From: Fibrobacter sp. UWH4
Lineage (GTDB): Bacteria; Fibrobacterota; Fibrobacteria; Fibrobacterales; Fibrobacteraceae
Direction: 5' to 3'
Assembly: GCF_900142475.1 (NCBI RefSeq)
Contig: NZ_FRAY01000001.1
Span: forward strand, 248,001 to 312,000
Length of the DNA: 64,000 nucleotides
In this document: positions 1-64,000 of the stretch, piece after piece
Layout: each line of letters opens with the position of its first letter
How positions within the stretch are numbered: position 1 is the first letter of the stretch
Translations under genes and position numbers: made by a program
The notes under the pieces: generated by a model
Databases searched by the model: none
The model's input: the letters and a program-made list of their open reading frames with translations, nothing else
What the model was told of the DNA's origin: nothing

Positions 1-2
1 CC

Positions 3-3000
3 GATTGCGGGCGCGTGATCCAGGCGCAGACGGTGGATCAGATTGTCGATAATTTGTATGTGAGTGACGAGGGCAAGCAGATTACGGTGATGGCGCCGAT
101 TGTGCAGGAGCGCAAGGGCGAATACCGCAAGGAACTGGCCGAACTCAAGGAAAACGGATTTGTGCGTGCCCGCGTGGACGGCACGATTTATCGCCTGGAA
201 GATGTCCCGGCGCTGGTGCGTTACGAGAAGCACACGATTGAAGCGGTGATTGACCGCCTGACGCTGGAACGCAAGAATATGAGCCGCCTGCGCGAGGCGC
301 TGGAAGGCGCGCTGAAACTGACCGACGGAAAACTGGTGAGTTTCTTGCTTGCTGCGGCTAGTTCCGCAGGTGCGGGGGATGCGTCGCAGTCTGGAAATGC
401 GTCGGCCAAGGAAGAATATCGCTTGCAGGGAACGCTGCTCGCTTGCCCTAAGTGCGGCATCTCTATTCCGGAACTGGAACCGCGGTTCTTCAGCTTTAAC
501 GACCCGAAGGGACGCTGCCCCGCCTGTAAGGGTATGGGCGAAAGCTACAAGTTCGACCTGGACTTGATTATCCCGGATAAGACGAAATCGATTAAGGACG
601 GTTGCATCGCCACCATCAAGAAGGACGACGGGACGCTGATTTTCAGCGACTTCGGGCGCCGCAACCTGCGTAACATTGCAAACGAGATGCATTTTTCGCT
701 GGATACGCCGTGGAACAAGCTCAAGAAGGCGCAACAGGATGCCGTGCTGTACGGCACGCCCAGCGGGAGCGAACGGGGAATCATGCCCATCATGGAAGAA
801 CTGTGGGACATGTGGCACATATACCATTTCCGCAAGTACATGCAGATTGGCGTTTGCCCTGAATGCCACGGCACGCGAATCAACCGCACGGCGAATGCGG
901 TCACGTTCCATGGCGTGAATTTGACCGAGATGACGGAATGGTCCGTCGAGAAGTCGGTGGAATTTTTCAATAAGATAGACTTGTCCGAAAAGGAAAAGCG
1001 AATCGGCAAGGAGATTCTGAAAGAGATTCGCGGGCGACTTTCGTTCCTCAATGCGGTGGGGCTGGGTTACCTGACCATCAACCGCAAGGCGTCCACGCTT
1101 TCGGGCGGTGAAGCGCAGCGAATCAGGCTTGCAAGTGCCGTGGGCGCCGGCCTGCAGGGCGTGCTTTACGTGCTTGACGAGCCGAGTATCGGACTCCACC
1201 CCCGCGATAACGATAAACTGCTCGGGATGCTGGAACATTTGCGCGCGCAGGGCAACTCTCTGATTATCGTGGAACACGACGAAGATACCATGCGCCATGC
1301 GGACTGCGTGATTGACGTGGGGCCGGGTGCCGGCGTGGAAGGCGGTCGCGTAATTGCGGCGGGAACTGTCGAGGAACTCGAGAAGAACAAGGCGTCGCTG
1401 ACGGGCGCGTACTTGAGCGGCCGCAAGGCCATTGAAATTCCCGAAAAGCGCAAGAAGATTGACAAGAATACGCCGAAACTCAAGATTTGCGGTGCCGCCG
1501 AAAACAACCTGAAGAACATCGATGTGGAAATCCCGCTCGATGGCGCGCTCACGGTGGTGACGGGCGTTTCGGGCTCCGGCAAGAGTACGCTGATTAACCA
1601 GATTCTACGCCGCGAACTGGCCCGCGTGTTCTATAACTCCGAAGAACCGGTCGGCAAGTTTGACCACCTGGAAGGTCTCGAGAATATCGACAAGGTAATT
1701 GAAATCGACCAGACGCCGATTGGCCGCACGCCGCGAAGCAACCCGGCGACGTACACCAAAATTTGGGACGATATCCGCGACCTTTTCGCCAGCATGGAAG
1801 AAAGCAAAATTCGCGGTTACAGCAAGAGCCGATTCAGTTTTAACGTGAAGGGCGGCCGCTGCGATGCCTGCGAAGGCGCGGGCGTGAAAATTGTGGACAT
1901 GCACATTCTGCCCAGCGTGCAGGTGACTTGCGAAGTTTGCGGCGGCAAGCGCTTTAACGATGCCACCCGTGAAGTGTATTTCAAGGGCAAGAACGTCTCC
2001 GAAATTCTCGATATGAGCATTGCCGATGCGGCGGAATTCTTCAAGGACATTCCGAAAATTGCAGAACCGCTGAACTTGCTTGTGGAAGTGGGCCTCGGCT
2101 ACCTTACTTTGGGCCAGCCTTCGACAACGCTCAGCGGCGGTGAAGCGCAGCGCATTAAAATTGCTTCTGAACTGCGTCGCCCGGGTACAGGCAAGACGCT
2201 TTACCTGCTCGACGAACCGACGACGGGCTTGCATTTCGAAGATATCCGCAAGCTGATGGATTGCCTGAATCGCTTGCGCAGTCTCGGCAACAGCGTCGTG
2301 ATTATCGAACATAACCTGGACGTGATCAAGTGTGCCGACTGGATTATCGACTTGGGTCCGGATGCAGGCATCCACGGCGGGCGAGTGATTGCGACAGGTA
2401 CGCCGGAACAGATTGCGAAGAGCAAGAAGTCCGAGACGGGTAAGTACCTCGCGCCGGTGCTTGCGAAAAAGCACGGCGAAAACCATCATTTTGACCGCAC
2501 GCTCAAGGGCGGCGAAGACTTGTCGCTGGATATCGAGGTGCATGGCGCCCGCAAGCACAACCTCAAGAACATCGACGTGACGATTCCGCGCCACAAGCTC
2601 ACGGTCGTGACGGGCGTTTCGGGCTCCGGCAAGTCGAGCCTCGCGTTTCATACGCTCTTTAGCGAAGGCCAGCGCCGCTTTGTAGAGACGTTGAGCACGT
2701 ATGCCCGCCGCTTCTTGGGTCGCCCCGACCACGGGAGCATCGATTCCATTTCGGGCCTCGCACCTGCGATTGCGATTGACCAGAAGAGTGCGAGCAAGAG
2801 CCCGCGCTCTACGGTGGCGACCCTCACCGAAATCTATGACTACTTCCGCATTTTCTGGGCGAGGGTCGGCACCCCGCATTGCTTGAAATGCGGGAAGCCT
2901 GTGTCTTCGTACAGCGCGGGCGACCTGATGCAATACGCCTACGACCGCGACTTGAATAAGAAAGTCACGGTGCTTGCTCCGTTCGAAATCAAGGATGTGC

Positions 3001-4946
3001 TCAAACTTTCGAAAATCCTCACTGAGAAGGGCTACCGCAAGGTTTACCTCGGCGATAAGCTGGTGGAACTCCCGCTGCCGAAAATCCCGACCCGCGAAAA
3101 GCAGTTGTTCGCTGTCGTCGATACGGTGGTGGTCAAGGAAGAAAATCGTGCCCGCCTGGTAGAAGCCTTTGAACGCGGCTACCGCGATGGCAACGGAATT
3201 CTGTATGTGGAAGACGAGAAGGGCGGTCGCTTGGCCTGCTCCGAAAAGCCGGGCTGCCCCGATTGCGGCTGGTACATGGATTCGGCGCTGAACCCGAAAC
3301 ACTTCAGTTTCAACACGCACTGGGGTGCCTGCGAAACCTGCCTTGGCCTTGGCCACTTTAAAGATGGCGAAGTCTGCCCCGATTGCCACGGCGAACGTTT
3401 GAAACCGGAATATCTGGCGGTCCGCATCGGCGACAAGAACATTATGGATGTGAACCACATGAGCATCGCCCAGGCGCTCGAATGGTTCAGCAACGAAAAC
3501 TTCAAACGCGACAATTTCGGAAAAGACAAAAATCCCGATGGCAAGATGACGGTCGCGGAACCCTTGCTCCGCGAAATTGTGGGGCGTCTCAACTTCTTGA
3601 AGGGCGTGGGGCTCGGCTATATTGGCCTCGACCGCGCGGGCGACACGCTCAGCGGTGGAGAATCGCAACGTATTCGCCTTGCAAGCCAGATTGGTAGCGG
3701 CCTCGAAGGCGTACTTTACGTGCTTGACGAACCCACGGTGGGCCTGCACGAAAGCGATACTGCCATGCTGCTCGATACGCTTTACCGCCTGCGCGACCTC
3801 GGTAATACGCTTGTCGTTGTGGAACATGACATGAAGATGATGCAGGCGGCGGACCATATTATCGATATGGGCCCCGCGGCGGGCGAGTTCGGCGGTGAAG
3901 TCGTCGCCGAGGGCTCTCCGGAGCAACTCTCCAAGCCGTATGCCTTGCAGCAGTTCCCGCGCAGCGAAACGGTCAAGTACCTCACGCATACCATCCCGAT
4001 GGCGAACGAGATTGCGGCAAAGCCCATTACCGATTCTACGGAATTCTACGAGTTCGAAAAGCTCAAGCACAACAACTTGAAGAATTTGTCTGTAAAGTTC
4101 CCGAAGGGCGCGATTAGCGTTGTCTGCGGTGTATCTGGCTCGGGCAAGAGCTCCATGGTCATGGACGAAATCTACCCGCGCCTCAAGAAGAAATTCCAGG
4201 CCCGCGGTCGCAAGAAGCAGAACGGTGAAGTCTTGCTGGTGGACCAGAGCCCGATTTCAGGGACTCCTCGCAGCACGCCCGCCAGTTTTACGGGCGTGTT
4301 TGACGAAATCCGTAGGCTTTTCGCCAAACTGCCGCAAGCCAAGTTGAAGGGCTTCGACTATGGCCGCTTCAGCTACAACTTGGCTCGCGGCCGCTGCGAG
4401 GCCTGTGAAGGCCGCGGCGCCATTTCGGTCGAAATGCACTTCCTTTCGGACGTGTGGGAAGTCTGCGATGTCTGCGGCGGCAAGCGCTACAATCAGGAGA
4501 CTCTCACCGTCACCTTCAAGGGTAAAAATATCGCCGATGTGCTCGACATGCGCGTCGCCGAAGCCTGCGAATTCTTCAAGGACCAGCCGAAAATCCTTCC
4601 GAAACTGGAATGCCTGCGCGATGTGGGCCTCCCGTACGTAAAACTTGGCCAGTCTGTAACGACCCTCAGCGGCGGCGAATCCCAACGCCTCAAATTGGCG
4701 GCGGAACTTGCCCGCAAACCTGCCCAGGAAATGGTCTACCTGCTCGACGAGCCGACTACCGGCCTCCACCTTAAGGATATTCAAATTCTCTGGAACATGC
4801 TTCGCAAGCTTTCTGCCCGCGGCGATACGGTCATTGTCATCGAACACCATCCGGACATTATCCGGCTTTCGGATTGGAAGGTGGAATTAGGCCCGGTTGG
4901 GGGCTCCGAAGGCGGTTATTTGCTCAAAATGGGGGTGAATGATTGA
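3..4946 (+). CDS. uvrA: Tandem (double-length) UvrA excinuclease subunit, 5' end outside window
   Basis: DNA-damage recognition ATPase of UvrABC nucleotide excision repair, here as two UvrA units in one chain. The frame is open to the window edge and begins inside a UvrA zinc motif ([13 protein letters not shown]), so roughly 270 N-terminal residues lie upstream; the GTG at 15 is not a real start. Unit 1 shows [13 protein letters not shown] near nt 1098, Walker [10 protein letters not shown] near 1562, the zinc motif CDACEGAG near 1860 and a second LSGGEAQR near 2128. Unit 2 starts near 2515 with its own Walker A (GVSGSGKSS, 2612), signature (3648), second Walker A (4126), CEACEGRG zinc motif (4396) and last signature (4665). 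All four ABC sites look intact. An ordinary UvrA is about 940 residues; this one is about 1900. Tandem UvrA is known in Chlamydia. Confidence 0.95.
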
Positions 4947-5029
4947 GTCTTTTTAGCAAAAATGTTATCTTTATGTGAGAAAAATGGAACATTTTGTGTG
5001 TTCTGGCGGATTTGAATATAGGAGTTGAT

Positions 5030-7465
5030 ATGTCCTTAAAACGATTGCTTCCGTTCTTGCTGTTGCTCCCGATTCTTGCGCTGGCTGACAGCGACAAGAA
5101 CTTTAGGGTCGCCCCGGTGATGTTCAAGGAAGGCGTTTCCCTTCAGCCGATTGCCAATATGGCGATTATCAAGGAAGGCAATATGATCCTCTCGGAACCT
5201 CCCATGGTTCCGCTTAAGCCGAGTATCATGTTCCTGCGTCATAAGAAGGGCCCGAAGGAATACCTCTGGTTCTCCGGTCCGGTCAATGTTGAAAACTTCG
5301 AAAAACTCCATGCGTTCAGTATGGCAGATAACTACCTGAAACCAGCCGAAGTAATGCTGATGCGTTTCTATGCGACGCAGAATTCTAGAGCGTTCCAGGA
5401 CGAAGCCGATATCTATTTCGACAAGGACTATATCTATTCTCCGCGTGTTCCCAAGCTCTTTTTCAAGAAGAACGGCCAGTGGCAGGTGCTGCAGGAAACG
5501 AGTCGCCCCGGTATCTTGACGATTGAATCTCCGGTTCCCAATTTGCAGGTGACATCCATTTCTGCCCGTATGAAGAATGTCCCGCCGCGCATTTACCCTC
5601 TGTCCCATGGAATGTACGCCTTCATTTTCGAGGCTCCTAATTACCTTCCGTATGTCGATGCCGTTTCCGTAGAGGATTCCGAAGTCAAACTCCAACCGCA
5701 AATGGTGGTTGCCGATACGGTTTCCAAGGTGAAGGTGACGACTTCGGTGACCATGGAGGCTGTTGCCAACGCGAAAACCCTGGAAGAAACTGAATCCCTG
5801 TTCGATATCCTTTCCAAGGAAATCCAGAGTTCGATTCCCAAGGTTGATACCAATGATTTCGGAAAAAACTATCCGTCGCTGCGTAAGCCCCTTTCTTTGG
5901 GTGTTGCTGCGGATGACAGCGTCTATATCAAGTATCGCAACCGCTACAACAATAAGCGCGAAGAATCCCTGTTGATGTGGCGCATGAACAAGATGGGTTC
6001 CGCAAGCATCATAAACAGGGCCCTGCGCCATAAGCTGGATAGCTTGCAGAGTCTTCCGTTGCAGGTTTCGCTGGTCCCGACAAAGATTGAACCTGTTTAT
6101 GAAGACGAGACTTGCCCCGAGGAACTGGCTCCGGCTCCCGTTGATTCTGCTGTTAAAGCTGATTCTGTGAAGGCCGATACTACGGCTCAGACTGATTCTA
6201 CTGCCCATGCGGCGGATTCCTCTGTGGTGACAGACTCTTCTGCGACGAAGAGTGCGCCGGCTGCGGCAGATTCTGCTGCGGTGGATTCCTCCAAGCAGGC
6301 TCCTGCCCCGGCTGCGGCTGAACCTGCTCCTGCCAAGGTTTGTAAACTCAAGGCCATCCGTCTGGTATTCGGCAAGCAGGGTGAACGCTTTGATGTGTCC
6401 TGGAGCGGTAACGCCAAGGGATACACGGCGGATTCTCTCTACGCGCTCCTTTCTTCGGGTGTTGCCGTGCGCGCGTTCATTAGCCTCGAGAACAACAAAC
6501 CGGTGTGGCTTTATAACGGCGCCGACTTGGTCGGCCGTCACCATTACCGTTATGTGAAACTTGAACTCTCCATAAACAATGCGAAGGTTCCCTGCCGCGG
6601 TGCCTTTGAATTGCCGGGTTACATCTTTGATCATCAGGAAGTCCAGGAATGGCTGAACCGTCCAGTCGAAGAAAAACCGCACCTGCTCACTGAAACTCCT
6701 GAAAAGGTCAAGCCGCAGGAAGACGACGGTCTTGTTCTTGATATGGCTTTGCGTGTCCCTCGCGTGATTCGCGACAAGATGCACGGCAATGTCGCCCTGA
6801 TTGATTCCGGTTCGTTCCGTTACAAGGGTAAGGTCGTGGCGATGTCCGGCTTTGGTATTCAGACGACCGAAGTGACGCAACAGTACTTCAAGGATGTCAT
6901 GTCTCATCTGGATTCGACGAAACAGGTGAAGGACCGCTCCACTTTCAAGGGGGCCCGTATTCCGGTGCACAATATTACGTGGAGCGATGCCCGTGCGTTC
7001 TGCAAGGCTATTGGTGGTGACTTGCCGACTGAAGCCCAATGGGAATTTGCCGGCCGTGCCGATAACAACGAAGGCGCCTTGTGGAACCTGGACGAAGATC
7101 CGAACCCGGGACTTTATGCCATTTACAAGGCGAATTCTTTTAGCTTGGGCAAGAAAAATCCTGCGTATGGCCCGCAACCGGTCAGCAGCAAGAAGTCCAA
7201 CGCCTGGGGTATTTTCGATATGTCGGGTAATGTGGCCGAATGGACCCAGGACTCCTACTTCATGTTCTCTGTCTGGGTAGAATCCTCTAACCCGACGGGT
7301 TCCTTCTTCGGTTCGTCCAAGGTCTATAAGGGCGGCTCCTGGAAAGACAAGGAAGATGACTTGAACCTGACTGAAAGCGACGATGAAGATCCGCGCTACT
7401 GGTCCGACAGGCTTGGTTTCCGTTGCGCCTTCCCGCGTAACATCTTTGAGGGACAGCAGAAGTAA
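5030..7465 (+). CDS. Secreted FGE-sulfatase (SUMF1-fold) domain protein
   Basis: 811 aa. I chose the ATG at 5030: it has AGGAG just upstream and opens a clear signal peptide (MSLKRLLPFLLLLPILALA). Residues 20-365 are a conserved-looking N-terminal region of unknown function. Residues 365-440 form a low-complexity linker rich in Ala, Ser, Asp and Pro, typical of extracytoplasmic spacers. From about residue 590 the C-terminus is a formylglycine-generating-enzyme fold: TTEVTQQYF, ITWSDARAFCKAIGG, LPTEAQWEFAGR, MSGNVAEWTQD, KGGSW and RLGFRCA. Related domains can be true FGE or non-catalytic binding modules, and no sulfatase gene is nearby, so enzymatic function is not claimed. The next gene overlaps the stop codon by one base, implying one operon. 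Confidence 0.85.
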   Translation: MSLKRLLPFLLLLPILALADSDKNFRVAPVMFKEGVSLQPIANMAIIKEGNMILSEPPMVPLKPSIMFLRHKKGPKEYLWFSGPVNVENFEKLHAFSMADNYLKPAEVMLMRFYATQNSRAFQDEADIYFDKDYIYSPRVPKLFFKKNGQWQVLQETSRPGILTIESPVPNLQVTSISARMKNVPPRIYPLSHGMYAFIFEAPNYLPYVDAVSVEDSEVKLQPQMVVADTVSKVKVTTSVTMEAVANAKTLEETESLFDILSKEIQSSIPKVDTNDFGKNYPSLRKPLSLGVAADDSVYIKYRNRYNNKREESLLMWRMNKMGSASIINRALRHKLDSLQSLPLQVSLVPTKIEPVYEDETCPEELAPAPVDSAVKADSVKADTTAQTDSTAHAADSSVVTDSSATKSAPAAADSAAVDSSKQAPAPAAAEPAPAKVCKLKAIRLVFGKQGERFDVSWSGNAKGYTADSLYALLSSGVAVRAFISLENNKPVWLYNGADLVGRHHYRYVKLELSINNAKVPCRGAFELPGYIFDHQEVQEWLNRPVEEKPHLLTETPEKVKPQEDDGLVLDMALRVPRVIRDKMHGNVALIDSGSFRYKGKVVAMSGFGIQTTEVTQQYFKDVMSHLDSTKQVKDRSTFKGARIPVHNITWSDARAFCKAIGGDLPTEAQWEFAGRADNNEGALWNLDEDPNPGLYAIYKANSFSLGKKNPAYGPQPVSSKKSNAWGIFDMSGNVAEWTQDSYFMFSVWVESSNPTGSFFGSSKVYKGGSWKDKEDDLNLTESDDEDPRYWSDRLGFRCAFPRNIFEGQQK

Positions 7466-8067
7466 TGGCTGATATTGCTAAAAACGATATACCTACAGGA
7501 AAACGCGAAATGAGTCTTTTCAAGAAGTTGACGGCAATTCCCTATTTGCTGGTCCTTTTGGCTCTGTTGATGCCGTTAGCCAATGTTTCTTGTAACGATG
7601 AAAAGGTCGTTGCCGAGCCGAACCTGTATGAACTTGCTTCTGGTTTGAATCTGGAAACCGCTTTGAAGGAACCTGCGTTGGGCATTCTCCATAAAATGCA
7701 GTCCGGCAATCCGGCAGCTCTGGAAAAATTCAAGGACGCTATGCCCCATTTCCCGAAAATGGAACCTGTCTCGGCGCTTTATGCAGTGTTGATCGGCACT
7801 GTAATCGCGGCGGTCTTCGCCCTGTTTACGCCGCTCGGATCAATCGCCATGGGGATGATTACGATGGTCGCAATGTGGTTTTTCCTGGCTCAGCTAGGAC
7901 AAGTTAATGCGAGCATGGGGATTCCTCTTTTGAAGGTGGAACCCGGCCCCGGAATCCAAGCGGCGTCGTTCATGATTCTGATTGGAACCGCGATGAACCT
8001 CGCAAGTATCATCCGCCCGATTGTGGACGAAATCAAGGCGAAGCGCGCCGCAAAGAAGAAATCGTAG
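7465..8067 (+). CDS. Inner-membrane protein of unknown function
   Basis: 200 aa; its ATG shares a base with the stop of the FGE-domain gene (TAATG), so the two are probably translationally coupled. A second possible start is the ATG at 7510 (MSLFKKL). Hydrophobic segments are visible near residues 20-35, 97-130 and 167-185. A cysteine after the first segment (PLANVSCNDE) is followed by a soluble stretch that is probably periplasmic. The C-terminus is Lys/Arg rich and probably cytoplasmic. I do not recognise a family. Confidence 0.7.
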   Translation: MADIAKNDIPTGKREMSLFKKLTAIPYLLVLLALLMPLANVSCNDEKVVAEPNLYELASGLNLETALKEPALGILHKMQSGNPAALEKFKDAMPHFPKMEPVSALYAVLIGTVIAAVFALFTPLGSIAMGMITMVAMWFFLAQLGQVNASMGIPLLKVEPGPGIQAASFMILIGTAMNLASIIRPIVDEIKAKRAAKKKS

Positions 8068-8114
8068 AAGTTTGACGCTACGTCATCCTGGCCCCTCAAG
8101 GGCTTAAATGAAAA

Positions 8115-8136
8115 AGCTCGCCAATAAGGCGAGCTC
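8115..8136. terminator. Bidirectional hairpin terminator
   Basis: An 8-bp perfect stem (AGCTCGCC / GGCGAGCT) with a 5-nt loop. The minus strand continues into a T run (CTTTTTC), suited to terminate ychF. The plus strand continues CGTTTTAT, suited to end the 5030-8067 operon. Confidence 0.75.
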
Positions 8137-8171
8137 GTTTTATAATTGTAACTTAATTGGTGTAGCCGCGA

Positions 8172-9269
8172 TTACACGTTGAACAGGAAGTACATGATGT
8201 CGCCATCCTGTACCACGTAGTCCTTGCCTTCGGTGCGGACGAGGCCTGCTTCCTTGGCGGCGTTCCAGCTGCCGTGCTTCAGGAAGTCTTCGTAGCTCAA
8301 TGTTTCGGCGCGAATGAAGCCGCGTTCGAAGTCGGTGTGAATCACGCCTGCGCACTGCGGGGCCTTGTAGCCTGCGTGGAACGTCCAGGCGCGGCATTCC
8401 TTTTCGCCGGCGGTAAAGAAGGTGCGGAGTCCGAGGATTTCATAACCCTTGCGCACCACGGCGTCGAGGCCCGATTCCTTCATGCCGAGTTCCTTGAGGA
8501 ATTCGGCCTTCTCGTCGGGTTCCATGGCAGAAAGTTCTTCTTCGATCTTGCCGCTGATCATGATGACTTCGTGACCGTTTGCGGCTGCGTATTCCTTGAG
8601 CTTTTCCACATAGGCGTTACCGGTCAAGATATCGTCTTCCTTGACGTTTGCGCAGTAGAAGAGCGGCTTTGCAGTCAACAGGGCCAAGTCCTTTACGATC
8701 AGTTCCATTTCTTCGCTGTCGTGCATCACGGTGCGGGCGGCCTTGCCTTCCTGGAAGGCGTCGCGGAGCTTTTCGCAAGCGGCGAGGCGGGCCTTGGCTT
8801 CGGCACCACCCATGCGGGCGGCCTTGGCTTCGGTAGCGAGGCGCTTTTCGACAGAGTCGAGGTCCTTCAAAATCAGTTCGGTTTCGATGATTTCCACGTC
8901 GCGGACCGGGTCAACGGAACCGTGCACGTGCACGATGTTTTCGTCGTCGAAGCAGCGGATGACTTCCATGATGGCTTCGCATTCACGGATGTGAGTCAGG
9001 AACTGGTTGCCGAGGCCTTCGCCCTGGGCGGCACCCTTTACAAGACCTGCAATATCCACAAATTCTGTAACGGCGGGGACGATGGATTTCGGATTGTAGA
9101 CCTTGACCAGCTCGTCGAGGCGGCTGTCAGGCACGCTCACCATGCCCACGTTCGGTTCAATGGTGCAGAAGGGGTAGTTGGCCGCTTCGGCGCCGGCGTT
9201 GGTGATGGCGTTAAAGATGGTGGACTTGCCCACGTTGGGGAGGCCTACGATACCGCATTTAAAACCCAT
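8172..9269 (-). CDS. ychF: Redox-sensitive, ribosome-binding GTPase/ATPase YchF (Obg family)
   Basis: 365 aa, the usual YchF length. The start MGFKCGIVGLPNVGKST at 9269 is preceded by GGAG, and the open frame further upstream is not YchF-like. P-loop GLPNVGKST, switch region FVDIAGLVKGAAQGEGLGN, and the altered G4 motif NVKE where classical GTPases have NKxD, a known YchF trait linked to ATP preference. A coiled-coil helical insert covers about residues 130-200 and a TGS domain forms the C-terminus, ending YFLFNV. A universal translation-associated protein, transcribed divergently from the MATE gene. Confidence 0.97.
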   Translation of the reverse strand: MGFKCGIVGLPNVGKSTIFNAITNAGAEAANYPFCTIEPNVGMVSVPDSRLDELVKVYNPKSIVPAVTEFVDIAGLVKGAAQGEGLGNQFLTHIRECEAIMEVIRCFDDENIVHVHGSVDPVRDVEIIETELILKDLDSVEKRLATEAKAARMGGAEAKARLAACEKLRDAFQEGKAARTVMHDSEEMELIVKDLALLTAKPLFYCANVKEDDILTGNAYVEKLKEYAAANGHEVIMISGKIEEELSAMEPDEKAEFLKELGMKESGLDAVVRKGYEILGLRTFFTAGEKECRAWTFHAGYKAPQCAGVIHTDFERGFIRAETLSYEDFLKHGSWNAAKEAGLVRTEGKDYVVQDGDIMYFLFNV

Positions 9270-9398
9270 GATAATCTCCGTTTGATGGCGACCTGGAAAA
9301 TTGTGGGCCGCTCTATTTTTTTGCGTAGTAAAGGTAGAAAAATGCCCTTGTGGGCGGCTGCGTGAAAATCTAAATTTACGCCCGATTTTAAGGTGAGT

Positions 9399-10736
9399 AT
9401 GGCAAAGACCAATGTAGATATGTTGAATGGCCCCTTGGGTAGGAAAATCCTGTGGTTTGCCATTCCGATAGCCTTGAGCAGCATTTTTCAGCAGCTGTTC
9501 AACTTGACGGATGTTGCTGTGGTGGGGCAGTTCGCCGGTGACAAGGCGCTGGCGGCGGTCGGTGCGAACACTTTCGTCATCAATTTGCTCATCAACCTGT
9601 TCGTGGGAATTTCGGTCGGGGCGAATGTGGTGGTCGCCAATTCCATCGGTGAACGCAGTTACCGCTCCGTGACCCGCAGTGTACACACTTCGGTGATGGT
9701 GTCGTTCTTTAGCGGAATTTTCCTTTCGTTCGTGGGAGTCCTATTCGCGCATCCCATTCTTTCGGCCATTTCGACTCCGGCAGACATTCTGGACGACGCC
9801 GTGCTTTACCTGCAAATCTACTTTGTGGGAATGCCTTTTGCCATGGTCTATAACTTTATTGCGGCGATCCTGCGCGGAAAGGGCGACACCAAGCGCCCGC
9901 TCTATGTGCTCATGGTGGCAGGTGCAGTGAATGTGGTGCTGAACCTGGTTCTGGTGGCGGGCTTTGGCCTGGGCGTGTCGGGTGTGGCAATCGCGACGGT
10001 CATTGCCAATGCTATCAGTGGCGTTACTTTGTTCTATCTCTTGCTGCATGAGGTGGGGCCTTTCAAATTGGAATTCTGGAAGTTGCGCGTGACACCCTTC
10101 TTCTTGAGCCGAATCCTGCGCGTAGGGATTCCGACGGGACTCCGCGGCGTCGTATTCTCGTTTAGCAATGTGTGCCTGCAGTCGGCTATCAATAGCCTCG
10201 GTTCTGCAACGGTGGCGGCTTCGTCGATAGCCCTCAATTACGAATTCGTGGTGTACTATTGGCTGAGTTCTTTTTCGCAGGCGTGCGTGACATTCGTGGG
10301 GCAGAATTTCGGTGCAAAGAATATGGATCGCTGCCGCCGCACCGTCCGCTGGTCGCTTTTACTAGGGTGCTGTTCTACGGTTGTCTTGAGCGCGCTTTGC
10401 TGCATTTTCGCCTATCCGATGCTTTCGGTGTTTACGTCGAATACCGAAATTATTGAAATTGCCTCCATCCGCATGTATGTGGTGGTGGGGCTCTTGTTCA
10501 TTAACGTTTTCCTGGATGTGTTTTCCGGGGCGCTTTCGGGAATGGGCAAGTCCCTGGCGCCTGCGCTTACCTGCATGGCGGGGGTGTGCGGAATCCGAAT
10601 CCTTTGGGTGATTTTCGTGTTCCCCAGGTACAAATCCTTTGCCTCGTTGATGGTGGTTTATCCGATAAGCTGGGTTCTTACGATTTCTGTGATTATGGGA
10701 ATCTACTTCTACCACATAAAACGGGTTAAGTTTTAG
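9399..10736 (+). CDS. MATE-family multidrug/cation antiporter
   Basis: 445 aa. The start ATG at 9399 has AAGGTGAG just before it. The N-terminus (GPLGRKILWFAIPIALSS, then FNLTDVAVVGQF) is typical of the MATE (MatE) family, and about 12 hydrophobic segments in two similar halves fill the length. Such proteins export cationic drugs, dyes or metabolites in exchange for H+ or Na+. The substrate cannot be deduced. It may be followed by its own promoter-driven neighbour at 10750 rather than share an operon. Confidence 0.93.
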   Translation: MAKTNVDMLNGPLGRKILWFAIPIALSSIFQQLFNLTDVAVVGQFAGDKALAAVGANTFVINLLINLFVGISVGANVVVANSIGERSYRSVTRSVHTSVMVSFFSGIFLSFVGVLFAHPILSAISTPADILDDAVLYLQIYFVGMPFAMVYNFIAAILRGKGDTKRPLYVLMVAGAVNVVLNLVLVAGFGLGVSGVAIATVIANAISGVTLFYLLLHEVGPFKLEFWKLRVTPFFLSRILRVGIPTGLRGVVFSFSNVCLQSAINSLGSATVAASSIALNYEFVVYYWLSSFSQACVTFVGQNFGAKNMDRCRRTVRWSLLLGCCSTVVLSALCCIFAYPMLSVFTSNTEIIEIASIRMYVVVGLLFINVFLDVFSGALSGMGKSLAPALTCMAGVCGIRILWVIFVFPRYKSFASLMVVYPISWVLTISVIMGIYFYHIKRVKF

Positions 10737-10743
10737 TATATTT
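10737..10743 (+). promoter_or_regulatory. TATATTT box 6 nt before the ATG at 10750
   Basis: TATATTT followed by CGGTTG then ATG. If this is the -10/-7 element, transcription starts at or next to the start codon, giving a leaderless mRNA. Confidence 0.5.
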
Positions 10744-10749
10744 CGGTTG

Positions 10750-11946
10750 ATGCGATATTTAAGCCTTACAGCCTTATCTTTAATGTTCGCCCTTTCGGCA
10801 TGCGTTTACGAACCTGAACAGTTCGTGGAATCTGAAAAAGGGGAAAATTCGAACTCCAACAATTCGGTGACCGATATGGGGACGCTTTATGCGGTGAACG
10901 ACGGAAAGCAAATTTGCAATCCCTCGGTCTCTCAAGATCCTAAAAACTACCCGGCTTCGATGCTGTGGTTGAATTTTGGCGGCACGCTCAAGGTTAAGGC
11001 TCCGGATTCCGTTTACACGACGTCGAAGGTGGTGCAGCATGATCGCCTTTCGGTGTCCGATACGTCGGGCAAGGTGCTCTGGTACCTGATGCGCGATACC
11101 GAGGCGGGAGATTGCCAGTTCCAAGATCCTGAATGGAGTACGCATCCGAATTATATCGTTGCTCTCCGCGCTTTCAATTCCAAGGGAGAAAGTGGCTGTA
11201 AGGAAAGCGATATGGATTACGGCATGTTTGCAGTCCGTATGTCCGACAAGAAAAAGTTCTTTTTCTACAACAAGGAAATGAGCGAATTTGCGACGCCTCA
11301 CCTGTGGGTAGAAACTGGTGCCGAACCCGATACGGCTGCCGCGGATAGCACGGTGGAAGGTTTCTTCGGTACGAATCAGGTGCGCCTGGTTTATGTGAAC
11401 AAGAAAGATGAAATTGTATTTGTGGATTATGCAAACGGCGGAACCAAGGGGGCAAAGACGCTCAAGAAACCGTCGGGAGTCGATGGCTGGATGATGGACA
11501 GCCCCATGATTTCGCCTGATGGAAATTATGTGGTCTACAACATGATCAATTCTTCGATGACGGGGTGGAAATCCTTTATTCAGGAATTGTCCGGAAATTC
11601 GAAGCCTATTGAAATTGAAAAGTCTTCGGGCATGATTTCGGAACCGGTTCAACCGCGCTGGTTTGCCTATGCGGAACGCCTGTTCGTGATGTGGACGGAA
11701 TTCCCGCAGGGATCGCAGTTTGTGAACAAGAATGACTTGTCCGAAGTTTCGGTGCAAGATGGGAGTGCTGGTCGTACGGTGATGCGCGAAGTCTCGGTTG
11801 CGACGGGGGCTCCTGCCGACCTTGCTTTTGCCTGGGCCGGGGATGTGATTGAAATTGCCCCGATTCCGATGATTGGCGGACGTTCTCCTGATGGTCGCTT
11901 TGTGGCGACCGGTACAAACTTGGGCTTTTTGCTTGAACTCCCGTGA
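10750..11946 (+). CDS. Predicted lipoprotein with TolB/WD40-like repeats
   Basis: 398 aa. It begins with a lipoprotein signal (MRYLSLTALSLMFALSAC, lipobox LSAC), then an Asn/Ser-rich tether. The body has beta-propeller-like pieces such as MISPDGNYVVYNM and GRSPDGRFVATGT, the 'SPDG' hallmark of TolB/PD40 repeats. Fibrobacter has large paralogous lipoprotein families with propeller-like parts (for example TIGR02171). Membership here is a guess. It lies 8 bp upstream of the barrel gene and is probably co-transcribed with it. Confidence 0.75.
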   Translation: MRYLSLTALSLMFALSACVYEPEQFVESEKGENSNSNNSVTDMGTLYAVNDGKQICNPSVSQDPKNYPASMLWLNFGGTLKVKAPDSVYTTSKVVQHDRLSVSDTSGKVLWYLMRDTEAGDCQFQDPEWSTHPNYIVALRAFNSKGESGCKESDMDYGMFAVRMSDKKKFFFYNKEMSEFATPHLWVETGAEPDTAAADSTVEGFFGTNQVRLVYVNKKDEIVFVDYANGGTKGAKTLKKPSGVDGWMMDSPMISPDGNYVVYNMINSSMTGWKSFIQELSGNSKPIEIEKSSGMISEPVQPRWFAYAERLFVMWTEFPQGSQFVNKNDLSEVSVQDGSAGRTVMREVSVATGAPADLAFAWAGDVIEIAPIPMIGGRSPDGRFVATGTNLGFLLELP

Positions 11947-11954
11947 GGTGAATC

Positions 11955-13085
11955 GTGAAGAAGAGTTTATTTAGCGGGATTTTGTCGGGAGCTGCCGTGG
12001 CGGCTCTTTCGGGCGTTGCTTTTTATGCTGGTTTGAATTCGCCTGTCGAAGTGGCGACTCCGTGGGAGTCTATCGGCGGTTGCGGTGCCGGTGGCTCGGG
12101 TGGCGGCTCGGGAGATGGTATCAAGTGGATTGGTCAGGGTGTTTCGGGTGGATACCTTGAAACCGAAGTCTTTACCAAGTACAGCGTCGGGCAGAATTTT
12201 TCGGGTGTGACATTTACTCCGCATTTTTCGATTAAGCCGACATGGTCCACCAAGCTAGGCGTGTCCATTCCGTGGATGAGCCACAGTGGCGAAGTGCAGT
12301 ACCGCAGCAACCAGATTCCGACCGACCGTACGACGGGCGGTATGGGTGATATCAGCTTTGACTTCAGCAAGACAATCGGTAGCGGTGGTGCCGCATCTCT
12401 TTCGGCAAGTCTCACCATTCCTACGGGGCAGTACGACATCAAGCGCGGTACTGATGCCGCCGAAGAAATTTTGCCGAGTAGCTTCCAGAAGGGCTCGGGC
12501 CTGTATTCGCTCACTCTCGGCTGGGATTACAGCCGAGATACCGACCAGGGAATTTGGCTTTACGGTCTTAGCTACACGCATCCGTTTGCCATGCACCTGA
12601 TTTCGGGTGAAAACGAATTCAACGATTCCTACTGGAAGGATATGGACCATAAGGGCGATCGCTTCGAGTACCGCTTCAAGCCGTATGGCGAAAACGACCT
12701 TGGCGCCTACACTCCTCCTTCTGTCGGTGGTTCTATCGCTTATGGTTACCGTGGCCGTCCGGGAATCGTGCAGAGCTTCGGCGTGAATTTCTCGATTCCG
12801 CTCGGAGTCGCTTGGATCAACTCCGAAAAGGTCGGTACCTACGATCCGCGTCCGGACCCTGATCATCAGGCGTGGTCTGTGGCTTTCGCTTATGGCATCG
12901 AGTTCTCGAATGCGGATTTCCCGGTGTTCCTCGCCGTTTCGCTGCCGCTGCACGACAAGGCCAATGCGGCTGACCCGAGCGACGAATACGATGAAAGCCC
13001 CATGCGTAAGTGGGACGCTCCCGATTGGAGTGACTTTGGCCAGCAGTGGACCATCGCCGTCGGCATCAAGGGAAGCTTCTTTTAG
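11955..13085 (+). CDS. Outer-membrane beta-barrel protein
   Basis: 376 aa, GTG start at 11955 with GAGGTG upstream. A signal-like N-terminus is followed by a Gly/Ser-rich stretch (residues 36-52). The rest is a series of alternating amphipathic strands (FTPHFSIKPTWSTKLGVSIP, GDISFDFSKT, GGAASLSASLTIPTGQYD), ending in a C-terminal aromatic residue (GIKGSFF) as BAM substrates do. The pattern is similar to transporter-like barrels of the MetA/phenol family, but I cannot fix the family. It probably forms an operon with the lipoprotein upstream. Confidence 0.75.
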   Translation: MKKSLFSGILSGAAVAALSGVAFYAGLNSPVEVATPWESIGGCGAGGSGGGSGDGIKWIGQGVSGGYLETEVFTKYSVGQNFSGVTFTPHFSIKPTWSTKLGVSIPWMSHSGEVQYRSNQIPTDRTTGGMGDISFDFSKTIGSGGAASLSASLTIPTGQYDIKRGTDAAEEILPSSFQKGSGLYSLTLGWDYSRDTDQGIWLYGLSYTHPFAMHLISGENEFNDSYWKDMDHKGDRFEYRFKPYGENDLGAYTPPSVGGSIAYGYRGRPGIVQSFGVNFSIPLGVAWINSEKVGTYDPRPDPDHQAWSVAFAYGIEFSNADFPVFLAVSLPLHDKANAADPSDEYDESPMRKWDAPDWSDFGQQWTIAVGIKGSFF

Positions 13086-13163
13086 TTAGACAGTGGTTAG
13101 TAAACAGTGGTTAGTAAACAGGTTTATAATCCTAACCACTAATCACTAACCACTAGCCACTTT
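13086..13163. repeat. Intergenic TAGTGGTTAG-type palindromic repeat
   Basis: The motif AGTGGTTAGTAAACAG appears twice in direct repeat, then the inverted form (CCTAACCACTAATCACTAAC). The arms can fold into a long hairpin between the convergent barrel and xer genes. Related copies occur at 26238-26304 and near 54885. Confidence 0.75.
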
Positions 13164-14108
13164 TTATGCTCTTGGGTGCGTCTTCTTGAAGGCGGCGCGC
13201 AGGCGTTCTGCATTTACATGAGTATAAACTTGAGTGGTGGAGATATTCGAATGCCCGAGCATCTCCTTGACGCTCATAATTTCGGCGCCGTTTTCGAGCA
13301 GGTGCGTGGCGAAGCTGTGTCGTAGCACGTGCGGGCTTGCCTTGCCTTCCCAGCCGATTTCGCGAAGCAGGTGCTGGATGTCGTTCCGGAGCGTGCGTAG
13401 TCCGAAGGGCTTGCCGTCTTCGCTTAAGAAAACGTAGCCGGTGGCGGTGGGAACGTGTCCCGCCGCAAGTTGCATTTGTTTGTAATTTGCGATGCGACTC
13501 ACGAAACTTTCGGTGAGCGGTACGATGCGTTCCTTGTTGCCCTTGCCGAGTACGCGCACCAGGAATTCCTTTTCGTTGATGCGGTCCCAGGTGAGCATCT
13601 GGCATTCCGAAATACGCAGGCCCGAACCGTAGATGAGTTCTAGCAGGATGCGGGCGCGCACTTGCGGAAGTGTCGCATTCTCGGGTAGTTCGGGAAATTT
13701 TTCTTCGGCGAGGTCCTTTTGCCCGAGCACGTTCACGAGGCGCTTGGGGCGTTTGGGCATCGGCACGTTTTCGGCGGGATTCTTCTCGGTGATTTTACTC
13801 TTGACCAGGTACTTGCCAAAGCTCTTTAAGGCTGCCAAATGTTCGCAGATGCTTGTCGGGGCTAGCTTCTGCTTCATCTTCAGGTCCCATACGAAGGCCT
13901 TGACGTTCGTATCCGAAAATGCGGAGAGTTCCGGAGAGTTCTCGAACGGTGGAAACGATTCCTGCGGGGCGTCCTGAACGGGGGTTGCACCCAGATGCTC
14001 CAGAAATTTCGTCAGCGACTTGCGGTAAGTGTCCACCGTGCGCGGCGAAAAACGCCGCCTGTCCGCGATGTACTGCAAAAAATGTCCGATGTGTTCCGAA
14101 AGGTTCAT
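13164..14108 (-). CDS. Xer-type tyrosine recombinase
   Basis: 314 aa, the size of XerC/XerD. The N-terminal SAM-like core-binding domain starts FLQYIADRRRFSPRTVDTYR. Catalytic residues are all visible: Arg in GSGLRISECQML, Lys in GKGNKERIVPLT, HxxR in HVLRHSFATHL, His in LGHSNISTTQ, and the nucleophile Tyr in TQVYTHV. It is probably a chromosome-dimer-resolution recombinase acting at dif. No dif-like site or integrated element is evident next to it, so a phage-type integrase role is less likely. I cannot tell XerC from XerD. Confidence 0.9.
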   Translation of the reverse strand: MNLSEHIGHFLQYIADRRRFSPRTVDTYRKSLTKFLEHLGATPVQDAPQESFPPFENSPELSAFSDTNVKAFVWDLKMKQKLAPTSICEHLAALKSFGKYLVKSKITEKNPAENVPMPKRPKRLVNVLGQKDLAEEKFPELPENATLPQVRARILLELIYGSGLRISECQMLTWDRINEKEFLVRVLGKGNKERIVPLTESFVSRIANYKQMQLAAGHVPTATGYVFLSEDGKPFGLRTLRNDIQHLLREIGWEGKASPHVLRHSFATHLLENGAEIMSVKEMLGHSNISTTQVYTHVNAERLRAAFKKTHPRA

Positions 14109-14167
14109 CTAAAACATGTTCCTGGTGGTCTTCACCCTAAAAATAATTCTATTTTGAGAATCAAAGT

Positions 14168-15451
14168 ATGGCGTTTGCAAAAAAATATGTGGGTATTGCT
14201 CTGGTTGCCGTGTCGAGTGCATGGGCTGCCGACCGTGTCGTGGGTGCAAATGCGACTCTCGATATCGAACCGGGGGCGCGCTCGGCGGCACTCGGTTCTG
14301 CGACCATGGCGGTCGACGGTGACTACCTGGGGCTGATGTCGAACCCCTACCAGCTTGCAAACGTGAACTATGCCTGGGCTTCCTTTTCTCATACGGAATA
14401 TTACGAGGACACCAAGTACGATTTCGCATCGGCGGTCGTTCCGCTGGGCGAGGGACAGGGCCTCGGTATCTCGTTCTCCCGTTTCGGTGCAGACGATATT
14501 CCCTATATCAAGGAAGGAGAACCGCTTCCCGAAGGCTCTAACTATAACACGCTTTCGATTGCCGACTGGGTTTTCTCGCTGACTTTTGGCCGACGCATTA
14601 CGGATAGGCTCGAATTGGGTATCGGCTTCCACGGGCTTTATCGCGAAATGGACCAGACCGGTTGGGGCTTCCGTGGCGATGCGGGACTGCGCTACCGCCT
14701 TGTCGATGAACTATTCGTATCGACCCTCTTGAAGGGGTGGACTTCTTCGGCGGCGTCCTGGGAATCGGGCGAGTTCGAGTATTCCTCTCCTGAACTTTAT
14801 CTGGCCGCAAGTTACGGTCTCCCGGTACCGTACCTGTACGGCAAATTGAACCTGTACTGGCAGGGAGCGGAACTCTTGCATCGCGAAGCCCGCGACATGG
14901 ATTACGAAACGGACGAGTCCCGTGGCAAGCGCGTCTGGGAAAATCCCCTGGACTGGCTCTCGGGTGGCCGCGGCGGTATCGAGTTCGCCTTTGACTTCGG
15001 CCTCAGCCTGCGTGCGGGTCTTTCTAGCTTTACCACCTTCCAGAGCGTGACTGCGGGTGCGGGTCTAACCATTGCGAAGTTCGTGAAGGTTGACTACGCA
15101 TTTGAATCGCATCCTGTGCTTTCGCCGGTGCACCGCGTGAGCGTGAGCATCAGCCCGTATCTGTTTTCTCATTCACCTAGGCCGGGGACGACCGAGGCGA
15201 CCGTCCGTACGACCAAGGTGCTTACCGAGGAATCCGAAGAGACGGATGCCTACGAAGAAATGGAACGCGTACCGGATGAACCTGTGGAAAAATCCGTCCA
15301 GGAAATGCCTGCCGAATCCGCTCCGAAAGTCACTGCGACTGAATCGTCTACGCCCGAAAAGGAACCTGTGCAGGCAGCCCCCGCTGCTCCTCAGACCTCG
15401 GTTCCTGCCCCTGCACCTATTATCGAGACAGATGACGAGGTGCTGGAATAA
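14168..15451 (+). CDS. PorV/PorQ-family-like outer-membrane protein with Pro/Glu-rich tail
   Basis: 427 aa. A signal peptide (ALVAVSSAWA) is followed by GARSAALGSATMAVDGD and NPYQLANVNYAWASFSH, the hallmark start of PorV/PorQ (UPF0164) barrels, which include type IX secretion components. Beta strands run to about residue 335. The last 85 residues are a disordered Glu/Pro/Ala tail not usual for the family. It starts divergently from the xer gene with 59 bp between. Whether it serves type IX secretion here is inference. Confidence 0.75.
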   Translation: MAFAKKYVGIALVAVSSAWAADRVVGANATLDIEPGARSAALGSATMAVDGDYLGLMSNPYQLANVNYAWASFSHTEYYEDTKYDFASAVVPLGEGQGLGISFSRFGADDIPYIKEGEPLPEGSNYNTLSIADWVFSLTFGRRITDRLELGIGFHGLYREMDQTGWGFRGDAGLRYRLVDELFVSTLLKGWTSSAASWESGEFEYSSPELYLAASYGLPVPYLYGKLNLYWQGAELLHREARDMDYETDESRGKRVWENPLDWLSGGRGGIEFAFDFGLSLRAGLSSFTTFQSVTAGAGLTIAKFVKVDYAFESHPVLSPVHRVSVSISPYLFSHSPRPGTTEATVRTTKVLTEESEETDAYEEMERVPDEPVEKSVQEMPAESAPKVTATESSTPEKEPVQAAPAAPQTSVPAPAPIIETDDEVLE

Positions 15452-15507
15452 ATGGGAGTTTTTTTGACTTTTTTTGTGATTAATCGCACAACTTGCATTT
15501 TTTAGGT

Positions 15508-15514
15508 TATATTT
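15508..15514 (+). promoter_or_regulatory. TATATTT box 5 nt before the ATG at 15520
   Basis: TATATTT-AAGGT-ATG. The spacer also contains AAGG, so the site could act as promoter element, ribosome-binding site or both. It fits the leaderless pattern seen at several genes here. Confidence 0.5.
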
Positions 15515-15519
15515 AAGGT

Positions 15520-16170
15520 ATGCCGCAATTAAAGAACTATCGCGAAGTTGGTGTTTTCGATTTGATTTCAGCCCCCTTGAATCCTATCGGGGCTTTTGAT
15601 GCTGAACAGTTTAAGAAAGACGTTCGCGCGCTCCTTGCCGAAAAGAAGGACGAACAGTTCTTGGCCGTTGACTTGACCGGACTTGACTTTGTCTATAGCG
15701 ATGCCTACAACGCTTTTATCCAGTTCCAACAGGAAATGGAAGATCGTAGGGGAATGTTTGCTGTCCTGACCAATAACAAGACCATTGTCGATGGACTCCG
15801 CAAGGCGGGGCTCGACAAGAACATCAAGGTTTTCGCCCTGGAAGCGGACATGATGTCGTTCTCGCTGCACGCCCAGTCGCCCGAGGGCGAATCTGCTACG
15901 GAATCTGCTGGCGAACCTGCCGCTGTTGCCTCGCAGAATGTCAGCGCCGCGTCTGAGCCTGCTCCTTCGCCGCATCTGGATCGTCGTACGGGTCAGCACC
16001 GTCGCTTTACCAAGAGCTTCAACGCCATTGCGAAAGAAGAACCGGGTTCCAAGAAAAAAGGCCTGGATGTCCCGTTCGACGATGAACCGTCTTCGGCAAA
16101 GACCGTAATTATCGTGGTCCTGCTGTTGCTTGCGGCTGTGGGCGGAACGCTCGCGTTCTTCTACATCTAG
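15520..16170 (+). CDS. STAS-domain protein with C-terminal membrane anchor
   Basis: 216 aa. Residues 1-115 resemble a STAS (anti-sigma-factor-antagonist) fold: FLAVDLTGLDFVYSDAYNAF corresponds to the conserved strand-loop carrying the regulatory Ser, here SDAYN. A disordered linker (120-190) contains DRRTGQHRRF, and residues 193-214 are a single membrane span (VIIVVLLLLAAVGGTLAFFY). A tail-anchored STAS protein is unusual and suggests a signalling role at the inner membrane. It is the first of four closely packed genes through 18946. Confidence 0.75.
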   Translation: MPQLKNYREVGVFDLISAPLNPIGAFDAEQFKKDVRALLAEKKDEQFLAVDLTGLDFVYSDAYNAFIQFQQEMEDRRGMFAVLTNNKTIVDGLRKAGLDKNIKVFALEADMMSFSLHAQSPEGESATESAGEPAAVASQNVSAASEPAPSPHLDRRTGQHRRFTKSFNAIAKEEPGSKKKGLDVPFDDEPSSAKTVIIVVLLLLAAVGGTLAFFYI

Positions 16171-16174
16171 TCCG

Positions 16175-17095
16175 ATGTCGTTCGAAGTCCAAGAATATAA
16201 GGGAAAGAGAAAAAACTACAATCCCCAACATAAGTTTCCGCTGATCCGGCTATTGTTGCTGGCATTGGCGGCTTTCTTTGCTTATTGGTCCGGTCTGACA
16301 TCCAAGATCGCCGATGCGCTCCCGTTGCCGGGAAACTCCGATGAGGTCCCGATTGAAACTTGGGATTCCCGTTGCAAGCTGTACGGGGGAACTCCGTTTG
16401 AGTTGCCGCGTGGGTTGGCCCAGTGTTCGTGGATTTTGGATGATTCCGTTCCGGTGGTACGCCTGCCCAATCCTTTTTTGCGCTACGTGGCGTCGCTTCG
16501 CAAGGGTGAAAAGTCCAAGTTGCACTGGGTCGCCCCTGTCGAAGATTTCAAGGACGCGATTCTCGTGGTGCACGAGGATTCCACGAATGCCGTTTACCTG
16601 CGTTACATGAACGAGGATTCGACCCGTTTCTGGATTTCCAAGAATACCGGCTGCAAGTTCCCGGGCGTGTGCCCGCAGCTTCCGCTGGAATGGTCCGCCC
16701 TCCCGATTAGCGAAGGTTTCGACTTCGAGGGGCAGGAATCCCTCCTGGCCATGGACGTGTTTTACGGAATAGGCGAGGCCCCGATTTATCCGGTGCTGCC
16801 GGGCCGAGTTATCGAGATTGGGCGCGATTCCCTGGGTTTCTTTGTCGAACTGGATCATGGCTACAATGTCGCGAGCAAGACTTCCGGAATGGGGGCTATC
16901 GGTGATTCCCTGTCTGTCGGTGATTCTGTCGGCATCGGTTCTGTGCTGGGACGGCTTTTGCCTAGGGACAGTGCCATGTTTTTCTTGACGGTCCGTCAGA
17001 ACGGTCAGTTTGTTCGCTGGACCGATTTTTACGCTTTGACTCACCCTGTATTGCCAGACTCGCTTTCTTCTTTTGAAAAGTCGATCGGTTTTTAA
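16175..17095 (+). CDS. Membrane-anchored degenerate M23/LytM-like protein
   Basis: 306 aa, starting at the ATG 4 nt after the STAS gene stop. One membrane segment (residues 21-42, LIRLLLLALAAFFAYWSG) is followed by a periplasmic domain. The C-terminal third resembles the M23 peptidase core (IYPVLPGRVIEIG, FFVELDHGYN, GDSVGIGSVLGRL), but I do not see the HxxxD and HxH zinc ligands. If the homology is real it is a non-catalytic LytM-like domain of the kind that regulates cell-wall hydrolases (compare EnvC, NlpD). Confidence 0.6.
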   Translation: MSFEVQEYKGKRKNYNPQHKFPLIRLLLLALAAFFAYWSGLTSKIADALPLPGNSDEVPIETWDSRCKLYGGTPFELPRGLAQCSWILDDSVPVVRLPNPFLRYVASLRKGEKSKLHWVAPVEDFKDAILVVHEDSTNAVYLRYMNEDSTRFWISKNTGCKFPGVCPQLPLEWSALPISEGFDFEGQESLLAMDVFYGIGEAPIYPVLPGRVIEIGRDSLGFFVELDHGYNVASKTSGMGAIGDSLSVGDSVGIGSVLGRLLPRDSAMFFLTVRQNGQFVRWTDFYALTHPVLPDSLSSFEKSIGF

Positions 17096-17108
17096 TACTT
17101 TTGGTCTT

Positions 17109-18230
17109 ATGAAGTTTTGCCTTAAGTCTCTATCCGGTCTCTTGACGATACTTGCCTGCATGGCCTTGTTCCTTGCGGGTTGCGAAAAGGATAGCGATGG
17201 CCCGATGGAAGTATCCGTCGATCATTTCAGCTACCGTGGCGAGGGATTTTTCAAGGCGGCCAAACTAGATTCGGGCCGGACAATCCATCTGTCGAAGGAT
17301 ACCCTGTTCCTGAACATGGGGCAGATGTGGACCTTTTCTAACTGCGCTCTGGAATCGATCGACCTGCAACTCCATAAGGAAGATTCCGTCCTTTGGATTT
17401 CACCGGTGCTAAAAATTCACGCGACTTCTGAAGATTGCCCTGCGCCTTATTACCGCCCCGATACGGTTCTCAAGTTGTTGCTTTCAAATTCGCAGATGGA
17501 TGGTGTCGGGCTCATCAAGGTGAAAAACGATACGGATTCCCTTCTGGATTCAATCCTGCTTCGTCGTGGGAGCATTACGAAGGATACTTTCGATATCTAC
17601 CTAGATTCCTACTTTGCGGATGTGCACGCCTATCCGCTCCGTACCAAGGAGAAGAAGAATGGCAAGACCGTTCCGACTGTTATGCGTGTGCTGGATTCAC
17701 TGACGCCGCGCGTGTTCTACTGGCGTACGATGAAGTCCATTTGTACCTATCGCGTCGATAACTGCGTCAACACGGTTGCCGATACGATTTATCCGAGCCG
17801 CTGGAATATTAATGATACGAACCTGGTTCCCGTGCATTACGCCTGTGCCGATTCCGATTCCGTTTACTGCATCAATTCCAAGTGGGAAAACGATTCTACC
17901 GAACTGGGAAGTGTTCAGGAACGCCCCGATACGATTTGGCATTACAGCACTTACTATATGGAAAATATCCCTGATTGCGGAAGCTACGATTCGATTGCGG
18001 TCAGCAATTACGGCATTGGCAACCGGGTGCGTTTTATCCGTAAGCTATTGACTCCCGATGGCGATGAAACCTTTTGTGGTCCGTCATCGCTGAAAAATTG
18101 GATGGTGTATAATTTGTCTGGAACGGTGATGGTCGTGGATTCGGATTCGCTAAAAGTACTTGATAGCTTGTCTGCAACTTGGAAAAAGGCGACCGTCGCT
18201 CCGGATACGTTGATTCAGAAAGAAAAATGA
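17109..18230 (+). CDS. Predicted lipoprotein, unknown function
   Basis: 373 aa. The ATG at 17109 opens a lipoprotein signal (TILACMALFLAGC, lipobox LAGC) followed by acidic residues. The body is rich in Asp, Ser and Cys, with repeated DSLLDS/DSVLWIS-type stretches and paired cysteines that could form disulfides. No family is recognised. Its stop codon overlaps the start of the next gene (ATGA), so it is co-translated with the Nudix gene. Confidence 0.75.
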   Translation: MKFCLKSLSGLLTILACMALFLAGCEKDSDGPMEVSVDHFSYRGEGFFKAAKLDSGRTIHLSKDTLFLNMGQMWTFSNCALESIDLQLHKEDSVLWISPVLKIHATSEDCPAPYYRPDTVLKLLLSNSQMDGVGLIKVKNDTDSLLDSILLRRGSITKDTFDIYLDSYFADVHAYPLRTKEKKNGKTVPTVMRVLDSLTPRVFYWRTMKSICTYRVDNCVNTVADTIYPSRWNINDTNLVPVHYACADSDSVYCINSKWENDSTELGSVQERPDTIWHYSTYYMENIPDCGSYDSIAVSNYGIGNRVRFIRKLLTPDGDETFCGPSSLKNWMVYNLSGTVMVVDSDSLKVLDSLSATWKKATVAPDTLIQKEK

Positions 18231-18946
18231 TCGAATATACTTATTCTCCCGAAATTGCCGAGGCGGACCGCCCGATTATCCTGGAATCCCGCATTTACAA
18301 GGATTGGCTCGAAGCCTCCCAGAAAAAATTTGTCGTCAATAAGGTGCATTTTGCATCGGTGGATTTTTTGCGTAAGGGCCGTCAGCCGTTGTTTATCAAG
18401 CTAGCCGCCACGGCGACACTCCCCGACGGGCGCCCGGTGCACGGGATTGTCCTGGTGCGCGGTAATGCGGTCGGTGTTCTGGTGGTGCTCCGTTGCGAAG
18501 GGAAAAAGTACTTGCTGCTCGTGCGCCAGCCGCGCTTTGCCATCAGCGAACAGGCTTCCCTAGAGATTCCCGCAGGAATCCTCGACTGGACGGGGGACTA
18601 CCGCAAGGTGGCGCTTTCTGAACTGGAAGAAGAAGCTCAGATCAAGGCGGAAGATTCCGAACTGATTGACCTGATGGATTTTTGGTACAAGGGAAAGAGC
18701 GACGGATTTGCAGCGAGTTGCGGCCTGTTGGACGAACGCATTCGTTTGTATGCCATCGAACGTGACGTGACTCCCGAACAGCTGAAAGCCATGGATGGCC
18801 GCGACCAGGAATACACCGAAGAAATCGAATGGATCAAGACTGTGGTGATGCCTTACGAAGAGGCCGCCCACGAATTTGTCGATGGAAAGAACTTGATCGC
18901 GCTCTTCTTGTACGAACGCTGGCTACGAGAAAATTCGGAATTATGA
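18227..18946 (+). CDS. Nudix hydrolase, ADP-sugar diphosphatase-like
   Basis: 239 aa. The ATG overlaps the preceding stop in ATGA. The Nudix region reads EIPAGILDWTGDYRKVALSE followed by LEEEAQI, with the GILD-x-GD spacing of ADP-sugar diphosphatases of the plant NUDT14 kind. The usual REUxEExG becomes SELEEEAQI, so the Arg and Gly are replaced while the metal-binding Glu cluster remains. Placement at the end of an envelope operon could mean nucleotide-sugar turnover, which is inference. Confidence 0.8.
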   Translation: MIEYTYSPEIAEADRPIILESRIYKDWLEASQKKFVVNKVHFASVDFLRKGRQPLFIKLAATATLPDGRPVHGIVLVRGNAVGVLVVLRCEGKKYLLLVRQPRFAISEQASLEIPAGILDWTGDYRKVALSELEEEAQIKAEDSELIDLMDFWYKGKSDGFAASCGLLDERIRLYAIERDVTPEQLKAMDGRDQEYTEEIEWIKTVVMPYEEAAHEFVDGKNLIALFLYERWLRENSEL

Positions 18947-18949
18947 TTT

Positions 18950-19026
18950 CAGATTTCAGAATTTGAATAATCGCGGCGGAGCTGCTAGAAGAAAATAATT
19001 CCGAACTCCGAATTCTGAAATCCGAA
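18950..19026. repeat. TCCGAATTC-type intergenic repeat
   Basis: Inverted arms: TTTCAGAATTTGAAT on one side and CCGAATTCTGAAATCCGAAT on the other, able to form a stem between convergent genes. Related sequences lie at 25321-25405, 35405-35440, 56025-56055 and 62970-63005. Confidence 0.7.
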
Positions 19027-19030
19027 TGAA

Positions 19031-19243
19031 CTACCAGTTGCCAAGGTTATTGATGGTCAGGCCTAGGAAAAATATTGTCAGGTAGCCGTACCAGAGACCC
19101 GTGAGCACGTAGTTCAGCTTGCGCTTGTAGGCCTTGGGCTCGTTCTTGTTCTTTTCGCGGATTACAAGAATGTTCTTGCGCAGAAAATATGCGCAACCAG
19201 CAAGACCGATCAACGAAGCGAGAATCAAAAGAACGTAAGCCAT
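19031..19243 (-). CDS. Small two-helix membrane protein
   Basis: 70 aa, unknown function. Two hydrophobic segments (AYVLLILASLIGLAGCAYFL and LWYGYLTIFFLGLTI) flank a basic cytoplasmic loop (NKNEPKAYKRK). A TATATTT box (19249-19255, minus strand) lies 5 nt before its ATG, so it can be transcribed separately from ftsB. Its coding character is supported by the clean start, the box and the ordered hydrophobic pattern. Confidence 0.65.
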   Translation of the reverse strand: MAYVLLILASLIGLAGCAYFLRKNILVIREKNKNEPKAYKRKLNYVLTGLWYGYLTIFFLGLTINNLGNW

Positions 19244-19248
19244 GCGCG

Positions 19249-19255
19249 AAATATA
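19249..19255 (-). promoter_or_regulatory. TATATTT box 5 nt before the ATG at 19243
   Basis: TATATTT-CGCGC-ATG on the minus strand, in the 16-bp gap after ftsB. There is no Shine-Dalgarno sequence in the spacer. Confidence 0.5.
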
Positions 19256-19259
19256 GCAA

Positions 19260-19541
19260 TTACGGAACGAGCTGGAAAACTTTCTCGCCCTTGCGGCTCA
19301 TACCGTAGCGAGTACGAAGGAGGCTTTCCTTGTAGAGCGAATCGTTTTTGAGGCGTTCGATTTCGATATTGCAAGAATCGATGGCATGCTTCAGCGAGTC
19401 GATTCTGGCCTGGTAGAGCTCGATGTCATGGGCGACCTTGTTCTGTTGGTTGATGCTGTTTTTACCGAACAGCAACTGAGACGCCACCACCGCGATGGCG
19501 ATGACGACTGCGAGCAAGGTTAACCAGAATCGTTTGTTCAA
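19260..19541 (-). CDS. ftsB: FtsB/DivIC-like septum formation initiator
   Basis: About 93 aa from a TTG at 19541, one base after the dprA stop. A TTG at 19601 inside dprA would add 20 residues. One membrane span (FWLTLLAVVIAIAVVASQLLF) is followed by a coiled-coil (LYQARIDSLKHAIDSCNIEI) and a C-terminal RTRYGMSRKGEKVF, the typical YGMxxxGE motif of FtsB/DivIC. It is a divisome protein that pairs with FtsL. The symbol is by family resemblance. Confidence 0.82.
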   Translation of the reverse strand: MNKRFWLTLLAVVIAIAVVASQLLFGKNSINQQNKVAHDIELYQARIDSLKHAIDSCNIEIERLKNDSLYKESLLRTRYGMSRKGEKVFQLVP

Positions 19542-19542
19542 G

Positions 19543-20457
19543 TCAGGGTGTCCCGTTAAAGTAGAATTGGAAATTGTCCGGAGTGCTTGCCAATCCGGCA
19601 AGTTCCAGCTCTGTTAATATAGCTAATATGTTGACTGGCTTGAGGTTACATTCCCGCTGAAGGTCGGGAAAAGTCTTGCGGAAACCGTTGAACTGCTTGA
19701 AAAGGCGGAGCGCGTCGGGTGAAAGGGTGCATCCGGTGGCGGCAACTTGAGAAAGACTCGGTGCCGTACAGAGAGAATCGTTTGACTTGACCTGCGGAAG
19801 CCCGGCAACCAGACGCAGACTTTCGGGGATGAAGACGGGGGTTGCCTTTCCCTGGTCCAAGTAGAAATTCGGGCCGCTTGCGACTTCGCTGTCGAAATCT
19901 CCGGGGACGGCGAACAGAGGCTTGTTCTCTTGCAGGCAGTTGTCGGCGGTGATCAGGGCTCCGCCCTTAAGTTTACTTTGTACTAAAACCGTTCCTTGAG
20001 AGAGTCCGCTGATGATGCGGTTCCTTGCCGGGAAGTTCCCCTTGTAGGCGGGGAAGTCTTTTTCGTATTCAGTGAGAATGCAGCCTCCTTTGTCGACAAT
20101 CTGCCTGGCGAGTGTGGCGCGGTCTCCGGGAATGGGAATGTCGAGCCCTTGAGCGATCACGGCGATGGTCGGAATCCCGTATTCAATGGCGGCCTCGTGG
20201 CAGTAGCTGTCGATGCCCTGGGCGAGTCCCGATACGACAACGGCGTTCGTTCCGATGAGCGATTTGACGAGCCTGCGACAGAGTTCTTTGGCGGAATTGC
20301 TCGGACGGCGCGTGCCGACCATGGCGATTCCGACGGATTCTTTTTCGGGGAGTGTCCCGATGCCGTACAGGCGCTTCGGCATGAACTTGGATTGGGAAAG
20401 GGCGAGAGGAAAATCTTCGGGCGCAAGTTCCATATACTTTCTATCTTTGTGGGTCAT
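19543..20457 (-). CDS. dprA: DNA processing protein DprA (Smf)
   Basis: 304 aa. The start at 20457 is backed by AAAGGAG 7 nt upstream. The Rossmann-like DprA core shows MVGTRRPS, SGLAQGIDSYCHEAA, TIAVIAQGLD, FPARNRIISGLSQGTVLVQ, GALITADNCL and FAVPGD. A winged-helix-like segment follows. DprA loads RecA on incoming single-stranded DNA in transformation. The first bases of the start overlap the start codon of the divergent mazG. Confidence 0.95.
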   Translation of the reverse strand: MTHKDRKYMELAPEDFPLALSQSKFMPKRLYGIGTLPEKESVGIAMVGTRRPSNSAKELCRRLVKSLIGTNAVVVSGLAQGIDSYCHEAAIEYGIPTIAVIAQGLDIPIPGDRATLARQIVDKGGCILTEYEKDFPAYKGNFPARNRIISGLSQGTVLVQSKLKGGALITADNCLQENKPLFAVPGDFDSEVASGPNFYLDQGKATPVFIPESLRLVAGLPQVKSNDSLCTAPSLSQVAATGCTLSPDALRLFKQFNGFRKTFPDLQRECNLKPVNILAILTELELAGLASTPDNFQFYFNGTP

Positions 20458-21286
20458 GAAATACTCCTTTCAAGACTTGTTGAATATCATGGCCACCCTC
20501 CGTTCGCCCGAAGGGTGCCCTTGGGACCGTCAGCAGACGCACCAGTCCCTGTTGCCGTATCTTGTCGAAGAATCCCACGAATACATTGACGCCGCACAGG
20601 CGGACGACAAGGTCCACATGGCGGAGGAACTGGGCGATGTCCTGTTCCAGGTGGTATTCCATTCCCAGGTCGCAAAGGAAAATGGGGATTTCTCAATCGA
20701 CGACGTGGTGCAGGGAATCTGCGAAAAGATGATCCGACGCCATCCTCACGTTTTTGGGGACGCGAAAGTCGATGATTCGAAAGGCGTTGTTCGCCAGTGG
20801 GAACGCATCAAGGCGCAGGAAAAGAATAATCTACCAATGGCGGGCAAGTCTGCTATGGACAAAGTAAGCAAGAGCTTGCCGACGCTCGCACGTGCCCAGG
20901 AACTTCAGCGCCGTGCAGCCAAAGTGAGCTTTGACTGGACCGAGGCTGAACCTGTCTTTGACAAGGCTGTAGAAGAATTTAGTGAATTTCGCACCGAAAT
21001 GCAAGCGGCCTCGCCAGAAAATCGCAATATTGAGCGTATGGAAGATGAATTTGGCGACATCATGTTCAGCTTGGTGAATGTGGCGCGCCACTGCGGCTTC
21101 AACGCGGCCCTTGCGCTGGAACGCGCAAACTCCAAGTTCGAACGCCGTTTCCGTGTTGTCGAGCAGATGGCCCGCGATCAGGGCAAGGAAATGAAGGACA
21201 TTGGCCTCGAGGGCCTGCAAGAATTGTGGAAACAGGCTAAAAAAAAAGTCATTGCGAGCGTAGCGCGGCAATCCATTGGACTCTAA
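20456..21286 (+). CDS. mazG: Nucleoside triphosphate pyrophosphohydrolase MazG
   Basis: 276 aa. It has two MazG domains: LRSPEGCPWDRQQTHQSLLP with EES and EELGD (residues 12-60), and a second with EEFSE and EDEFGD (about 178-205). Hydrolyses NTPs and possibly aberrant dNTPs or ppGpp. The ATG at 20456 lies in TCATGA, sharing two bases with the divergent dprA start. The last residues (VIASVARQSIG) are encoded by a genomic repeat, so the original C-terminus was probably shorter or different. Confidence 0.95.
   Translation: MKYSFQDLLNIMATLRSPEGCPWDRQQTHQSLLPYLVEESHEYIDAAQADDKVHMAEELGDVLFQVVFHSQVAKENGDFSIDDVVQGICEKMIRRHPHVFGDAKVDDSKGVVRQWERIKAQEKNNLPMAGKSAMDKVSKSLPTLARAQELQRRAAKVSFDWTEAEPVFDKAVEEFSEFRTEMQAASPENRNIERMEDEFGDIMFSLVNVARHCGFNAALALERANSKFERRFRVVEQMARDQGKEMKDIGLEGLQELWKQAKKKVIASVARQSIGL
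21251..21277 (+). repeat. Repeat element encoding the MazG C-terminus
   Basis: ATTGCGAGCGTAGCGCGGCA followed by ATCCA is a common bacterial intergenic repeat form. Here it is read in frame as IASVARQS just before the mazG stop. Confidence 0.7.
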
Positions 21287-21361
21287 TTTGGAGCATTCCA
21301 CTTTGGAATAAGACTTTTACGAAATTTTTTCCGCAAGCAAATTTTTTACGGTATATTATGT

Positions 21362-21492
21362 AATGTGCTTCCAGTCCATTCTGGTTTAGCGAAGGGATGC
21401 TGGAGCAAATCACGGGGTAGAATAGACCGGAAGCACGCTTGTTTTCTTCTAATTCCACTCGTCCCGCAGGGTAAAACCTGCGGGATTTTTTT
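21362..21492 (+). ncRNA. Candidate small structured RNA with own terminator
   Basis: No gene lies here. A TATATT/TATTAT box sits at about 21350-21357. Bases 21365-21382 pair with 21419-21436 as three perfect segments (GTGCTTCC/GGAAGCAC, GTC/GAC, ATTCT/AGAAT) separated by two single mismatches. A 36-nt apical region lies at 21383-21418. A strong rho-independent terminator follows at 21462-21492. The size and single-hairpin form resemble a small SRP-type RNA, but the conserved GGAAG-AGCA SRP motif is not in the right place, so the family is left open. Confidence 0.6.
21462..21492 (+). terminator. Rho-independent terminator of the candidate ncRNA
   Basis: A 9-bp stem TCCCGCAGG/CCTGCGGGA with a 6-nt loop and seven T residues. 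Confidence 0.85.
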
Positions 21493-21535
21493 GTGGATCC
21501 CGTCGCGATTTTCAATCGCTCCAGGATGACTAGCA
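21493..21535. repeat. GATCCCGTC...AGGATGAC intergenic repeat
   Basis: GGATCCCGTCGCGATTTTCA, then ATCGCTCCAGGATGAC: a palindromic element (GCGATT/AATCGC arms) of the family also seen at 54933-55022 and 47023-47045, and in altered form inside genes. Confidence 0.7.
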
Positions 21536-21544
21536 AAAAAAGAA

Positions 21545-21651
21545 CCCGGTGAGTATTATGACCGCACGAGCTGCAAATAAGTTGGTTCTTATACTTGGCT
21601 CGTGCTCTCGCCACCGCCCCAACTTTACGTTTGGGGCTTTGTGGCTCACGG
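21545..21651 (+). ncRNA. Structured repeat, copy C (plus strand)
   Basis: Possible closing stem CCGGTGAG/CTCACGG. Arm 1 is CACGAGC (21565-21571) with GCTCGTG (21598-21604) around a 26-nt loop containing TTCTTA. The linker is CTCTCGCCACC, arm 2 is GCCCCAAC/GTTTGGGGC (21616-21637), and the tail is TTTGTGGCTCAC. It shares order and sequence with copies A and B on the opposite strand. Function unknown; it may be a repeat, RNA element or remnant. Confidence 0.5.
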
Positions 21652-21670
21652 TCTCCCATCAGGATGACCA

Positions 21671-21702
21671 ACTAAAAAATCCCCGGTGCATTGCACCGAG
21701 GA
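21671..21702. terminator. Bidirectional terminator between the structured repeats
   Basis: ATCCCCGGTGCA/TGCACCGAGGAT stem flanked by A and T runs on both sides. On the minus strand it can end the fusA transcript together with copies A and B. Confidence 0.8.
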
Positions 21703-21739
21703 TTTTAAACTTCTAAGAAGTTTGGCTTAGCTTTTTTTT

Positions 21740-21905
21740 GTGAGCCTCAAGCGACTCGTATTGCGATAATATCGCATAAACCAGCGCCTCAACAATATAA
21801 ACAAGCAAGCTTGTTTCTGCTGTATTCGGCTTAGGCTTATTTAACGAGTCGTGGTGGCGAGAGAACTGGCTCCAGAGTAAGAACTCTGTTGAATTTAGCC
21901 GGTTC
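21740..21905 (-). ncRNA. Structured repeat, copy B (minus strand)
   Basis: Arm 1 is GAACCGGCT/AGCCAGTTC with a 25-nt loop that itself holds CAGAGT/ACTCTG. The linker is TCTCGCCACC. Arm 2, ACGACTCGT paired with ACGAGTCGC, encloses a roughly 90-nt extension. The tail is CTTGAGGCTCAC. It is also open as a reading frame ending near 21708, but has no convincing start. Confidence 0.5.
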
Positions 21906-21913
21906 GGTCGTCT

Positions 21914-22000
21914 GTGAACGACGAAGCCCCGGTTATTAAACCGGGGCGGTCGTGAGAGGTTTGACTGAAGAGTAAGAAACTACTTAAGTCTAGTCAAACC
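21914..22000 (-). ncRNA. Structured repeat, copy A, in the fusA 3' UTR
   Basis: Arm 1 is a perfect 9-bp stem GGTTTGACT/AGTCAAACC with a 25-nt loop containing TTCTTACTCT. The linker is CTCTCACGACC. Arm 2 is GCCCCGGTT/AACCGGGGC. The tail is TTCGTCGTTCAC. It begins 8 nt after the fusA stop codon on the same strand. Confidence 0.5.
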
Positions 22001-22007
22001 GGTCTGT

Positions 22008-24137
22008 TTAGGCTCTAGCCTTGGCCTTGTCGCCGTACTTCTTGATGAGTTCGTCCTGGATGTTCTTCGGAACCGGGAGGTACTTGCAGAATTCCATGGT
22101 GAATTCAGCCTTACCCTGGGTCATAGAACGCAGGTCAGTAGCGTAGCCGAACATTTCGGACAGCGGGACTTCGGCGGTGATGGTGGTCATGCCGAGTTCT
22201 TCGTTCGTACCGGTGATGGTACCACGACGCTGGGAAACGTTACCCACGACAGAACCCTGGAATTCGGTCGGAGTCTGGATTTCGACCTTCATGATCGGTT
22301 CGAGGATCTGAGCGCCAGCCTTTTCGAAAGCTTCGCGGAAGGCCATACGGGCTGCAACCTGGAACGCCATATCAGAGGAGTCAACCGGGTGGTATGCACC
22401 ATCCTGGACTTCCATTTCGATACCCACAACCGGGAAGCCGATCAAGGAACCAGCTTCCATGCAGCTCTGGAAACCCTTGTCGCAAGACGGGATGTATTCC
22501 TTCGGAATACGGCCACCCACGACGGAGTTCACGAAGTTGTAGACCTTTTCCTGGTCGCCTTCGACAGCCATCGGACGCATTTCGCCGACAACCTTAGCGT
22601 ACTGACCAGAACCACCGGTCTGCTTCTTGTGAGTGTAGTCGAACTTGGCCGGACGGGTAATGGTTTCGCGGTAAGCCACCTGCGGAGCACCGGTCGTCAC
22701 GTCGCACTTGTATTCGCGGCGCATACGTTCGATGTAAACGTCGAGGTGAAGTTCGCCCATACCCTTGATGATGGTCTGGCCGGATTCCTTGTCGACTTCC
22801 ACCTGGAACGTCGGGTCTTCCTTGGTGAAGCGGTTCAGAGCCTTGGACATGTTGTCCAGGTCGTCGCGGTTCTTGGCTTCGATCACGAGTTCGATCACCG
22901 GATTCGGCACGTGCATAGAAGTCATGTTGTAGTGGTTCTTGCCATCGGTAAAGGTAGTACCGGAAGCGCAGTCGATACCGAACAGGGCAACAATGTCGCC
23001 TGCACCGGCTTCGGTGATATCCACCATCTCGTCGGCGTGCATACGCACGAGACGGCCCACGGACACCTTCTTGCCGGTGGCCATGTTGGTGATCATGTCG
23101 CCCTTCTTGAGGGTACCCTGGTAAATACGGATGTAGGTGAGCTGGCCATAGCGGTCGTTCACGAGCTTGAACGCGTAGCAGACGAGCGGAGCGTTGTCTT
23201 CGGACTTCAGCACGACTTCGGCTTCGTTGTTGTCGAGGTCGAGAGCCTTGTTTTCAACTTCGGTCGGGTTCGGGAGGTAGTCGATAACGCCGTCGAGGAG
23301 CTTCTGGACACCAACGTTCTTGTGAGCGGAACCCATGAACACCGGGGTCACTTCGAGGCTGATGGTAGCCTTGCGGATGGTGGCCTTGATGAGGTTCTTG
23401 TCGATTTCGTCGACGCCATACTGGCCTTCCATAGCCTTTTCCATGATTTCGTCGCTGTAGTCTGCGCAGCAGTCGATCAGCTTTTCACGGTATTCGTTAG
23501 CCTGGTCAACGAGTTCGGCCGGGATTTCCTTTTCGATCATGTCGTCGCCGTTAGCGCCTTCGAAGTAGTAGGCCTTCATTTCGACGAGGTCGACCACGCC
23601 CTTCAGTTGGTCTTCGAGACCGATAGGAATCTGCATGACGCAGGGCTTGTGGTTGAGCTTTTCCTTGAGCATGACAGCCACGCGGAGCGGGTTTGCACCG
23701 GAGCGGTCGCACTTGTTCACGAACACGACGCGCGGCACATGGTAGCGCTTCATCTGGCGGTCAACGGTAATAGACTGGGACTGAACACCTTCCACGCCGG
23801 TGAGCACGAGGATAGCACCGTCGAGCACGCGGAGAGAACGTTCCACTTCGATCGTGAAGTCCACGTGCCCCGGGGTATCAATGATGTTGATGGTGTCGGC
23901 TTCGCCAGACTTGGTGTGGGTCCAGTTTGCAAACGTGGCAGCAGACTGAATCGTGATGCCGCGTTCGCGTTCAAGTTCCATGGAGTCCATCGTGGCACCG
24001 ACGCCGTCTTTACCACGAACTTCGTGGATAGCGTGGATACGCTTTGTGAAGTAGAGGATACGTTCGGTAAGGGTGGTCTTACCGGAGTCGATGTGGGCAG
24101 AAATACCAATATTTCTGTGCTTTTCAATGTTTTTCAT
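22008..24137 (-). CDS. fusA: Translation elongation factor G, spd/mitochondrial EFG1-like
   Basis: 709 aa. The five-domain translocase GTPase shows P-loop AHIDSGKTT, switch [19 protein letters not shown] and NKCD. The motifs [20 protein letters not shown] and [14 protein letters not shown] are those of the EFG1 type shared by spirochaetes, planctomycetes, some deltaproteobacteria and mitochondria, rather than the standard EF-G (which has GxxHxGAATMDWM). Domain IV has PQVAYRETI and [13 protein letters not shown]. It stands alone, outside any str operon. Assignment to the spd class is inference from motifs. Confidence 0.95.
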
Positions 24138-24185
24138 ATTTTATTCCACAAATGGAGTTGATGTTTGAGTTGCGCCCAAAGATAG

Positions 24186-24212
24186 AAAAAAAAAGCCCCC
24201 TTTCAAGGGCTT
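24186..24212 (-). terminator. Terminator downstream of the EcsC-like gene
   Basis: Minus-strand stem AGCCCTTG AAAGGGGGCT followed by at least eight T residues, located between the 24233 stop and the fusA start. Confidence 0.8.
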
Positions 24213-24232
24213 AACTTTGGAGAGGGGTGGGT

Positions 24233-24862
24233 TTATGCTTGAATTTCGGCGTCTTCGACTACCGGTTCCTCGGGGTTGTCCGCCAGGGCCTTGAAATAGG
24301 CGGCGGCCGTTTTCCCGACTTCGTAGGTGTCGTAGAAGGAGTACGCCCCGTTCCCGATTGCCCCGATGGCCGGGATGGCGCGGAGGGCAATCTTGCCGAG
24401 GAGCTTTGTCGAAATCTTCAGACCTATCTTTTTGAGCAGTACTTCAAGGGCGGCAAGCGAGAGCTTCTGGACCACGATGCGGCTTCCGGTACGGACGGCA
24501 ATGTCGCGGACCAGCTGCGCTGCACTGTGGCGGAAAAGGCACCAGACCATGGCTTCTCGGCTGAGTTGGGCGAACTTGCCGTAGGTAGCGGCGATATCGG
24601 ATACGAGCTGCGCCTGGATGCGCCAGATGGCGGCAATGTCGGGAATGGAGGTCAGAACGCCCGTGACGCCCGCCGGAACCGAAAGGGTGGCGCTGACCAT
24701 GGAGGCCTTGACGGCCGCTTGACGGATCAGTTTGTTAATCTTGTCGTCCGAGTTCTCGGTGGGGGAGTACAGGGACTCCGGAATGTCCGTTATCAGCTCG
24801 AACAGCAGCGAACTCAGCTTTTCCTTGATTTTTTCCATCTTTTCGTCGGTACAATCGCTCAT
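24233..24862 (-). CDS. EcsC-like membrane-associated protein
   Basis: 209 aa. The central region (AGVTGVLTSIPDIAAIWRIQ followed by AQLVSDIAATYGK) resembles the EcsC family: a Gly-rich hydrophobic hairpin, then an ArgIn/Leu-rich helix and YGK. Two further amphipathic hydrophobic segments (LLGKIALRAIPAIGAIGNGA) follow and the C-terminus is acidic. The cellular role of such proteins is poorly known. It is transcribed away from 24984-25319. Confidence 0.6.
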   Translation of the reverse strand: MSDCTDEKMEKIKEKLSSLLFELITDIPESLYSPTENSDDKINKLIRQAAVKASMVSATLSVPAGVTGVLTSIPDIAAIWRIQAQLVSDIAATYGKFAQLSREAMVWCLFRHSAAQLVRDIAVRTGSRIVVQKLSLAALEVLLKKIGLKISTKLLGKIALRAIPAIGAIGNGAYSFYDTYEVGKTAAAYFKALADNPEEPVVEDAEIQA

Positions 24863-24895
24863 AAGAAACTCCTTAAGAGACTAATATACATTATT

Positions 24896-24985
24896 ATGAG
24901 GTATGAGGTCGCTCGCAAGCTCGCTATGAGCTATGAGGTCGGCACTTTGTGCCTTTGAGGTGTCTAGCCTCACGATTCATAGCCT
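24896..24985. repeat. ATGAGGT-hairpin-CTTTGAGG repeat
   Basis: Several ATGAGGT/ATGAGCT units and small hairpins (GCTCGC-AA-GCTCGC region, GGCAC-TTT-GTGCC) followed by TTTGAGG. Same style as 26171-26236, 38888-38945 and 54397-54440. Confidence 0.6.
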
Positions 24986-25319
24986 AGAATATAATCTTCG
25001 CGATTCCGCCGGCGAGTCCGGGGAGGGTATAGCGGAAGGTCTTGCCTTCGAGCCAGTACGAAAGCGCCTGGTCTATCCATTCGCGTTCGCTGGTAATCTT
25101 GCGGATGACGATGTCGGTACCTTTGTCGGTGTCGTCAAAGTAGTAGTAGCCGCGGAACTTAATCGGGAAAATTTCGCCGTGCAGGAGCACGCTAACGTCG
25201 GCGGTGCCGTTGTCCGAATCAATAGAGATGGACTGGACATCGCCGAAGCGCTTGACCAGTTCGTGATTCTTGACAAAGGCTTCGACCGCCTTGTTGCGTA
25301 AGTTACCTAACAGCGACAT
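24984..25319 (-). CDS. Conserved-looking small protein, unknown function
   Basis: 111 aa from the ATG at 25319 (MSLLGNLRNKAVEAFV). No signal peptide or membrane span is obvious. The middle alternates beta-like strands (SISIDSDNGTADVSVLLHGE and FPIKFRGYYYF), which might form a compact alpha/beta domain, and it ends YTLPGLAGGIAKIIF. No family is recognised. It sits between two blocks of intergenic repeats. Confidence 0.65.
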   Translation of the reverse strand: MSLLGNLRNKAVEAFVKNHELVKRFGDVQSISIDSDNGTADVSVLLHGEIFPIKFRGYYYFDDTDKGTDIVIRKITSEREWIDQALSYWLEGKTFRYTLPGLAGGIAKIIF

Positions 25320-25320
25320 A

Positions 25321-25405
25321 ATCAATTATGAGTTCGGATTTCAGAATTCAGAGTTAATATTAAGTTGAACTTTAACTCCGAAATCCGAATTCCGAAGTCC
25401 GAATT
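25321..25405. repeat. TCCGAATTC-type intergenic repeat
   Basis: GAGTTCGGATTTCAGAATTC and its inverted counterpart (CCGAAATCCGAATTCCGAAG) enclose an AT-rich centre. Same family as 18950-19026. Confidence 0.75.
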
Positions 25406-25408
25406 ATA

Positions 25409-26170
25409 TTAGCGAGGGAGCGTTAAAATTTCAATTCCGTTCTTCGTGCGGGCCACGGTGTGTTCCCACTGGGCGCTCAAGGAGCCGTCGCGGGTCACTG
25501 CTGTCCATCCGTCACTGAGCGTCTTGGTGCCCGGACGACCCACGTTGATCATGGGTTCCACGGTAAACACGTTTCCGACTTCGATAAACTGCTTGAGCAC
25601 GTTGTTGCGGAAGTGGTACAGGGTCGGTTCTTCGTGGAAACCGCGACCGATACCGTGACCGCAGTAGTCTTCGACCACGCTGAATCCGTGTTCGTCGGCG
25701 ATGTCCTGGATGGCGTTACCGATGTCATAGTAGCGAGCACCCTGTTCGCCAGCGGCGCGGATACCTTCTTCCATGCAGAACTTGGCGGTGTCCACCAGCT
25801 CCTGGGCGAGGTTGCTGACGCGGCCAACGCAGAACATGGCGGATGTATCGCCGTGGTAGCCCGAAAGAATTGTTGTGATGTCGATGTTCACGATATCGCC
25901 GTCTTTCAGGATGGTGTTTGCACTCGGGATGCCGTGGCACACGACTTCGTTGATACTGATGCAGGCGTAGCGCGGATAACCGTGGTAACCCATGCAGGCC
26001 GAAATACCCTTGTGCTTGCGGGTATAGTCGCCGATGAATTCGTCAATTTCGAGTGTGGAGACGCCGGGCTTGCACATTTCGCCCGCGCGGATCAGCGTTT
26101 CGGCAGCGAGAGCGCCGGCGTCGCGGATCAGTTCGATTTCTTTTGCAGATTTGATTTTAATCTTAGCCAT
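25409..26170 (-). CDS. map: Methionine aminopeptidase, type I
   Basis: 253 aa. It removes the initiator Met from nascent proteins. The five metal ligands are visible: Asp in VNIDITTIL, Asp in GYHGDTSAMF, His in CGHGIGRGFHEEP, Glu in TVEPMINVG and Glu in WEHTVA. The conserved His of YPRYACISINEVVCHGIP is also present. Single-domain form without an N-terminal zinc extension. Confidence 0.97.
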   Translation of the reverse strand: MAKIKIKSAKEIELIRDAGALAAETLIRAGEMCKPGVSTLEIDEFIGDYTRKHKGISACMGYHGYPRYACISINEVVCHGIPSANTILKDGDIVNIDITTILSGYHGDTSAMFCVGRVSNLAQELVDTAKFCMEEGIRAAGEQGARYYDIGNAIQDIADEHGFSVVEDYCGHGIGRGFHEEPTLYHFRNNVLKQFIEVGNVFTVEPMINVGRPGTKTLSDGWTAVTRDGSLSAQWEHTVARTKNGIEILTLPR

Positions 26171-26306
26171 TTGAAGTTTTGAGCTCGCGCTTCGCGCTTT
26201 GAAGTGTGAGGGCGCTCGCGTTGCTCACTTTGAGGTTAGTTCTTAGCGGTTAGTGGTTAGGATAATTTCCTGTTTGCGGCCTGACGGCCTAACCACTGTC
26301 TACTGT
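26171..26306. repeat. Composite intergenic repeat block
   Basis: First an ATGAGG-like unit with hairpin GAGCTCGCGCTTCGCGCTTT and TTTGAGG. Then a TAGTGGTTAG unit whose inverse (CCTAACCACTGTCTACTG) closes the block. Two repeat families are side by side. Confidence 0.65.
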
Positions 26307-27701
26307 TTACTTTTTCCACGCGTAGCGGTCAACAAGGTAGGCGAGCAGCATCTGGTCTTCTTCGGTGCCGTTTGCGAGTTCCTTCACCAGCGGAATCACG
26401 CGGCTGATACGTTCGCGGGCCTTCTGGCCACCGAAGTGGTTCTTTTCCTGTTCGAGCTTGGCGCGTACGCGTTCGCTTACTTTCTTTGCAATTTCTTCGT
26501 TTGTCGGTACTTCCATCTTGATGAAGTTGATGCCGAAGTCAGCGGCAGTCTGCTTCATGTCGATTTCTTCGACCGGTGTAATCAGCGAAATGCAAAGACC
26601 GCTGCGGCCCGCACGGGCGGTACGTCCGCTACGGTGCACGTACACTTCGTGGTCGTCGGGGTGGTCGTACACAATCACATGCGTCACGTGGTCCACGTCA
26701 ATGCCGCGGGCCGCCACGTCGGTACAAATGAGAATGCGGAGCTTTTTGTCGCGGAAGGCGTTCAAGGTCTTTTCGCGCATGCTCTGGGCGACATCGCCAC
26801 TCAGGGCACCCACGTTGAATCCGTAGCCCGAAAGCACCTGTTCCAGGTAGCTCACGTCGCTCTTCTTGTTGCAGAAAATCATGCAACTTTCGGGGTTGTA
26901 GTATTCCAGCACCTTGATGGTCATGGAATCCTTGTCCATCACGTCGCAGGGGTACCAGCGGTGTTCCAGGTTATTTGCGATCACCTTGTCGTAGCTGAGC
27001 GACAGGAATTCAGCACTCGGACGCTGGAATTCGCGGGCGAGGCTCTTCACCGTCTGCGGAATGGTGGCGCTGAACATGGTGCAGGCAATCTGCTTGGGCA
27101 GGTAGCGGCGAATCTTCTGCATGTCGGGGTAGAAACCCATCGAGAGCATTTCGTCGGCCTCGTCCAGAATCAGGTCGCGGATGTCGAGGAAGTCTACATT
27201 GCCGCGCTGCACATGGTCCATCAGTCGGCCCGGTGTTGCTACAATGATATGCACGCCGTTCTTGAGTGCCTTCAGCTGCGGTTCGTAACTCACGCCACCG
27301 AAAATCGCAACGGAACGGATGCCCGTGCCGGCAGAAAGTTTCTCAATTTCGTCTTGAACCTGCAAGCAGAGTTCGCGAGTCGGCACCAGAATAAGAGCCT
27401 GCGGGAAAATATGGTCGCGTACAATCACCTGCAAAAGCGGGAGCACGTAGGCGCCGGTCTTTCCCGAACCGGTCTTGGACTGCACCAGCATATCGCGGGC
27501 GGCCAGCATGTAAGGAATCGTCTTGCGCTGCACCGGCATCAAGTCGGTCCAGCCGTGCTGTGCGAGAACAGCCTTCTGTTCTTCGGGCAGCATGTCAAAA
27601 GTGTAGTCGGGGAGCTTGTGTTCCGGCTCGATAATCTTAACGGGAGTCAGGAACGGGTTGACTTTCTCTTCTTTCTTTTCTTCTTTAACTTCTTCGCTCA
27701 T
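26307..27701 (-). CDS. DEAD-box RNA helicase
   Basis: 464 aa. Core motifs: Q-motif region WTDLMPVQRKTIP, I SKTGSGKTGA, Ia PTREL, GG, TPGR, II DEAD, III SAT, IV MIFCNKKSDV, V TDVAARGIDV, VI HRSGRTARAG. The short Lys/Glu-rich N-terminus and 70-residue C-terminal helical tail carry no known RNA-binding domain. The box CAAATTTA (27710-27717; TAAATTTG on this strand) precedes the start by 8 nt. It is a second DEAD-box protein besides the larger one at 41191-43629. Confidence 0.95.
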   Translation of the reverse strand: MSEEVKEEKKEEKVNPFLTPVKIIEPEHKLPDYTFDMLPEEQKAVLAQHGWTDLMPVQRKTIPYMLAARDMLVQSKTGSGKTGAYVLPLLQVIVRDHIFPQALILVPTRELCLQVQDEIEKLSAGTGIRSVAIFGGVSYEPQLKALKNGVHIIVATPGRLMDHVQRGNVDFLDIRDLILDEADEMLSMGFYPDMQKIRRYLPKQIACTMFSATIPQTVKSLAREFQRPSAEFLSLSYDKVIANNLEHRWYPCDVMDKDSMTIKVLEYYNPESCMIFCNKKSDVSYLEQVLSGYGFNVGALSGDVAQSMREKTLNAFRDKKLRILICTDVAARGIDVDHVTHVIVYDHPDDHEVYVHRSGRTARAGRSGLCISLITPVEEIDMKQTAADFGINFIKMEVPTNEEIAKKVSERVRAKLEQEKNHFGGQKARERISRVIPLVKELANGTEEDQMLLAYLVDRYAWKK

Positions 27702-27715
27702 AGTGCGAGCAAATT

Positions 27716-27757
27716 TAGAAAATAGACGAGAGGCGAAAGACGAGAGACGAAAGAAAT
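27716..27757 (-). repeat. CGTCTC-rich element upstream of a promoter box
   Basis: Minus strand reads TTTCGTCTCTCGTCTTTCGC followed by CTCTCGTCTA just before the TAAATTTG box of the helicase. A near copy lies at 58150-58180 upstream of argG. Confidence 0.55.
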
Positions 27758-27815
27758 GCTCCCTAAAATGTCATTTCCGTGAAGGCAAGAATCGTTTTTT
27801 GGTGTTAGAACTGGG

Positions 27816-28403
27816 CTAATCTATTGGTTCTAATTCAATGTTTTTGACCTGCTTTAATTCTTCAATGATTTCATTCCATGATTCATGGTGTTTTTGAGGG
27901 TAAAGAATTGCGCATGTAATATTAGGGAATGCTTTAGCGAAATCAAGATTGCTTTCGTTTAAAAAAAGAGTGACTCTATTTATGCTTGGATATTTTTTTC
28001 GCAATGTTTTGAACTGGTTAATTATGAAATAAGGATCCCAGGTAAATATTTTGGAATACCTCATTTTTAATATGATGCTTTTTTGTTCGTCATCACAAAA
28101 ACGAAACCAGTCGAAATCAATGCCATTTTCAGTTCTTTTTGTTAAGCAAAGTGTTTTGTCTTCGAGTTGCTCTTCAAAATTAGCAAGCCATTCTAGTTTA
28201 TTTTCAATATTATTGCATTGAATAAAATTCGATTCGTCTAGAATATATTTAGAAAATGGATCGTTTATAGCATTTTGCATTCCATAGGCAAATGAACCCA
28301 TAGTGTGTTTGGCAAAATGGTCAAAATCGGGCAGGTTGTTTAGATGAATTGGATTTTTGCAGAGAAAACGGGTTCCTTCTAATGAGTATTCTAGGCCGTG
28401 CAT
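27816..28403 (-). CDS. Hypothetical protein in AT-rich patch
   Basis: 195 aa; base composition is visibly more AT-rich than its neighbours. No signal peptide or membrane span. The sequence is rich in Phe, Asn, Lys and Ile, with an ordered alpha/beta look in the second half (YPSINRVTLFLNESNLDF, NITCAILYPQKHHESW). I do not recognise it. The next gene in the same direction is the GIY-YIG protein, 57 bp upstream. It is probably acquired DNA. Confidence 0.6.
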   Translation of the reverse strand: MHGLEYSLEGTRFLCKNPIHLNNLPDFDHFAKHTMGSFAYGMQNAINDPFSKYILDESNFIQCNNIENKLEWLANFEEQLEDKTLCLTKRTENGIDFDWFRFCDDEQKSIILKMRYSKIFTWDPYFIINQFKTLRKKYPSINRVTLFLNESNLDFAKAFPNITCAILYPQKHHESWNEIIEELKQVKNIELEPID

Positions 28404-28460
28404 AGATTCAATAAGGGAAACTTCTTCTATTTGCGTATATTCCCATAAGAAAAAATCTTT

Positions 28461-29003
28461 TCATTTGTGAAAATCCTGTTTTATTCCAAGAATTAAGTAG
28501 ATTTTCTGGCCTTTCAGTTTTAAGCAGTCTCTTTTTTTTGATACTGTGGTTGAAAAATCTTCTGCTTGATTGTTTAGAATGGATTCTTCTCCAGGTATGT
28601 ATCTTAACGCATCGTAATTATGGTATTGCACATAGCAGAATTCTTGATTGTTGTTGTCCTTTCTAGGCCACATTCTGTCGGGGCTAGGTGGACACATCAT
28701 TCTGTTATATTCTGGTTGAAGCTCGTCTATTTTTGCGTATTCGTATTCTGTTAGGCTATCTCTGTCACATTCTAAAAGAACTTCAAATTTGAAATTGCCA
28801 TAGATACCCGGTTGCGAAACTTGTTGCGTTAGCCCGTATTTGCAAAATGCTCTGCGGAGTGGATTTTCTTCATCAGGATTCTTGATTTTATCAAGTGATT
28901 GCGTATGCTGTTTCCATCTGCTTGAAATGTTGATGGATTGTCCAATGTAACTTTTTCCATTGACTAAGTTTGTGATTTGGTAAATACCGCAGACGGGTTG
29001 CAT
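28461..29003 (-). CDS. GIY-YIG domain protein
   Basis: 180 aa. The N-terminus contains the GIY-YIG nuclease signature: GIYQITNLVNGKSYIGQS, then Arg in SSRWKQH and Glu in LTEYEYAKIDEL. The first 95 residues are the domain. The rest has no known fold and ends Lys-rich. Such orphan proteins are often homing-type or repair nucleases. No intron or host gene is visible nearby. AT-rich like its neighbour, so probably foreign. Confidence 0.8.
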   Translation of the reverse strand: MQPVCGIYQITNLVNGKSYIGQSINISSRWKQHTQSLDKIKNPDEENPLRRAFCKYGLTQQVSQPGIYGNFKFEVLLECDRDSLTEYEYAKIDELQPEYNRMMCPPSPDRMWPRKDNNNQEFCYVQYHNYDALRYIPGEESILNNQAEDFSTTVSKKRDCLKLKGQKIYLILGIKQDFHK

Positions 29004-29328
29004 AGGTCTAAAATAAATAGGCTTTGTAAATCAATGAAAAAAATAATAAAAAACAGCTTGGCTTTGCGATGCTCAAATTGAAGTTCGCGGATATAAAATA
29101 AAAAACAATCATCAATAAGTTTTTGCACATACATCGTTTTTGATAAAAAGAAATCTTGGCGAAAATAATTTTTACAGTTAAAAGTTGAAAAAAATGTCTG
29201 AAAAAAGCGTGTATAGTAATAGGGGCCTAAAATGAGCCTTTGAAAAAATCTCTGTAAATTTAATATAAGACATTTATTGATGGGTCTTCTATGATAAAAT
29301 CTTAAAATATCAAGGAGGCCCATTTTAT
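29004..29328. other. AT-rich gene-free stretch
   Basis: No convincing gene is seen. It is strongly AT-rich. The last part carries an ideal AAGGAGG ribosome-binding site (29312-29318) for the transposase fragment, so the right part is probably the left end of the former insertion sequence. I could not define a terminal inverted repeat. Confidence 0.4.
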
Positions 29329-29442
29329 ATGGCAAACAAGAGACACGACATTTACAAGGCAAAACCAAAGACAGAAGGAAAAAAGGCTGTAATCCAAGGC
29401 TTACTTAATGAGTATGATATTCAAATTTGTCATCGTGTATGA
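29329..29442 (+). pseudogene. 5' fragment of an IS256-family (mutator-type) transposase
   Basis: ATG with AAGGAGG 10 nt upstream. It encodes 37 residues starting MANKRHDIYKAKPKTEGKKA and continuing VIQGLLNEYDIQ, matching the start of IS256-type transposases, where EYDIQ is followed by SAEDIQ...LLGGTIKEMM. Here the match ends after DIQ, six unrelated residues follow, then a stop. About 90% of the gene is missing. It lies between the GIY-YIG gene and sfsA and marks a recombination boundary. Confidence 0.8.
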
Positions 29443-29451
29443 AACTGAATT

Positions 29452-30177
29452 TTATAGATCTGCACTTTTCGTTACGTTGTAAAGAGTTACTCCTTCCAGT
29501 CTAAAATCCATCTGAACTTCCCAAAACTCAACACCTGCTTCTGATGCCTCTTTGAAGGTTTGAGAAACCTCTTCATAATGTGTTGAACGGAGTCTTTCTT
29601 TCCTTTCGGTAATGCGATACTGAAACACCTGGAGAAAAACAGCCTTCTCATGATTCTTAAGAGAGCCTGCAAGTTCCTTAAGATGTTTTACCATCCTATC
29701 TGTTGATGAAAACGGCTTAGGTGGTAGTGTTTTAATGTCCTGTCCATATTTTACATTGATAGTTGTCAGCGGAGTCTTTACTTCCATATAGGTATCTCCG
29801 ACTTTGAAATCAAGTTTGGATATTCCCAGTTTAACCTCTCGCTGGACACTGTCAAAATCGGGCACGATCGCATCCAGTTCATGTTCTTTTAGAAAGAACT
29901 CTACAAGTCTGTTGGAAAGAATCTGATTAATCCCTATCCAGTTTTCATCATCGGAAAGAAGCACCGCTTCTATATCATATTTTAGTTTACGCTTTGGATC
30001 ATCATGATATGAAAGAAGGCAGGGCAGATTCTTATTCTCCACATCTCCGATACGATTTGTTGTCGGAATATGAGCAACAAGTTCCTCACCATCTATCTCT
30101 ACCAGAGCAGTAAACTGACTCTTTCTTTTTAACATTTTCCCTCTGATAAGAGGTTTCTCAAATATATATGTACTCAT
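29452..30177 (-). CDS. sfsA: SfsA-family DNA-binding/nuclease-like protein
   Basis: 241 aa from the ATG at 30177, which overlaps the cupin stop in ATGA. SfsA features: LIRGKMLKRKSQFTALVEID near the start, HIPTTNRIGDV in place of the usual HxxxxGR, and a restriction-like core with LDFKVGDTYMEVKTPLTTI (Asp and Glu-x-Lys). SfsA was named for sugar-fermentation stimulation in E. coli; its fold is OB plus nuclease-like. Codon use is rich in ATA and AGA, unlike the housekeeping genes, which suggests transfer from an AT-richer donor. Confidence 0.85.
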   Translation of the reverse strand: MSTYIFEKPLIRGKMLKRKSQFTALVEIDGEELVAHIPTTNRIGDVENKNLPCLLSYHDDPKRKLKYDIEAVLLSDDENWIGINQILSNRLVEFFLKEHELDAIVPDFDSVQREVKLGISKLDFKVGDTYMEVKTPLTTINVKYGQDIKTLPPKPFSSTDRMVKHLKELAGSLKNHEKAVFLQVFQYRITERKERLRSTHYEEVSQTFKEASEAGVEFWEVQMDFRLEGVTLYNVTKSADL

Positions 30178-30503
30178 TTCTTCACCACAATGGTTAGCAT
30201 AACCAGGTCTTCCTCTCCTGTATTTATGATAGAATGTTCTGAACTTTGAGGACAAATGTGCATTACTCCAGGCATCAGTAATTCCTCTACCCCATCACAA
30301 AATGCTTTTCCTGTCCCGCTTATTATATAATTCATGTCATCTCCGGAATTCTGCTTATGCGTTCCTATACTTCCTCCTGGATGAATTGATGTTGGAATTA
30401 TCCGATAGGAATCATCATTATACATACGGGCACTCATAGTACCGGTACCGTTATCCATACCTGGGAAGGTCATTGAATCTATCTTGTTAAAATCTATAAG
30501 CAT
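30174..30503 (-). CDS. Small cupin-domain protein
   Basis: 109 aa. I chose the ATG at 30503 because GGAGG lies 8 nt before it. The ATG at 30518 would overlap that site. Cupin motifs: IHPGGSIGTHKQNSGDDMNY and then GTGKAFCDG, followed by CPQSSEHSIINTGEEDLVML. It forms a single conserved beta-barrel domain, possibly metal-binding through the His residues. Translationally coupled to sfsA. Shares the foreign codon character of that gene. Confidence 0.82.
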   Translation of the reverse strand: MLIDFNKIDSMTFPGMDNGTGTMSARMYNDDSYRIIPTSIHPGGSIGTHKQNSGDDMNYIISGTGKAFCDGVEELLMPGVMHICPQSSEHSIINTGEEDLVMLTIVVKK

Positions 30504-30778
30504 TGGTTTTGCCTCCATATATCATGTATCATTCAGAAATTATGCTTCATCACTCATCCCGACAAATGCCGATTTGTAAAATTCTTTACAGCAAAATAAT
30601 ACAATAGTGTCATCAAAAATCCAAATATATCTTGACTTACATTTAAGATATAATGTATATTCAGAAAAGGATGTAGCCAATCTGACTACATCCATCAAAA
30701 ATCTAAATAGTCATAGAAGTTCCATATTTACAGAAAAAAATTCAAAGGCTCGGGGGAAAAATGAAAAATCGAAAAAAT

Positions 30779-30964
30779 TCATTTAGATGAAGCTCTTTTT
30801 AGCAGGTCTATTCTTGAATTTTCAATAATTTGGCGACACCACGTCTCTCTTTCGGCGCTGTATTCGGAGCCTGCCAAGTACTTAGCGTTATATTCCGCTT
30901 GGCGGTTGAATTCCTCGGCAATTTCTCCCGTTAAAACAGGAATGTAAACAAATGGAAAAGCCAT
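30779..30964 (-). CDS. Small hypothetical protein
   Basis: 61 aa: an N-terminal hydrophobic patch (AFPFVYIPVLTGEIAEEF) followed by a charged helix (ERETWCRQIIENSRIDLL). The box TATATTT (30970-30976, minus strand) with AAGGT sits 5 nt before its ATG, the same arrangement as at other genes in this window. That is the main reason to accept it. Function unknown. Confidence 0.55.
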   Translation of the reverse strand: MAFPFVYIPVLTGEIAEEFNRQAEYNAKYLAGSEYSAERETWCRQIIENSRIDLLKRASSK

Positions 30965-30969
30965 ACCTT

Positions 30970-30976
30970 AAATATA
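30970..30976 (-). promoter_or_regulatory. TATATTT box 5 nt before the ATG at 30964
   Basis: TATATTT-AAGGT-ATG on the minus strand, identical to the arrangement before the STAS gene at 15520. Confidence 0.45.
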
Positions 30977-31090
30977 CTTTTTTAATGATCAAGATGCAAT
31001 AGTATCAATGTTTCCGGTAAATCTACCAAATGAATTTGAAAAATGTGACAACAGTTGTTTGCAAAATTCAAATTTTTTTGAGAGCGGGTA

Positions 31091-32167
31091 TTACCTCAGC
31101 ATCTCGATGGCTTCTTTGTATTCGCTGAGTTTGCCTGCTTTCTTGATTTTCTTGAAAATCTTTTTAGGAATGTTCGGCTCCAGATAATCCCAAAAGGTTT
31201 GGATGTGCGAGAGGATTTGGCTGTCGCCTTGGTATGTTTTGCAGGCGTTGTCGAAAATCGCTTGATGCATTTGCAGAATCTTGCCGAGAAGTTCCTGCGG
31301 GGTGGCCTCGCAATCCGTGCTGTGGACACTTGTGGAATCCGTTTCGTTGCGCAAGGCTTTGTATTCTGCGGCGAGGCTGGGGCGGGCGAGTAATCCGCGA
31401 CCCATCATGATACCGGCAAGTTTCGGATACTTGCGTTCAAGCTCGTTGATTTGAGAAACCGTTGTGATGTCTCCGTTGTAAACGAGCGGGTGCTTGCATT
31501 CGTTGTAGAATCGCTCGAACGAATCAAAGTCGATGGCTCCCTTGTATTGCTGCTTGCCGAGTCGCGGGTGGAGCGTGATATGGGCGAGGGGAGTGTCGTT
31601 CAGGAGCGGAAGCAGCGCGAATGCCTCGTCGGGAGAATTTTGCCCGAGCCGCATCTTGACGGAAAATTTGATCGGTACTGTTCTATTTGCAATTGTGGAC
31701 GCGGTTCCATTTAAATCTTTGGACGCGGTTCCTGTTGCGGAATCTGACATTTTTCTGATTTCGTCCATAATGTCCTGGACAGCGTGTACGTCGCCTAGAA
31801 TTCCTGCGCCACGGTGGCGGTTGACCTGCATCGGAAAGGGACATCCCATATTGAAGTCGATTTCCGTGAAACCCTTTTGCAAAAGAGCTTTGGCGAGAGT
31901 CTTGAATTCATGAACGCTGTTCGCGATAATTTGCGGCACGACTTTATAATCTGCGCCAGTTGCATCTGCGTTTCCGACGCTGTTTGCGTTTGCAATCCCG
32001 TCAATGTCCGGACTTTCCAAATCCCGCAGGTCCTTTTCGCGAGGCAGGCCGTTTTCTATCCGCAAAAACGGAGCGTAATAAGCGTCGACTCCGCCAAAAA
32101 TTTTGGCATGGGCCTTGCGGTAGGGGCCTGTCGTATAACCTTGTAGCGGTGCGAATAGGATTTTAAT
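31091..32167 (-). CDS. dus: tRNA-dihydrouridine synthase with apparent AUU start
   Basis: About 358 aa. FMN enzyme reducing uridine in tRNA D-loops. N-terminal ILFAPLQGYTTGPYRKAH corresponds to the LAPMxGxTxxxFR motif. FNMGCPFPMQVNRHRGAGIL includes the catalytic Cys region. KMRLG, HITLHPR, VYNGDITT and MMGRGLLARP follow. The domain runs past any ATG, GTG or TTG, and a stop codon (TAA of the next gene) lies 15 nt upstream. The only plausible starts are ATT at 32167, 8 nt after GGAG, or ATC at 32161. An internal TTG at 32065 would delete the FMN-binding start. Confidence 0.88.
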   Translation of the reverse strand: MKILFAPLQGYTTGPYRKAHAKIFGGVDAYYAPFLRIENGLPREKDLRDLESPDIDGIANANSVGNADATGADYKVVPQIIANSVHEFKTLAKALLQKGFTEIDFNMGCPFPMQVNRHRGAGILGDVHAVQDIMDEIRKMSDSATGTASKDLNGTASTIANRTVPIKFSVKMRLGQNSPDEAFALLPLLNDTPLAHITLHPRLGKQQYKGAIDFDSFERFYNECKHPLVYNGDITTVSQINELERKYPKLAGIMMGRGLLARPSLAAEYKALRNETDSTSVHSTDCEATPQELLGKILQMHQAIFDNACKTYQGDSQILSHIQTFWDYLEPNIPKKIFKKIKKAGKLSEYKEAIEMLR

Positions 32168-32182
32168 CTTTAAATCTCCGAG

Positions 32183-33478
32183 TTACTTGAACGGAGTCCA
32201 ATGGTATTCCAAACCGACACTGATGAACCAGTCGACAGTGGAGGCGCCAATCGTTGTAGGTTCTGCGGCAGCATCGGGCGAGGGCTCGGTGTAGATGTCC
32301 TTGCCGCGGCTCGAAATACCGGTGCGAACGCTTAAGCCGTAGTGCTGCAGGAATACGCTTTGAAAGCCGAATCCGAGGAGCGCGCCCTTGTAAGGGTCTT
32401 CGGTCTTGAAGCGAGTCTCGTATTCCTTGGAGGGCTTTTTCTTGGAACTCTTGAGTTCGATATCTTCGGAGTAGAAACTATACTGGAATCCGAGGAAGGC
32501 GAACAGATGGAGGTCCATCCACTTGATGGGCGAATAGCTCCTGGAAAACATGACGTTCAGGCCGATTTCGTGCTGGGTAAAATCCCAGTGATCAAGTTCC
32601 TCGTATACGGAGTCGCGTTCGTCGATCTTGACTTCGTGATTGGAATAGCGGTAGAAAATTTCACCACCGATAAAACCGAACCAGATTCCGCCTGCGTACA
32701 AAGTAAATAACGGAGTGGAATCGTCCATAAAGTTCCAAAGGCTTACGGAGTCGCGGGTGGCGCGGTAGTTTCCGACGCGGCTCTTGATATGGCTTCGGTA
32801 CCAACTGTCGGGGGTGAATGGAATTTGCGCCTGGGCGTACCCTGCCGAAATTCCGACCCACGATCTGAAAGTTGGAGATTCCTTGTAGAGCTCATCGGGC
32901 TCGGTTTCCATCTTGAGGCGTTCTTCCTTGGTCAGGCGACGCTTGGTATGACGGTCGAACAGGGCGCTGGCGATTTCGTCGCCGAGGGCGATTTTGTCGG
33001 CTTTTTTAGTAACGGTGCCCGCCGCCTTGGGCTCGCTGGAGGTCTCGTCGAAAATAGCGACTTGAAGGTTGTTCCCTTTGTCGGCGACGTAGAGGACGAT
33101 CTTGTCTTCGAGTGTCTGGAACTTTGCCATCATGGCCGGGTGGCGGGCCTTGAGGTAGTGGGCGTCCAGCCCCGGCTCCATGTTGTTTGAAAGCCAGGTG
33201 GCGTATCGCGAGGCGACCGTATCGCGTTCCCATTCGCCGAATAGTCTGCACTTGGGCTCGCCGATTCCCGTGTTGTTGCGTCGCAGCGACAGGCAGAATT
33301 CCTTGGGATCGATAGACGGTTCCTTGTCGGGCGTCCAGATGAGAATATCTGCATTTTGCCACAAGGTCCAGTGGGAATCAAAGTAGATGTCCTTGGCGTG
33401 GGCTCCACTCGCAAGTAGCGCATGTACCGCCAGCACGAACATAAACGCAATCAGGGCGAACTGGGGAAAACGTTTCAT
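32183..33478 (-). CDS. Exported protein with C-terminal beta-barrel-like region
   Basis: 431 aa with a signal peptide (FVLAVHALLASGAHA). Residues 25-165 form a soluble domain that looks like a putative sensor or binding part. From about residue 205 on, alternating strands (WVGISAGYAQAQIPF, LYAGGIWFGFIGGEIFYRYS, LHLFAFLGFQYSFY, GLSVRTGISSRG) suggest an outer-membrane barrel, ending VGLEYHWTPFK. Its ATG overlaps the stop of the lipoprotein gene (ATGA). Function unknown. Confidence 0.7.
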   Translation of the reverse strand: MKRFPQFALIAFMFVLAVHALLASGAHAKDIYFDSHWTLWQNADILIWTPDKEPSIDPKEFCLSLRRNNTGIGEPKCRLFGEWERDTVASRYATWLSNNMEPGLDAHYLKARHPAMMAKFQTLEDKIVLYVADKGNNLQVAIFDETSSEPKAAGTVTKKADKIALGDEIASALFDRHTKRRLTKEERLKMETEPDELYKESPTFRSWVGISAGYAQAQIPFTPDSWYRSHIKSRVGNYRATRDSVSLWNFMDDSTPLFTLYAGGIWFGFIGGEIFYRYSNHEVKIDERDSVYEELDHWDFTQHEIGLNVMFSRSYSPIKWMDLHLFAFLGFQYSFYSEDIELKSSKKKPSKEYETRFKTEDPYKGALLGFGFQSVFLQHYGLSVRTGISSRGKDIYTEPSPDAAAEPTTIGASTVDWFISVGLEYHWTPFK

Positions 33479-34164
33479 TTACCCACCCCCTGGTACAGGT
33501 TCTTGCGAATCTGTTGGACGGTCTGCCGCATCAGCTGTTCCAGGTCAGTCAGGCCGAACTGGATGATCGGATGCTGGATTTCGTCGACGGCACTGAAGAG
33601 GGGACGCTGCTTGATGTTGTCCCAGAGCGTGTAAGAGATGACGGCGCTAATGTTTTTGACTTCGCGTTTTTCCTCGGATTCGTTGTGGATGAGGGCGTAG
33701 TCGAAAAAGTTCTCTCGCTTGAGGTCGGTGCCGACGATGACTTCGTGAATCAGGAGGATCTGTTCGGGAATGGTGCCGTCGGGGGCCTTGACGACAACGC
33801 CTTGCTCCGGGAGCTTTCCCTTCATGAAAATGCGGTCGTCGAGTTTCTGGCTTTCCTCGGGGGCGCTGTCGAGAACGGAATCCGGTAACACGGTCAGTTT
33901 TGCGTAGCTGCCGTGAAATTCTTTTTCCATTGCCTTGGCGCAGAATTCGGTCGCCCTGATCTGCGTACTGTCGCCGAAGTCGAGGCGGTTCGCGAACCAC
34001 TTGGTCCGCGTGAGTACGAACGCCTTCTGGAGTCCTGTCACCGTCAGTTCCCCGTAGGGGGCCTTGTTATAGGCGGGGTGACTTTTTGACCATTGGTAAG
34101 AACCGGCGCATCCCGAAAAGAGAAGCGCCGCCATTACGAACAATGTCCAGAGGCGTTGCCGCAT
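33475..34164 (-). CDS. Predicted lipoprotein, unknown function
   Basis: 229 aa: signal TLFVMAALLFSGC with lipobox FSGC. The body contains acidic and amphipathic stretches and ends with a helix (LEQLMRQTVQQIRKNLYQ). The overlap with the barrel gene (ATGA) implies that the two products work together at the outer membrane. It lies 9 bp after pyrE and may be read through from it. Confidence 0.72.
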   Translation of the reverse strand: MRQRLWTLFVMAALLFSGCAGSYQWSKSHPAYNKAPYGELTVTGLQKAFVLTRTKWFANRLDFGDSTQIRATEFCAKAMEKEFHGSYAKLTVLPDSVLDSAPEESQKLDDRIFMKGKLPEQGVVVKAPDGTIPEQILLIHEVIVGTDLKRENFFDYALIHNESEEKREVKNISAVISYTLWDNIKQRPLFSAVDEIQHPIIQFGLTDLEQLMRQTVQQIRKNLYQGVGK

Positions 34165-34173
34165 GAGTCCTGT

Positions 34174-34848
34174 TTACTTCGCTCCCCACTTTTCGCGGTA
34201 GGCGTACACCTTTTCAAGGATTCCTTCGGGAGCGTTGATTTTCTTACGGTTCTCTTCGCTTTCCAGGAAGGCGATGATGTCGTTGATGTTCACGATGGAA
34301 TGCGCCTCGATGCCGTATTCGTCCTGCACGGTTTGGAGTGCGGACTTGCCGTGTTCGAGTTTTTCCTTGCGGTCCACCGAAATCAAGAGGCCGATGACAT
34401 TTGCGTTTTCAATCTTCGAAAGCGCCTGCATCGTCTCGTTCACGCTGGTACCCGCGGTAATCACGTCTTCGATAATCACGACGTTCGTCTTCTCGGTGTA
34501 CTTGTAGCCGACGAGCATGCCGCCTTCGCCGTGGTCCTTCGCTTCTTTGCGGTTGTAGGTGAAGGTCAGGTTCTGGGCGAACACGTCGCTTAATTTCATG
34601 GCGGTGGCAGCGCACAGCGGAATGCCCTTGTAGGCCGGACCGTAGAGGTTTTGTGCCTTGCCGTCAAAATGCACCATGAAAGCGCTTGCGTAGTATTCGG
34701 CGAGTTTCGAAAGTGTGGCTCCCGTACGGAATTCTCCGGTATTGATGAAGTACGGGGTTTCGCGGCCGCTCTTGGTCACAAAGGAGCCGAACTTGAGGGC
34801 GCCGGCTTCGACGAGGAAATGGACAAATTGATCTTTGATGTCGTTCAT
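34174..34848 (-). CDS. pyrE: Orotate phosphoribosyltransferase
   Basis: 224 aa. Converts orotate and PRPP to OMP in pyrimidine synthesis. The PRPP loop is VVIIEDVITAGTSV. The catalytic/mobile loop is YNRKEAKDHGEGG, with the Lys-x-His typical of OPRT. N-terminal KSGRETPYFINTGEF and GPAYKGIPLC complete the family pattern. It lies 2 bp after a membrane-protein gene. Confidence 0.97.
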   Translation of the reverse strand: MNDIKDQFVHFLVEAGALKFGSFVTKSGRETPYFINTGEFRTGATLSKLAEYYASAFMVHFDGKAQNLYGPAYKGIPLCAATAMKLSDVFAQNLTFTYNRKEAKDHGEGGMLVGYKYTEKTNVVIIEDVITAGTSVNETMQALSKIENANVIGLLISVDRKEKLEHGKSALQTVQDEYGIEAHSIVNINDIIAFLESEENRKKINAPEGILEKVYAYREKWGAK

Positions 34849-34850
34849 GG

Positions 34851-35378
34851 TTATGCACCCGCTCCGCAGAGCATGCTGAAGATTCTAGAGAATACGTTCG
34901 TTTCTTCGGTCAACACTTCGATGACCGTCAGAAGAATAAACACGAGGACGCAGAGCCCGATGTAGAAGTAGAAGGACTTCTTGAAGCCCTTGATTTTCAG
35001 CTTGAAAATCACCCAGGCGATAATGCTGAAGATGGCGCTGAATGTCCAGGCGGCGATAGCTCCGAGTGAAATGCCCGGAATGAGGCTGATCGCGAAGGTG
35101 AGAGCGATGCCCGGCATAAAATAGAACGCGATGCAGAGAACGCAGAGGAGCGCAAATCCTACGTAGTGGGCGAAACCTCTTTCCTGCTGCACGATAACCT
35201 GCGGTTGCGGGGCGGGTTCTGCGGCGGGAATGGGCTCCGGTGCCGGTTCGGTGGAGGTCTGTTCGACGGGGGCCGTAGGCTGGGTCTCGTCCTGGGGGGC
35301 GGATTCCATCACCGGGGCGTTTGTCGGGGTTTCAACCTGCGGCTCGGCGCTGTTCTGGTTGTTCAATTCTTCGGACAT
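34851..35378 (-). CDS. Membrane protein with Pro/Glu/Ala-rich N-terminus
   Basis: 175 aa. Residues 1-66 are a disordered, acidic, Pro/Gln-rich cytoplasmic region. Residues 70-160 carry three to four membrane spans (YVGFALLCVLCIAFYFMPGI, LGAIAAWTFSAIFSIIAWVI, YFYIGLCVLVFILLTVI). Unknown function. Only 2 bp separate it from pyrE downstream. Confidence 0.7.
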   Translation of the reverse strand: MSEELNNQNSAEPQVETPTNAPVMESAPQDETQPTAPVEQTSTEPAPEPIPAAEPAPQPQVIVQQERGFAHYVGFALLCVLCIAFYFMPGIALTFAISLIPGISLGAIAAWTFSAIFSIIAWVIFKLKIKGFKKSFYFYIGLCVLVFILLTVIEVLTEETNVFSRIFSMLCGAGA

Positions 35379-35438
35379 GTTGTTGTCTCCTACAGTTCAA
35401 AAATTTTTTATTCCTAATTCCGAAATATGAATTCAGAA

Positions 35439-36284
35439 TTACAAAATAAACGTTCTGCCGGCGTACACGAATACGCGGTGTTCCAGCCAAAGCTTGAGGG
35501 CTGCCGACAGGGTGCGCTTTTCGATGTCCTTGCCGAGTTCCACGAGTTCGTCGATGCTTGCGGTTTCGGGCACGCGCTGGATGTCCTGGCAAATGATCGG
35601 TCCCTGGTCAAGGTCTTCGGTGGCGAAGTGGGCTGTTGCACCGATAATCTTCACACCCTTGTGCCATGCCTGGTGGTAGGGCTTTGCACCCTTGAATGCG
35701 GGCAGGAATCCGTGGTGGATGTTGATAATGCGGTACTTGAATTCTTCGGTGAACGATTCGCTCAGGATCTGCATGTAGCGGGCGAGAACGACCGTGTCGG
35801 TCTTGGTTTCGGCAATGATTTCGCGGAAACGGTTCTCGGGAATGCTCTTGTCCGGGTTGGACGGCACGTAGTAGAACGGCACGCCGAAAGTCCCGCCTAC
35901 GGGGCCGAGGTCGGGGTGGTTCCCCACAATGCAGCTGAACTCGCAGGGGAGGTCTCCGTCGCGGCGCTTCAGGAGCAGGTCGTAAAGGCAATGGTCCGTC
36001 TTCGAGACGAAAATGGCGACGCGTTCGATTTTCGTGGTGTCGAAAAGTTTCCAGTTCAGGTGGAGGTGACCTTCCAGGGTTTCCAGATGTTTACGGACTT
36101 CTTCGATGTTTTCGGAATCCGCCTCAAAAACGGCTCGGAGGAAGAAAGTCTCGATATCCTTTGCCGTATGCTGCTGAAGGTCAACAATGTTTGCGCCCGC
36201 CTTGGCGAGCACCTGCGTAGTTCCGGCAATAAGGCCCTTCTGGTCGGGGCAATGAATCTGCAAAATGTAACGGGTAATAGCCAT
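35439..36284 (-). CDS. purU: Formyltetrahydrofolate deformylase
   Basis: 281 aa. Releases formate from 10-formyl-THF. N-terminal ACT domain (ILQIHCPDQKGLIAGTTQVL) and C-terminal formyltransferase fold with GNHPDL, catalytic region IINIHHGFLPAFKG and GATAHFATEDLDQGPII. The family usually has NIHHSFLPAF; here Ser is Gly. Followed by a small TCCGAATTC-type repeat. Confidence 0.95.
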   Translation of the reverse strand: MAITRYILQIHCPDQKGLIAGTTQVLAKAGANIVDLQQHTAKDIETFFLRAVFEADSENIEEVRKHLETLEGHLHLNWKLFDTTKIERVAIFVSKTDHCLYDLLLKRRDGDLPCEFSCIVGNHPDLGPVGGTFGVPFYYVPSNPDKSIPENRFREIIAETKTDTVVLARYMQILSESFTEEFKYRIINIHHGFLPAFKGAKPYHQAWHKGVKIIGATAHFATEDLDQGPIICQDIQRVPETASIDELVELGKDIEKRTLSAALKLWLEHRVFVYAGRTFIL

Positions 36285-36385
36285 AGCCCAAAATTATAAA
36301 ATCGTGGGGATAAAGTCTTTGTTCTCTTTCCGAAAATCTAAAATATTCTAACTTTAAAACCGAAAATTTTATGCGAGAAGGAAAA

Positions 36386-37501
36386 ATGAAACACGTATTC
36401 TCTCTAAAGCCCCTGTTTGCCTTGGTCTGTGGTATGGTTGCGGTCCAAACGCTTGCCGCTCCCCAAAAGACCTGGGATGCCATTTACAATGCCGAAGGCG
36501 AAGGCGATTACGCTGCCGCCAAGATTGAAGGTAACATCCGTTTCGGTAAGTATACGCACTATAAGGAAGTTCAGCCGGTATCCTTCAAGGTGAAAGACAG
36601 TTTGTTCGTGTTCTCGGTCGCGGGTAACATGACTGTTCCTGCCGACAAGATCGAGAAGGAACATTTCTACGAAAAGTGTAACGAAACCATGGAAGCTTGG
36701 GTTTCCTACTTCAACAAGCCTCGTGATTTCGGTGGCGAAGAACTGATTATCAATATTGCGGGTGTCGACCTTGCCTGTGGCGATGAACTCTTCGCCGTGG
36801 GTGACTTGCGCATCAAGTTTGCGAATGCCAAGGCTCAGGAATCTTGGGCGAACACCTTGGAAGGCCGCGAAAAGTACAAGCGTGAAAAGGTGGTGGAATA
36901 CCGCAAGGCCGAACAGGAACACCGTGCGTCGCTCCGCGATGTGTCGGGCATGGTCAAGGACCCTCGCGACGGTCAGGTCTACCGCACGATCAAGGTGGAA
37001 GGTCGCGAATGGTTTGCCCAGAATGTGAACTATAATGTGGAAGGCCACTCCTGGTGCTACGACGACAAGGATTCTTACTGCGCCCGCGGCGGTCGACTCT
37101 ACGATCTGGAAGGCGCCCGCAAGGCCTGCCCCGAAGGCTGGCACCTGCCGCGTGACCGCGAATGGATGGATTTGCTCATTGGCCTGACCCACTGCTACGA
37201 TGGCGTGGACAAGTGCGAAAAGTTTGCCAACAAGATGAAGGCTACCACCGGTTGGCAGGGCGGTGGCGGTACTGACGAATACGGCTTCTCCGTTTTCTCT
37301 TCGGGTTACCGCAAGATGGTGGGCAAGTCCATTGTCCGCTACGAAGATATGGGTGAATATGCCGGTTTCTGGTCTGCACAGAATGGCCGTAACGAAACGA
37401 TCTGGATTTGGGCCATGGGCCGTATGAGTGACCAGATGGTGCGCCAGCTCGTGCCGAGCAAGACCAATGCCTATTCTGTCCGTTGCATCAACGGAAACTA
37501 G
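36386..37501 (+). CDS. Secreted FISUMP (Fibrobacter succinogenes major paralogous) domain protein
   Basis: 371 aa. Start at 36386 after GAAGG; signal peptide ends near TLAAPQ. Residues 20-190 are unique to the protein. From about residue 195: VKDPRDGQVYRTIKVEGREW, FAQNVNY, GRLYDLEGARKACPEGWHLP, and the end YSVRCI, which is the FISUMP domain (TIGR02145). The domain is massively repeated in Fibrobacter genomes; its role is not established and may concern surface binding or assembly. Cys residues suggest disulfides. Confidence 0.9.
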   Translation: MKHVFSLKPLFALVCGMVAVQTLAAPQKTWDAIYNAEGEGDYAAAKIEGNIRFGKYTHYKEVQPVSFKVKDSLFVFSVAGNMTVPADKIEKEHFYEKCNETMEAWVSYFNKPRDFGGEELIINIAGVDLACGDELFAVGDLRIKFANAKAQESWANTLEGREKYKREKVVEYRKAEQEHRASLRDVSGMVKDPRDGQVYRTIKVEGREWFAQNVNYNVEGHSWCYDDKDSYCARGGRLYDLEGARKACPEGWHLPRDREWMDLLIGLTHCYDGVDKCEKFANKMKATTGWQGGGGTDEYGFSVFSSGYRKMVGKSIVRYEDMGEYAGFWSAQNGRNETIWIWAMGRMSDQMVRQLVPSKTNAYSVRCINGN

Positions 37502-37565
37502 TAGACGCTAGACCGTAAGCAGACGGTCGCGATTAGGATTGAGTCATCCTCGAAAAACAAGAATG

Positions 37566-37593
37566 TCATCCCCGACTTGGTCGGGGATTTTTT
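37566..37593 (+). terminator. Terminator after the FISUMP gene
   Basis: Stem CCCCGAC-TTG-GTCGGGG followed by ATTTTTT. It overlaps a GTCATCCCCGACTTGGTCGG repeat element, so the repeat itself supplies the terminator. Confidence 0.8.
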
Positions 37594-38866
37594 AATTGAA
37601 GAAGTTGGTGTCCAGTTCCGTCTTCTTTCTACCGGCGGGCTCGATGACGGCGGCGGAGAATTTGGCGGCGCTGAACAACTTGTTGGTGGTTTCGACCACT
37701 TCTTCTTCGGGCATGGCGTTGATGAGTTTTTCGGAATGCTCCATAGAGAAGAATTCGCCCAAGTGCAGCACTTGCTCGGCCATGCGCACGACGCGCTTTT
37801 CGGGGCTGTCTGCGCCCAGATACATGGCGCCGAGGATGTTCGTCTTGGTGCGTTCGTATTCACCCTTGTTGAATCCGCGTTTCAAGAAATTGTGGACTTC
37901 GGCGAGGGAAAGGTCGAGGGCCGTTTTCAACTGGTGCGGCTCCGTTGCAAGGGATATGCCCCAGTCGGTACAGTCGAGATAAACGTCGGCGGTTGAATAC
38001 ACGGAGTAGGCAAGCCCCTTGTCTTCGCGGATTTTCTGGAACAGGCGGCTGGCCATGCCGGCACCCATCGCTACGTTAAAGAGCGAAAGGGCGCAGCGGG
38101 CGCGTTCGTCCATCAGGCTGCGGTCAAAGCTTAATCCCCAGAAAAGGTTCGATTGCGCAATGTCTTGCTTCTGCACGACTTTGACGCTGTTGCTTGCCTT
38201 GTAAATGTCGGTGGGTGTAGTGCCGTTTACTTTCTTTTGTGCGAATTTTTCTGCACAAAGTTCTACAAGTTCATCGTGGTTGACTTTACCCGAGGCGCAA
38301 ATCAGGAGCGGAATATCGTTGATGACTTGCTCTTTGTACTTGAGCATTTGCTTGTGGGTGAGCGCCTTGACTTGCTTGATGTTTCCGGTAATGGAATGGG
38401 CGATGCCGCAGCCTTTAAAATGAATGGCGTTAAAGACGTCGCCTACGATTTCTTCGGGAATGTCGTCGTAGCTGTGGATTTCTTCGATAATCACGCGGCG
38501 TTCTTTTTCCATTTCCTTCTTGTCCATGCGCGGGTGCATGAGCATATCGGCAATCACGTCGATAGCGAGCGGTAAATGGCTGCGTTCAATTTGCGCGTAG
38601 AAACCCGTTTCCTGGCGGGTGGTATAGGCTTCCAGGTTTCCGCCCTTGTCTTCGATGGCGCGGGCGATTTCGAGAGCGCTCCGGTTTTCGGTTCCCTTGA
38701 ATACCAGGTGCTCATAAAAATGACTCAGACCAAATTCGTCTTTCGCTTCGTGACGCGATCCGCGCGGCACCCAGACGCCAACCGCAACCGAGTAAGCGTG
38801 CGGCATGTAGTCCGTTAAAATCGTGATTCCGTTATCGAGAACTGTTTTCTTTACAATCTGTTTCAT
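37592..38866 (-). CDS. M16-family zinc peptidase
   Basis: 424 aa. The inverted zinc motif HFYEH (in LSHFYEHLVFKGTENRS) and the downstream Glu in KERRVIIEEIHSYDD mark an active M16 (pitrilysin/MPP-type) peptidase. The second, inactive half has the usual helix-rich clamp with NLFWGLSFDR and KTNILGAMYLG. It is similar in size to bacterial processing-peptidase-like enzymes. It probably degrades or processes peptides. Confidence 0.92.
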   Translation of the reverse strand: MKQIVKKTVLDNGITILTDYMPHAYSVAVGVWVPRGSRHEAKDEFGLSHFYEHLVFKGTENRSALEIARAIEDKGGNLEAYTTRQETGFYAQIERSHLPLAIDVIADMLMHPRMDKKEMEKERRVIIEEIHSYDDIPEEIVGDVFNAIHFKGCGIAHSITGNIKQVKALTHKQMLKYKEQVINDIPLLICASGKVNHDELVELCAEKFAQKKVNGTTPTDIYKASNSVKVVQKQDIAQSNLFWGLSFDRSLMDERARCALSLFNVAMGAGMASRLFQKIREDKGLAYSVYSTADVYLDCTDWGISLATEPHQLKTALDLSLAEVHNFLKRGFNKGEYERTKTNILGAMYLGADSPEKRVVRMAEQVLHLGEFFSMEHSEKLINAMPEEEVVETTNKLFSAAKFSAAVIEPAGRKKTELDTNFFN

Positions 38867-38872
38867 ATAGGT

Positions 38873-39006
38873 CTCAGCTCGGTCGCCTAGGGCTCCCTTT
38901 GAGGGGTGAGGACGGGGCTTTGCCCCTTTGAGTTAAAAATAATCGCGCCTAGGGCGCCTAATGTTTTGCTCAAAGCGCAGTGCGCTCGAAGCGAGTTTAC
39001 GAGCGA
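38873..39006. repeat. Composite intergenic repeat block
   Basis: Repeated GCGCCTAGGGCGCC and CGCCTAGGGCTCC units, and GGGGCTTTGCCCC followed by TTTGAG. The style matches the ATGAGGT-hairpin family at 24896 and 26171. Confidence 0.6.
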
Positions 39007-39008
39007 CC

Positions 39009-39875
39009 TCATTGCTCACTCCGTTTACTAGCATACTCCCTGTGCTTTGCCTTCACTTCTTCGCTCACGTTCATGCAGCCTCGCAATTTATAATAAAAGT
39101 CTTCGAGTTGTTGCATGCTGTAAATGGTCTTGCGGCCCGTGATGCGCTTGAGTAGAGCGTCTTGCAATTCGCTGCAGTGGACGATGCTCCAGAATTCGTT
39201 ATCCTTGGGCACTTTTCGTAAGGTGCAGCGGTCGCTGAAAACCACGAACGAAATAAAGTGCGCTTGTTCGTGACGGATTTTCAGAAAATGTTCCAAAGCT
39301 AAAATATGCCCAATATTTTGGCGAATCGGATTGTGGAACGTATGCTCGGTGCTTGCGTTCAAGTGCTGGTTCCAACGTTCACTTTCAAGGTCGCCTGCAA
39401 TTTCGCCCGAAAGGTTTTTGCTTTCAAGAACGTAAATGCCCGACTGGTGCAAGAGCAAGGCGTCAATTTCGGTGTAGCCTGCGCGGGCCGGAATGTAGAG
39501 ATTTCGCATTAGAACGTAGCGGCGCTTGTCGGTGTCGCAGACGCGTGCGGTCAAAGCCATCATGGCCGCTTCGCCAAAAATGCCGCGCGGGTCGTTCGCG
39601 ATGCGCTCGTCGTTGAATTTTGTGGCCGGCTTAAAAAAGTTCTCGCTGCGGGTAGGCGCGTGCGTGATACCGTAGCCGCCCAGTTCAAAAGGCTTGTCCA
39701 GCCCGCGAATTCCGTCGCTCAGACCCTTGCGGCGTTCCTGCTCAAAGTCGCGGAATGTTTTGCGACGGCCGTCTCCATGGTACATTTTCGGATTCTTCTT
39801 CGGCGATTTGCCCTTAAGCTTAAAAAAGACAAGGGCGAGCAACAGAATGATGCCGATGAGAGTCGAAAAAGTCAT
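39009..39875 (-). CDS. NERD-domain protein with N-terminal membrane span
   Basis: 288 aa. A short N-terminal span (FSTLIGIILLLALVFFKL) then a basic linker. The NERD (nuclease-related) domain covers about residues 95-215: GIFGEAAMMAL, the core AGYTEIDALLLHQSGIYVLE, and SKN, which matches the Asp...Glu-x-Lys pattern of restriction-type folds. Ends Lys/Arg rich. Substrate and activity are unknown. Confidence 0.82.
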   Translation of the reverse strand: MTFSTLIGIILLLALVFFKLKGKSPKKNPKMYHGDGRRKTFRDFEQERRKGLSDGIRGLDKPFELGGYGITHAPTRSENFFKPATKFNDERIANDPRGIFGEAAMMALTARVCDTDKRRYVLMRNLYIPARAGYTEIDALLLHQSGIYVLESKNLSGEIAGDLESERWNQHLNASTEHTFHNPIRQNIGHILALEHFLKIRHEQAHFISFVVFSDRCTLRKVPKDNEFWSIVHCSELQDALLKRITGRKTIYSMQQLEDFYYKLRGCMNVSEEVKAKHREYASKRSEQ

Positions 39876-39925
39876 GCCGCAAGTATAGTAATTTTAGATG
39901 GGAAAAAATTTTTATTTTATTTATT

Positions 39926-41185
39926 GTGTTGCAGGGTATCAAATCAATTATTCTTTTTTCTGTGCTTGGCTTGACCATTGGGGTTGCCCCTCTTTGGGCT
40001 GAGGATGTTTGCGAATTTGACTTTTTCCTTTTGGACCATTTTGTTCAGCCTGAGTTGTCTAAGGTCCCTGCGGTGTTGGACTACCTGGTAGAAAATGCTC
40101 CTAAAGTTAAGAATGAATTGTGCAAAGACAAGTCTAAACAAAAGGGGCTGACTTACAAGGCTGGGAAACTTTATTCTACCAATCGTGAAGGCTCTGGAGC
40201 TGTTCCTCAGGTGAGCACAAGATATTTTGGTTTTGAAGGCCGTGAAGTCGATGGCCGTAAACTGACTGTAGAAGACAATGCCGCTTATAACCTAGTTCTG
40301 GATTACATTATTGCAAAGTACGACGGATTCTATGCATTAGCGAAAAAGACTTCTTTACAGACAAGTTCAAGACTAACAACGGGCGGCTTCCTTGAATATA
40401 TGCTTAGGTATCGGGTTTCCCCAGGTACTGTTGCTGATGTGGCAAGAGAAGTTGCTTTAGCACCCTCTACAATTGCTGCCGATGCGGCTGCATCATGGGC
40501 AATGCTCTGGATTCAGAAAGAAAGCCCCTATGAGCGTGACAGCTATTACGAATTTGATTACAGCTGGTTGTTAGTTGCCCGTGACAACTTTCTAGCTCGG
40601 TATCCCAATAGCCGTTACCGTAACGCATTGAATGCTTTGATTAACGAAAATATCGTTTCGGAGTTGTACAACGCCGATAAAAAGAGTGGGGTGCTTTCCC
40701 TTGGTGTAGGGCTTTCGGTGGGGAAGACTGTAAAAAGCTCATCTCTCGACCCCATCGATGAAGCTGTTACTTTTTCTCTTCCTAATGGACGCGTTCAAGT
40801 CTATCGTTTTGTCTTTCAAATTCAAGCGGATATCCTTGTGGCGAACGGTATTTCTGCTGCGGGATTGGATGCCATGATTGGGCCGACATTTGAGTTCAAT
40901 GAAGAATATGCCGTTGATGTTCTTGCGGGATTGGGCTTTGAAGAAATTTATGTAGGCGAAGATTCCATCATGAGCCTAGCTTTCATGGGTGGCGTTCAGG
41001 CCTTGCGAAGACTGCCCCTTGGCGATATGGCGTATATCGTCCCCAAGTTGCAATGGCTTGTTAAGACATTCAAATTTGACGATCCGATAAAGAACCGCAA
41101 ACGTCGTGCGTTCATGAATCAGTTCAGTATCGGCATTTCGTTTGAAGGCCGCCAGCCCCTTTCGAGGCTGAATATAGGCAAGTGA
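39926..41185 (+). CDS. Outer-membrane protein, unknown function
   Basis: 419 aa. The start is uncertain: GTG at 39926 or TTG at 39929, with no clear ribosome-binding site. Signal peptide SIILFSVLGLTIGVAPLWA. Residues 30-230 are mainly soluble. From about 255 on, strands such as VLSLGVGLSVGKTV, VYRFVFQIQADILV, MIGPTFEFNEEYAVDVLAGL and ISFEGR suggest a C-terminal barrel. Convergent with deaD, whose stop is 5 bp away. Confidence 0.7.
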   Translation: MLQGIKSIILFSVLGLTIGVAPLWAEDVCEFDFFLLDHFVQPELSKVPAVLDYLVENAPKVKNELCKDKSKQKGLTYKAGKLYSTNREGSGAVPQVSTRYFGFEGREVDGRKLTVEDNAAYNLVLDYIIAKYDGFYALAKKTSLQTSSRLTTGGFLEYMLRYRVSPGTVADVAREVALAPSTIAADAAASWAMLWIQKESPYERDSYYEFDYSWLLVARDNFLARYPNSRYRNALNALINENIVSELYNADKKSGVLSLGVGLSVGKTVKSSSLDPIDEAVTFSLPNGRVQVYRFVFQIQADILVANGISAAGLDAMIGPTFEFNEEYAVDVLAGLGFEEIYVGEDSIMSLAFMGGVQALRRLPLGDMAYIVPKLQWLVKTFKFDDPIKNRKRRAFMNQFSIGISFEGRQPLSRLNIGK

Positions 41186-41190
41186 TTTAA

Positions 41191-43629
41191 TTACACTCTT
41201 CCAAAACGACGCGTCTTGCGGAAGGGTTTGTCGCCAAAGCTTCGCTCGTCGTGATCTTTGCGGAACGGGCGATCTTCGAACTTGCCCGGCTTACGGTCCG
41301 CAAACATCTTTTCGCGGCGGGCCTTACGGTTTTCGAAAGGCTTGTCGTCACCGAACTTTTTGCCGTGACGGTCTCCATCGCGATGGAAACTACGGCGGTC
41401 TTCGCGGCTCGCGCGCGGGCGGGTTCCCGGAGCGGGGCCGGTAGGCGGTTCGTCGGTCATCAGGCGGAATCTGGATTCATTACCGCGAATTGTCATGTCA
41501 GCGAGAATGTCGAGGACTTCCTGCGGCATGGTTTCGGGGAGTTCTACAGTGCTGAACTTGTCGAACAGCTTGATGCGCCCGATGTTGGAACTGCTGATGT
41601 TGCCTTCGCCGGCGATGGCGCCTACGATGTCCCTGGGCGTCACGTGGTCGCGGCGGCCCACGCCCAGGTAATAGCGCAGGTAGCCTTCTTCGACGCCGTT
41701 TGCGCCTTCGTTGCGTTCCTTGCGGAGGCGGCTCTTTTCTTCGCGGTCGAGGCCAAAGTTGTCGTTGCTGCGATCGCGACGTTCGCCTCTTTCACGCGGA
41801 ACATCAAGCGGCTTGAGTTCCGGGAATAGCGGCTGCTTTTTCTGCCATATCTTGATGACGGCGGCGGCGATGTCGATGGCGGTTAATACTTCGCTAGATC
41901 CTTCGACTTCGCTATCGCTTCGCTCAGGATGACACTCTGCGTTTTGACTTTCGTCTACCATCGATTGGACGAGTTCCTTGAACTTGTCGAGTTCGCCGGT
42001 GGTAATCACACTCTTGATTTTGTCCTTGAAGGCGGCCACGCGCTTTGCGCTGATGATTTCTGCCGTCGGCAATTCCATCGTTTCGATTGGCTGACGGGTT
42101 GCCTTCTCGATAATTTTCAGCATCTTCTTTTCACGCGGCGTGATAAAGAGGATGGCGTTTCCGCTGCGGCCTGCGCGGCCTGTACGGCCGATGCGGTGCA
42201 CGTAAGATTCGGTGTCGTAAGGAATGTCGTAGTTCACCACGTGCGTGATGCGGTCCACGTCGATGCCACGGGCGGCCACGTCGGTGGCGACGACGATATC
42301 AAGCTTGCCCATCTTGAGTCGGTTGATGGTACGTTCGCGCATGGACTGGGCGAGGTCTCCGTTCAGCGGGGCCACGTTGAATCCGCGGCTTTCGAGCTTT
42401 TCGGCGACTTCGGTCGTATTCTGCTTGGTGCGCACGAAAATCAAAACGCCGTCAAAATCTTCGCCTTCGAGTACGCGGGCGAGCGCCTCGATCTTATGTT
42501 CGTTCTTTACAAGTAAGTAGCGCTGGCGGATGTTTTCTACCGTTGTCGTCTTGCCTTCGATGCAGGCTTCTTCGTATTCGCCCAGGTGCTGTTCAATAAT
42601 TTTCTTGACTTCTTTAGGCATGGTGGCGCTAAAGAGGGCGCGCTGGGCGCTTGCCGGGATTTCCTTGAGGATGGTTTCCACATCTTCCATGAATCCCATG
42701 TCGAGCATTTCGTCGGCTTCGTCGAGAACGATAGCCTTTACGCCCGAAAGCACGATGGAACCGCGCTTGATGTGGTCAATCAGGCGGCCTGGAGTGGCGA
42801 CCACAATGTTCGCCTGGCGCTTGAGGGCTCGCAACTGCACGGCGATGTCCTGTCCGCCGTAAACCGGAACCACATGCACCTTCGGCATCTTGGCGGCGTA
42901 CTGCTGAATGGCTTCGGATACTTGGATCGCGAGTTCGCGGGTCGGCGTGAGCACGAGCATCGAGGTTTCGTGACCGTTAAAGTCGAGCCTCGAAAGCAGC
43001 GGAAGCGAGAATGCGGCGGTCTTGCCGGTACCGGTCTGGGCCGTGCCGAGCAGGTTTCCGCCCTGCAATAGGGCGGGAATCGCCTTCGCCTGAATGGGGG
43101 AGGGTGTCTCGTAATTCAGCGCCTTGATGGCTTCAAGAACTTCGTCTGCAAGTCCGAGGTCTTCGAAGGTCACCAAAGCTTCGTCGGCGGGTTCCGCATC
43201 TTCGGCTAGTTCATCGTCAGAATCGGCTTCTTCTGCTGTTTTTTCTTCGTTTTCTACGATGCTGTCATTCTCGACCCCGAATTCAGTTCGGGGGAGGGAA
43301 TCCATTGTAGCTTCTGAATCCTCGGCACAGTCCTTCTTGGATTCTGCGTAGTCTTCGTCGCTGTCTTCTTCGGGCTGTTCTGCTTCACCTTCTTCAATTT
43401 CGACCTTCGTGCCGACTTCGATGGCGGATTTCTTGCCTTTTTTGAGTACGTCGCCCTCTTCGTCCACAACCACGCCATTCGGGTTCACTTCGAGGAAAGC
43501 GGCTTCATCCGCTTCGTCTTCGTCGGCACCACTGGCAATGGCGTTCAAGAACGCGTTAGCTTCGCGAGCAATCTTGGATTTGGGGTCAATAGATTCTTCG
43601 GGAATACGTTCTTCAGTATTCTTCGTCAT
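41191..43629 (-). CDS. deaD: Large DEAD-box RNA helicase (DeaD/CsdA type)
   Basis: 812 aa. A long acidic N-terminal region (residues 1-150). The helicase core has AQTGTGKTAAFSLPLL, PTREL, TPGR, DEAD, SAT, VATDVAARGIDV and HRIGRTGRAG. A DbpA-type RNA-binding domain follows (RYYLGVGRRDHVTPRDIVGA, then IAGEGNISSSNIGRI), then an Arg/Lys/Asp-rich tail. Probably involved in ribosome assembly or RNA decay in the cold. Two genomic repeat elements are inserted in frame (43264-43304 in the acidic region, 41895-41935 between core and RNA-binding domain). A promoter-like box lies about 160 nt upstream, so a long leader is likely. Confidence 0.95.
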   Translation of the reverse strand: MTKNTEERIPEESIDPKSKIAREANAFLNAIASGADEDEADEAAFLEVNPNGVVVDEEGDVLKKGKKSAIEVGTKVEIEEGEAEQPEEDSDEDYAESKKDCAEDSEATMDSLPRTEFGVENDSIVENEEKTAEEADSDDELAEDAEPADEALVTFEDLGLADEVLEAIKALNYETPSPIQAKAIPALLQGGNLLGTAQTGTGKTAAFSLPLLSRLDFNGHETSMLVLTPTRELAIQVSEAIQQYAAKMPKVHVVPVYGGQDIAVQLRALKRQANIVVATPGRLIDHIKRGSIVLSGVKAIVLDEADEMLDMGFMEDVETILKEIPASAQRALFSATMPKEVKKIIEQHLGEYEEACIEGKTTTVENIRQRYLLVKNEHKIEALARVLEGEDFDGVLIFVRTKQNTTEVAEKLESRGFNVAPLNGDLAQSMRERTINRLKMGKLDIVVATDVAARGIDVDRITHVVNYDIPYDTESYVHRIGRTGRAGRSGNAILFITPREKKMLKIIEKATRQPIETMELPTAEIISAKRVAAFKDKIKSVITTGELDKFKELVQSMVDESQNAECHPERSDSEVEGSSEVLTAIDIAAAVIKIWQKKQPLFPELKPLDVPRERGERRDRSNDNFGLDREEKSRLRKERNEGANGVEEGYLRYYLGVGRRDHVTPRDIVGAIAGEGNISSSNIGRIKLFDKFSTVELPETMPQEVLDILADMTIRGNESRFRLMTDEPPTGPAPGTRPRASREDRRSFHRDGDRHGKKFGDDKPFENRKARREKMFADRKPGKFEDRPFRKDHDERSFGDKPFRKTRRFGRV
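41895..41935 (-). repeat. In-frame repeat element in deaD (CHPERSDSEVEGS)
   Basis: Minus strand TGTCATCCTGAGCGAAGCGA continuing TAGCGAAGTCGAAGGATCTAG, translated as CHPERSDSEVEGSS. The same kind of element is mostly intergenic elsewhere. Lies in the linker between helicase core and C-terminal domain. Confidence 0.85.
43264..43304 (-). repeat. In-frame repeat element in the acidic N-terminus of deaD
   Basis: Plus strand TGTCATTCTCGACCCCGAAT continuing TCAGTTCGGGGGAGGGAATCC; palindromic arms CCCCGAA/TTCGGGG. Translated on the minus strand as DSLPRTEFGVENDS. Confidence 0.8.
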
Positions 43630-43785
43630 AATGCACCTTCAGGACCCGTAAACTTCATCTGCGGCACATGCCGCACTATCGAATGGTTCTGGCGCCGGCT
43701 GTCCGGCTGAACCTTGAAAAGCCCCGAAGCGCACTCGCGCTTATAAACCTGAAGTTTTTTGGATCCATTTTGTTGGATTTGGCGC

Positions 43786-43793
43786 CAAATGTA
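43786..43793 (-). promoter_or_regulatory. TACATTTG promoter box for deaD
   Basis: Minus-strand TACATTTG matches the TAnnTTTG element of FCB-group promoters. It lies about 157 nt before the deaD ATG, so the transcript would have a leader of roughly 150 nt that includes GC-rich palindromes (GCGGCACATGCCGC, GCCGGCTGTCCGGC). Confidence 0.5.
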
Positions 43794-43896
43794 GAAATAA
43801 GCCCCTCTATTTCAAAGGGTTGGAAGATTTTATTAAGATTTGAACCCTATTATATATAGACAATTTTGAAATTATTTGCTAAATTGTGCAAACCTC

Positions 43897-43981
43897 GGAG
43901 AGATGCCAGAGTGGTCGAATGGGCCGGTCTCGAAATCCGGAGTCTGTCACAGGACCGAGGGTTCGAATCCCTCTCTCTCCT
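43897..43981 (+). tRNA. tRNA-Ser (anticodon CGA)
   Basis: Acceptor GGAGAGA pairs with TCTCTCC. D arm GCCAGAGTGGTCGAATGGGC, anticodon loop CTCGAAA with CGA at 43931-43933, a class II variable arm, and T arm GAGGGTTCGAATCCCTC. CCA is not encoded. Reads UCG. Confidence 0.95.
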
Positions 43982-43983
43982 TG

Positions 43984-44020
43984 AAACAAAAAGGTCCCCT
44001 TTGGGGGCCCTTTTTGTTTC
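43984..44020 (+). terminator. Terminator after tRNA-Ser
   Basis: Stem AAAAAGGTCCCC-TTT-GGGGGCCCTTTTT with an A run before and a T run after. Confidence 0.85.
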
Positions 44021-44125
44021 ACAGAAAAAAGGAATCGAACCCTCGCAGAGGGTTCGGCAAAACCCGCAAGAGCGAAGCGAATACAGCGGGTTTTGAGATT
44101 GCGGTCGAAGACCGCAACCCGAAGG

Positions 44126-44251
44126 GCAACAATTGAACGAAGAGAAATTGTTGTCTTATCCCTCTCTCGTATTGAGAGAGGTGCGTTGGCAACAAATGAA
44201 CGAAGAAAAATTGTTGTCTTATCCCACTCTCTCCTTGAGAGGGGGATGTTA
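44126..44251. repeat. Two tandem 63-bp repeats containing tRNA-Ser 3'-end-like sequence
   Basis: Units at 44126-44188 and 44189-44251 start GCAACAA-TGAACGAAG and include ATTGTTGTCTTATCCC. The second contains ATCCCACTCTCTCCTTGA, which matches 17 of 18 bases of the 3' end of tRNA-Ser (43967-43984). Confidence 0.7.
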
Positions 44252-44307
44252 AGCGAAATGAAATGAGCTTGTAGTACCATCCCTCTCGATAAATATTCAT
44301 ACATCCC

Positions 44308-44361
44308 TTGACAAAACCTTCTGTTGTTTCTATATATGAAAATATGAATAGTTATTCATAT
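44308..44361 (+). promoter_or_regulatory. Promoter and ArsR-type operator of the metal-efflux operon
   Basis: TTGACA (44308-44313), a 17-nt spacer, TATATA (44331-44336). Directly after it lies a perfect 8-4-8 palindrome, ATATGAAT AGTT ATTCATAT (44342-44361), of the kind bound by SmtB/ArsR repressors. The ATG of the repressor gene (44344) lies inside the palindrome, so the mRNA is predicted to be leaderless or nearly so. Confidence 0.75.
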
Positions 44362-44712
44362 ATCAAAAATAAGAATTTTGCTCATCGATATCATGAAAAG
44401 GTCCTCCCGGCGCAGGATATCCCCCTGGATACCCTTTTCGAACTTTCTGAATTCTTTAAGTTCTTTGGCGACACGACTCGCATCCGCATTATCCATCTGA
44501 TGCTTTTGGGCGAAATCTCTGTAAATGATATCGCCGAAAAACTGAATCTGGAACAGTCGGTGGTCAGTCATCAGTTGCGTATTTTGCGTACGGCGAACCT
44601 GGTAAAGCCTCGCCGCGAAGGTCGCAGGATGTTCTATTCGCTCGATGACGAACATATCGGTCTTATTTTCAATACAGGTCTCACGCATATTTTGCACAAG
44701 AAGGGTAAGTAA
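44344..44712 (+). CDS. ArsR/SmtB-family metal-responsive repressor
   Basis: 122 aa. Winged-helix core: LSEFFKFFGDTTRIRIIHLM, then NDIAEKLNLEQSVVSHQLRI with the recognition helix (SVVSHQLRILRTANLVKPRR) and wing EGRRMFYSL. The C-terminal helix carries Asp-x-His (DDEHIGLIFNTGLTHIL, His in both positions), like the alpha5 metal site of SmtB/CzrA. It sits 1 bp before the transporter and overlaps its own operator, so it should autorepress and be released by Zn, Cd or a similar ion. Confidence 0.92.
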   Translation: MNSYSYIKNKNFAHRYHEKVLPAQDIPLDTLFELSEFFKFFGDTTRIRIIHLMLLGEISVNDIAEKLNLEQSVVSHQLRILRTANLVKPRREGRRMFYSLDDEHIGLIFNTGLTHILHKKGK

Positions 44713-44713
44713 A

Positions 44714-46189
44714 ATGTCTGCGGTTGTTGAAATTCTTGAAAAGTTTGTCTGGCAATTTGTCACGCTGTTTTCGGAGATGGCTCCGTTCCTGCTGCTCGGC
44801 TTTTTGCTGGCGGGCATTCTGCACGTGTGGGTGCCGAATCATCTTTATGTTCCCAAAATTTCGAAATCGAACTTTAAGTCGGTGCTTTGGTCGGCTTTGT
44901 TTGGCATCCCGCTCCCGATTTGCAGTTGCGGTGTGATTCCCACTTCGATTGCGCTCCGTAAAGAGGGTGCAAGCAAGGGCGCGAGTGTGAGCTTCTTGAT
45001 TTCGACGCCTGCGACGGGCGTGGATTCCATTTTGGCGACGTATTCTCTGCTGGGTGGACCATTTGCGATTTTGCGCCCGGTAGCCGCTTTCGTGACGGCG
45101 ATGCTTGGTGGATTGTTTACGAATGTAGTTACAAAAAATGAGCCTGAAACGGGTGTTGCTGTTGTGGGTGAAACGCACGAACCTCATTATGAACACGAGC
45201 ATTGTGATTGCGAAGGCGATCATTGCTCATGCAGTCAAGAGGGCCACGATGAACATTCGAAAAAATCCTTTGTCCAAAAGGTTCGGGAAACTTTTGAATA
45301 CGGCTTCGTGAACATGATTGGCGATGTGAGCAAGTGGCTCATCATTGGACTTCTGCTGGGGGCGCTGATTGCAGCCTTTGTTCCGGACGACTTCTTCCTG
45401 TTCCTGCACGAATACCCGCTGCTTTGTATGGTGGTCGTGTTGGTGTTGGCGATGCCGATGTACACTTGCGCGACGGGCTCCATTCCGCTTGCGCTTGCCC
45501 TGGTAGAAAAGGGAATTACGCCGGGGGCCGCTCTCGTGCTTTTGATGGCAGGCCCTGCAACGAGTATTGCGAGCATGCTCGTGGTAGGAAAGGCTTTTGG
45601 TAAGCGTACTTTGGCCGCATACCTGACCTCCATTGCGTTTGGAGCATTGTTCTTCGGATTCGTCGTCGATACGTTCTTTATGGATACATTCCTTGCGTCT
45701 ATGCTTCCTCACGCTTCAGCCGAATGTCATGGTCATGGAGCCTTGGGCGTATTGGATTATATCTGTGCGGGACTGTTCGCTTTGTTGATTGTTTATGCCA
45801 AGTTTGCACACAAGGGCTGCGGCGGACATTGTGGCTGCGGTTGCGAAAATCACGATTGCTGCTGCGAATGCAGCGACGGTCACGAGCATTGTGAATGCGG
45901 CGAACATGACGAACATCATCACCATGAAGGCGAATGTCATTGCAACGGACATCACCATGAACACGAGGAACCTGTAGTAGTGACGTATCGTGTTCTCGGC
46001 ATGAGTTGTAGCCATTGCAAAGCGTGCGTCGAAAAGGCGACCTTACGCTTGGACGGAGTTCTTTCCGCAGAAGCGGATGTCGCAAGTAAGGAACTCCGCG
46101 TGCAATGGCACGGAGACGATGACGTTGATGAAACCGCCCTTAAGAATGCGGTTGAAGAGGCTGGCTTCGAATTTGGCGGAAAAAAGTAG
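44714..46189 (+). CDS. Permease with metal-binding loops and C-terminal HMA domain (Cu/Zn efflux, ArsP/DUF318 type)
   Basis: 491 aa. About ten membrane spans, with the family motifs PLPICSCGVIPTSIALRKEG and PMYTCATGSIPLALALVEKG in two halves. A cytosolic loop after the first half is rich in His, Cys and Asp (HYEHEHCDCEGDHCSCSQEG). A second His/Cys-rich stretch (residues 375-415) precedes a heavy-metal-associated domain with GMSCSHCKACVEKA. Closest description: SO_0444-type Cu/Zn efflux transporter. The ArsR gene directly upstream supports metal export. Confidence 0.88.
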   Translation: MSAVVEILEKFVWQFVTLFSEMAPFLLLGFLLAGILHVWVPNHLYVPKISKSNFKSVLWSALFGIPLPICSCGVIPTSIALRKEGASKGASVSFLISTPATGVDSILATYSLLGGPFAILRPVAAFVTAMLGGLFTNVVTKNEPETGVAVVGETHEPHYEHEHCDCEGDHCSCSQEGHDEHSKKSFVQKVRETFEYGFVNMIGDVSKWLIIGLLLGALIAAFVPDDFFLFLHEYPLLCMVVVLVLAMPMYTCATGSIPLALALVEKGITPGAALVLLMAGPATSIASMLVVGKAFGKRTLAAYLTSIAFGALFFGFVVDTFFMDTFLASMLPHASAECHGHGALGVLDYICAGLFALLIVYAKFAHKGCGGHCGCGCENHDCCCECSDGHEHCECGEHDEHHHHEGECHCNGHHHEHEEPVVVTYRVLGMSCSHCKACVEKATLRLDGVLSAEADVASKELRVQWHGDDDVDETALKNAVEEAGFEFGGKK

Positions 46190-46201
46190 GTGCTATAAAC
46201 C

Positions 46202-46209
46202 TATATTTG
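46202..46209 (+). promoter_or_regulatory. TATATTTG box 5 nt before the ATG of trmO
   Basis: TATATTTG followed by TCCT and ATG at 46214. The box matches TAnnTTTG. There is no Shine-Dalgarno sequence between box and start. Confidence 0.55.
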
Positions 46210-46213
46210 TCCT

Positions 46214-47026
46214 ATGCAAATTTCCCCGATAGGCAAATTTTACGGTGACGCCGTATACAAATACGATGCTCCTCGACAAGGGCGACTGTTTGCGGGGCAT
46301 CCTGGCTGTATCGAACTTGCTGCGGGGCAGAATTTCGAAATGGCGTTGCGGGATCTGGAAGGTTTTGAACGCATCTGGGTGATTTTTCAGTTCCATGAAA
46401 ACGAGGGCTGGCGTCCGACGACACGCCCGCCCGTTCCTCCCAAGGGAAAAGACCGTGTTGGAACCTTTGCGAGTCGCAGCCCTTACCGTCCGAATCCGAT
46501 TGGGCTTAGCTGTGTGCGCCTGCTGAAGGTGGAGGGCCTTACGTTATTTGTAGACGAGGCGGACTTGCTTAACGGGACCCCGGTGCTTGACATCAAGCCG
46601 TACATCCCGATGGCAGACGCTTTCCCCGATGCCAAAGCGGGCTGGGTCGAAGAACAGGTGGGCGACCTATGGACGGTCGAAATGTCCGATGATTTTTCGG
46701 CGCAGCATCGCTGGATTGTAGAACATAGCGATTTCAATCTCGAAAGTTTTGCGCAGGTGCAGCTTTCCCGCGGAAATTTCTCGAAAGATGTCTTTGACAG
46801 TTCCCGTCGCCGCTTGACCGTCGACACTTCCGCACATGCAGGTGTGCTTGCGTACCGCACTTTTCGTATCCATTTTAGCTACGACGAACCGGCCCGCTGC
46901 GTTCTCCTGCAACGCATTAGCAGCGGCTATTCAGCCGAAGATTTAAAGCCCGGTGCCGAAGACAAGTACGGTGACAAGGAACTTCATCGTGATTTCTTGT
47001 GTTGCCGTCGTCCTGGAACGAAGTGA
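46214..47026 (+). CDS. trmO: tRNA (t6A37) N6-methyltransferase TrmO (TsaA-like)
   Basis: 270 aa. SAM-dependent methylation of t6A37 in tRNA-Thr. The beta-barrel core shows ISPIGKFYGDAVYKYDAPRQ, LEGFERIWVIFQFHEN, GTFASRSPYRPNPIGLS (the RxPxRPNPIG motif) and LLNGTPVLDIKPYIP, all diagnostic of the TsaA/YaeB family. The C-terminal part is the family's small alpha/beta domain. It has its own promoter box and is followed by a GACGGGATCCAGCG repeat. Confidence 0.95.
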   Translation: MQISPIGKFYGDAVYKYDAPRQGRLFAGHPGCIELAAGQNFEMALRDLEGFERIWVIFQFHENEGWRPTTRPPVPPKGKDRVGTFASRSPYRPNPIGLSCVRLLKVEGLTLFVDEADLLNGTPVLDIKPYIPMADAFPDAKAGWVEEQVGDLWTVEMSDDFSAQHRWIVEHSDFNLESFAQVQLSRGNFSKDVFDSSRRRLTVDTSAHAGVLAYRTFRIHFSYDEPARCVLLQRISSGYSAEDLKPGAEDKYGDKELHRDFLCCRRPGTK

Positions 47027-47051
47027 CGGGATCCAGCGCGTCATATCCCAT

Positions 47052-47678
47052 TTATTTTAGGCTTAACTTCCACTTCAAATATCCGGCCATCTGGAGCGGG
47101 TGATTGAACGAACCGTCTGCCATTTTGGCCTGCAGGGCTTCGTCACTCAGCAGTAGGCTTTCAATTTCTTCGGTGCTGTCGAAATGCGTGCAGCCGTTCT
47201 TGACGACATTGTCTATGAAAACGACATGGAATCTACCGCGGTGCCTGTCCGGATTCACGGGAAAAGAGCCGAGGTAACTGATTGTGTCATTCTGAGCGGA
47301 ACGAAGTGGAGTCGAAGAATCTAGACCCGTTCGACTTCGCATCTTCGATGCTTCGCTCAGGGTGACACATTGTTTCTCAATGCCATATCCGCTTTCTTCT
47401 TGCAATTCCCGCAGAGCGGCCTGTTCCGGAGTTTCGCCCTTGTCAATAATCCCGGCAGGGAATTCTAGGGCGATTTTGCCTGTTCCGTGGCGGTATTGTT
47501 CCGTCATGATCCATTCGCCTTTGGAGGTCCGGGCCAAGATCAATACCCAGTCGGGTTGCCATAAAGTGTAAAAGTCGTCAATTACCTTTCCGTTCGGCAA
47601 TTCGCATTTTTCTTTGGCGACTTTTAGCCATGGGGCGTCTACCAGGTATTCCGTATCCAAGAGTTTCCAGGGTTTCAT
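47052..47678 (-). CDS. Nudix hydrolase (ADP-ribose pyrophosphatase type) with in-frame repeat insertion
   Basis: 208 aa. The Nudix box GIIDKGETPEQAALRELQEE plus SGYG is intact (GX5EX7REXXEEXG). Before the final beta strands, about 30 residues (VTLSEASKMRSRTG followed by LDSSTPLRSAQNDTI) are encoded by a genomic repeat that interrupts the domain between box and the conserved YLGSFPVNPDRHRGRF. Removing it restores normal spacing. Activity may or may not survive. A TAAATTA box lies 6 nt before the ATG. Confidence 0.88.
   Translation of the reverse strand: MKPWKLLDTEYLVDAPWLKVAKEKCELPNGKVIDDFYTLWQPDWVLILARTSKGEWIMTEQYRHGTGKIALEFPAGIIDKGETPEQAALRELQEESGYGIEKQCVTLSEASKMRSRTGLDSSTPLRSAQNDTISYLGSFPVNPDRHRGRFHVVFIDNVVKNGCTHFDSTEEIESLLLSDEALQAKMADGSFNHPLQMAGYLKWKLSLK
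47283..47372 (-). repeat. In-frame repeat element within the Nudix gene
   Basis: Plus strand TGTCATTCTGAGCGGAACGA (47285-) and inverse TTCGCTCAGGGTGACACA (to about 47370) enclose GAAGAATCTAG: a long palindromic element. No stop codon arises in the gene's frame. Confidence 0.85.
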
Positions 47679-47720
47679 GCTCTGTAATTTAGAAATTTTT
47701 GACCTTTGAATGAAATTTTG

Positions 47721-47727
47721 TATATTT
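47721..47727 (+). promoter_or_regulatory. TATATTT box 6 nt before the ATG at 47734
   Basis: TATATTT-CTTGGT-ATG. It decides the start of the GGDEF gene: the ATG at 47710 lies upstream of the box. Confidence 0.5.
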
Positions 47728-47733
47728 CTTGGT

Positions 47734-48867
47734 ATGAGCGAGTTAGGATTTTATGCGGAAGTGTGCGTGGGGTGCGCATGTGTCCTGTTGATTCTTTTGT
47801 ATAGCATCAAAAGACTTCCGACGCCGCAGCTGAAGTTTGGGCTGTTTTCTAAACTCGTTTTTTGGCATATCATCTATTTTTTCAGCGACGCACTTTGGGC
47901 TTTGGTCAATGATGGTGTCATTGCTAAAAATTTGATATCGGTTTTGGCGGCAAATTATTCGAATGCCGTTATCATATCAATCCTTTTTTACAGTTGCTTT
48001 GTTTTTGCCGAAATTAGTTCTCGACCAGAAATGACTCGCATGCAAATTCAAAGTCTTCAGACGAAATTGAAAATTCCGATTGTTATTGAAGCGGTTTTAT
48101 TGCTGGTGTCGTTTGTGGCGGTTCCAAAATTCTGGTTGAAAGACAATCTGGAACCGAATGATCTTTATTACGTTGTTTTGATGTTCCTTCCTTTTGTGTA
48201 CATCATGACTCCGACGTTTCGTTGTTTTAGCCGCGTGCTTAAACCACAAAATCGGAAAAATTTGAAGACTTATCTGGTTGTAGCAAGCTATGTTCCGTGC
48301 AGTATTGTTGCTGCGTCCTTGCAGGTGTTCTACTCCCTGAATACACCGATATTCTGTTTTGGCTGCACTCTGATTATTTTGTTCGTCTATTTGAATTTGC
48401 AGAGCCAACTCATTTCGACGGATTCGCTGACATCGCTTAATAACCGTAACCAGTTGGAGGTTTTTCTGCAGCAGCAAAGCGAACAGAAATCTTATTATGT
48501 GGTGATGGTTGATGTTGACCACTTTAAGCAGATCAACGACACTTATGGACATATCGAAGGGGATAATGCTCTTGTCCTCGTTTCCTCGGCGCTCAAGAAA
48601 GCGTGTGTTCGCCTGGGAAAATCGATGTTCCTCTGCCGTTACGGTGGCGATGAATTCCTGCTGGTGGTTCCGACGGATATGCCTGGATACGCTGTCCGCG
48701 AAATTCAGGAATGCCTGCGCGAAGAACTTTCTACCCGTCAGGGACCGCAGTACTATGCAATAGAAGTGAGCATCGGGTATGCCGGTTGGAATGGCCGTGT
48801 ATCCAGTTTTAAGGATAGCGTTGTTAACGCGGACCAGATGATGTATGTCGAAAAGCGTTCCGCCTAA
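47734..48867 (+). CDS. Membrane-bound diguanylate cyclase (GGDEF)
   Basis: 377 aa. About seven membrane spans in residues 5-215, then a GGDEF domain: DSLTSLNNRNQLE, MVDVDHFKQINDTYGHIEGD, FLCRYGGDEFLLVV and SIGYAG. The active-site GGDEF is canonical. The RxxD inhibitory site five residues upstream is absent, so product feedback through that site is not expected. It makes cyclic di-GMP in response to an unknown signal sensed by the 7TM part. Confidence 0.92.
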   Translation: MSELGFYAEVCVGCACVLLILLYSIKRLPTPQLKFGLFSKLVFWHIIYFFSDALWALVNDGVIAKNLISVLAANYSNAVIISILFYSCFVFAEISSRPEMTRMQIQSLQTKLKIPIVIEAVLLLVSFVAVPKFWLKDNLEPNDLYYVVLMFLPFVYIMTPTFRCFSRVLKPQNRKNLKTYLVVASYVPCSIVAASLQVFYSLNTPIFCFGCTLIILFVYLNLQSQLISTDSLTSLNNRNQLEVFLQQQSEQKSYYVVMVDVDHFKQINDTYGHIEGDNALVLVSSALKKACVRLGKSMFLCRYGGDEFLLVVPTDMPGYAVREIQECLREELSTRQGPQYYAIEVSIGYAGWNGRVSSFKDSVVNADQMMYVEKRSA

Positions 48868-48925
48868 GCAAACTTTTTGCTAGGATTTGTCAAGGTTCGC
48901 TTTATCTTGCGTAGCGAAAGCTCGC

Positions 48926-50120
48926 TTAACCTTCCAATTTGTTCTTCAGGTAATGCCTTGATGTCCAGGTGAAATACAGGACGTCTGCGATGACGAGTGC
49001 GATTGCGCATGCGAAAAAGACTTGGCGATGCATGCCGAAATAGTTGGCCATGGAGCCGCCTATCAAAATGCCGGTACCGATACCGATGTCCCAACCGCTC
49101 AGGTAGGTGCTGTTGGCCGTGCCGCGCTGGTCGTGGCGGGCGAGGTTCACGCACATCGTCTGGTAGCCCGGGAAAATCAGGCCGAGGCTTGTCCCGATCA
49201 GGAACGCGGATATAAAGAAGGTGATGGGCGAGTGGCTGAAGGCGAGGATAAAGTAGGCAATCACGTTCAACGTCATGCCGGTACCCACCAGGTGAATCAA
49301 GTAACCGCGGTCAATCAAGCGCCCTGTCATGACGCGGTTTAAGATGAGACCCGCTGCAATCAAGGCGTAGAACCAACCGGAACCGCCGATGCCGAGTTCC
49401 TTGGCATAAAGGGCGATGTAGTTCGTGACCGGGCCGTAAGCGAATCCCACGAAAATAAAGTTCGCAAATTGCGGAATGGCGCGGGTGAGGAAAAACCGGT
49501 CAAGCGAAAGCGGCGCGTGCGATTTTTTTCTCTTTGCGCGGCACATTCAATGTCTGTACAAGAACCAAACCGATAACGCACAAAATAATCGAAATCGCAA
49601 AGACGATGGTGTCGCCGAAGGCCTCGTACAGGAACATGCCGGTCATGGGGCCTGTCGCGAACGCCAGATTCACACTGATGCCGAAGTAGCCGATACCTTC
49701 TCCACGGCGGCTTGCGGGTAATGCGTCGATGGCCACCGTGTTGCTCGCCGTGCTCGAAATTCCGAAGAACAAACCATGCGCAAATCGCACCGCGGCAAGA
49801 ATCGGCAATATGCCGACCGTCTTGTAACCTAAGAAACATACGGTAAATCCGAAGAAAGTCCAGAAGTACAAGGGCTTGCGGGAGAGAGTATCTACGAGGA
49901 ATCCGGCGAAGGGCCTGCAGGCAAGAGCTCCGATTGTATAAAGCGATATAATGAATCCGGCGGTCGCATTGTCGGTCGCGAATTTTTCGATAATGTAGAG
50001 CGGTAAAATCGGCAGCAGCTGGTAAAAGCTAAAGAACAGCAGAAAGTTCGCGGCGGCGACCGTCACGAAATTCCGCGTCCACAGCGGCGGTTTTTCTGTT
50101 GTCAAAACATCAGCTGGCAT
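48926..50120 (-). pseudogene. MFS transporter interrupted by a frameshift at an A7 tract
   Basis: Two adjoining frames together give one 12-span major facilitator protein. The first (50120 down to 49500) starts MPADVLTTEKPPLWTRNFVT and runs LQTLNVPRKEKK-then-IARAAFA-stop. The second frame continues SHAPLSLDRFFLTRAIPQFA to the end (KNKLEG at 48926). The switch lies in AAAAAAA at 49523-49529 (minus strand); one A fewer would give NVPRKEKKSHAPLS without a break. It may be a mutation, an assembly error, phase variation, or a site of transcriptional slippage. Spans and motif GFLVDTLSRKP are otherwise intact. Confidence 0.85.
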
Positions 50121-50197
50121 AATCCCTCTTCAATATAATGCGGAATGTGAAGTGTGTAATGTGGAATGATTTCATTTCTCATCTCACACTTCACATC

Positions 50198-51358
50198 TCA
50201 TTTCCTCTCCAGCATCACGATGGTTTCGAGGTGCGGGGTGCCGGGGAACAGGTCGAGTGGCTGCACCTCGCGCACGCGGTAACCGTAGCGTTCCCATTCC
50301 TTGAGCGATGCGGGAATTTCGTCGGTGCCGCAGAACACGTGGCATACGCGGATCGGCTTTCTCATCGCGAGTGCGTGAATCACGCCCGGTTCGCAGCCCT
50401 TGCGCGGCGGGTCCAGAAGGATTTTTTCCGGTTCGTTCACGATCGGCCGCGGCAGTCGCGTCTGCACGAACATTTCGTCGATCTTGCCTGCGATAAAGCG
50501 GTAGGATTTTTTGAGGTGCTTGGCCGAAGCCTTCGCACAATCAATCGACGGACCTTCCCATTCTACGCCGAGAACGTCCTTGGCGGCTTCGCCGAGCGCA
50601 AAACTGAACAGTCCGTAACCGCAGTACAAATCCAGGAAATGGTCTTCCTTGCTTAAGCTCAGGAGGCGGCTTGCGGCCTTGATCAAGTTGTGAATTTGGC
50701 TTTCGTTAATCTGGCTGAATCCCGTGACGGGGTAGCGCAGGCTGAACTTGCCGAGTGACAGGCTCATTTCACGCGGGCCATAGAGCTGCTTGAAGTTGAG
50801 GCCCTCGGTGGGGCGCTTCGATTCCAGGTAGTAGTCCGATTCGGTCGTATCTACGTAGGCGTGTGCCGCTGTCACCTTGAAAGGGGTTTCCTTCAGGGCA
50901 TCCGAAATCAGCTTCAGCTTGCGAACGATGCTTGCGTCAATCTTCTTGATGTTGAAAATCACCACGCGGTACTGGTACGTGCCGCGGATAATGATCCAGT
51001 TGAGTGCGTAGGCGAGCGGCTTGTACGCCGGCGTAATCAACTTTTCAAAAAGAAAATCATAAATTCTGTTGTGTTCTTCGGGTTCGAGCATCGATTCTTG
51101 GCGGTCGAACTGCAAGTTGCCCGGCTGCATGAACACGCGGCGCTTACTCGTGGTGCGGTAGGCGCGGGGCATGGGGCTTGCTATCACCTTCTGCGGGTTT
51201 CCGGCGAGGCGGTTTACGTCCCAAAATTCCTGAATGGCGAGGTCCTTGATGCGGAGCTCGTCTTTATAGTCGAGCATGGCGAGCGATTCGCCGTGGGCGG
51301 AGTCGGCTTCGCGGGTGTAACCCGGAACCTGGTGTGCAATGGCTTGTTCAAAGAACAT
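50198..51358 (-). CDS. TrmA/RlmCD-type RNA (uracil-C5) methyltransferase
   Basis: 386 aa from the ATG at 51358 (GAGGT upstream). The C-terminal SAM domain has LDLYCGYGLFSFALG, DPPRKGCEPGV and HVFCGTDEIPASLKEW, where Cys-Gly replaces the common SCNP nucleophile motif but keeps the Cys. The N-terminal part lacks the CxxxxxCxxC iron-sulfur motif of RlmD and is atypical. Substrate (tRNA U54 or rRNA) cannot be told. Confidence 0.82.
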   Translation of the reverse strand: MFFEQAIAHQVPGYTREADSAHGESLAMLDYKDELRIKDLAIQEFWDVNRLAGNPQKVIASPMPRAYRTTSKRRVFMQPGNLQFDRQESMLEPEEHNRIYDFLFEKLITPAYKPLAYALNWIIIRGTYQYRVVIFNIKKIDASIVRKLKLISDALKETPFKVTAAHAYVDTTESDYYLESKRPTEGLNFKQLYGPREMSLSLGKFSLRYPVTGFSQINESQIHNLIKAASRLLSLSKEDHFLDLYCGYGLFSFALGEAAKDVLGVEWEGPSIDCAKASAKHLKKSYRFIAGKIDEMFVQTRLPRPIVNEPEKILLDPPRKGCEPGVIHALAMRKPIRVCHVFCGTDEIPASLKEWERYGYRVREVQPLDLFPGTPHLETIVMLERK

Positions 51359-51424
51359 GGGAACCTCTTTTTTCAAATACAAATGTAGAAATTATTTGTT
51401 GTTTCCCAAATACTGAAATTCCTA

Positions 51425-51449
51425 CAAAAAAAGCCCCCTCAAAGAGGGT
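51425..51449 (-). terminator. Second terminator after tRNA-Gly
   Basis: Minus-strand stem CACCCTC-TTT-GAGGGGGC followed by seven T residues. Confidence 0.65.
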
Positions 51450-51454
51450 GAATA

Positions 51455-51482
51455 CAAAAAAGACCTCCCATTCGGGAGGTCT
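51455..51482 (-). terminator. Terminator after tRNA-Gly
   Basis: Minus strand AGACCTCCC-GAAT-GGGAGGTCT followed by TTTTTTG, 4 nt after the tRNA 3' end. Confidence 0.85.
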
Positions 51483-51485
51483 AAG

Positions 51486-51557
51486 AGCGGCGGACCGGGA
51501 TCGAACCGGCAACCATTAGCTTGGAAGGCTAAGGCTCTACCATTGAGCTACCGCCGC
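51486..51557 (-). tRNA. tRNA-Gly (anticodon UCC)
   Basis: Minus strand: acceptor GCGGCGG with CCGCCGC, D arm AGCTCAATGGTAGAGC, anticodon loop CTTCCAA (TCC), T arm GCCGGTTCGATCCCGGT. No CCA encoded. Confidence 0.95.
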
Positions 51558-51681
51558 GAGCAAGTCCAATTATACAAAATTTCGCCCATTTTCAAAGGGG
51601 TTCCTTAAAAAGTTCTTGCATTTTTTTGTAAAAAAACTATATTTACCGCCACAATAACCATTTACCTAGAGGTAGCTTAAC

Positions 51682-52308
51682 TTGGCGTTACAAAATCCCC
51701 GCGACCGCCGCATGCCGAACAGACAGAGCGACGGAACCCGCATTAACGAAGACATTCGCATTTCCCCGATCCGTCTTGTGAAAGACGATGGCGAGGCCGT
51801 CATCATGGATACCAAACAGGCTCTCCAGATGGCCAAGGACGCCGGACTGGACCTGGTGGAAGTGTCTCCCAATGCTAAGCCGCCTGTATGCCGTATCATC
51901 AACTACGGCAAGTACAAGTTTGAACAGATCAAGAAGGCCAAGGCCGCAAAGGCCAAGCAGCACGTGGTGAAGCTTAAAGAAATCAAGATGCACCCGAAGA
52001 CTGCCGAGAACGACTACCAGTACAGGATCAAGCAGGCAGCCGAGTTCTTGCAAGATGGCATGAAGGTCAAGCTTATTATGCAGTTCCGTGGGCGCGAAAT
52101 GGCGCACATGGACTACGGCAAACGCCTGATGGAGCGCGCTAAAGAAGACTTGCTCCAGTACGGCGATCTGGAAATGGATTCGCGAGTCGAAGGCAACACA
52201 ATGCTCTCGATTTACGGTCCTAAACGCGGTGCAGGTACTGCCAAAAAGCAGCCCCAGGCACCAAAGCCCGTAACCGAGCCCATGGCAGCAGGTGAGGCTT
52301 CAACTTAA
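51682..52308 (+). CDS. infC: Translation initiation factor IF-3
   Basis: 208 aa from a TTG start with AGAGG 9 nt upstream. IF-3 N-domain: INEDIRISPIRLVKDDGEA and MAKDAGLDLVEVSPNAKPPV; C-domain: KEIKMHPKTAENDYQYRIKQ, MQFRGREMAH. Rare start codons are typical of infC because IF-3 represses its own non-AUG initiation. The C-terminus has a short Pro/Ala/Lys extension. First gene of the infC-rpmI-rplT operon. Confidence 0.97.
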   Translation: MALQNPRDRRMPNRQSDGTRINEDIRISPIRLVKDDGEAVIMDTKQALQMAKDAGLDLVEVSPNAKPPVCRIINYGKYKFEQIKKAKAAKAKQHVVKLKEIKMHPKTAENDYQYRIKQAAEFLQDGMKVKLIMQFRGREMAHMDYGKRLMERAKEDLLQYGDLEMDSRVEGNTMLSIYGPKRGAGTAKKQPQAPKPVTEPMAAGEAST

Positions 52309-52326
52309 TAACCTAAAGAGGTAAAA

Positions 52327-52524
52327 ATGCCTAAGATGAAAACACACAGCGGTGCTAAGAAGCGCTTCCGCCTGACTGGCTCCGGCCACGTCAAGTTCAA
52401 GCGTGCTGGCATGCGCCACATTCTTGCCAAGATGTCCACGAAGCGTAAGCGTAACCTGCGTAAGGGCGCTCTCGTTAAGAAAGTCGATGTTTACCATGTC
52501 AAGCGTCTGCTTGTCGTTGCATAA
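52327..52524 (+). CDS. rpmI: Ribosomal protein bL35
   Basis: 65 aa: [20 protein letters not shown] and [20 protein letters not shown] are diagnostic of bL35. Start preceded by AAAGAGGT. Part of the conserved infC-rpmI-rplT cluster, 18 bp after infC. Confidence 0.98.
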
Positions 52525-52535
52525 GGAGTGTAAGA

Positions 52536-52886
52536 ATGCCACGCGCTAAAACCAGAGTTCCTTCCCGCGAACGCCGCAAAAACATCCTCAAGGCCGCCAA
52601 GGGTTTCTATGGCCGTCGCAAGAGCAACCTTCGCCTTGCCATTGACGCCGTAGCCCACGCCGGTCAGTATGCCTACGCTCACCGCCGTGACAAGAAGGGT
52701 GACTTCCGCTCTCTGTGGATCACTCGCTTGAACGCAGCTGTCCGCGAACATGGCATCAGCTACAGCCAGTTCATTTACAAGCTTTCTAAGGCCAACATCC
52801 AGATGAACCGCAAGGTTCTCGCCGATATGGCCGTCGCCGATCCGGAAGCATTCGCCAAGGTCGTCGAAACTGTGAAGGCTGCCTAA
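52536..52886 (+). CDS. rplT: Ribosomal protein bL20
   Basis: 116 aa: [51 protein letters not shown] and [16 protein letters not shown] are family hallmarks. AAGGAG precedes the start. In many bacteria L20 represses this operon through an RNA pseudoknot. I did not identify such a site here. Confidence 0.98.
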
Positions 52887-52924
52887 TTGAGCTGAAGCCT
52901 AGCTTCATCTTCACGCGAGAAATT

Positions 52925-52956
52925 GCACCCTGCTCCAATCGGGCGGGGTGCTTTTC
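52925..52956 (+). terminator. Terminator of the infC operon
   Basis: Stem GCACCCTGC / GCGGGGTGC followed by TTTT. Confidence 0.85.
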
Positions 52957-52983
52957 GTTTCCGAATGGGTGCTTTGACGGGGT

Positions 52984-53105
52984 GTACAGGTTAAAGAAGC
53001 TACTTAGATTGGATTAGCCTGTACGCATTTTTTTTAGCTCAAATTAAAATGTAGACAAACTAAAAAATACAGGCTGAACAGACATATTTGGCCTGTTAGC
53101 CTGTA
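52984..53105. repeat. Pair of related TACAGGCT hairpins
   Basis: Hairpin 1: GTACAGGTTAA (52984) with TTAGCCTGTAC (53014), followed by an eight-T run. Hairpin 2: TACAGGCTGAACAG (53068) with CTGTTAGCCTGTA (53093), 13 bp with one bulge. No gene lies between rplT and rlmI. Function unknown. Confidence 0.7.
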
Positions 53106-53143
53106 CGAATTATATTGAACACTAAGGTTTACAAAAGTTCTGC

Positions 53144-54337
53144 TTAAACAACTTGCACCAGCAATCCCTTGAGGTATTGCCCTTCGGGGAATGCCGTATT
53201 CACGGGGTGGTCGGCGGGTTGGCCGAAGCGTTCAATGATTTGAACGCGCCGATGGGCATCGGCGGCGGCATCCGCGATAATCTTCTGGAACAAGTCCATT
53301 TCCATGAGGCCTGAGCAGCTGAATGTAGCGAGCATGCCGCCTTCGGCCAAGAGCTTCATGGCAAGCAGGTTGATGTCCTTATAGCCGCGGGCGCCTTTCT
53401 GCAGGTTGTCCTTGCTTTCCACGAACTTGGGCGGGTCCAGCACGATGAGGTCGAAGGTTTCCGCCTTGTCGCGGCACTTGCGCAGGTACTGGAACACGTC
53501 GGCTTCCACATGTGTTGCGTGGGCGGTGCTGAGCTTGTTGCGCATGATGCCTTCCTTGGCGAGCTTGAGCGCGTCTTTGGAAACATCCACCTGGTAAACT
53601 TTTTCGCAACCGCCGCGGAGAGCGTAAAGTCCGAAACCGCCGGTATAGCAGAAGCAGTTCAGGACCTTCTTGCCTTTGGAAAGTTCGCCAATGCGGCGGC
53701 GGGCGTCGCGCTGGTCCAGATAGTAACCTGTCTTGTGACCGTTCTTCACGTCGATGGGGAAGAGAATTCCGTTTTCGTTAATGATGACGGGTTCGTCGCT
53801 CACTTCGCCATATACGCAACCGGTGCGCAGCTGCAGGCCTTCTTTCTTGCGCACATCGGAATCGCAGCGTTCGTAAATGCCGCGGCAGTGCGTCTTTTCG
53901 GCGAGCAGTTCGTAAATCGTTTCGCGGTGGACTTCGGCGCCGGCAGCCAGGATTTCGACAGAATAGATGTCGGCATACTTGTCGATGATGCAGCCCGGGA
54001 TGCCGTCGTTTTCGGCGTTGATCAGTCGGAACGCGCTTTCCTTGTCTTCGATGTCGAAGCCGCGGCTCTTGCGTGCGGCGATGGCGCGGTCGAGCAAGTC
54101 GCTAAAGAATTCGCGGTCAATGTTTGCCTTTTCGCCGAACGTCCAGAAACGCCCGCGGATCTGGGACTTGGGCGAGTATGCCGCAAGACCCAGGAAGTCA
54201 CTCTTGTAGCTGTAAACTTCAACGGTGTCGCCCAGTTCCGGGTCGCCGATGACTTCGTCAACGGCTCCGCTAAAAATCCAGGGGTGGTAACGCAATGCGG
54301 ACTTTTCGCGTCCGGCTTTCAAGGTAATCGCTTTCAT
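53144..54337 (-). CDS. rlmI: RlmI-type 23S rRNA (cytosine-C5) methyltransferase
   Basis: 397 aa. N-terminal PUA domain (KAGREKSALRYHPWIFSGAV), a bridge domain with DKYADIYSVEIL, and a SAM-methyltransferase domain: GYYLDQRDARR, VLNCFCYTGGFGLYAL, DPPKF, GARGYKDINLLAMKLL and FSCSGLM with the catalytic Cys. Matches the RlmI/YccW family that methylates C1962 of 23S rRNA in E. coli. The box TAAATTT lies 6 nt before its ATG. Confidence 0.93.
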   Translation of the reverse strand: MKAITLKAGREKSALRYHPWIFSGAVDEVIGDPELGDTVEVYSYKSDFLGLAAYSPKSQIRGRFWTFGEKANIDREFFSDLLDRAIAARKSRGFDIEDKESAFRLINAENDGIPGCIIDKYADIYSVEILAAGAEVHRETIYELLAEKTHCRGIYERCDSDVRKKEGLQLRTGCVYGEVSDEPVIINENGILFPIDVKNGHKTGYYLDQRDARRRIGELSKGKKVLNCFCYTGGFGLYALRGGCEKVYQVDVSKDALKLAKEGIMRNKLSTAHATHVEADVFQYLRKCRDKAETFDLIVLDPPKFVESKDNLQKGARGYKDINLLAMKLLAEGGMLATFSCSGLMEMDLFQKIIADAAADAHRRVQIIERFGQPADHPVNTAFPEGQYLKGLLVQVV

Positions 54338-54343
54338 GGATTC

Positions 54344-54350
54344 AAATTTA
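54344..54350 (-). promoter_or_regulatory. TAAATTT box 6 nt before the ATG of rlmI
   Basis: Minus strand TAAATTTG-AATCC-ATG, a TAnnTTTG form. Confidence 0.5.
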
Positions 54351-54396
54351 GAAATAATATAGACTTTTGAAGATGTCCTCTTTTTCTATCCTTAGG

Positions 54397-54440
54397 CCCA
54401 TACCTCATTCCCCAAAGCGCCAAAGGCGCGACCTCATACC
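54397..54440. repeat. ATGAGGT-hairpin repeat upstream of the VanZ gene
   Basis: Minus strand ATGAGGTCGCGCCTTTGGCG followed by CTTTGGGGAATGAGGTATGG, same family as 24896-24985. Confidence 0.65.
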
Positions 54441-54444
54441 TAAT

Positions 54445-54873
54445 ATGTTTGAATCGCTTTTTCAAAAGTACCCGTTTTTCCGAGCCGTTCCTTGCGTGCT
54501 CTGCATGGCGATTATCTTTAAACTGTCTTCGATGACGATGGACCAGCTAGAAGATTTCCCGCACATCTGGGATAAGCTTGCCCACTTTTGTGAATATGCA
54601 ACGCTTGCCGGCTGCTACGCCATGCTTTGGACTCGTAACGAATGGTCCAAACGGCAGTGGCTGCGGGTGCTCGTGGTTGGCATCCTCGCTTTGGCCTATG
54701 GCTGCACCGATGAATTCCATCAGAGCTTTGTGGAAACTCGCGACAGCAGTGTGTTTGACTTGGTGGCTGACTTGACCGGTGGACTCACGGGCGGCATTGT
54801 TTATGCCATCGTCACGCGAATCCTGAATCGCTACGACCCCGTGCCGGAAGAGAAAGTAGACGGTAGGCAGTAG
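54445..54873 (+). CDS. VanZ-family membrane protein
   Basis: 142 aa from the ATG at 54445. An upstream ATG at 54367 would add residues encoded by the repeat and is unlikely. Four membrane segments; VanZ-like motifs KLAHFCEYATLAGC, GCTDEFHQSFVETRDSSVFD and LVADLTGGLTGGIV. The biochemical role of the family is not defined beyond low-level teicoplanin resistance in enterococci. Confidence 0.85.
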   Translation: MFESLFQKYPFFRAVPCVLCMAIIFKLSSMTMDQLEDFPHIWDKLAHFCEYATLAGCYAMLWTRNEWSKRQWLRVLVVGILALAYGCTDEFHQSFVETRDSSVFDLVADLTGGLTGGIVYAIVTRILNRYDPVPEEKVDGRQ

Positions 54874-54884
54874 GAAGTTGATTG

Positions 54885-55022
54885 TGATTAGTGGTTAGAA
54901 GTCGGGTCCCTGAGCCTGCCGAAGGGCCACGAATCTGTCATCCTGGAGCGAAGCGACGGGATCTAGGTGTAAGATTTTTGATGGATCCCCTCCCGCGTTT
55001 TACTTGGTCGAGGATGACTTTG
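54885..55022. repeat. Composite intergenic repeat block
   Basis: GTGATTAGTGGTTAG (family of 13086), then GTCATCCTGGAGCGAAGCGA continuing CGGGATCTAGG, and GGATCCCCTCCCGCG with GAGGATGAC: an element of the kind that invades deaD and the Nudix gene. Confidence 0.7.
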
Positions 55023-55038
55023 GTGAAGACATCAATCT

Positions 55039-55986
55039 TTACTCAAATTTTCCCAGCAATATTATTTCGCGGTGTAGTTGAATGCCGAATTTCTCGGTGA
55101 CTTTATTTTGTACGAACTCGCTGAGTTCCATAATGTCGTTTGCCGTGGCGCCGCCAGCATTCACGATGAAGTTTGCATGCACGGTGCTGACTTCGGCGCC
55201 ACCGATGCGATAACCTTTGAGTCCGGCTTGTTCAATGTAGTATCCCGGTGCAATTTGCGTGGGCGTGTCGGCCGATCCGACCTCAAGCCTTTTAAAGGTA
55301 GATCCAGCGTTCGGCATATTCAGCGGTTGTGTCGCCTTGCGCTTCGCCATGCATTCGGCAAGTTCCGTTTCGAGGTCGGCGACAGTTTTGCATTCTGCAC
55401 TTGCGGCGGACAGTTGGAACATCGCTGACAAGATTGTCATAAAGGTTGGTGAGCTTGCCGAACCAATAGTGGACGGATTGTTACCCTGGAAAATACTTTG
55501 TCTGTAGCTGAAGGCGCAGTCGGCGTTAGAAAGTTCGCGAATGCTTCCGTCGCTGTCAAGTACGGTGACTTGTGTGCAGCAGGTTCCGATTTCTTGACCG
55601 TAGGCGCCCGCGTTCATGTAAATCGCGCCACCCAAGGTGCCAGGGATTCCTGCAAGTTTGTGAATGCCTGCAAAACCTTGCTTGAGTGCGCTGCGGGCAA
55701 ATCTGCCGAGCGGGGTCGCCGCCCCGACTTTGAAAGCCCCGTTTCCGAGGTCCTGTATTTCTGAAAATTCTCCAGCAAGCGTGATGACAAGACCGTCGAA
55801 ACCTTTGTCCGATACAAGCAGGTTTGTGCCGTTCCCTAAAATGAAGTAGGGAAGTCCCTTTTCGCAGGCCATGTTCAAAGCTTTTTTGAGGTCCTCCAGA
55901 CATTCCGCCTTCGCAAAATAACGTGCGGGACCGCCCACCTTAAAGGAGGTGTGCTTGCTCATCGGTTCGTTTTCGAGAATCTGCAT
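55039..55986 (-). CDS. murB: UDP-N-acetylenolpyruvoylglucosamine reductase
   Basis: 315 aa from the ATG at 55986, supported by a TATATTT box 6 nt upstream. FAD domain: TSFKVGGPARYFAKA, YFILGNGTNLLVSD, GIPGTLGGAIYMNAGAYGQE. Catalytic motifs SYRQSIFQ, PNAGSTFKR (Ser) and the Glu of LHREIILLG. Makes UDP-MurNAc for peptidoglycan. Confidence 0.96.
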   Translation of the reverse strand: MQILENEPMSKHTSFKVGGPARYFAKAECLEDLKKALNMACEKGLPYFILGNGTNLLVSDKGFDGLVITLAGEFSEIQDLGNGAFKVGAATPLGRFARSALKQGFAGIHKLAGIPGTLGGAIYMNAGAYGQEIGTCCTQVTVLDSDGSIRELSNADCAFSYRQSIFQGNNPSTIGSASSPTFMTILSAMFQLSAASAECKTVADLETELAECMAKRKATQPLNMPNAGSTFKRLEVGSADTPTQIAPGYYIEQAGLKGYRIGGAEVSTVHANFIVNAGGATANDIMELSEFVQNKVTEKFGIQLHREIILLGKFE

Positions 55987-55992
55987 AGCAGA

Positions 55993-55999
55993 AAATATA
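55993..55999 (-). promoter_or_regulatory. TATATTT box 6 nt before the ATG of murB
   Basis: TATATTT-TCTGCT-ATG on the minus strand, with no Shine-Dalgarno sequence. Confidence 0.5.
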
Positions 56000-56068
56000 G
56001 CATACCTTCTTAATATATAATTTCGAAATCTGAATTCCGAAATCTGAATTACTATTATTATACTCACC

Positions 56069-57226
56069 ATGACCAACGAGGAACTGAAACAATTCAAGGC
56101 GGCGATTTCGATCACATCTGTCGCGCAGAGTCTGGGAATATCGGTTTCTCATGGTCGCTTCAGATGTTTTTTCCCGCAACGCCACACGCACGGCGACCGC
56201 ACTCCCTCCGTTTCTATTTCCGAGGAACGCGGAACGTTCCGTTGCTGGGTTTGTGACGATGTTCGCGGTGACGTGATTTCGTTGGTGCAAATTGTAAAGG
56301 ATTGCAGTTTTGTCGAGGCGCTCAGCTGGCTGATGGAACAGTACCCGTTTCTGGTACCGCCTTCTGCCCGCAAAGAAATGGAACGCCTGTCGCAACGAAC
56401 GCAACCTGCTGCCGCAGGGCGTCAGCGACCCTCGGTGCAGGGGAATGCTCCGCAGAATTTATCTTCTCCGCAAAGTCGTCCGGAACCCGAGATGGTTCGG
56501 CCGCCCGAACCCGAAGAACCCCCGCTGGTATCCGAAGACGAACATAAGAAAATTATCCTTTCGTTCCTTAAGCGTTTGAGTCCCGTCGATAACACGCCCG
56601 CGGCCAAGTGGCTTGCCCGCCGTCGCATCTACAAGCCCGTGTGGGACAAGATGCTGCTCCGCACCATTACCAACTACGAAGAGGTGAACAACAGCCTCAA
56701 GGCGGACTTTGGCGAAGAGGTCTTGAAGTATGTGGGTCTCTTTAATGAAAAGGGCCATTTGCGGTACTACAAGCATCCGTTGATTTTCCCGTATCTCGAC
56801 ACGAAACGCCGCGCTTTCTATTTCCAGTCGCGGGCAATAGATAAAACGGTCGTGCCCAAGGAGCTTAACCTGCGTGGCACGGTGCCGTATCCGTACAACA
56901 TGTCTGCGCTCGACAATAAGCCTGGCTGGGTCTACCTGTGCGAGGGCGTGGTCGATACGCTCACGTTTTTAGGACAAAAGATCAATGCGGTGGGGATTCC
57001 CGGTGTGCGGAGTTTCAAGGTGGAATGGCTGAATTTGTTCAAAAGTAAGAACGTGGTTCTTTGTTTGGATCACGACGAGGCGGGGCGCTCTGGAATGGAA
57101 TATATCGGCAACCTGTTTACGCAAGCGGGCATTCATAATGTAATTTTGGGCGAAGGAATGGAAAACTTGCCCACGGCCATGAAAGAGGGTGAAGACATCA
57201 ATGACTGGTTCGGAGGAAAAAAGTAA
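56069..57226 (+). CDS. Short CHC2 zinc-finger/TOPRIM primase-like protein
   Basis: 385 aa. N-terminal CHC2-type zinc finger: RCFFPQRHTHGDRTPSVSIS and FRCWVCDDVRGDVISLVQ, then a Pro/Gln-rich linker (residues 105-160). A middle primase-like region (HPLIFPYLDTKRRAFYFQSR) and TOPRIM follow: YLCEGVVDTLTFL and VVLCLDHDEAGRSGMEYIGN. It lacks the C-terminal helicase-binding domain of DnaG (about 600 residues), so it is probably not the main replicative primase. It overlaps mtgA by one base (TAATG). Confidence 0.85.
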   Translation: MTNEELKQFKAAISITSVAQSLGISVSHGRFRCFFPQRHTHGDRTPSVSISEERGTFRCWVCDDVRGDVISLVQIVKDCSFVEALSWLMEQYPFLVPPSARKEMERLSQRTQPAAAGRQRPSVQGNAPQNLSSPQSRPEPEMVRPPEPEEPPLVSEDEHKKIILSFLKRLSPVDNTPAAKWLARRRIYKPVWDKMLLRTITNYEEVNNSLKADFGEEVLKYVGLFNEKGHLRYYKHPLIFPYLDTKRRAFYFQSRAIDKTVVPKELNLRGTVPYPYNMSALDNKPGWVYLCEGVVDTLTFLGQKINAVGIPGVRSFKVEWLNLFKSKNVVLCLDHDEAGRSGMEYIGNLFTQAGIHNVILGEGMENLPTAMKEGEDINDWFGGKK

Positions 57227-58122
57227 TGGATAAGGTGAAGTTGTATTTTGGTAAGGTCAGGGATTTTTTCAAGTGGTTCACGAATACCACGTTTGCGAAG
57301 GTGACAGGATTCATTATCAAGTGGCTTTACCGGACGATTAATTTCGTCATCCGCCAGGCATTGCTGATTTTGATTATCTACTCGGCTGTTTTCTCGGTGG
57401 CGGCCTCGTATGCCCTGTACCGTGCGTTCATTTACGGTTACGAGATTTACGAAGGAGTCGAGGAACTCAAGGACACCCAGCCCGAAATGAGCAAGTACAT
57501 GGAGGCCCTGCGCGATTCGAGTCCGAACCTGCAAATCAAGCATACCTATGTTCCGCTCGATTCCATCAGTCCGTACCTGCGGAAGGCGGTCATTGCAAGC
57601 GAAGATGCCGGCTTCTATTTCCATCCGGGCTTTGACGTCCGCGCCATCGCCGAGGCGCTCGATGCAAATCAGGTGGCAGGGAAAACCAAGTTCGGCGGCT
57701 CCACGATTACGCAGCAGCTTGCGAAGAACCTCTTCTTGAGTGGCGAACGTTCTTTCAACCGCAAGTTCAAGGAATTGGCGTACGCGCTCTTGATGGAACA
57801 TGAACTCGGCAAGGACCGCATTTTGGAACTGTACCTGAATTATGCCCAGTGGGGCAAGGATATTTTTGGCTGCCAGGAAGCTTGCCGTACATACTATAAA
57901 AAGAGCTGTGCCAAGCTCAGCGTGGACCAGGCGATAAACCTGGCTGCCATGCTTGCAAGCCCGGGCAAGCACCACCCCAACATGCGCGAAAGCCAGTTCA
58001 TGGCAAAGCGTCGCGCCGTGATTTACCAGAACATGTTCCCCAAGAAGGACAGCGTTCTGGTGGATTCCCTCCGCCAGCTGATGGCGCCGCTCCCGAAGGA
58101 CTCTACCAAGCGTGTTCCGTAA
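57226..58122 (+). CDS. mtgA: Monofunctional peptidoglycan glycosyltransferase (GT51)
   Basis: 298 aa. A membrane span (residues 43-64) and the GT51 motifs: AVIASEDAGFYFHPGFD, GGSTITQQLAKNLFL, RSFNRKFKELAYALLME and ILELYLNYAQWGKDIFG. There is no transpeptidase domain. Polymerises lipid II. The start overlaps the stop of the primase-like gene, an odd pairing of DNA and wall functions. Confidence 0.95.
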   Translation: MDKVKLYFGKVRDFFKWFTNTTFAKVTGFIIKWLYRTINFVIRQALLILIIYSAVFSVAASYALYRAFIYGYEIYEGVEELKDTQPEMSKYMEALRDSSPNLQIKHTYVPLDSISPYLRKAVIASEDAGFYFHPGFDVRAIAEALDANQVAGKTKFGGSTITQQLAKNLFLSGERSFNRKFKELAYALLMEHELGKDRILELYLNYAQWGKDIFGCQEACRTYYKKSCAKLSVDQAINLAAMLASPGKHHPNMRESQFMAKRRAVIYQNMFPKKDSVLVDSLRQLMAPLPKDSTKRVP

Positions 58123-58145
58123 AAAAGACGTTGTTTTTTCAAAAA

Positions 58146-58203
58146 AAATTTTCGTCTCTCGTATTTCGTCTCTTGTCTAATTCTATATTTTTCTCGTCTA
58201 AAT
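58146..58203 (+). repeat. CGTCTC-rich element with promoter boxes upstream of argG
   Basis: TTTTCGTCTCTCGTATTTCG then TCTCTTGTCTAATTC, TATATTT (58185-58191) and TAAATTT. Near copy of the element at 27716-27757 in front of another gene's TAAATTTG box. Confidence 0.55.
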
Positions 58204-58222
58204 TTTTCTCAAAGGAAATACA

Positions 58223-59494
58223 ATGGCTAAGAAAGAATCCAAGAAGAAGGTTGTCCTCGCTTATAGCGGTGGACTCGATACTTCCATCATCATCCCCTGG
58301 CTCAAGGAAAACTACGACTGCGAAGTGATCGCTTTCGCCGCCGACCTCGGTCAGAACGACTTCCCGGACGCTAAGGCCCTCGAAGACAAGGCTTTGAAGA
58401 CTGGCGCTTCCAAGTGCTACGTTCTCGACCTCAAGAAGGAATTCCTCGAAGACTACGTTTGGCCGACCGTTCGCGCCGGTGCCAAGTACGAAGGAACCTA
58501 CCTCCTGGGAACCTCTTTCGCCCGTCCGCTCATCGCCAAGTACCAGGTGAAGATTGCTGAAAAGGAAGGCGCTTACGCTGTTGCTCACGGTGCTACCGGT
58601 AAGGGTAACGACCAGGTCCGTTTCGAACTGACCTACGCCGCACTCAACCCGAAGCTCGAAATCATCGCTCCGTGGAAGGACCCGAAGTGGACGTTCCATA
58701 GCCGCGAAGACGCTATCGACTACGCCGCCGCTCACAAGATTCCGCTGAACGGCATCAGCAAGAAGAAGATTTACTCCGAAGACGGTAACCTGTGGCACCT
58801 CTCCCACGAAGGTGGCGTCCTGGAATTCCCGGAACAGGAACACAAGTACGAATTCCTCAAGCACACCAACACGTACGAAAAGGCCCCGAACAAGGCTGAT
58901 CACGTGACGATTACCTTCGATAAGGGTAATCCGGTGGCTATCGACGGCAAGAAGATGGGCGCTGTCGAACTCCTCGAATACCTGAACAAGATTGGCGGCA
59001 AGAACGCTTGCGGTCTCTTGGACATCGTCGAAAACCGCCTCGTTGGCCTCAAGAGCCGCGGCGTGTACGAAACTCCGGGTGGCACGCTCCTGTACAAGGC
59101 TCACGAATGCCTGCAGCAGCTCGTGCTCGACAAGGAAACTTTGTTCGAAGCCCAGAAGATGTCTATGACGTACGCGAACCTCGTGTACAATGGCCAGTGG
59201 TTCACTCCGCTCCGCCAGGCTATGGATGCCTTCTTCGCCGAAGTCAACAAGGTTGTTACCGGTGATGTGACCCTCAAGCTCTACAAGGGTAACATCATCC
59301 CGGCCGGCATCAAGAGCCCCTACAGCCTCTACGACATGGGCCTCGGCGGATTCACCGATGTGGACATGTACGATCAGAAGGATGCAACGGGCTTCATCCG
59401 CTGCTACGGTCTGCCGCTCAAGACGCGCGCCCTGTTGCTCGGCAACAAGACGAACGTGGACTTCGGCAAGCCGGTTGTGCTCCCGAAAAAGTAG
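58223..59494 (+). CDS. argG: Argininosuccinate synthase
   Basis: 423 aa, start after AAAGGAAATACA. The N-type ATP pyrophosphatase loop is [48 protein letters not shown] and GKVTL-like C-terminal parts match ArgG. Joins citrulline and aspartate in arginine synthesis. No other arg genes are adjacent. Strong codon bias suggests high expression. Confidence 0.97.
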
Positions 59495-59516
59495 TCGATA
59501 AAGTCATTCGTCAAAA

Positions 59517-59547
59517 AATCCCTCGGTTCAAAACCGGGGGATTTTTT
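59517..59547 (+). terminator. Terminator of argG
   Basis: AATCCCTCGGTT / AACCGGGGGATT stem with six T residues. Confidence 0.85.
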
Positions 59548-59700
59548 CATAATGGTTCAGTGGCTCTGAAAAATGTGCTGAATTTCACGGAAGCGCATTT
59601 TTTACTTGACAATGTATTGCTTTTTTTTACATTTCGTCATTATATAATCCAGCAACACGAGGAAATTATGAATATCAAGTAGCTGCTTTTAGGGAGTGCT

Positions 59701-60684
59701 TTGGCGTCGATGATGTTTGCCGCCTGTTCGTCTGATGATTCCGGAACGGGAGCGTCGTCCGGTTCTTGTGATGTATCTGCCTTGCCAGCATCGTCCCTTT
59801 CTTTCGAAAAGACGGACAGTGGCTGCTACGCGCAGGGGACCATGGATGCGGTTGCGTTTGCGACCTATGTTGCCAATTATTCAAATGCGGGCTGGCTTCC
59901 GGTTACGGCGAATCCTTCGCTGGATGGTCAGGGCGGCGAGTATGTTTTTTCCAAGACCGAAGGGACCGTCTCGCATACGGTAACTTTGACGGGCGCAAGT
60001 GGTGCTGTCTCGGTAGTTTATGTGAAAACGGGTGACGCCTCTTCCAATGGCGGCGCGTTAGATATTCCGGTGAATAATGCTTCGACCTGCGACCTGGCAA
60101 CAGCAAAGCTGCCTCCGTCTGAACTCGCCTGGAAACCGACCTTTGGTGGCAGCTGCGAAGTTTCCCAGACGATTTCGCTTGCGAGCCTGCAGAAGTTCGA
60201 TACCCTCCTGATTGCGGCTGGTTACAAACAAACTAAAATTTCAAATGAAAGCTTTAGGTATACGATCGAAAAGCCGAATATGGTAGCCTCTACAATCGAT
60301 AGGGATACCTTGCTGTTTACTTATTCGATGGAAACTTTCGTCGGAACATTCTCCGGCGTAACCGAGCAGATGACGGCTCGCCAAATATTGGCGTATGAAT
60401 TGAATGAGGTTGCCAAGGCGCATTTGCCGGAAGACCTCTATGCTCTAGGCGAAATTTACGGCAATGCTTTTGAAGTGTCGTCTGTTCCCAGTGCGGTAAA
60501 TAGTACCTATGTTGCGAACCAACTGAATAAATACGGTTGGAACTTGAAGGAGACGATAAGTTCTACTTATACCGTTGATTATGAAGGTTCTATTGTCTAT
60601 AACGGCGCTGTGTACACAATGGAACTCACATACTTTGTTTTAGATTCAGATGACCACTATTACATCACAATTGAGAAAAAGTAA
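59701..60684 (+). CDS. Lipoprotein whose signal peptide is cut by an in-frame amber codon
   Basis: 327 aa when read from TTG at 59701. The natural start appears to be the ATG at 59668 with GAGGAAATT before it: MNIK, then TAG (59680-59682), then LLLGSALASMMFAAC, a complete lipoprotein signal if TAG were a sense codon such as AAG. The sequence AGGGAG lies 4 nt before the TTG, so re-initiation could give a short, uncharged signal with lipobox FAAC. The body has Cys pairs and two similar DLATAKLPPSELAW/DVSALPASSLSF parts. Function unknown. Confidence 0.7.
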   Translation: MASMMFAACSSDDSGTGASSGSCDVSALPASSLSFEKTDSGCYAQGTMDAVAFATYVANYSNAGWLPVTANPSLDGQGGEYVFSKTEGTVSHTVTLTGASGAVSVVYVKTGDASSNGGALDIPVNNASTCDLATAKLPPSELAWKPTFGGSCEVSQTISLASLQKFDTLLIAAGYKQTKISNESFRYTIEKPNMVASTIDRDTLLFTYSMETFVGTFSGVTEQMTARQILAYELNEVAKAHLPEDLYALGEIYGNAFEVSSVPSAVNSTYVANQLNKYGWNLKETISSTYTVDYEGSIVYNGAVYTMELTYFVLDSDDHYYITIEKK

Positions 60685-60707
60685 GTCTTTTTTCTAAGTT
60701 CTACCAG

Positions 60708-61232
60708 CTAAAACTCGACCATGTATCCTGCGCCCCACAAGACCTTCTTGGCGTCGTGGTCGATGAACCGGTAGGCGGGTACACTAATTTGTGTGTAGAA
60801 TCCGTATAGGTGCGCCCAAAGTTCGAGTGAAATGTCGGCCTCTTCTTTGTAATTGTAGGGGCGAAGGAGCATGGCGCTGTTTGCCTTGTTGAATGCCTGG
60901 TGCATTTTGTTCGGGGCTTCGGCAAATTCGTAGCCGCCACCGATGCCTACATCGAAATTAAAGGGAAGATCCCTGAAAAATGTATAGAGCAGGCTTCCGC
61001 GGAATCCGCACCAGAAATCGTTCGCGCCTTGGTGCCAGCCCATTCCCTGCACGCGCAAGATGACGTTGTCGTAGCCCATTCCACCGATGGCGACAACTGG
61101 AGTCTGGTTTCGGATTCCGACGCCCAGGTTGAATCGAAAATGCTCCTGGCGCTCCCGGTCGCCTGCATGGCAGAAAACCACCGCAAAAAGGAAAATCAGT
61201 ATCGGAAGTCGGGAAAAACGGACGCGTCGCAT
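60708..61232 (-). CDS. Exported protein, probable small barrel
   Basis: 174 aa. Signal peptide LPILIFLFAVVFCHA. Alternating Gly-rich strands (FRFNLGVGIRNQTPVVAIGG, VILRVQGMGW, FNFDVGIGGGYEFA, ISLELWAHLYGFYTQISVPA) suggest an outer-membrane or periplasmic beta protein, ending VLWGAGYMVEF with a C-terminal Phe. Family unknown. The TATATTT box (61238-61244) lies 5 nt before the ATG. Confidence 0.65.
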   Translation of the reverse strand: MRRVRFSRLPILIFLFAVVFCHAGDRERQEHFRFNLGVGIRNQTPVVAIGGMGYDNVILRVQGMGWHQGANDFWCGFRGSLLYTFFRDLPFNFDVGIGGGYEFAEAPNKMHQAFNKANSAMLLRPYNYKEEADISLELWAHLYGFYTQISVPAYRFIDHDAKKVLWGAGYMVEF

Positions 61233-61237
61233 GGCCT

Positions 61238-61244
61238 AAATATA
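61238..61244 (-). promoter_or_regulatory. TATATTT box 5 nt before the ATG at 61232
   Basis: TATATTT-AGGCC-ATG on the minus strand. Confidence 0.5.
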
Positions 61245-61345
61245 GACATTTTGACATTTTATACTCGCAAAAATGTGTTTTTATTCCTATATTGTTTGGC
61301 AAATCACGGCTTGGGGTTGACCGGGCCATAAAAAAGGAAAGAGAA

Positions 61346-62218
61346 ATGAAGTTGAAATCTTTAATCATGGCATGCGCCGCGGCTTGCGCATTTGCCGCAC
61401 CTGCAATGGCCGAAGGTGGCATGTTCGAAGGGGCTCTCCCCGAAAACTGGACGGCCGACGTGGTCGCCGCCGTTCGTTACAACTGGTACAATTTCAGCAA
61501 CTGGCAGAAAGATGGTACCTCTAACTATACCTGGCTCGTGACTTACGATGCCGATGTGCAGGGTAAGTGGAAAATCGCCAACTGGCGTAACCTCATTGAT
61601 ATCGACCTCGGTCAGACCTGGACCAAGGGCGTTGGCAAGCGCAAGTCCGCTGACCGCCTCTTCTGGGAATCGATGATCGACTTCAACATGACCGAAGTCC
61701 TGAAGCCCTATATCGGTAACCGTTTCGAAACCCAGTTCATGAAGGGTTTCGAATATAGCGAAGACGAAGACGGCAATGAAATCAAGACTCCGATTTCGAG
61801 CTTCATGGATCCCGCCTACGAAACTCAGCTGGCAGGTCTTGCTTACGTTCCGAACGACAACTTCTCCCAGCGCCTCGGCTTTGCTAACCGCATGACTATT
61901 TCTAATGGTTACGGTTACGCCGACGACAAGGATACCGAGAAGTTTGAAAAGTTCCGTGATGAACCCGGTCTCGAATCTATCACCGAAGTCAAGTATGCAT
62001 TCTCTGACATCGTGAGCTTCAAGAGCCGTCTGTGGGCATTCTGCAATTTCGAAGGTGTCGAAAAGATCGACGGCCTCTGGGAAAACCTGCTCTCCGTGAT
62101 GGTTGCTCCGCTCGTTGAACTTCAGGTCGGCTTCGACATGGCCTACGACTGGGATCTCGACGAAGATACGCAGTACAAGAGCATGGTGCTCTTCGGCCTG
62201 ACCTGGCGCTGGTTTTAA
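61346..62218 (+). CDS. Outer-membrane protein (DUF3078-like)
   Basis: 290 aa from the ATG at 61346 after AAAGGAAAGAG. Signal peptide ends near AAPAMAEGG. W-rich strands (NWTADVVAAVRYNWYNFSNW, YTWLVTYDADVQGKWKIANW) and KSADRLFWESMIDFN recall DUF3078 outer-membrane proteins of the FCB group. Ends in GLTWRWF, the terminal aromatic of BAM substrates. Codon use suggests good expression. Confidence 0.8.
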   Translation: MKLKSLIMACAAACAFAAPAMAEGGMFEGALPENWTADVVAAVRYNWYNFSNWQKDGTSNYTWLVTYDADVQGKWKIANWRNLIDIDLGQTWTKGVGKRKSADRLFWESMIDFNMTEVLKPYIGNRFETQFMKGFEYSEDEDGNEIKTPISSFMDPAYETQLAGLAYVPNDNFSQRLGFANRMTISNGYGYADDKDTEKFEKFRDEPGLESITEVKYAFSDIVSFKSRLWAFCNFEGVEKIDGLWENLLSVMVAPLVELQVGFDMAYDWDLDEDTQYKSMVLFGLTWRWF

Positions 62219-62240
62219 TCGCAGAACCTAAAATATCGAA

Positions 62241-62276
62241 AAAAGAACCCGACTTTTTGTCGGGTTTCTTTTTTTT
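62241..62276. terminator. Terminator after the DUF3078-like gene
   Basis: AAGAACCCGAC-TTTTT-GTCGGGTTTCTT stem followed by a T run. Confidence 0.85.
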
Positions 62277-62306
62277 GCAAAATCAACTAAGTTCTAAGCT
62301 CTGTAA

Positions 62307-62936
62307 CTAAGTTCTGCCGTCTAGATCCACTTTCATGGCGCGGATAGCGTTTCCGCGGTGGCTGATGCCTTTCTTTTCCGCAAGTTCCATCTGCGCGAAG
62401 GTGCGGTCGAATCCGTCAGGGACGAATAGCGGGTCGTAGCCGAAACCCATGTCGCCAACGGGCGCGAAGTTGATTTGCCCGCGGCATTCCCCTTCGTAAA
62501 TTTTCGGTTCGCTCACGGTCCACTTGCCGTTTACCTCGGCGACCTTCTGGTAGGAGAGTGCGCAGAAATAGCGGGCGCTGCGGTCTTTGACACCTTCGAG
62601 CTTTTGCATCAGCTTGTCGTTGTTGGCTTGGTCGTTGCCGTGGTAGCCGCAGTAGCGGGCGCTGTAAATGCCCGGTTCGCCGTTCAATGCGAATACTTCG
62701 AGGCCGGAATCGTCGGCAAGGACGCTTGCCTCGATCTGTTTTTTGCAAAGCCACTTGGCCACTGTGCTTGACTTGATGATGGCGTTTGCTTCGAAGGAGT
62801 CGCCGTCTTCGACGATGTCGTCCGTAAAGCCGATGTCCTTGAGCGTCTTGAATTCCTTGTTCTCGGTTCCGAGAATGTGCGCGAAGTCCCTGATTTTTCC
62901 GGGGTTGCCCGTCGCGATTACGAATAAATGTTTCAT
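62307..62936 (-). CDS. rdgB: XTP/dITP diphosphatase (RdgB/HAM1)
   Basis: 209 aa. Cleans the nucleotide pool of deaminated purines. Motifs: FVIATGNPGKIRDF, DDSGLEVFALNGEPGIYSAR, GFGYDPLFVPDG, FAQMELAEKKGISHRGNAIR. All family positions are present. Single gene with a short leader. Confidence 0.96.
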   Translation of the reverse strand: MKHLFVIATGNPGKIRDFAHILGTENKEFKTLKDIGFTDDIVEDGDSFEANAIIKSSTVAKWLCKKQIEASVLADDSGLEVFALNGEPGIYSARYCGYHGNDQANNDKLMQKLEGVKDRSARYFCALSYQKVAEVNGKWTVSEPKIYEGECRGQINFAPVGDMGFGYDPLFVPDGFDRTFAQMELAEKKGISHRGNAIRAMKVDLDGRT

Positions 62937-62969
62937 GTGTAATTTGATTCCCGATACTTAGTTCTAGAA

Positions 62970-63005
62970 TTTTTAATTCCGAACTCTAGAATCCGAACTC
63001 TGAAT
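62970..63005. repeat. TCCGAACTC-type intergenic repeat
   Basis: AATTCCGAACTCTAGAATCC then GAACTCTGAATT. Same family as 18950-19026. Confidence 0.6.
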
Positions 63006-63196
63006 TAGTAGTGTTCCGGCTTCATCACGATAAGGATTGCGTCAATGACAACGCCGACTCCGCAGAGTCCGCCGGTGCAAAGCCAGAGAATACCCGTCCA
63101 GATTTTACCTTCGTAAAAACGATGAATTCCTAGGTATCCGAGCAAAATGCAAAGGGCGAGGGCGATCCATTTATTGTGTTCACCTTGTGCTGGCAT
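63005..63196 (-). CDS. TM2-domain protein
   Basis: 63 aa from the ATG at 63196 with AAAGGAG before it. TM2 pattern: KWIALALCILLGYLGIHRFY followed by EGKIWTGILWLCTGGLCGVG and a second span with the D of VVIDAI. Membrane protein of undefined function, common in bacteria. Confidence 0.88.
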   Translation of the reverse strand: MPAQGEHNKWIALALCILLGYLGIHRFYEGKIWTGILWLCTGGLCGVGVVIDAILIVMKPEHY

Positions 63197-63231
63197 GGTA
63201 ACTCCTTTTATTAGGCACAAATATAGAAAAT

Positions 63232-63456
63232 GTGATATTGGAATGCGTGGAATTTGTAAAAGCTATCATTGTCGCGCAGATATATAAGGATCTCGGCATT
63301 CTCGAGAAGGGGCACTTGGTGGAGTATGACTGGTCTTCCCTAGTGGCAGGGTATGCCGGACAGACGGCAATCAAGACGAACGAAGTTGTTGCCCGAAGAC
63401 TTGCCGACGGATTGTTAGGAAACCTCGTTAGAAAGATTCCCTCAGGTCGATGGTGA
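63232..63456 (+). pseudogene. Fragment of a SpoVK/CbbX-type AAA+ ATPase
   Basis: Residues VAQIYKDLGILEKGHLVEYD and LVAGYAGQTAIKTNEVV match the stretch between Walker A and Walker B of CbbX/SpoVK-like AAA+ proteins (typically IYKxLGLLxKGHxVEVDRSDLVAGYVGQTAIKT). There is neither a P-loop before nor a DEAY after it, and no ribosome-binding site. It is a gene remnant of about 180 bp between the TM2 gene and the Omp85 gene. Confidence 0.75.
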
Positions 63457-64000
63457 TGCCGAGGTGCTTCCCGTCTACGAGCGAGAGGTCGCCGCGGGCG
63501 TGCAGCTTTTCGCTACGGTTCAGGGCGAGGCGTCCGCCGAAACCTACGGCGTAATGAACCTGCCGCTTGAACAGTTCGCTGAAGTAGGGCGCCGATTGCA
63601 GAGCTTCTCCGAAGATGACTCCGGCGAATCTCCAGAACAGCGGCCTGCGCAATTCGATTTGCCAGATGGCGGCCTGCGTGTCGCTCCAGATTCCCGATTC
63701 TACGCCACGGAATCGCTTGGTGCCGTCGGGACCGGCGAGGCATCCGAGCGGAACGTTGTCACCGCGGCTCTGCTTGGCGTATAGCCCCAGCGCGATTGAA
63801 GTTTCCCAGAACAGGGGTGCATAGAGTCTGACATCGATGGTTTCGGTGTGGTAACTGAAATCGCCGCCGAAAAAGACCTCTTCGAAGCTGGCGTAGTATC
63901 CCTTGGTCGGCCAGTTGTCGTTGTCTTTTTGGTCGAGAATGAATTGATAGCCACCGCCCAGATAGTAACCATCTTGATAACTCTTGGGTACGTCATCGCC
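63428..64000 (-). CDS. Omp85/D15-family outer-membrane protein, 3' part (5' end outside window)
   Basis: 191 codons read continuously from the window edge to TAA at 63428, without any start. Strand pattern and motifs: LGGGYQFILDQKDNDNWPTK, YYASFEEVFFGGDFSYHTET, then KRFRGVESGIWSDTQAAIWQ with IELRRPLF, i.e. the conserved RG motif of Omp85 strand/loop 6 followed by the ELR strand. It ends LGITIDLRESF with the terminal Phe. BamA or a TamA-like paralogue; the POTRA part lies outside. Confidence 0.82.
   Translation of the reverse strand, partial: GDDVPKSYQDGYYLGGGYQFILDQKDNDNWPTKGYYASFEEVFFGGDFSYHTETIDVRLYAPLFWETSIALGLYAKQSRGDNVPLGCLAGPDGTKRFRGVESGIWSDTQAAIWQIELRRPLFWRFAGVIFGEALQSAPYFSELFKRQVHYAVGFGGRLALNRSEKLHARGDLSLVDGKHLGITIDLRESF

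Follow-up and report, generated by a model that had tools for sequence, protein, structure and literature searches.

The question posed by this locus is what occupies the space between mazG and the convergently oriented gene for elongation factor G (EF-G) in a 64,000-nucleotide stretch of DNA (the window) from Fibrobacter sp. UWH4, a member of a genus of major cellulose degraders in herbivore guts. An earlier note had proposed a small RNA gene in a gene-free spot, with a long stem, a 36-nt apex, a strong terminator, and a -10-like box just upstream. Comparison of the window with its relatives shows the gene architecture listed in Table 1, wherein a long helix (P1) carries a short helix (P2) and an apical loop, followed by a linker and a terminator. 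As proposed, the P1 arms pair at 16 of 18 positions (two mismatches) and flank a 36-nt apex, and the terminator stem is followed by T's. The TATATT box recurs upstream of the stem in relatives' copies. The gene-free spot is flanked by mazG and EF-G, and a mechanical 140-aa TTG-start ORF that spans the small RNA on the minus strand (21249-21671) is taken as a putative chance frame. The last codons of mazG contain a palindromic repeat, TTGCGAGCGTAGCGCGGCAAT (21252-21272), of which this is the sole copy in the window; the mazG tail of locus L006 carries a stretch that resembles it.

Table 1. Features of the small RNA locus and its neighbors, in window coordinates
Feature	Position	Strand	Basis or remark
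mazG, upstream neighbor	20456..21286	+	ORF; gene name from the earlier note
Upstream promoter element TTGGARNRTTCYNNNNNGGRA	21288..21308	+	about -77 to -57 relative to the first base of the stem
-10 box TATATT	21352..21357	+	seen by comparison of copies
Small RNA gene	21365..21492	+	about 128 nt; start placed from the -10 box and the stem
P1 5' arm, GTGCTTCCAGTCCATTCT	21365..21382	+	both-side changes in 15 of 17 P1 pairs
P2 5' arm (GGTTT, bulged A, GC)	21383..21390	+	pairing and both-side changes
14-nt apical loop GAAGGGATGCTGGA	21391..21404	+	column conservation; several unpaired positions invariant
P2 3' arm (GCAAATC)	21405..21411	+	covariation alignments
Asymmetric 3' bulge ACGGGGT	21412..21418	+	sequence, and sometimes length, variable in other genera
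P1 3' arm, AGAATAGACCGGAAGCAC	21419..21436	+	covariation alignments
Pyrimidine-rich linker	21437..21459	+	clade-specific: similar inside clades, different among clades
Intrinsic terminator hairpin and T-run	21461..21492	+	10-bp stem at 21461-21486, then T's
EF-G, convergent neighbor	22008..24137	-	ORF; named from sequence

BLAST recovered copies across the genus, of which 21 loci were used. Here "the genus" denotes g1, the window's own, and some genomes of the other numbered genera (e.g., F. intestinalis) are also titled Fibrobacter. A covariance model (R1) built from the cores of 15 of these loci (14 distinct; alignment A1) matches 76 of 80 genus genomes, including all 40 of high quality (completeness of 90% or more, contamination of 5% or less), and the conservation to which the earlier note had looked as a check was thereby found. 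One of the 76 carriers (G017) holds only a contig-end fragment (L078), which was left out of the alignments. The four genomes that lack a match are 69 to 88% complete, and in one of them (G019) the contig ends inside EF-G. A single copy is present in 75 of the 76 carriers, G032 having two, and the element is therefore not a dispersed repeat, which had been named as a possible refutation.

Phylum-wide, 89 of 167 genomes contain an R1 match, which shows that the RNA extends beyond the genus: these are the same 76 and 13 others from six further genera (g17, g18, g19, g21, g22, and g23) of its family, Fibrobacteraceae. Two genomes of the phylum-wide set, G162 and G165, hold two copies each. The second copy in G165 (loci L069 and L070) scores like a g1 copy (86.7 bits) and adjoins a mazG tail, reflecting either contamination or transfer. 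In three other genera of the family (g14, g15, and g16), the RNA was found neither with R1 nor with a broader model, R2, and no diverged copy lies within ~1.5 kb of EF-G at six loci of these genera; the RNA is therefore not universal in the family. R2 added only weak matches of 19.7 to 26.4 bits. Two of these were weighed as distant homologs outside the family (G040 and G133; 26.4 and 21.5 bits), but approximately 8 to 9 pairs are broken on alignment, and they were taken as chance; second matches in G030, G011, and G010 (21.8, 20.4, and 19.7 bits) are presumably chance as well. A search of GTDB genomes with the exact core pattern, which possibly omits records near the window, returned 46 stretches, all titled Fibrobacter, Fibrobacteraceae, Fibrobacteria, Fibrobacterales, or Fibrobacteres. 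Virus sequences yielded no match with the long core and three with a shorter core; two of these receive 16.3 and 11.4 bits from the model and one is unscored, and all were taken as chance.

Single-sequence folding alone is not a strong sign of a structured RNA. The region 21350-21500 folds better than each of 200 dinucleotide shuffles (z = -3.68; -3.79 for 21365-21492), and six folded copies gave z values from -5.68 to -1.09, the weak ones being L014 (-2.05) and L074 (-1.09). Covariation was assessed with 41 distinct copies from the 80 loci searched, near-duplicates having been removed by eye. In a MAFFT alignment (A3), for which the structure was written by hand and partly derived from the same sequences, 93.4% of pairing cells are paired versus 77.7% in shuffles, both-side changes occupy 152 cells versus 44.7, and the covariation score is 0.500 versus 0.216. 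Sliding the partners by 1 to 3 columns lowers pairing to 31.8 to 44.7%. Both-side changes affect 18 of the 23 pairs in A3, 15 of 17 in P1 and three of six in P2 (in 1, 2, and 7 copies), such that the support comes mostly from the long stem. A model-fitted alignment (A4), which is biased toward the structure and from which 35 opposite-strand echoes among 115 matches were dropped by an E-value cut, gives both-side changes in 17 of 24 pairs, with 96.1% of cells paired. At the level of sequence comparison, such compensating mutations show that the hairpin, and P1 above all, matters.

A long and near-perfect dyad might instead be an inverted repeat that acts as DNA, either as a protein site or as part of a mobile element, and the model does score the opposite strand at 22.8 to 32.8 bits in 35 loci. 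However, G-U cells outnumber A-C cells by 75 to 17, which shows selection on the plus-strand RNA. Moreover, the unpaired apex is conserved, promoter and terminator lie on one strand, and nearly all genomes carry a single copy. We consider a purely DNA-level repeat scarcely credible.

The apex is retained in other genera, where the sequence of P1 is rewritten. Within it, the predicted P2 helix is well supported: 275 of 277 cells are paired. When folded singly, the window copy and those of some relatives form another apical helix in place of P2 as their lowest-energy structure; this alternative pairs in 80.0% of cells but was rejected, as it is complete in only seven of 41 copies versus 39 of 41 for P2 in A4, an alignment biased toward P2. 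Several unpaired apex bases are invariant across copies, a further check that the earlier note had named: columns G31, A32, G36, A37, G39, and A45 each keep one base in 39 to 41 of 41 copies, and unpaired columns 32, 36, 37, 39, and 66 of A4 do so in all 41. Columns 33 and 38, which lie between invariant ones, vary. This interrupted conservation would be more in keeping with a folded recognition site than with an unbroken antisense seed. Within the loop, tandem G.A pairs and a GG/CY helix of 2 bp could form. A peptide encoded in the apex (ATG CTG GAG CAA ATC ACG GGG TAG) was also considered and rejected; the reading frame is not retained among relatives, the ATG being missing in L009 and L083.

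A scan with the sigma-70 consensus reported no promoter at the small RNA. Nevertheless, at least 28 of 41 copies have TATATT in the 22 nt that precede the stem, 25 of them placing it at -12 or -13. Farther upstream, 26 of 29 genus copies have their best match to TTGGARNRTTCYNNNNNGGRA between -76 and -78 (0 to 4 mismatches), and in L092, L095, and L097 it falls at -62. This match has 0 or 1 mismatch in 15 of 41 copies, versus at least 3 in all 119 downstream control windows. Among the 12 copies outside the genus, the best matches carry 2 to 6 mismatches, numbers that for the most part overlap those of the controls, and the comparison therefore shows the element for the genus only. When one mismatch is tolerated, 22 sites of the motif are found in the window's genome, versus seven for a reversed control. 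Some genomic sites of this repeated ATTCCAANTTGGAAT-type motif, which includes 21288-21308, lie near ileS-like and proA-like genes (named from sequence), and it is possibly the operator of some regulator.

The RNA starts 78 nt past the end of mazG and ends in a terminator, as would be expected of a structure or terminator in the mazG 3' UTR, or of a leader for a downstream gene; at L064 and L069 the next same-strand genes are a tRNA and an L25-like gene. Yet it has its own promoter, and the -77 element is also present in copies without adjacent mazG (L009, L012, and L016). Within ~1.5 kb, mazG is found at 19 and EF-G at 16 of the first 21 loci, versus one and seven, respectively, of 15 loci from other genera, nine of which have a tRNA (Arg-TCT or Gln-TTG) within ~225 nt. 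Because copies without mazG exist, the 3'-UTR reading is rejected, and a leader does not agree with the next gene in the window, EF-G, being on the opposite strand; we give these explanations almost no weight. The neighbors vary between genera, and the small RNA therefore keeps its identity independent of them. Conservation, covariation, promoter, and terminator together support the original proposal of a small RNA gene.

How might such an RNA act? Because the conserved loop sits on a freely varying stem, recognition by a protein is suggested. The explanation to which we give roughly even chances of being right is that the locus is a free-standing gene of Fibrobacteraceae for a trans-acting and probably protein-bound RNA. 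Its own promoter would yield an RNA of ~128 nt, in which P1, free in sequence provided that pairing holds, would display P2 with its strongly conserved purine-rich loop (GANGGGANGCYNGA). A partner, most probably a protein, would recognize this loop, and the RNA would act as a small ribonucleoprotein, either in a housekeeping role or by titrating or guiding the bound protein. The clade-specific linker ahead of the terminator may add antisense pairing.

The linker also raises a different explanation, which we regard as possible yet doubtful, namely an ordinary antisense small RNA whose linker or loop pairs near mRNA start codons and alters translation, with P1 merely stabilizing the molecule. 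The linker is similar within clades even though the stem varies, and clades differ from each other, a pattern that suggests base pairing in some clades and could equally reflect antisense action. For example, CATTGATCATCCTCCT is identical in all six g18 linkers (L067, L068, L071, L074, L075, and L076) despite their differing stems, and it holds an anti-Shine-Dalgarno-like CCTCCT that is present also in the 16S 3' end, GGATTACCTCCTTT. However, the linker is absent or unrelated in the genus clades L014, L020, and L083-L097, in which the loop is kept, the conserved bases of the loop are broken up by variable ones, and Hfq was not found in any of 31 genomes searched, 19 of them from the genus. We infer both protein binding and antisense pairing from patterns of sequence conservation, and retain the protein-bound RNA as the preferred reading. 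Separately, antisense pairing to rRNA was assessed with one rRNA operon stretch each from the window's genome (G000) and from G158; only 9-mer complementarities were found, three of which overlap to 11 nt directly after the G158 16S, and these were taken as chance.

Another candidate role is that of a functional replacement for 6S RNA, as a hairpin bound by the RNA polymerase holoenzyme in a family without detected 6S. The 6S model (RF00013) has no match in the window, in this genome, or in 13 genus genomes (0 of 13), in agreement with the earlier view that the RNA is not 6S. In the phylum it matches 22 of 167 genomes, none in this family, under stricter filters that could pass over a very divergent 6S. 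Elsewhere in the phylum, L186-L191 (family f9) are divergent 6S candidates, three of them above the Rfam cut-off, and are worth adding to the seed. A replacement would agree with the presence of the small RNA in all high-quality genus genomes, and both RNAs are free-standing and of hairpin type. In contrast, 6S has a central bubble with long stems on either side, whereas this far shorter RNA has no long stems flanking a bubble, its 72-nt core offering a single short helix at the apex, compared with a 6S model of 187 positions. Furthermore, the family genera without this RNA are also without a 6S match, and there is therefore no either-or pattern; a 6S substitute appears very unlikely. With no 6S detected in the family, and neither Hfq nor CsrA found in the genus genomes that were searched, we also entertain, as an improbable but not idle speculation, that a lineage-specific housekeeping ribonucleoprotein RNA took over global regulation, combining a universal protein-binding loop with a clade-specific, exchangeable pairing arm.

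An RNA found throughout the high-quality genomes with a conserved promoter element provides a handle on Fibrobacter regulation, which matters in a genus without detected Hfq, CsrA, or 6S, and the alignment is ready for a new Rfam family. In the open-access literature, no title among the matches listed names a Fibrobacter small RNA. One passage counts 16 sRNAs for the FCB group as a whole, not named there (PMC9029176), and neither that passage nor a reference-list entry (PMC2864571) describes this small RNA.

Among known families, nothing in Rfam 15 reaches its gathering score over the small RNA in the window, which completes the database check foreseen in the earlier note, and this negative result alone supports its claim that the RNA is not tmRNA. 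Twelve relatives searched against Rfam gave only four tRNAs at gathering score. Matches to the L20 leader (22.7 bits versus a gathering score of 58.7) and to STnc390 (23.7 versus 50 bits, E = 0.0048, 3' of the core) fall far below these scores. A weak match to the trpB ncRNA motif (RF04312; 25.6 bits versus 59, E = 0.37) covers the small RNA and was taken as chance, the likeness consisting of a hairpin plus terminator. With CsrB/RsmZ-type RNAs, the small RNA shares a loop, AGGGAUG, that resembles the CsrA consensus ARGGAUG. However, it has a single such loop, and CsrA was found in none of 19 genus genomes searched (seven of all 31 searched have it), and for this reason a CsrA sponge was rejected. 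SRP RNA is likewise small and rod-like and has conserved purines at its apex, but the GGAA of that apex is absent from the apex here. The SRP RNA of this genome (RF00169) is encoded elsewhere, at G000:C1:483660-483756, and the small RNA has no RF00169 match, so the earlier judgment that it is not SRP RNA stands. The best reading of these comparisons is that the small RNA is a novel family of a known kind, the bacterial sRNAs.

What the first reader, a model, noticed from the sequence alone, without database searches (positions are those of the whole stretch)
21545..22000. Three copies of a structured two-hairpin element next to fusA, in inverted orientation
Copies A (22000-21914, minus), B (21905-21740, minus) and C (21545-21651, plus) share one order: a stem of 7-9 bp with a 25-26 nt loop containing TTCTTA, then a linker (CTCTCACGACC, TCTCGCCACC, CTCTCGCCACC), then a second stem, then a tail (TTCGTCGTTCAC, TTGAGGCTCAC, TTTGTGGCTCAC). 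Stem sequences differ (GGTTTGACT, GAACCGGCT, CACGAGC) but pairing is kept, apart from one mismatch in B. That is covariation. Copy B carries a 90-nt extension in arm 2. A and B would be in the fusA 3' UTR before a bidirectional terminator. I know no family with this layout.
Basis: seen in the sequence. Interest (0 to 1): 0.75.

Follow-up and report, generated by a model that had tools for sequence, protein, structure and literature searches.

The report
Mobile two-hairpin repeat after stop codons
The three copies next to fusA belong to a previously uncatalogued family of about 90-base two-hairpin repeats, present in almost every Fibrobacter genome examined, that settle directly after stop codons and come and go between species while keeping their shape although their stem letters change completely.

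Summary
Copies A, B and C share one architecture. A covariance model built from 13 copies finds about 46 copies at E<=0.001 in this genome, copies in 79 of 80 genomes of the genus (Fibrobacter, by named contigs), a few in two sister genera, and none in the other genomes of the phylum. It is not in Rfam. In 153 distinct units the stems are 97% Watson-Crick although their sequences differ, H1 keeps a near-constant span, and two thirds keep an unvarying T.C/C.T internal loop. Just over half of array-first units start within 10 nt of a sense stop codon, mostly TAA, against 2 of 72 at the other end. The same gene ends in six related species are full, empty, truncated or hold another subtype. One unit sits in frame inside nuoN and is absent from eight other species. 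Best reading: a non-autonomous mobile repeat that behaves like REP, RPE or bcr repeats but has its own architecture and no resident Y1 transposase or reverse transcriptase. A conserved cis-acting RNA is less likely: occupancy is unstable and G-U pairs are not favoured over A-C. Copy B's extension is a 79-nt insertion in its H2 loop. The enzyme that moves the units is unknown.

The parts
21914..22004 (-). Unit A: GACCG + H1 (GTTTGACT/AGTCAAAC) + CTCTC + H2 (ACGAC..GTCGT foot) + TCAC; begins 3 nt after the fusA TAA
   Evidence: CM R1 91.4 bits; fold z -8.0
21740..21909 (-). Unit B, tandem to A (joint AGAC), class AACCGGC; H2 carries an insertion
   Evidence: CM R1 42 bits for the 5' part; full length; extension-free orthologue in G020
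21762..21840 (-). 79-nt palindromic insertion in the H2 loop of unit B
   Evidence: absent from the G020 unit at the same site; no second copy in the genome
21560..21649 (+). Unit C: H1 CACGAGCT/GGCTCGTG, H2 foot GCCAC/GTGGC, upper GCCCC/GGGGC
   Evidence: CM R1 95.5 bits; region absent from the G020 orthologue
21672..21710 (.). Apparent bidirectional terminator hairpin between unit C and units B/A
   Evidence: sequence; read by eye, not reported by the consensus scan
22008..24137 (-). fusA (elongation factor G), whose TAA stop precedes unit A
   Evidence: ORF; orthologues in nearly all genus genomes

Best explanation
The copies belong to a Fibrobacteraceae family of roughly 90-nt structured interspersed repeats that behave as non-autonomous mobile DNA. 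Shown: one unit is GACCG-H1-CTCTC-H2-TCAC(GG); it occurs in tens of copies per genome, singly or in head-to-tail arrays, mostly directly 3' of TAA stop codons in the sense orientation; sites turn over between close species; one copy has entered a reading frame. Inferred: the folded single strand, not its sequence, is what a trans-acting DNA strand-transfer or recombination enzyme recognises (REP / IS200-IS605 logic), inserting after TAA or GACCG-like target sequence; arrays then grow and shrink by recombination or slippage between direct repeats, leaving truncated stubs. Because units lie between stop codon and terminator, they are presumably transcribed as the start of the 3' UTR; any effect on mRNA decay would be secondary.
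For: About 46 copies at E<=0.001 in the own genome; 79 of 80 genus genomes, 5 genomes of a sister genus, 1 of another, none elsewhere in the phylum. At twelve gene ends in five relatives only 18 of 60 are occupied by a full unit; the pta site is filled in all six species but with different subtypes. fusA site occupied in 10 of 27 species, otherwise stop followed directly by terminator. In-frame 33-codon insertion in nuoN, absent from 8 species. Insertion changes C-termini of prmC-like, YggS-like and enolase genes. 37 of 72 array-first units lie within 10 nt of a sense stop against 2 of 72 on the other side (p 9e-12); TAA in 31 of 37 against 309 of 664 (p 1e-5). Whole-hairpin swapping at orthologous units.
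Against: No mobilising enzyme identified: Y1 transposase absent from G000 and 22 other of 31 genus genomes, no reverse transcriptase in G000, and the single unit found near a Y1 gene looks incidental. Target-site duplications are not uniform (EF-P site TAA/GTAAT; nuoN and enolase sites about 9 nt; others none). Turnover could partly reflect recombination between existing copies rather than transposition.
Confidence: 0.6

Rival explanations
1. A cis-acting 3'-UTR RNA element: the transcribed two-hairpin RNA binds a protein or blocks or directs nucleases to set mRNA stability, and selection keeps its shape and its place after stop codons.
For: Strict sense orientation and stop-codon adjacency, position before terminators, housekeeping host genes, constant H1 span of 38-43 nt in nearly all units, conserved loop TAAT/TAAC and unvarying T.C/C.T internal loop.
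Against: Occupancy not conserved among close species; G-U pairs (6) no commoner than A-C (13) in about 1190 pair cells, unlike an RNA helix under strand-specific selection; truncated stubs common; a unit sits inside nuoN.
Confidence: 0.2
2. No mobility: palindromes are regenerated and amplified in place by template switching, slippage and gene conversion, so compensatory changes are a mutational by-product.
For: Stems change as whole arms, almost no wobble intermediates; identical tandem copies (C11:38537/38628); stubs consistent with deletion between short repeats such as GCTCAC.
Against: The T.C/C.T mismatch is kept unrepaired in 101 of 149 units while both flanking pairs covary, which templated correction would erase; new sites such as nuoN need insertion.
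Confidence: 0.12
3. Cassettes of a site-specific recombinase (integron-like folded attachment sites) exchanged as circles at GACCG.
For: Arrays ending in GACCG stubs; enolase and nuoN junctions show GACCG-like sequence on both sides.
Against: No integron core sites (GTTRRRY/RYYYAAC) seen in the units; no recombinase searched for or linked; several clean sites lack the duplicate.
Confidence: 0.05

Closest known systems
REP / BIME repeats with RAYT (GTAG- and CGTC-tagged REPs, PMC3733652)
   Same: Short imperfect palindromes, many copies, tandem or paired, predominantly close to the 3' ends of ORFs, sometimes supplying the stop codon or inserted in frame; an unpaired tag beside the hairpin (here GTGAG / GAGAG 5' of each hairpin on the opposite strand).
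   Different: Units are 90 nt with two non-identical hairpins in direct order; tag is neither GTAG nor CGTC; Y1 transposase absent in most genomes that carry units.
Rickettsia palindromic elements (RPE, as described in PMC3733652)
   Same: Palindromic repeats, one lineage, in-frame insertions encoding about 20-30 residues, no dedicated transposase.
   Different: Unrelated tag and architecture; Fibrobacter units are mainly 3' UTR and form arrays.
Bacillus cereus bcr1-bcr18 repeats (PMC3446304)
   Same: Lineage-restricted, structured, interspersed, MITE-like, often within UTRs.
   Different: Different length and sequence; stop-codon docking is not described in the passages read.
IS200/IS605-derived two-end elements (own knowledge)
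   Same: Left and right hairpins, target sequence kept at the left, no long duplication.
   Different: No Y1 enzyme in this genome; ends and guide pairing not demonstrated.

Membership tests
REP (GTAG or CGTC superfamily) | unpaired GTAG or CGTC tag at one end | tested here: not met
   invariant single-stranded parts are GACCG, CTCTC and TCAC; opposite strand gives GTGAG and GAGAG
REP (GTAG or CGTC superfamily) | 20-40 bp palindrome, many copies, near ORF 3' ends | tested here: inconclusive
   copy number and 3'-end position met; unit is about 90 nt with two hairpins
REP (GTAG or CGTC superfamily) | associated RAYT (Y1) transposase | tested here: not met
   PF01797 absent from G000, present in 8 of 31 genus genomes
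IS200/IS605-derived element | two subterminal hairpins, insertion 3' of a fixed short target | tested here: inconclusive
   two hairpins shown; TAA within 6 nt upstream in 44 of 65 and 50 of 72 array-first units, not invariant
IS200/IS605-derived element | guide-to-cleavage-site pairing and cleavage by TnpA | not testable with these tools
   needs biochemistry and an identified enzyme
known structured RNA family | match to an Rfam 15 model | tested here: not met
   no match at gathering score; best permissive matches far below gathering
MITE of a cut-and-paste transposon | terminal inverted repeats and constant-length target duplication | tested here: inconclusive
   GACCG / CGGTC outer ends pair in most copies but duplications vary between sites
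Rickettsia palindromic element (RPE) | in-frame insertion in ORFs | tested here: met
   33 codons in nuoN of G000, absent from 8 species; a shared behaviour, not descent: no sequence relation to RPE was tested

The most novel reading that the evidence does not exclude
A hairpin-defined mobile DNA of a new mechanistic class: recognised by the shape of two hairpins (including a conserved pyrimidine internal loop) rather than by sequence, directed to TAA stop codons, and moved by an enzyme that is neither a Y1/RAYT transposase nor a reverse transcriptase.
Probability: 0.25. Interest if true: 0.75.

Novelty: new variant of a known kind. Interest (0 to 1): 0.52.

Why it matters
Almost every genome of a major rumen cellulose degrader's genus carries these units, often tens of them, in the 3' UTRs of core genes, yet no curated RNA family matches them and the literature searches here found no description. 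The contrast of fixed shape and free sequence, with a natural set of filled and empty orthologous sites, makes it a testable system for how structure-recognised repeats spread without a RAYT, and for what a large 3'-UTR hairpin does to an mRNA. Annotators would also gain: units can be mistaken for coding sequence or alter predicted C-termini.

Tried and rejected
Rfam at gathering and permissive thresholds: nothing credible. Decayed coding sequence: rejected, pairing covaries across 153 distinct units. Intrinsic terminators: rejected, H2 has no U-tract and separate terminators follow. RAYT/Y1: absent from G000; of ten loci holding Y1 or RT genes only one has a unit nearby. Reverse-transcription origin: no RVT_1 in G000. 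Rolling-circle Y2: 0 of 31, but the control also gave nothing, so uninformative. Phage carriage: one exact pattern absent from viral contigs. B extension as a second repeat family: unique in this genome. One Clostridiales MAG contig with the exact pattern is probably misbinned. Literature for a Fibrobacter repeat of this kind: none found; the supplement on insertion sequences in the S85 genome paper was not readable here.

Full report
What is in the window. The sequence at 21545-22000 holds three units of one design. Read 5' to 3' on its own strand each unit is GACCG, hairpin H1 (7-8 bp stem, 24-27 nt loop), CTCTC, hairpin H2 (5 bp foot, one bulged base, upper stem, loop, three unpaired bases, foot) and TCAC, usually followed by GG. 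Refined coordinates are A 22004-21914 (-), B 21909-21740 (-) and C 21560-21649 (+). Each folds much better than shuffled sequence. A full-sensitivity scan of the window with the covariance model finds these three and nothing else of note. fusA ends with TAA at 22010-22008 and unit A starts 3 nt later. A terminator-like inverted repeat at 21672-21710, read by eye, separates C from B and A.

A large family. DNA search of the own genome gave 18 further partial matches, from the units and from a second, unrelated repeat. A covariance model from 13 copies listed 52 places at E<=1 and 46 at E<=0.001. Across the phylum (168 genomes) 79 of 80 genus genomes, 5 genomes of one sister genus and 1 of another have matches, and no others do. 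An exact pattern in named genomes falls in Fibrobacter or Fibrobacterales contigs except one probably misbinned Clostridiales MAG. Rfam has no such family.

Structure. On 79 distinct aligned sequences, 21 of 24 pairs show changes on both sides; 381 cells are double changes against 100 in shuffles; the covariation score is 0.522 against 0.140 shuffled and 0.109 for the best slid version. That alignment was fitted to the model, so it leans towards the structure; independent parsing of raw units by fixed anchors gives the same result. In 153 distinct units (149 parsed) with 60 different H1 arm pairs, 97% of cells in four H1 pairs and four H2 foot pairs are Watson-Crick. H1 spans 38-43 nt in nearly all units. 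In 101 of 149 units the second and third H1 positions are a T.C/C.T internal loop, while the pairs on both sides covary. The H2 loop is most often TAAT or TAAC. G-U (6) is no commoner than A-C (13), so the pattern gives no sign that the sense-strand RNA in particular is selected.

Placement. In 80 independent Fibrobacter contigs, 37 of 72 array-first units start within 10 nt of, or overlapping, the stop codon of a co-oriented long ORF; on the other side only 2 of 72 do (p 9e-12). The stop is TAA in 31 of 37, against 309 of 664 in long ORFs (p 1e-5). Of the 35 units not next to such a stop, 17 still have TAA within 6 nt, and in the enolase and prmC-like genes the TAA(G) before GACCG is not in the reading frame of a stop. 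This suggests that TAA sequence, not translation termination, is the target, though the prediction was not tested separately.

Turnover. Twelve gene ends with a unit in this genome were examined in five close species: 18 of 60 have a full unit; others are empty, truncated to a stub (GACCG plus the 5' arm) or carry another subtype. The pta site is filled in all six species with differing subtypes. The fusA site is filled in 10 of 27. Orthologous units can share H1 but have a different H2 (C3:147015). One unit lies in frame in nuoN, adding 33 codons; eight other species lack it. Host genes include elongation factor P, enolase, phosphate acetyltransferase, ribosomal protein S9 and fructose-bisphosphate aldolase.

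Copy B's extension. At the same fusA site G020 has a close relative of unit B, 90 nt long, without the extension; B is 80 nt longer, and a 79-nt stretch (21762-21840) lies in the TTAATA loop of H2. It has no other copy in the genome.

Mechanism. The combination of clean insertions, preferred target sequence, tandem arrays, and shape conserved without sequence fits a non-autonomous element recognised as folded single-stranded DNA, as REP elements are by RAYT. REPs too sit predominantly close to ORF 3' ends, can supply stop codons and can be inserted in frame (PMC3733652). But the REP tag is absent, and Y1 transposases are missing from this genome and from most of the genus, and reverse transcriptases are missing from this genome. 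The enzyme is unknown. Target duplications are inconsistent between sites, so the strand-transfer chemistry is not established. The RNA rival is kept at 0.2 because of strict sense placement between stop codon and terminator. The in-place palindrome-repair rival is disfavoured by the unrepaired T.C/C.T loop and by insertions at new sites.

Limits. No RNA data were available; the gene calls used here are simple ORF heuristics; occupancy at the twelve sites was ascertained from this genome, which biases the own genome to 'full'; the 80 contigs were found with one common H2 subtype and so over-represent it; species relationships among the relatives were judged only by similarity; no supplementary files of papers could be read.

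Noticed in passing
window 21366-21440 (+): Hairpin-forming sequence GTGCTTCC..GGAAGCAC between mazG and the terminator at 21461-21486, with a TATATT -10-like box upstream; a counterpart lies downstream of fusA in most genus genomes seen. No credible Rfam match. Possibly a small RNA.
   Followed up: partly
window 21494-21531 and own-genome C3:351997, C2:436275, C2:360898, C3:85828: Second dispersed short repeat, GATCCCGTC..GTCGCTCCAGGATGAC, next to unit C.
   Followed up: no
own genome C3:152620 (L084, L198): Unit inserted in frame inside nuoN, adding 33 codons, absent from 8 other species.
   Followed up: yes
L216, L258, L262, L266: Units lie near a partial duplicate of a tRNA-Arg(ACG) 3' end in four different Fibrobacter contigs.
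   Followed up: no
own genome C1:597308-597473, C3:152307-152480, C3:407808; fusA site of G046 (L098): Some units carry a recurring extra module in the 5' side of H2 (..GACCGAGTGAAGCCGCGGACGCC..GGCGTCAACC); others (C16:11735, C3:330465) carry CACCTAAAGGTGGCCATG in the linker.
   Followed up: no
own genome C6:171080 (L039) and G005 (L147): In the enolase gene the C-terminal Lys/Cys-rich coding sequence forms the 5' arm and loop of H1, so host sequence appears to have become part of a unit.
   Followed up: partly
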